Shown piece by piece: positions 1 to 11,253 of a DNA stretch of 11,253 nt. Made by a program: the position numbers and the translations under genes. The stretch spans positions 9,707 through 20,959 of the forward strand of contig NZXL01000026.1 of the NCBI GenBank assembly GCA_002697705.1, written 5' to 3'. The stretch is from Methanobacteriota archaeon. Lineage in GTDB: Archaea > Thermoplasmatota > Poseidoniia > Poseidoniales > Poseidoniaceae. Each line of letters starts with the position of its first letter. Positions within the stretch are counted from its first letter, which is position 1. Below the pieces are notes generated by a model, which was not told the DNA's origin, made no database searches, and worked only from the letters and a program-made list of their open reading frames with translations.

Positions 1-780
1 TGGTGGAATTCCATATTTAGAAATGTCAAGCAGAGAACTGGAATCGACATTTCAAAGCAGACAGTCGCCGTAGAAAATCAAGTAGATGTAACATTGGGGG
101 GTTTGCCTGTTGATGAAGTTGGTAGAGTAGTTATCGGTAGTTGGTCACGCTGGTTTACTGGACTTTATGCTGCAGGAGATGCTTCTTGCTCTGGATTCCA
201 TGGAGCAGGATTGCTACAAGGTAATCGCTTACTAGATTCTTTAGTTGGAGGAAATTCAGCAGGCCTTCACGCCGGAGAATGGACGGATAAAGCCAAATTT
301 TCTGGTAATAGTTTAATCAAACAAGCCTTGGAAACAACAATTTCCAATCACGGATCTATGTTTTCGAATGATGATGAGTCTACTACTGTTGTAAGGCTTG
401 GCATAGTTTCTGATAAGTTAATGGAAATAGGAAATAAATTTGTTAATGGCGACAATGATTCTTCATCATATAGTCAATATCTAGAATCATTGGAGCAGTT
501 GTCGATACAGGCAGAGTCCATTCACCTTGACCAAAAGTCTCTAATTTCAAACTCAAACATGTTATCGATGTTACAAAATCAAGCAGGAATTAGGTTATTG
601 ACTTGTGCAATCCAAGCCAGCCTTGCTAGGAATGAGAGTAGAGGGCTTCACAAAAGAACAGATTTCCCAGAAAAAGATCAAGAATTACTGCATCACATCA
701 CAGTTGACCAAGAAGGAAATATTGGCACACTTGCTCTTAGGAAGAGCGAGACTGGCAACTGGGTACTTACTCCACAGTGA
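1..780 (+). CDS. SdhA/FrdA-type FAD flavoprotein, C-terminal part (partial at 5' side)
   Basis: The frame is open to the left edge, so the true start lies outside the window and 259 C-terminal residues are visible. The sequence aligns without gaps to the C-terminal half of succinate dehydrogenase/fumarate reductase flavoproteins: a LGGLP motif (MGGIP in SdhA), the FAD-binding segment GLYAAGDASC followed by HGAG..QGNRLLD, then the helical domain ending in ESRGLHKRTDFPEKD. Family members oxidise succinate or reduce fumarate using covalent or tight FAD; L-aspartate oxidase (NadB) is a relative. Here the substrate His of HYxMGG is Asp, and the Arg of GANRLGGNSLLD is Leu, so the usual dicarboxylate chemistry is doubtful. 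No iron-sulfur subunit gene follows; the next gene (HIT) overlaps or nearly abuts the stop. Family membership is firm, but the substrate is unknown. A TTG at 94 is internal and not the start. Confidence 0.82.
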   Translation, partial: WWNSIFRNVKQRTGIDISKQTVAVENQVDVTLGGLPVDEVGRVVIGSWSRWFTGLYAAGDASCSGFHGAGLLQGNRLLDSLVGGNSAGLHAGEWTDKAKFSGNSLIKQALETTISNHGSMFSNDDESTTVVRLGIVSDKLMEIGNKFVNGDNDSSSYSQYLESLEQLSIQAESIHLDQKSLISNSNMLSMLQNQAGIRLLTCAIQASLARNESRGLHKRTDFPEKDQELLHHITVDQEGNIGTLALRKSETGNWVLTPQ

Positions 781-812
781 GAAGTCAAAAACCCCCTTGC
801 TTTGGCTTGGCT

Positions 813-1253
813 ATGAGCAGCCAAACTTTGTTTGAGCGTATTATCGATCAGGAGATACCTTGTCACAAGGTTTCTGAGGGAGAAAACTGGTTTGCCTTCT
901 TAGACATTTATCCACGAAGAGAAGGGCATACACTCGTCATTCCAAAGAGGGGCGTCAGCAATATTTCACAATTGAATGAAAAGGAAACTTCAGACCTTTT
1001 TATTGGTATGAGGGAAGTACAAAGCATTCTTTCAAAGCATTTTCAAACCAATGATTTCACTATCTGTATTCACGATGGAAAAATGGCAGGACAAGAGGTT
1101 CCCCATGTCCATATTCATGTGATTCCAAGAACTCTTGGGGACGGCGGTCTAACATTGATGTCTATGTGGCCTAATGGTGAGCCGATGGGTGGAGAGCCAA
1201 ATCATGAATCACTAAGCAAATTAGCATCAAACCTTTTGGAGGCACAGATATGA
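813..1253 (+). CDS. HIT family protein (histidine triad nucleotide hydrolase/transferase)
   Basis: Histidine-triad proteins hydrolyse or transfer nucleoside monophosphates from phosphoramidates, dinucleotides and similar conjugates in the cytoplasm. The signature HVHIHVIPR is intact, with His98, His100 and His102 (numbered from the ATG at 813); His100 is the expected nucleophile. The preceding GKMAGQEVP is the usual loop before the triad. The N-terminal LFERIIDQEIP and the following FLDIYPRREGHTLVIPKR are typical for the fold. The length of 146 aa is normal. The CxxC zinc motif often found at the N-terminus (CIFC) is absent. An in-frame GTG at 777 overlaps the upstream stop (GTGA) and would add 12 residues; I prefer ATG 813 because the conserved domain begins right after it, but neither start has a clear Shine-Dalgarno. 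It overlaps the next gene by ATGA. The physiological substrate cannot be read from the sequence. Confidence 0.93.
   Translation: MSSQTLFERIIDQEIPCHKVSEGENWFAFLDIYPRREGHTLVIPKRGVSNISQLNEKETSDLFIGMREVQSILSKHFQTNDFTICIHDGKMAGQEVPHVHIHVIPRTLGDGGLTLMSMWPNGEPMGGEPNHESLSKLASNLLEAQI
1238..1242 (+). promoter_or_regulatory. Shine-Dalgarno site GGAGG for the acyltransferase gene
   Basis: GGAGG lies 7 bases before the ATG at 1250, inside the last codons of the HIT gene. It supports that start and the 4-base ATGA overlap, suggesting coupled or re-initiated translation within the operon. Confidence 0.7.
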
Positions 1254-2881
1254 ATCATCCAGACCCAAGTGAACTATATGATGGAGCAGTAGATCATAGA
1301 GGGGAGGCATTACCATATCTTTCTAAATCAGCAAAGAATATGAAAATGGAGGAATTATTGAAGACCCCCATGCCAAAATATTCTGGCTCAACACCAGGGT
1401 CTTATTTTTGGACTAAAGTCCTATACTGGATTTGTAGACGAATTAGCGCTGTACAGTTTAGAACCCATGAAGCCACAGGCGTCTCAAACATCCCTCTAGA
1501 CCGCGGCACATTGTGTTGTGCTTGGCACACGAATGGGCTTCTAGATGCATTGCAAATTACTTTAAATCATCCAAAACATTTCGTTTTAGGAGCTAGACAT
1601 GACTTAGTAACCAGGCCAATGCTTGGCTGGTGGACAAGAAAAATGGCAGTACAACCAGTTGTTCGTAAAGCAGAATTATTACGAGGCGGTTGTTCTGAAG
1701 AAGAGGCAAATTTCCTCAATGGGCGCTCGTTATTGACACTTGCTTCTGGAATCGCACACGGGTTTGGCTGCGTATTATTTCCAGAAGGAACTAGCCATAA
1801 TAACTCATACATGCTGAGATTTAGAACAGGTCCTGTAAGAACAGTTCTTGCAGCCGGGGCATTAGCAAGTTCTCTAGGAAAAGATCTGCCAGTTTTGATG
1901 CCTATAGGTCTCCACTTTAGAGTCAGAGAACATTTTAGGACTGACATTTGGGTTGAATATGGCACTCCACTTCAAGTGACCAAAGATGACCTTCCAAGCG
2001 ACTTAATCGAAGCAGTATCAAAAGGTAGTTGGTCAGAACCTCCAGCAGAAATAGTATTCCAATTAAGAGATAAACTTAGGTTAGAGATGGAGCCATTGAC
2101 TCCTAATGTTGCAGAATGGGAAGAACATAGAGCTTTACATTTACTAGGGCACGTTGAACAGAGAAGAAATAACACCCCTCCCGATACCTGGAGAAAAGAA
2201 GTCTTAGCGGCACGAGATATTCAAAATAGGCTGGTTAAACAAAAAAGAGAAATTGTAAACGATGAGCCTAAACCTGATGAAATAGAACACCCAATTATCA
2301 AACCAGCAAAGAGTGCAGCAAAAATCTTACAAGAAAATAATTTAGATGGGCGCGACTTAAATTCCAAAGGCACAGATCTAAGGTTTGCCAATCTTTCCAA
2401 ACTTCCGGTTTCTTTAGCAAGAAGTTTTGGATTCATTGCTCTATTGCCGCTGTTTTTGTTATCTCTTGCACCACAAGTAATTTTGGGCCGTCTATTGGGC
2501 GATTCAACAGATGAAGGAGTTGATGCTAGGACCTCTTACCAATTCCTGGCAGCGATGTTTGGCTCACTTTTAATTTGGCCAATAGCCTCTACTATTGCAG
2601 TGATTATAATTGCCTTACAAGAGGCTAGAATATCTGATGTTATCGATCATAATTGGACTGAATTACTTGGTCATGGGGCATTCTATAATGGAGTCATGCA
2701 TTGTATAGCTTGGCTGTTATTCATTCCATTATTTTGGCTATCGGGTAGATTAGGTTCATTGGCTTGGGATGATTATACATATTTGCGTAAGTTTGTAATT
2801 AGGCAGAGAATGAAAAAGACCACGCGTCAAAATCTTAGGGCACTTTTGAATAACATACACGAGGAACTTCCTAAAATCTAG
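1250..2881 (+). CDS. PlsC-superfamily acyltransferase, Sct1/Gpt2-like, membrane-bound
   Basis: Probable glycerol-3-phosphate or lysophosphatidate acyltransferase of 543 aa. The catalytic motif is WHTNGLLDAL, with His93 and Asp99 (an HX5D spacing). It is followed by VTRPMLGWWTRKM, with QPVVR (about residues 135-139), and by FPEGTSHNNSYMLRFRTG at 177-194. The FPEGxSH...L.TG pattern and the HxNxxxD spacing resemble yeast Sct1/Gpt2 and bacterial relatives rather than short PlsC enzymes (HX4D, about 240 aa). After a charged region (about 270-380) come hydrophobic segments near 388-415, 431-457 and 480-500, giving a C-terminal membrane domain, which that subfamily also has. The start is set by GGAGG 7 bases upstream and the ATGA overlap with the HIT gene. 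Archaeal membrane lipids are classically ether-linked, so an ester-forming acyltransferase is notable. The acyl donor and acceptor are not deducible; the family call is good and the exact reaction is inference. Confidence 0.85.
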   Translation: MNHPDPSELYDGAVDHRGEALPYLSKSAKNMKMEELLKTPMPKYSGSTPGSYFWTKVLYWICRRISAVQFRTHEATGVSNIPLDRGTLCCAWHTNGLLDALQITLNHPKHFVLGARHDLVTRPMLGWWTRKMAVQPVVRKAELLRGGCSEEEANFLNGRSLLTLASGIAHGFGCVLFPEGTSHNNSYMLRFRTGPVRTVLAAGALASSLGKDLPVLMPIGLHFRVREHFRTDIWVEYGTPLQVTKDDLPSDLIEAVSKGSWSEPPAEIVFQLRDKLRLEMEPLTPNVAEWEEHRALHLLGHVEQRRNNTPPDTWRKEVLAARDIQNRLVKQKREIVNDEPKPDEIEHPIIKPAKSAAKILQENNLDGRDLNSKGTDLRFANLSKLPVSLARSFGFIALLPLFLLSLAPQVILGRLLGDSTDEGVDARTSYQFLAAMFGSLLIWPIASTIAVIIIALQEARISDVIDHNWTELLGHGAFYNGVMHCIAWLLFIPLFWLSGRLGSLAWDDYTYLRKFVIRQRMKKTTRQNLRALLNNIHEELPKI

Positions 2882-2911
2882 TGTTTTAGGGGTTTGCTTC
2901 AAACGGGATGA

Positions 2912-3574
2912 GTGTTTGGACTATTTGTGACGCCAGTCGATGTAGCAGCCACAGTTCGTAAGTGGCTTAGTAGTGAACGTTTGATTGTCAAGGAGCAAGA
3001 AGACCCAAGGGCCGTAGCGCATATTTTGATAAAATATCCGCAAGGTCCTCAAGGGCACATGTTTGCTGTAGTAATTCCTAAGAATAGAGATTTAATTGCA
3101 ATTTCAAGCATGACTAGAGTTGACATGGGTCAACAAAAAGAGATGAAGAACCACATGAAGGAGGATTCTGATGGGTGGTCGGAATGGATTCATGAAGGCC
3201 GACTACAATTAATTCGATCATCTGTAGATTGGGGTATTCACATGGGTCATGAAGGAACTCAAAAGCCAGGTCCTTTACAAGCATTCAATGTAAGCCTACC
3301 AATTTGGTTTGATGGTCTGACCAAAAACGAGATGATGCATGGTTTACGCAGACTGTGGCTTGCCAAGTTGGGACTTATTCACGAGATAAAATATTCTTAT
3401 GGCCCCGGAGTTGGAAAACCAGGTCCTGTTGATGATTGGGCAAAGAAAAAAGAAGCCATGGAATCTCAAGGTGCCAAATCTCCCGATGGTGATGTTGAAA
3501 GCGAACAAATAGAAATCGAATTCGATGAAAAGATGTCATTTGGTTCAAGTTTTGACCCTTCAGAATGGGCATAA
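2912..3574 (+). CDS. DUF2299-like archaeal protein of unknown function
   Basis: A soluble protein of 220 aa without signal peptide or membrane helix. The N-terminal 165 residues look like a compact alpha/beta domain: VRKWLSSERL, then EDPRAVAHILIKYP, HMFAVVIPKNRDLIAI, and IWFDGLTKNEMMHGLRRLWLAK near residues 130-150. From memory, this order (amphipathic helix, a HxxxVVxPK strand, then YDGLTKxxFM and a long helix) resembles the archaeal DUF2299 family, whose function is not established. The rest is a probably disordered tail, glycine/proline-rich then strongly acidic (VESEQIEIEFDE), ending SFDPSEWA. The start is GTG at 2912, 30 bases after the acyltransferase stop; GTG 2927 is an alternative. 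The ATG at 2908 is out of frame and soon meets a stop. The spacing suggests operon membership with the acyltransferase, but this gives no specific role. Confidence 0.72.
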   Translation: MFGLFVTPVDVAATVRKWLSSERLIVKEQEDPRAVAHILIKYPQGPQGHMFAVVIPKNRDLIAISSMTRVDMGQQKEMKNHMKEDSDGWSEWIHEGRLQLIRSSVDWGIHMGHEGTQKPGPLQAFNVSLPIWFDGLTKNEMMHGLRRLWLAKLGLIHEIKYSYGPGVGKPGPVDDWAKKKEAMESQGAKSPDGDVESEQIEIEFDEKMSFGSSFDPSEWA

Positions 3575-3591
3575 AACTATCTTTTCCAATG

Positions 3592-3600
3592 TATAAAATT
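3592..3600 (+). promoter_or_regulatory. Archaeal TATA box of the giant surface-protein gene
   Basis: TATAAAATT lies in the 99-base gap between the DUF2299-like gene and the giant gene. Archaeal transcription normally starts about 22-27 bases downstream of the box centre, placing the start near 3620-3625 and leaving a leader of about 50 bases before ATG 3674. The upstream element TTCCAATG is only a weak match to a BRE. This is the only clear promoter I see between genes in the window. Confidence 0.65.
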
Positions 3601-3661
3601 GTGACCCGAAAGAGTCGCGGTTAAGTATGAAGAGAGAATGGTTTTGTTTATCCTATCTGCC

Positions 3662-3667
3662 AGAGGT
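3662..3667 (+). promoter_or_regulatory. Shine-Dalgarno-like site AGAGGT deciding the ATG at 3674
   Basis: AGAGGT ends 6 bases before ATG 3674. Starting there gives a classical signal peptide (charged MSDKIK, then a hydrophobic stretch), whereas the upstream in-frame ATG at 3638 puts a second hydrophobic patch in front of the charged residues. This favours 3674. Confidence 0.5.
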
Positions 3668-3673
3668 CTATTT

Positions 3674-6600
3674 ATGAGTGATAAAATTAAATCAATGAGC
3701 CTAGTTTCAATAATGCTAATCGCAGCAATGTCTGCTATGGTGATGTCTTCAGTCCCTGTTAATGCTAACACAGTTGTCATAACTGAACCACAACAAATCG
3801 TTGATGGCGGTTCTGCTTCTGATACACAAGCGTGTATTGTTGCAGATAGTGAAGGAAATGCCCACATAATTTGGTCAAGAAATAATCTACACCTGTATTA
3901 CTCTATGATAGCGAGCGATGGAGAGGTTCTAATTGATGCAACTCAAATTACCAATGCAGGAATACACAAAATCTGGCACCCTGATATGGCAATAGATGAT
4001 GACGACAATCTGCATATTGTGTGGACTGATAAGTCAGGAACTCACAAAATTATGTATACTGCAATTTCACCGTTTAAGATTCAACCTTTCAGCGGACAAT
4101 CTAGTGATGACGCATCCTTGACATCAATTGATGACATGGTGGTTTCTCAAAGAGCACAAGATAGAGATTGGCCATCGATCGATGTTGATAGCCAAGGCAA
4201 TGTTCACATTGCATGGGAAGATGAGTTCGATGAATTAGGCCGCTTTTTCAACCAACCACAAATTTACTACTCGATGCTACAACCAGATATGATTGCACAA
4301 GACGCAATCGTTCTTTTCGATGATACTTTACTTACTCCAATCATCGGCCATAAAGGGCACCCAGATATTGTAGTTGATCAAAACGACCAAGTTCAAATTG
4401 CATGGGACGATACCCGTGGAGGAAAAGTTGAACTTGTATTCATAGTAGATACCTCAGGTTCAATGTATACCGAATGGGCCGACATATGTACTGTTATTTA
4501 TGGAGGTAACTTTGCTTCAGGTGGGCAATTCGAAGGAATCAAGCCACTACTGGAAGTTGCTAACATGACAGTGTTTGAAACAATTTATGGTCTCGATGGT
4601 GGATTTGGTTTACCTGGAGCTGCAAGCAGTGGCGATTGTGCAGGATATAATATGAATGCAGGGCCTAGGACCACTCCTCTAAATGAAGGAGACAGTTCTG
4701 GCGGAATACGTTCTCTACAAAATACAATTTACAATGGTAACCCTTACTCTGGTAATTCTGGAGAAGATTGGGGGCCAGGTGCAAACTGGGCTTGTCTTTC
4801 ATGGAAAGACGTCAATGGCAACGTTCCAGGAAACCCTGCAACATCTGCAGACCACAAGTGGAATCCAAACTCTACAAAGATAGTTCTACCAGTTTCCGAT
4901 GAAGGCCCTAAAGATGGAGACCCTTCTCAACAAGCAGATGATATTAGTTCTCTTGATGAGGCTCACGACAACTGTGTAAGAGCAGGTGTTGTACCAATTG
5001 GCCTTTATGGCCAAGGCTATGGTGGTGCAGGAAATATTCAATCACACTTTTTAGACTTGGTAAAATGTCCAAATGGTGTAGTTTCAACTCAAACCAGAAA
5101 TTGCCCCGGTAATGACCCAAATACCAATGCACGTACAGTAAGTGCTGGCGGCCAAGCTTATGAATTCCCATCCGGCAGTGGTGGAGCAGGTGCTATGGCT
5201 TTACTTGTTGAAGCAATGGTTTACATCGCAACAAACAACTCCCGTGAGATATACATGTCAGTATTAGACCCATATGCTAAGATGAACAACGACCCATCTT
5301 GGACTCCAGGCGCTCCTGGGCATACTGTTGTTGGTGGCACATACTATGAGGATACAGGATCCGGCGCTGATGGCCATTTAGTGGTCGTAAACGATACTAG
5401 AGTCACCATCGATGACGCTTACTCATTCCATCCATCAATAGCCGTAGATAATTCAGGAAATACTCACATTGCTTGGATGGACGGCAGAGATTATGGTTTT
5501 GAAAAGTCTACAAATTATGAAGTATATTATACCAAACTAAACCTAGCAAAAGCAGGTGCTTTTGACGGTGCAGAAGATGGTCTTGGAACACAACAGATGA
5601 AGGTGATTGAAGATACTGCCATTTCTAATGTTGAAGGTCTTTCTGGATTAACTTCAGCATACTCTGGGCATTCCATATTCCCTGCAATATTGACAGATAA
5701 ACAAAGCAACGTCCACATATCTTGGGTAGACTCTGGAAATACAAGTGCAGGAGAAGAGGTTCAGTATACTCGTTTGAATCAAACAGATATTTCAGGAGCT
5801 GGTGAGTTAGCACTAGACCCATGGGAGATTATCTCAGTAACATCTTGGGCAAGCAATAAATTAGGTACAGATACCGGAAGTCGGCCAGATTTGGGTATGC
5901 CACCAGCATTTGCTAATGACCTTGGAAGTGGGGCGCACATAGGATGGTCTGACCAGAATAAGTGTAACGATGAACAGAATAACGGAAGATATACGATTTG
6001 TTATTCCCACGTCTTGACAGGTCAAGTCGATGTTGAATTGGATGTAGGAGAAACCTATTACCACGTCATTGAACCTGGTGAACAAACTATTTTCAACATG
6101 ACACTAAACAATTCTACCCCTGGTGATAAGGACCTTGTTGCAGATACATATGGAGTAAATGTATCAGGAGTTCCTCAAAACTGGACAGCAACACTATTCT
6201 TTGCGGACAATCAAACACAGATTTTACCTACAACCCCAATTTTCCTTGAGGGTGGAGAGTTTACTAGATTCTATATTAGAATAAAGGCACCTACAATCTA
6301 TCAAGCGAATGAAGATGAATTAGCCCAAATTGTAGTGACTGCGAAGTCATACAAAGACCCAGCCATACGTTCGGACTTGACTACCTTGACATTGATGGAT
6401 GTTGTTCATGGAATTAGTCTAGATACTTCTCACAGTGTTCAAGACATTGAACAAGGTGGCCAGGCGACGTTCTCAATTACGATCACAAATACAGGTAACG
6501 TGCAAGATAGTTTCTTGTTTTGGGACCCTAACACCTTGGAAGGGCAACAAGAATGGCTTCTACCATTCGGCTGGGAAGTAACCTTCCCAATGCGCGTCGA

Positions 6601-8806
6601 ATTAGACCCTGGAACATCAACTACCAAGATTTTGACAGTTAAGGTTCCAACATCTGAAGACCCAGGTGCTTTCGTGATTTATCTCAAGGGTTGGTCAGAA
6701 GGTGAACCTATCAAATCTGTGGATAAAGGAACTTATGATATTCTCGAATTGGGAGTCTATGTTTCGATAAGGTCTTCAGGAAACATTGTCTTCGAAGCGA
6801 CAGATAGTGAAGCATTTGTCCAAGCAGGAGATCCTAATGATTCATGTCATGAGTATGAAGTACCAGTTACAAAGAATTACGATTCAGGAGACCTAGTATT
6901 TACTTTGCCAGGTGCCCCAGAATCAAGGCCTAGTGAAGTCGATGTCAACACATGGCGCCAAGATAATTGGGATGTATCGGTCGATTTCAGAGATGCCCCC
7001 GGCACCAATGACCCTCTAGGGCAATCAAGACCATGGACAATACCTCCAGGTCAAGATTATGTTAGACACACAGTATATGTCGAAGTTTGTGCACCTGATA
7101 ATGCCAAGGCTGGAATTGGCCCAACAATTATTCTCAAAGCATACCTCGATGGATATCCGAAGATTTCAGATTTCATCAAACTAGATACTACAGTAATTCA
7201 CGAATATAGTTTAGCCGCCTCTACAAATCTATCCACTGACAGAATTATCTCAGTAGAAGGTGCTAATGGTGGAACGGTTTCAGCATATTCTGTATATCCT
7301 GGTGAGAAGATAACATTGCCAACAACGATTACAAATAACGGAAACGGTCCTGACAGATACGACTACCGCTTGGCAACAGTGATTGACCCATCTGGCGTAC
7401 CGGTTAGAAATGGCCATTGGGATATCATTATTCCTCGTGATTCTTTGCAAGAATTATCAAGAGATACATCTCAAACATTCGATGTTTTGATGAATGTACC
7501 GGAGACTGATATCGGTGCAGGTTTGTATACAATTATTTTCCAAACCTACTCTGAAGAAGCATATCCTGATTCTCAAGGAAGGTCGACAAAGCTGAGAGAT
7601 GTTCAAACAATGATGGTTTATGTTAACGAGTTTTATGACATGGAAATAGTAATGGATCCAAGAGTCGACAACCCGATTAAGACTTCAGCACCTGGCAAGA
7701 TTGTCAGTTTCACTGTAAATATTACCAATAATGGAAACGTAGAAGACTGGCCTACTTTGGCAAATCACACTTCTTCACTGCAAGGTAATGACCGTATTTG
7801 GGAAACACTGCCTGGAATGGGACAACTAACCGGTTGGAGCGTTGAGTGGAGAACCGTTAAACAAATCGGTAATGATTTGACAACCGATGAGGCTTGTGTT
7901 GAAGTAGCAGCAATGCCTGGCAAGACATCTGATGAATATTCATCATGGCAAACTGCATTAGAGGAAGCTCAAGACGGTGAAATGTGTGCAGTAACTCCAG
8001 ATGGAACATACATAATGCCAAAGATGGCACCATACCAAACCATTGAGATGGTCGCTGTTGTTAAAATTTCAACAGATGCCAAATTGGATACTAGATATGT
8101 TGGTTTGAAGGTTGTCTCCATAGCAGGAGACATGACTGAAGGAGGAGACTTCGACTCTTCACCATCATGGCAAGGAGATCTACTTGACAGCAATGAATTG
8201 ATTCTTCAACTTCGTTTGAGAGCACCAGACTTGGTAATTAAGGAAATCATCAACCCATCATCCTTTAGTGGCGATATTGATTCTACAATTCCAATTGGAA
8301 TTATCTTACAGAATACTGGTAACACACACGCAACAGACATCGAAATAGTTCTATGTCAATATGATGATGCTAATGAACAAGATATTATTGACGAAATAGA
8401 AAGAAACGGATGTGCAGATGACAGCATAGTAATGCGCCAGGTAGTTGGAGCATTATTGGCCCCAGATGCATCAGAAGACGCACAAGAAGTCGAGATATAC
8501 CTTCTATATCCAGTCGTCGCAGGAAGCAAGGGAATTTACGTTGTAGTAGACCCTATGAATGAGATTGTTGAAGCAAATGAAGATAACAATATCAAAGCAG
8601 TATCTGAACCTTTGGAATCTCCAAGTCCATTCCTAGACGTTGCTGGACAAATAGTTGGTAAAACGGCATTGCCATTTGTTGTAATTCTACTGACCTTGTC
8701 ATTACTAGGTGTTGTATACTTTGTTGGTAAAGGAAGACGTGAAGAAGTCAATAAGAGACTAAGCGAACAATCTTCTTTGATCTCAGTTCTAGAATCCAAA
8801 GAGTGA
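3674..8806 (+). CDS. Giant exported surface protein: seven-repeat propeller with nested VWA domain, Ig-like stalk, C-terminal TM anchor
   Basis: About 1,710 residues from ATG 3674 (1,722 if ATG 3638 is used). Residues 1-31 form a signal peptide, with probable cleavage after VNA. Seven repeats of the pattern hP.IavD..GN.HIaW.D...iYYs.l start near residues 53, 102, 165, 229, 585, 669 and 742, suggesting a seven-bladed beta-propeller. Repeat four is interrupted by a VWA domain (about 252-521) with a full MIDAS set: D259-T-S261-G-S263, Thr333/334 and Asp409. Next come repeated Ig-like domains of NEW3/CARDB type, with TITNTGNVQDSF, TITNNGNGPD and NITNNGNVEDW strands near 928, 1210 and 1341, and a CARDB-like unit from APDLVIKEI (1517) to EIVEANEDNN (about 1630-1640). 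A TM helix (about 1664-1684) and a charged 25-residue tail end the protein. Many N-x-S/T sequons fit a glycosylated exterior. It is probably a metal-dependent surface binding/adhesion protein; the ligand is unknown and no hydrolase active site is recognisable. Confidence 0.85.
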   Translation: MSDKIKSMSLVSIMLIAAMSAMVMSSVPVNANTVVITEPQQIVDGGSASDTQACIVADSEGNAHIIWSRNNLHLYYSMIASDGEVLIDATQITNAGIHKIWHPDMAIDDDDNLHIVWTDKSGTHKIMYTAISPFKIQPFSGQSSDDASLTSIDDMVVSQRAQDRDWPSIDVDSQGNVHIAWEDEFDELGRFFNQPQIYYSMLQPDMIAQDAIVLFDDTLLTPIIGHKGHPDIVVDQNDQVQIAWDDTRGGKVELVFIVDTSGSMYTEWADICTVIYGGNFASGGQFEGIKPLLEVANMTVFETIYGLDGGFGLPGAASSGDCAGYNMNAGPRTTPLNEGDSSGGIRSLQNTIYNGNPYSGNSGEDWGPGANWACLSWKDVNGNVPGNPATSADHKWNPNSTKIVLPVSDEGPKDGDPSQQADDISSLDEAHDNCVRAGVVPIGLYGQGYGGAGNIQSHFLDLVKCPNGVVSTQTRNCPGNDPNTNARTVSAGGQAYEFPSGSGGAGAMALLVEAMVYIATNNSREIYMSVLDPYAKMNNDPSWTPGAPGHTVVGGTYYEDTGSGADGHLVVVNDTRVTIDDAYSFHPSIAVDNSGNTHIAWMDGRDYGFEKSTNYEVYYTKLNLAKAGAFDGAEDGLGTQQMKVIEDTAISNVEGLSGLTSAYSGHSIFPAILTDKQSNVHISWVDSGNTSAGEEVQYTRLNQTDISGAGELALDPWEIISVTSWASNKLGTDTGSRPDLGMPPAFANDLGSGAHIGWSDQNKCNDEQNNGRYTICYSHVLTGQVDVELDVGETYYHVIEPGEQTIFNMTLNNSTPGDKDLVADTYGVNVSGVPQNWTATLFFADNQTQILPTTPIFLEGGEFTRFYIRIKAPTIYQANEDELAQIVVTAKSYKDPAIRSDLTTLTLMDVVHGISLDTSHSVQDIEQGGQATFSITITNTGNVQDSFLFWDPNTLEGQQEWLLPFGWEVTFPMRVELDPGTSTTKILTVKVPTSEDPGAFVIYLKGWSEGEPIKSVDKGTYDILELGVYVSIRSSGNIVFEATDSEAFVQAGDPNDSCHEYEVPVTKNYDSGDLVFTLPGAPESRPSEVDVNTWRQDNWDVSVDFRDAPGTNDPLGQSRPWTIPPGQDYVRHTVYVEVCAPDNAKAGIGPTIILKAYLDGYPKISDFIKLDTTVIHEYSLAASTNLSTDRIISVEGANGGTVSAYSVYPGEKITLPTTITNNGNGPDRYDYRLATVIDPSGVPVRNGHWDIIIPRDSLQELSRDTSQTFDVLMNVPETDIGAGLYTIIFQTYSEEAYPDSQGRSTKLRDVQTMMVYVNEFYDMEIVMDPRVDNPIKTSAPGKIVSFTVNITNNGNVEDWPTLANHTSSLQGNDRIWETLPGMGQLTGWSVEWRTVKQIGNDLTTDEACVEVAAMPGKTSDEYSSWQTALEEAQDGEMCAVTPDGTYIMPKMAPYQTIEMVAVVKISTDAKLDTRYVGLKVVSIAGDMTEGGDFDSSPSWQGDLLDSNELILQLRLRAPDLVIKEIINPSSFSGDIDSTIPIGIILQNTGNTHATDIEIVLCQYDDANEQDIIDEIERNGCADDSIVMRQVVGALLAPDASEDAQEVEIYLLYPVVAGSKGIYVVVDPMNEIVEANEDNNIKAVSEPLESPSPFLDVAGQIVGKTALPFVVILLTLSLLGVVYFVGKGRREEVNKRLSEQSSLISVLESKE
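4421..5240 (+). other. Nested VWA domain with MIDAS motif, inserted in propeller repeat 4
   Basis: This sub-region of the giant gene encodes KVELVFIVDTSGSM at its start and GAGAMALLVEAMVYIA at its end. It has the DxSxS metal site, the downstream TTPL threonine and the SDEG aspartate expected of a functional MIDAS. The insert is about 270 residues, longer than the usual 180-200 for VWA, and holds six cysteines (DIC, GDC, WAC, DNC, VKC, RNC), enough for three disulfides in an exported protein. The flanking residues, AWDDTRGG before and REIYMSVLDP after, are the two halves of one propeller repeat. Confidence 0.75.
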
Positions 8807-8808
8807 AA

Positions 8809-9561
8809 TCATTCTTTAGGTTTATAGTCGCCTAACCACCAGTGTAAACTAGAGTTTTCAACTCCAGCAATAATATGGCCAGCCCTCTGAGAGAGTTGCC
8901 TTTGCAGTCTACTACTGACTTCATCCATCAATTCATTCATCTGCTTCTGTCCGAGTTGAAGCTCTTTACTTAGAGCAGTAAAATCGATACGCTTTGTTGG
9001 CGCTTCAATGATGGAATGAACCATTGCTCTTTGTTCATATATATCGAAATCAGCATCTACAGCAACTGAGATTCTATTTCTAATATGTTGGTGTAATGAA
9101 ATAATAGCATCTCTTTGTGCATCCATATCTTCAAGAATATTATTTAATTCTGCTAGATGTGAAACTCCTTCACCAACAGATATTTTCTTTCTACCACTAA
9201 CAGATTCCGCAACTTTCAAACTATTTTCTGGTAATGATTTCGATAGCCTCATAGGACCTCCTAGGGGTAATTTGCGCTGTTCACAGTGAAATAAGTCGGG
9301 CCCTAGGTCGATACGTAGAGAAATTGATTTTTGGACAGAATAAATAGTTCTGGGAGGTCCACCTTTATCACTTGGAACTTTCATTTTTGCAACAAAATCC
9401 CCTCGTTCTAATTCCTTCAAGTGTTTCATAATGGCTTGCTGACTTACCCCAATTAAATCTGCTAATTGCATTGGGTAGTGAGGCTCTCTTACAAGACGCT
9501 CTAATATTTGCCTACGCACCTTATTTTGAAGAATAGATAACGCAAGGTCCACATCAACCAT
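8809..9561 (-). CDS. ArsR-type winged-helix transcriptional regulator
   Basis: A 250-residue DNA-binding protein. Residues 1-75 form a winged helix: NKVRRQILERLVREPHYPM, then QLADLIGVSQQAIMKHLKELE as the helix-turn-helix with its recognition helix, then a wing ending in GGPPRTIYSVQ. The following ISLRIDLGPDLF is, from memory, a conserved continuation in archaeal regulators of this group. The C-terminal half has a helical, probably coiled-coil segment (LAELNNILEDMDAQRDAIIS) and a possible second HTH (FTALSKELQLGQKQMNELM), suggesting dimerisation or an extra binding surface. No metal-binding cysteine pair is visible, so metal sensing is unlikely. I chose ATG 9561; an in-frame GTG at 9594 adds 11 residues but falls inside an inverted repeat. 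It is last in a three-gene minus-strand cluster and convergent with the giant gene 2 bases away. Target genes are unknown; autoregulation is plausible. Confidence 0.86.
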   Translation of the reverse strand: MVDVDLALSILQNKVRRQILERLVREPHYPMQLADLIGVSQQAIMKHLKELERGDFVAKMKVPSDKGGPPRTIYSVQKSISLRIDLGPDLFHCEQRKLPLGGPMRLSKSLPENSLKVAESVSGRKKISVGEGVSHLAELNNILEDMDAQRDAIISLHQHIRNRISVAVDADFDIYEQRAMVHSIIEAPTKRIDFTALSKELQLGQKQMNELMDEVSSRLQRQLSQRAGHIIAGVENSSLHWWLGDYKPKE

Positions 9562-9592
9562 ACTGCTCAACCTAAGGTTACCTAGATAGTGC

Positions 9593-9627
9593 ACCCTTTT
9601 GAATGCGTCGAAACATCAGAAAAGGGT
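9593..9627. promoter_or_regulatory. Inverted repeat upstream of the ArsR-type gene, possible operator
   Basis: ACCCTTTT (9593-9600) and AAAAGGGT (9620-9627) form perfect 8-base arms around a 19-base spacer, between the regulator start (9561) and the end of the membrane-protein gene (stop at 9616-9618). Placement just upstream of a dimeric winged-helix regulator suggests an operator for autoregulation. A transcript hairpin acting as processing site or terminator is an alternative, though no T-run follows on the minus strand. The function is inference. Confidence 0.4.
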
Positions 9628-10182
9628 ACCCCTAAAGATTGAGTAACTCAAAAGACCGATTCCAATTAACAATAATGGCGTTGTAACTCCGCTTTTTAAT
9701 GTCGCCTCATATCCCCAATCTACTGAGAATTGCTGCAAAGACTGAGAATCCTCCCCTCCTGCTACAAAGCGATATTCTCCCGGTTCAGGCGTCCACTGAA
9801 TTTCTCCATTTGACGTATCTCCACCTTCGATTAAGGTGACAGAGTTCTTGGCACACTCATAGTAATCGTTTTTTAGTTCGCAATTTTCTATTTGATCCGC
9901 TTCAGCGATTCCAATCCAAACCCCGTCTTTAACCCATGAAATGTCAACTACAACATCAGCAGCAATCGCTTCTGCAGGGATTTCGACAATTTCAACCGAC
10001 ATTCCCCAGTAACATGTTACTTCTTCATCCCCCGGCCATGGCATTCCATCATCGACAGTACAAGGTGGAAGCATAGCATCGACACTATCTGATTCTACCA
10101 ATTCATTATTCATTCCAACCAATGAAATTATCAAGAGTATAGAACCAATTATACCTGCAGTGATACGAATATATTTTTCCAT
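9616..10182 (-). CDS. Membrane-anchored exported protein, two TM helices, four-Cys ectodomain, function unknown
   Basis: I do not recognise a family. From ATG 10182 it is 188 residues: a short basic N-terminus, a TM helix or uncleaved signal at about 6-24 (ITAGIIGSILLIISLVG), an acidic ectodomain of about 140 residues, and a second TM at about 168-185 (TTPLLLIGIGLLSYSIF). The ectodomain has four cysteines (41, 57, 101, 110), consistent with two disulfides, and beta-rich sequence ending QWTPEPGEYRFVAGG, like an Ig or jelly-roll sandwich. Both ends should face the cytoplasm. A GTG at 10191 directly abuts the preceding stop, but GTGATT there may instead be the Shine-Dalgarno of ATG 10182. It is the middle gene of the minus-strand cluster; the size and layout echo the ectodomain of its upstream neighbour. 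Confidence 0.75.
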   Translation of the reverse strand: MEKYIRITAGIIGSILLIISLVGMNNELVESDSVDAMLPPCTVDDGMPWPGDEEVTCYWGMSVEIVEIPAEAIAADVVVDISWVKDGVWIGIAEADQIENCELKNDYYECAKNSVTLIEGGDTSNGEIQWTPEPGEYRFVAGGEDSQSLQQFSVDWGYEATLKSGVTTPLLLIGIGLLSYSIFRGTLF

Positions 10183-10191
10183 TCTAATCAC

Positions 10192-11229
10192 TCACAAATC
10201 ATCCCAATCTTTCCATGCACCAGTTTTAGATTGGCTGCCATTGGCTTTGGTTGGAGATTTATTCCTTGTGTCCTTAACCACTTGTTTTGCCTCACTGGAA
10301 GAGAATTGCTTATCATCTCCCGAATCCCAAAATGCGATATCCTTAGAATTACTAGTTTTCTTTGGGATACTTTGTTCAACCTTTATTTCATTATAATCGG
10401 CAAATGGATCACTAACTCGCTTTTGGGCTTCAGCAACATCTCCTTTCATCAGAGCAAATACTTGGTCAGTAGTTAGTAGAGTGCCGTTTTCAACACTTTC
10501 ACGCCCATCAACAAAATCTTCTGATTTTGAAATCCCAGTATCGGCAAATGGATTATCTACAGGTGGTAAATTATTTGCATTCTCAATCTTACTCACCGTC
10601 TCAGGGGTCAATTCTGAAAGCGGCATTATCATGCCATCGTAATTAATCATCATAACCTTTGATTTATTTCTATTTGATAGGTATAAAATTAGGGCAACTG
10701 GAAGGGCAATAAGGCCGAAGCAACACATGCCTCCTGCAGCTATGAGTCCAATTTCACCAAATATATTCCATTGAGCCTCAGATACATCAACCAACCAAAT
10801 CGTTGCATTTTGACAGCCATTTTGCTCCAAACATTCCATCTTTAGCACGTATTCGCCTTCTTCAGTGACCTCCCACTCTTCTATGAAATAATATTCTTCG
10901 CCGCTAGTATCCATTGGTTGCCAATCAGTAGGGCATGAACTTGGCTCTAATGATTCACTTGCAGGTGAAGAACCGAGCATTTTTGTCAACGATATATTCC
11001 CATAATCGCCATCATTTAATCCTACAGCGACATAACAGCTCGAATCTAATTCACCAATCTCACTACCATCGCCAGTCAAACTTATTTCACTGACATTTCT
11101 TGGGCTAAACGCATTATCAATAGCGTCAGATTGCCCAAACAGCATCACTGAGCCTATGAAAATACAAATCAAACCAAAAATAGCGACGCGGATAGACCAA
11201 GGATTTGCCTGCCCAGAAGACTTCGCCAT
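10192..11229 (-). CDS. Two-TM membrane protein with exported Cys domain and long cytoplasmic tail carrying NPFAD/DPFAD repeats
   Basis: 345 aa; no family recognised. TM1 is about 13-32. The ectodomain (33-157) has four cysteines (65, 99, 133, 139) and ends with beta-type sequence EEGEYVLKMEC. TM2 is about 158-185, followed by basic NRNKSK, which places the C-terminus inside. The tail of about 155 residues looks mostly disordered and contains VDNPFADTG (from 226) and VSDPFADYN (from 274), a helix-like stretch around LLTTDQVFALMKGDVAEAQKR, many Lys/Ser residues, and the terminal GAWKDWDDL. The tail may bind a cytoplasmic partner through the repeated motif. The start ATG 11229 has no obvious Shine-Dalgarno; about 24 bases remain before the window edge, so the promoter may be outside. 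The stop is followed immediately by the next gene, indicating one operon. A sensor, adaptor or envelope-assembly role is possible but unsupported. Confidence 0.78.
   Translation of the reverse strand: MAKSSGQANPWSIRVAIFGLICIFIGSVMLFGQSDAIDNAFSPRNVSEISLTGDGSEIGELDSSCYVAVGLNDGDYGNISLTKMLGSSPASESLEPSSCPTDWQPMDTSGEEYYFIEEWEVTEEGEYVLKMECLEQNGCQNATIWLVDVSEAQWNIFGEIGLIAAGGMCCFGLIALPVALILYLSNRNKSKVMMINYDGMIMPLSELTPETVSKIENANNLPPVDNPFADTGISKSEDFVDGRESVENGTLLTTDQVFALMKGDVAEAQKRVSDPFADYNEIKVEQSIPKKTSNSKDIAFWDSGDDKQFSSSEAKQVVKDTRNKSPTKANGSQSKTGAWKDWDDL
10397..10410 (-). repeat. Copy of 14-base repeat encoding DPFAD
   Basis: TCGGCAAATGGATC on the + strand matches TCGGCAAATGGATT at 10541-10554 in 13 of 14 bases. 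The copies are 144 bases (48 codons) apart, in frame, and encode the tail motif (N/D)PFAD. Confidence 0.6.
10541..10554 (-). repeat. Copy of 14-base repeat encoding NPFAD
   Basis: This is the partner of the 14-base repeat at 10397-10410; it encodes NPFAD at residues 226-230 of the membrane protein. Near-identity at DNA level over such a short motif may reflect duplication or shared codon choice. Confidence 0.6.
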
Positions 11230-11253
11230 GATAATTCGTTTTCATCTTCACAA

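Follow-up and report, generated by a model that had tools for sequence, protein, structure and literature searches.

The locus examined here raises the question of whether a single blade of a β-propeller in an archaeal surface protein can hold a complete VWA domain, and of what such a nested domain would do there. The window, meaning the whole stretch of 11,253 nucleotides that was analysed, comes from a member of the order Poseidoniales and contains an open reading frame for a giant surface protein of 1722 amino acids on the + strand (3638..8806), on which all features of the protein given below also lie. Translation could instead start at Met13 (3674); the orthologue matches listed start mostly at residues 2-15 of the giant frame. 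A hydrophobic stretch near the N-terminus (residues 21-39, 3698..3754, hydropathy peak 2.01) is presumably a signal peptide. The propeller comes next, followed by a stalk (6023..8617) in which Pfam detects Ig-like modules and a CARDB domain at residues 1529-1653, and by a probable transmembrane stretch (8669..8725, hydropathy peak 2.58) with a basic tail behind it. The NCBIfam model choice_anch_T scored 68.9 against the stalk, just under its cut-off of 70. The protein is presumably membrane-anchored and, as originally predicted, located at the cell surface.

Propeller fold and position of the VWA domain

Two models of the fold were obtained with pLDDT 85-86, and adding 36 to a position in the AF2 model gives the residue of the open reading frame. 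All seven repeats are present in the AF2 strand list. According to our assignment, blades 1-3 (3821..4333, model strands 26-196) correspond to model positions 26-67, 76-136 and 141-196, and blades 5-7 (5423..6019, model strands 560-758) to positions 560-625, 643-677 and 721-758, the outer strand of blade 6 being undetected in the model. Blade 4 consists of two separate parts, model positions 203-222 and 501-552. Its strands A and B (HPDIVVD...QIAWDD, 4352..4411, model 203-210 and 216-222) precede the VWA domain, and its strands C (REIYMSV) and D (5243..5401, model 501-507 and 546-552) follow it. A short strand at residues 46-48 (3773..3781, model 10-12) presumably closes the ring, a pairing suggested by the end-to-end alignment with WDR5. 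The propeller was also aligned end to end with CylK and PLL lectins, and we take the matched chains of all three proteins to be seven-bladed. The strand pattern and these alignments point to a closed seven-bladed ring of four-stranded blades, as had been proposed.

A Pfam search of both propeller pieces gave nothing above the cut-offs, and neither the full-length protein nor the VWA profile of the family found a match at E<=1 among PDB sequences. The NCBIfam model NF053835, for PDIAV motif-containing lipoprotein propellers, describes the same kind of repeat (E 2.2e-14), but the score of 53.7 stays below its cut-off of 90 and the model has only 458 positions.

Both ends of the interruption can be read in the protein sequence. 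HPDIVVDQNDQVQIAWDDTRGG occupies residues 241-262 of the giant frame, with HPDIVVDQ starting at residue 241 (4358), QIAWDD ending at 4411 and TRGG directly after it at 4412. About 273 residues follow, opening with KVELVFIVDTSGSM, and then REIYMSVLDP at residues 536-545 (5243-5272); the VWA domain itself was placed at residues 262-534 (4421..5239). A repeat cut after TRGG, the VWA domain next and the missing blade end afterwards is the order that had been claimed, and letters and coordinates agree with it. In the AF2 strand list, the gaps between strands B and C of blades 1 to 7 measure 3, 4, 12, 278, 12, 8 and 13 residues. A gap of 278 residues in blade 4, as against 3-13 in the other six blades, means that the insert lies within a blade, and the model, which puts the domain between strands B and C, bears out the expectation of short loops elsewhere and of a VWA domain occupying a single loop between two strands of that blade. 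By convention, the B-C loops of a propeller lie on the same face as the D-A loops. A VWA domain between two complete blades was ruled out by the same AF2 strands; neither this outcome nor repeats that form no closed propeller, the two results named in advance as speaking against the arrangement, occurred in the AF2 model.

The same left junction into the D.S..M motif recurred in all 132 loci checked, 131 of them read by pattern and one with a diverged flank (L127) by eye. Sixty of the 132 loci had been retrieved using the VWA domain itself and the rest by whole-protein match, so that the set is biased as a test for absence of the insert; the loci come from two genome collections that overlap in species, and the first 30, being the top-scoring matches from the search of the own family, are close relatives. 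Two loci labelled Deltaproteobacteria (L126) and Rhodobiaceae (L140) have Poseidoniales-like sequence and were counted in the order as presumed mis-binning. The open frame of 1722 amino acids and the recurrence of the junction (132/132) rule out chance. The architecture is well supported.

Identity, distribution and origin of the nested domain

In the model, the insert has an alternating α/β Rossmann-type VWA fold. Foldseek with the insert alone returned 4 matches at E<=0.001 (TM about 0.4), which are weak E-values. A curated VWA model gave no match at E<1 to the giant protein of the window, matched 3 of 23 family members (best E 0.05) and matched 16 of 19 relatives outside the order at E<=0.1 (best 1.5e-7). 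The MIDAS motif DxSxS is present as DTSGS (residues 271-275, 4448..4462), and Asp421 of an SDE motif (4898..4900) is presumably the MIDAS Asp. DxSGS was found in 131/132 loci, the exception being the paralogue L061, which has DSSTG and keeps the nesting; each of the 131 loci covered by the pattern search has the Asp of (S/G)DE, and L127, read by eye, has DTSGS. In canonical VWA domains the third MIDAS residue is Thr, and some VWA domains lack a complete MIDAS. One profile alignment, to 4rck (E 1.4e-4), places the Glu of an E.WGP motif (Glu376, 4763..4765) over a Thr that we take to be the MIDAS Thr of 4rck, and an alignment to CobT places the same Glu over Asn. This Glu is invariant in 23/23 family rows and 19/19 relatives and present in 121/121 pattern-matched loci. 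The MIDAS Thr seems to be replaced by Glu, which would give a variant metal site, perhaps partly closed from inside. The predicted MIDAS-bearing VWA domain of about 270 residues thus stands as to fold, DxSxS and Asp, and is to be qualified as to the Thr, which is apparently absent.

The giant protein was found in 164/170 genomes of its own family, and its first half in 297/318 genomes of the Poseidoniales, covering 22/22 genera; the 21/318 genomes in which the first-half match is absent belong to a set of mostly incomplete genomes. The VWA profile matched 292/339 genomes of the class, all within the 22 genera of the order, and gave no match at E<=0.001 in 21 other genomes of the class (3 genera). 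In a search of the phylum, two genomes beyond the order (G408, G414) also had VWA matches. Some genomes of family f2 (G171, G277, G256) hold more than one full-length copy besides paralogues, so the gene is not strictly single-copy. The window's own genome also contains a 3209-aa open frame (G000:C73) for another giant protein, to which the propeller repeats match weakly seven times (E 3e-7 to 0.004) and in which no VWA match was found.

The suggestion that a comparison of homologues might reveal relatives lacking the insert found no support. Five genomes had a first-half match without a VWA match. When these were searched again, the match ran into a contig end in three (G090, G313, G170) and proved weak and of a generic repeat type in G166, while G097 gave no match at E<=0.001. 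A restriction of the insert to some relatives was ruled out on these grounds. None of the order genomes with a first-half match, most genomes being incomplete, showed an intact copy that lacks the insert. Weak propeller-repeat matches occur in 203/391 genomes of the phylum, order included; among 19 phylum genomes examined, D(T/S)SGSM was absent from the most repeat-rich frame of 16 pieces of 2.4-3.6 kb, and these weak matches yielded no demonstrated uninserted orthologue. It is therefore from the six other blades only that we infer an ancestral uninserted state.

Mean pairwise identities of the first propeller part, the VWA domain, the second propeller part and the stalk, in this order, were 71.6, 81.3, 77.8 and 66.6% within family f1 (VWA highest in 481/595 pairs), 67.3, 70.4, 68.6 and 62.6% within family f2 (166/325), 54.5, 58.1, 56.0 and 48.7% between f1 and f2 (587/910), and 31.9, 50.4, 28.8 and 21.1% between orthologues and paralogues (610/610). 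The VWA domain is the best conserved part of the giant protein on average, with a modest lead within f2. Since the presumed binding domain changes least, these values suggest that its partner is itself conserved and not one of various external ligands. The gene neighbourhood also recurs. In the window, a DUF2299 gene (2912-3574) lies upstream and a convergent gene for an ArsR-type regulator (8809-9594) downstream; among 60 loci with the giant gene, retrieved by the VWA domain and several of them too short to show neighbours, 55 have the DUF2299 gene upstream (non-adjacent in L184) and 48 the regulator downstream.

The 11 Poseidoniales rows group on a single branch, with support 100/100, in a tree built from 30 VWA domains. 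Nineteen of the closest relatives outside the order were read, from other Thermoplasmata, Bacillota, Myxococcota, Planctomycetota and others, the scan for relatives having kept the best 80 of 313. They belong to a subfamily of prokaryotic VWA domains marked by the motifs E.WGP and SDE, for which we found no curated name, and share with the Poseidoniales domain a common VWA descent (E 8.6e-39) and the same invariant Glu. They differ in that their VWA domain either sits close to the N-terminus or is accompanied by Ig-like or CARDB-like modules, and the Poseidoniales domains have extra loops by comparison. The flanks read in these 19 proteins, 150 aa ahead of the VWA domain and 120 aa behind it in 16 cases and longer in three, showed no propeller repeats. 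With a single Poseidoniales branch and relatives without propeller repeats in those flanks, the insertion seems to have happened once, in the Poseidoniales ancestor or earlier. Fold, nesting, conservation and the single VWA clade are computed results.

Paralogues in family f2 (L061-L070) have the insert at the same place and fall on deep branches of the protein tree, for which a long-branch warning applies. In three of them (L064, L066, L070) a further insert of 146-259 residues lies inside the VWA domain, ahead of its last helix, so that one domain sits inside another, which in turn sits inside a propeller blade; Pfam found no match at E<=0.1 in the whole L064 frame. In other Thermoplasmata (L104, L105, L106, L117), domains of the prokaryotic VWA subfamily seem, read by eye, to split Ig-like modules within large proteins; the subfamily may thus have a general tendency to nest in β domains. 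In Bacillota and Myxococcota (L108, L109, L110, L112, L118) the VWA domain follows a CARDB-like region with a similar continuation behind it, also by eye, and perhaps again splits a β sandwich.

Possible role of the nested domain

We give about even chances to the reading that the giant protein is a core anchored surface protein of the Poseidoniales whose nested VWA domain docks on a conserved partner in the archaeon's own envelope or on a conserved glycan. The N-terminal seven-bladed propeller would carry a prokaryotic VWA domain in the B-C loop of blade four and serve as its rigid platform, and the stalk of Ig-like modules would hold the propeller away from the membrane. Docking would proceed via a MIDAS-type metal site in which DxSxS and Asp are retained, seemingly with Glu for Thr. 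The place at the surface, the binding of metal and the docking, like the kind of partner, are what we infer, and the metal-dependent ligand binding proposed originally is likewise putative. Several points weigh against docking: the VWA domain leads in only 166/325 pairs within f2 (70.4%, with the second half of the propeller at 68.6%) and in 587/910 between f1 and f2, high conservation can reflect fold constraint, and an internal Glu that closes the metal site may make that site structural. The VWA pilin PilB, which binds Mg, Mn and several human proteins, did not need its metal site for binding fibronectin and fibrinogen, according to the parts of the report available (PMC8179133).

That the protein is an adhesin for outside surfaces, its VWA domain binding algal or particle polymers metal-dependently so that cells attach to food particles, we regard as possible rather than probable. 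VWA domain, propeller, stalk and presumed anchor make an adhesin-like build, and the binding range of PilB is in line with such a role. Adhesins directed at ligands in the surroundings usually vary and have a patchy occurrence, however, whereas the giant protein occurs in nearly all genomes of the order and its putative binding domain is the most conserved part on average. Adhesion and particle association of this archaeal group are discussed in two papers, the available parts of which do not mention the giant protein (PMC6461757, PMC6741140), and a search of literature on Poseidoniales or marine group II with von Willebrand, VWA or adhesion, with most subscription journals outside its reach, did not find it reported.

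It is unlikely that the VWA domain is a structural insert, with its metal closed in by the invariant Glu, that merely stabilises or shields the propeller or aids lattice assembly and has no separate ligand. The position of the Glu over the Thr of 4rck, its invariance and the order-wide conservation would fit such a role, but the same Glu in relatives outside the order, in different contexts, marks it as a feature of the VWA subfamily and not of a propeller role, and L061 has lost DxSxS while keeping the nesting. An assembly artefact or mispredicted fold, conceivable with draft assemblies, a computed fold and weak Foldseek E-values for the insert, is practically negligible given the same junction in loci from many assemblies, the pLDDT of both models and independent structural matches.

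Docking on a conserved partner is the reading we favour. According to abstracts from 2018-2019, the group outnumbers all other planktonic archaea in surface waters and has no cultured representatives; the giant protein offers one conserved surface target of the Poseidoniales for labelling, capture and structure work, and the Glu-for-Thr site can be addressed on one soluble domain.

Comparison with integrins and other adhesins

To our knowledge, chordate integrins are the main known case of a VWA domain nested within a propeller. PilY1 of type IV pili has a propeller, in which its VWA domain is not known to be nested. The type IV pilus protein PilB resembles the Poseidoniales protein in having a VWA domain with MIDAS and differs in that this domain is an un-nested C-terminal module (PMC8179133, as far as available). 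The biofilm adhesins Bap1 and RbmC of Vibrio cholerae likewise have a β-propeller, an adhesive one that is closed by a Velcro-closure strand and into which additional binding modules are built, but they have eight blades and β-prism domains, and no VWA domain is mentioned in the part of the report available (PMC10102183).

Like the Poseidoniales protein, integrins with an alpha-I domain are large surface proteins with an anchor and have a seven-bladed propeller into which a VWA-fold domain is spliced. The available parts of three reports place the alpha-I domain between blades 2 and 3 (PMC3192720, PMC4237329, PMC12422189), whereas the Poseidoniales insert lies inside blade 4, from strand B to strand C. 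The predicted analogy with integrin I-domains therefore holds in logic but not in position. No counterpart of the FG-GAP/Cage repeats of integrins was found in the Poseidoniales propeller: Pfam gave no FG-GAP match at E<1 in the whole protein and the two propeller pieces, a search that strongly diverged repeats could escape. The archaeal MIDAS also differs by its apparent Glu for Thr. With the whole model, the top Foldseek match was integrin alpha-E (9p97, E 5.4e-9), at a TM of only 0.26 (query) and 0.29 (target), which is why we do not take it as kinship or the spatial arrangement as shown to be shared; among the 50 structural matches listed in the propeller comparison, integrins are absent. 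Integrin kinship was rejected on the lack of an FG-GAP match, the other insert position and the prokaryotic VWA relatives. An origin independent of integrins, as originally presumed, agrees with the nearest VWA relatives found, which are prokaryotic and showed no propeller repeats in the flanks read.

The VWA-in-blade arrangement thus resembles that of animal integrins, differs from it and probably arose separately. The giant protein falls outside the alpha-I family but would work like an alpha-I head if our reading of its function is right. More tentatively, we propose that archaea invented an integrin-alpha-like head of their own: a prokaryotic VWA domain spliced into a propeller blade in or before the Poseidoniales ancestor might have become an indispensable metal-dependent docking head, its Glu-for-Thr site mimicking the ligand-bound state. 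If so, a separately evolved, order-wide archaeal case at another propeller position would mean that the VWA-in-propeller solution can be reached more than once, and it would be a natural comparison for how a VWA domain is held, and possibly switched, by a propeller.
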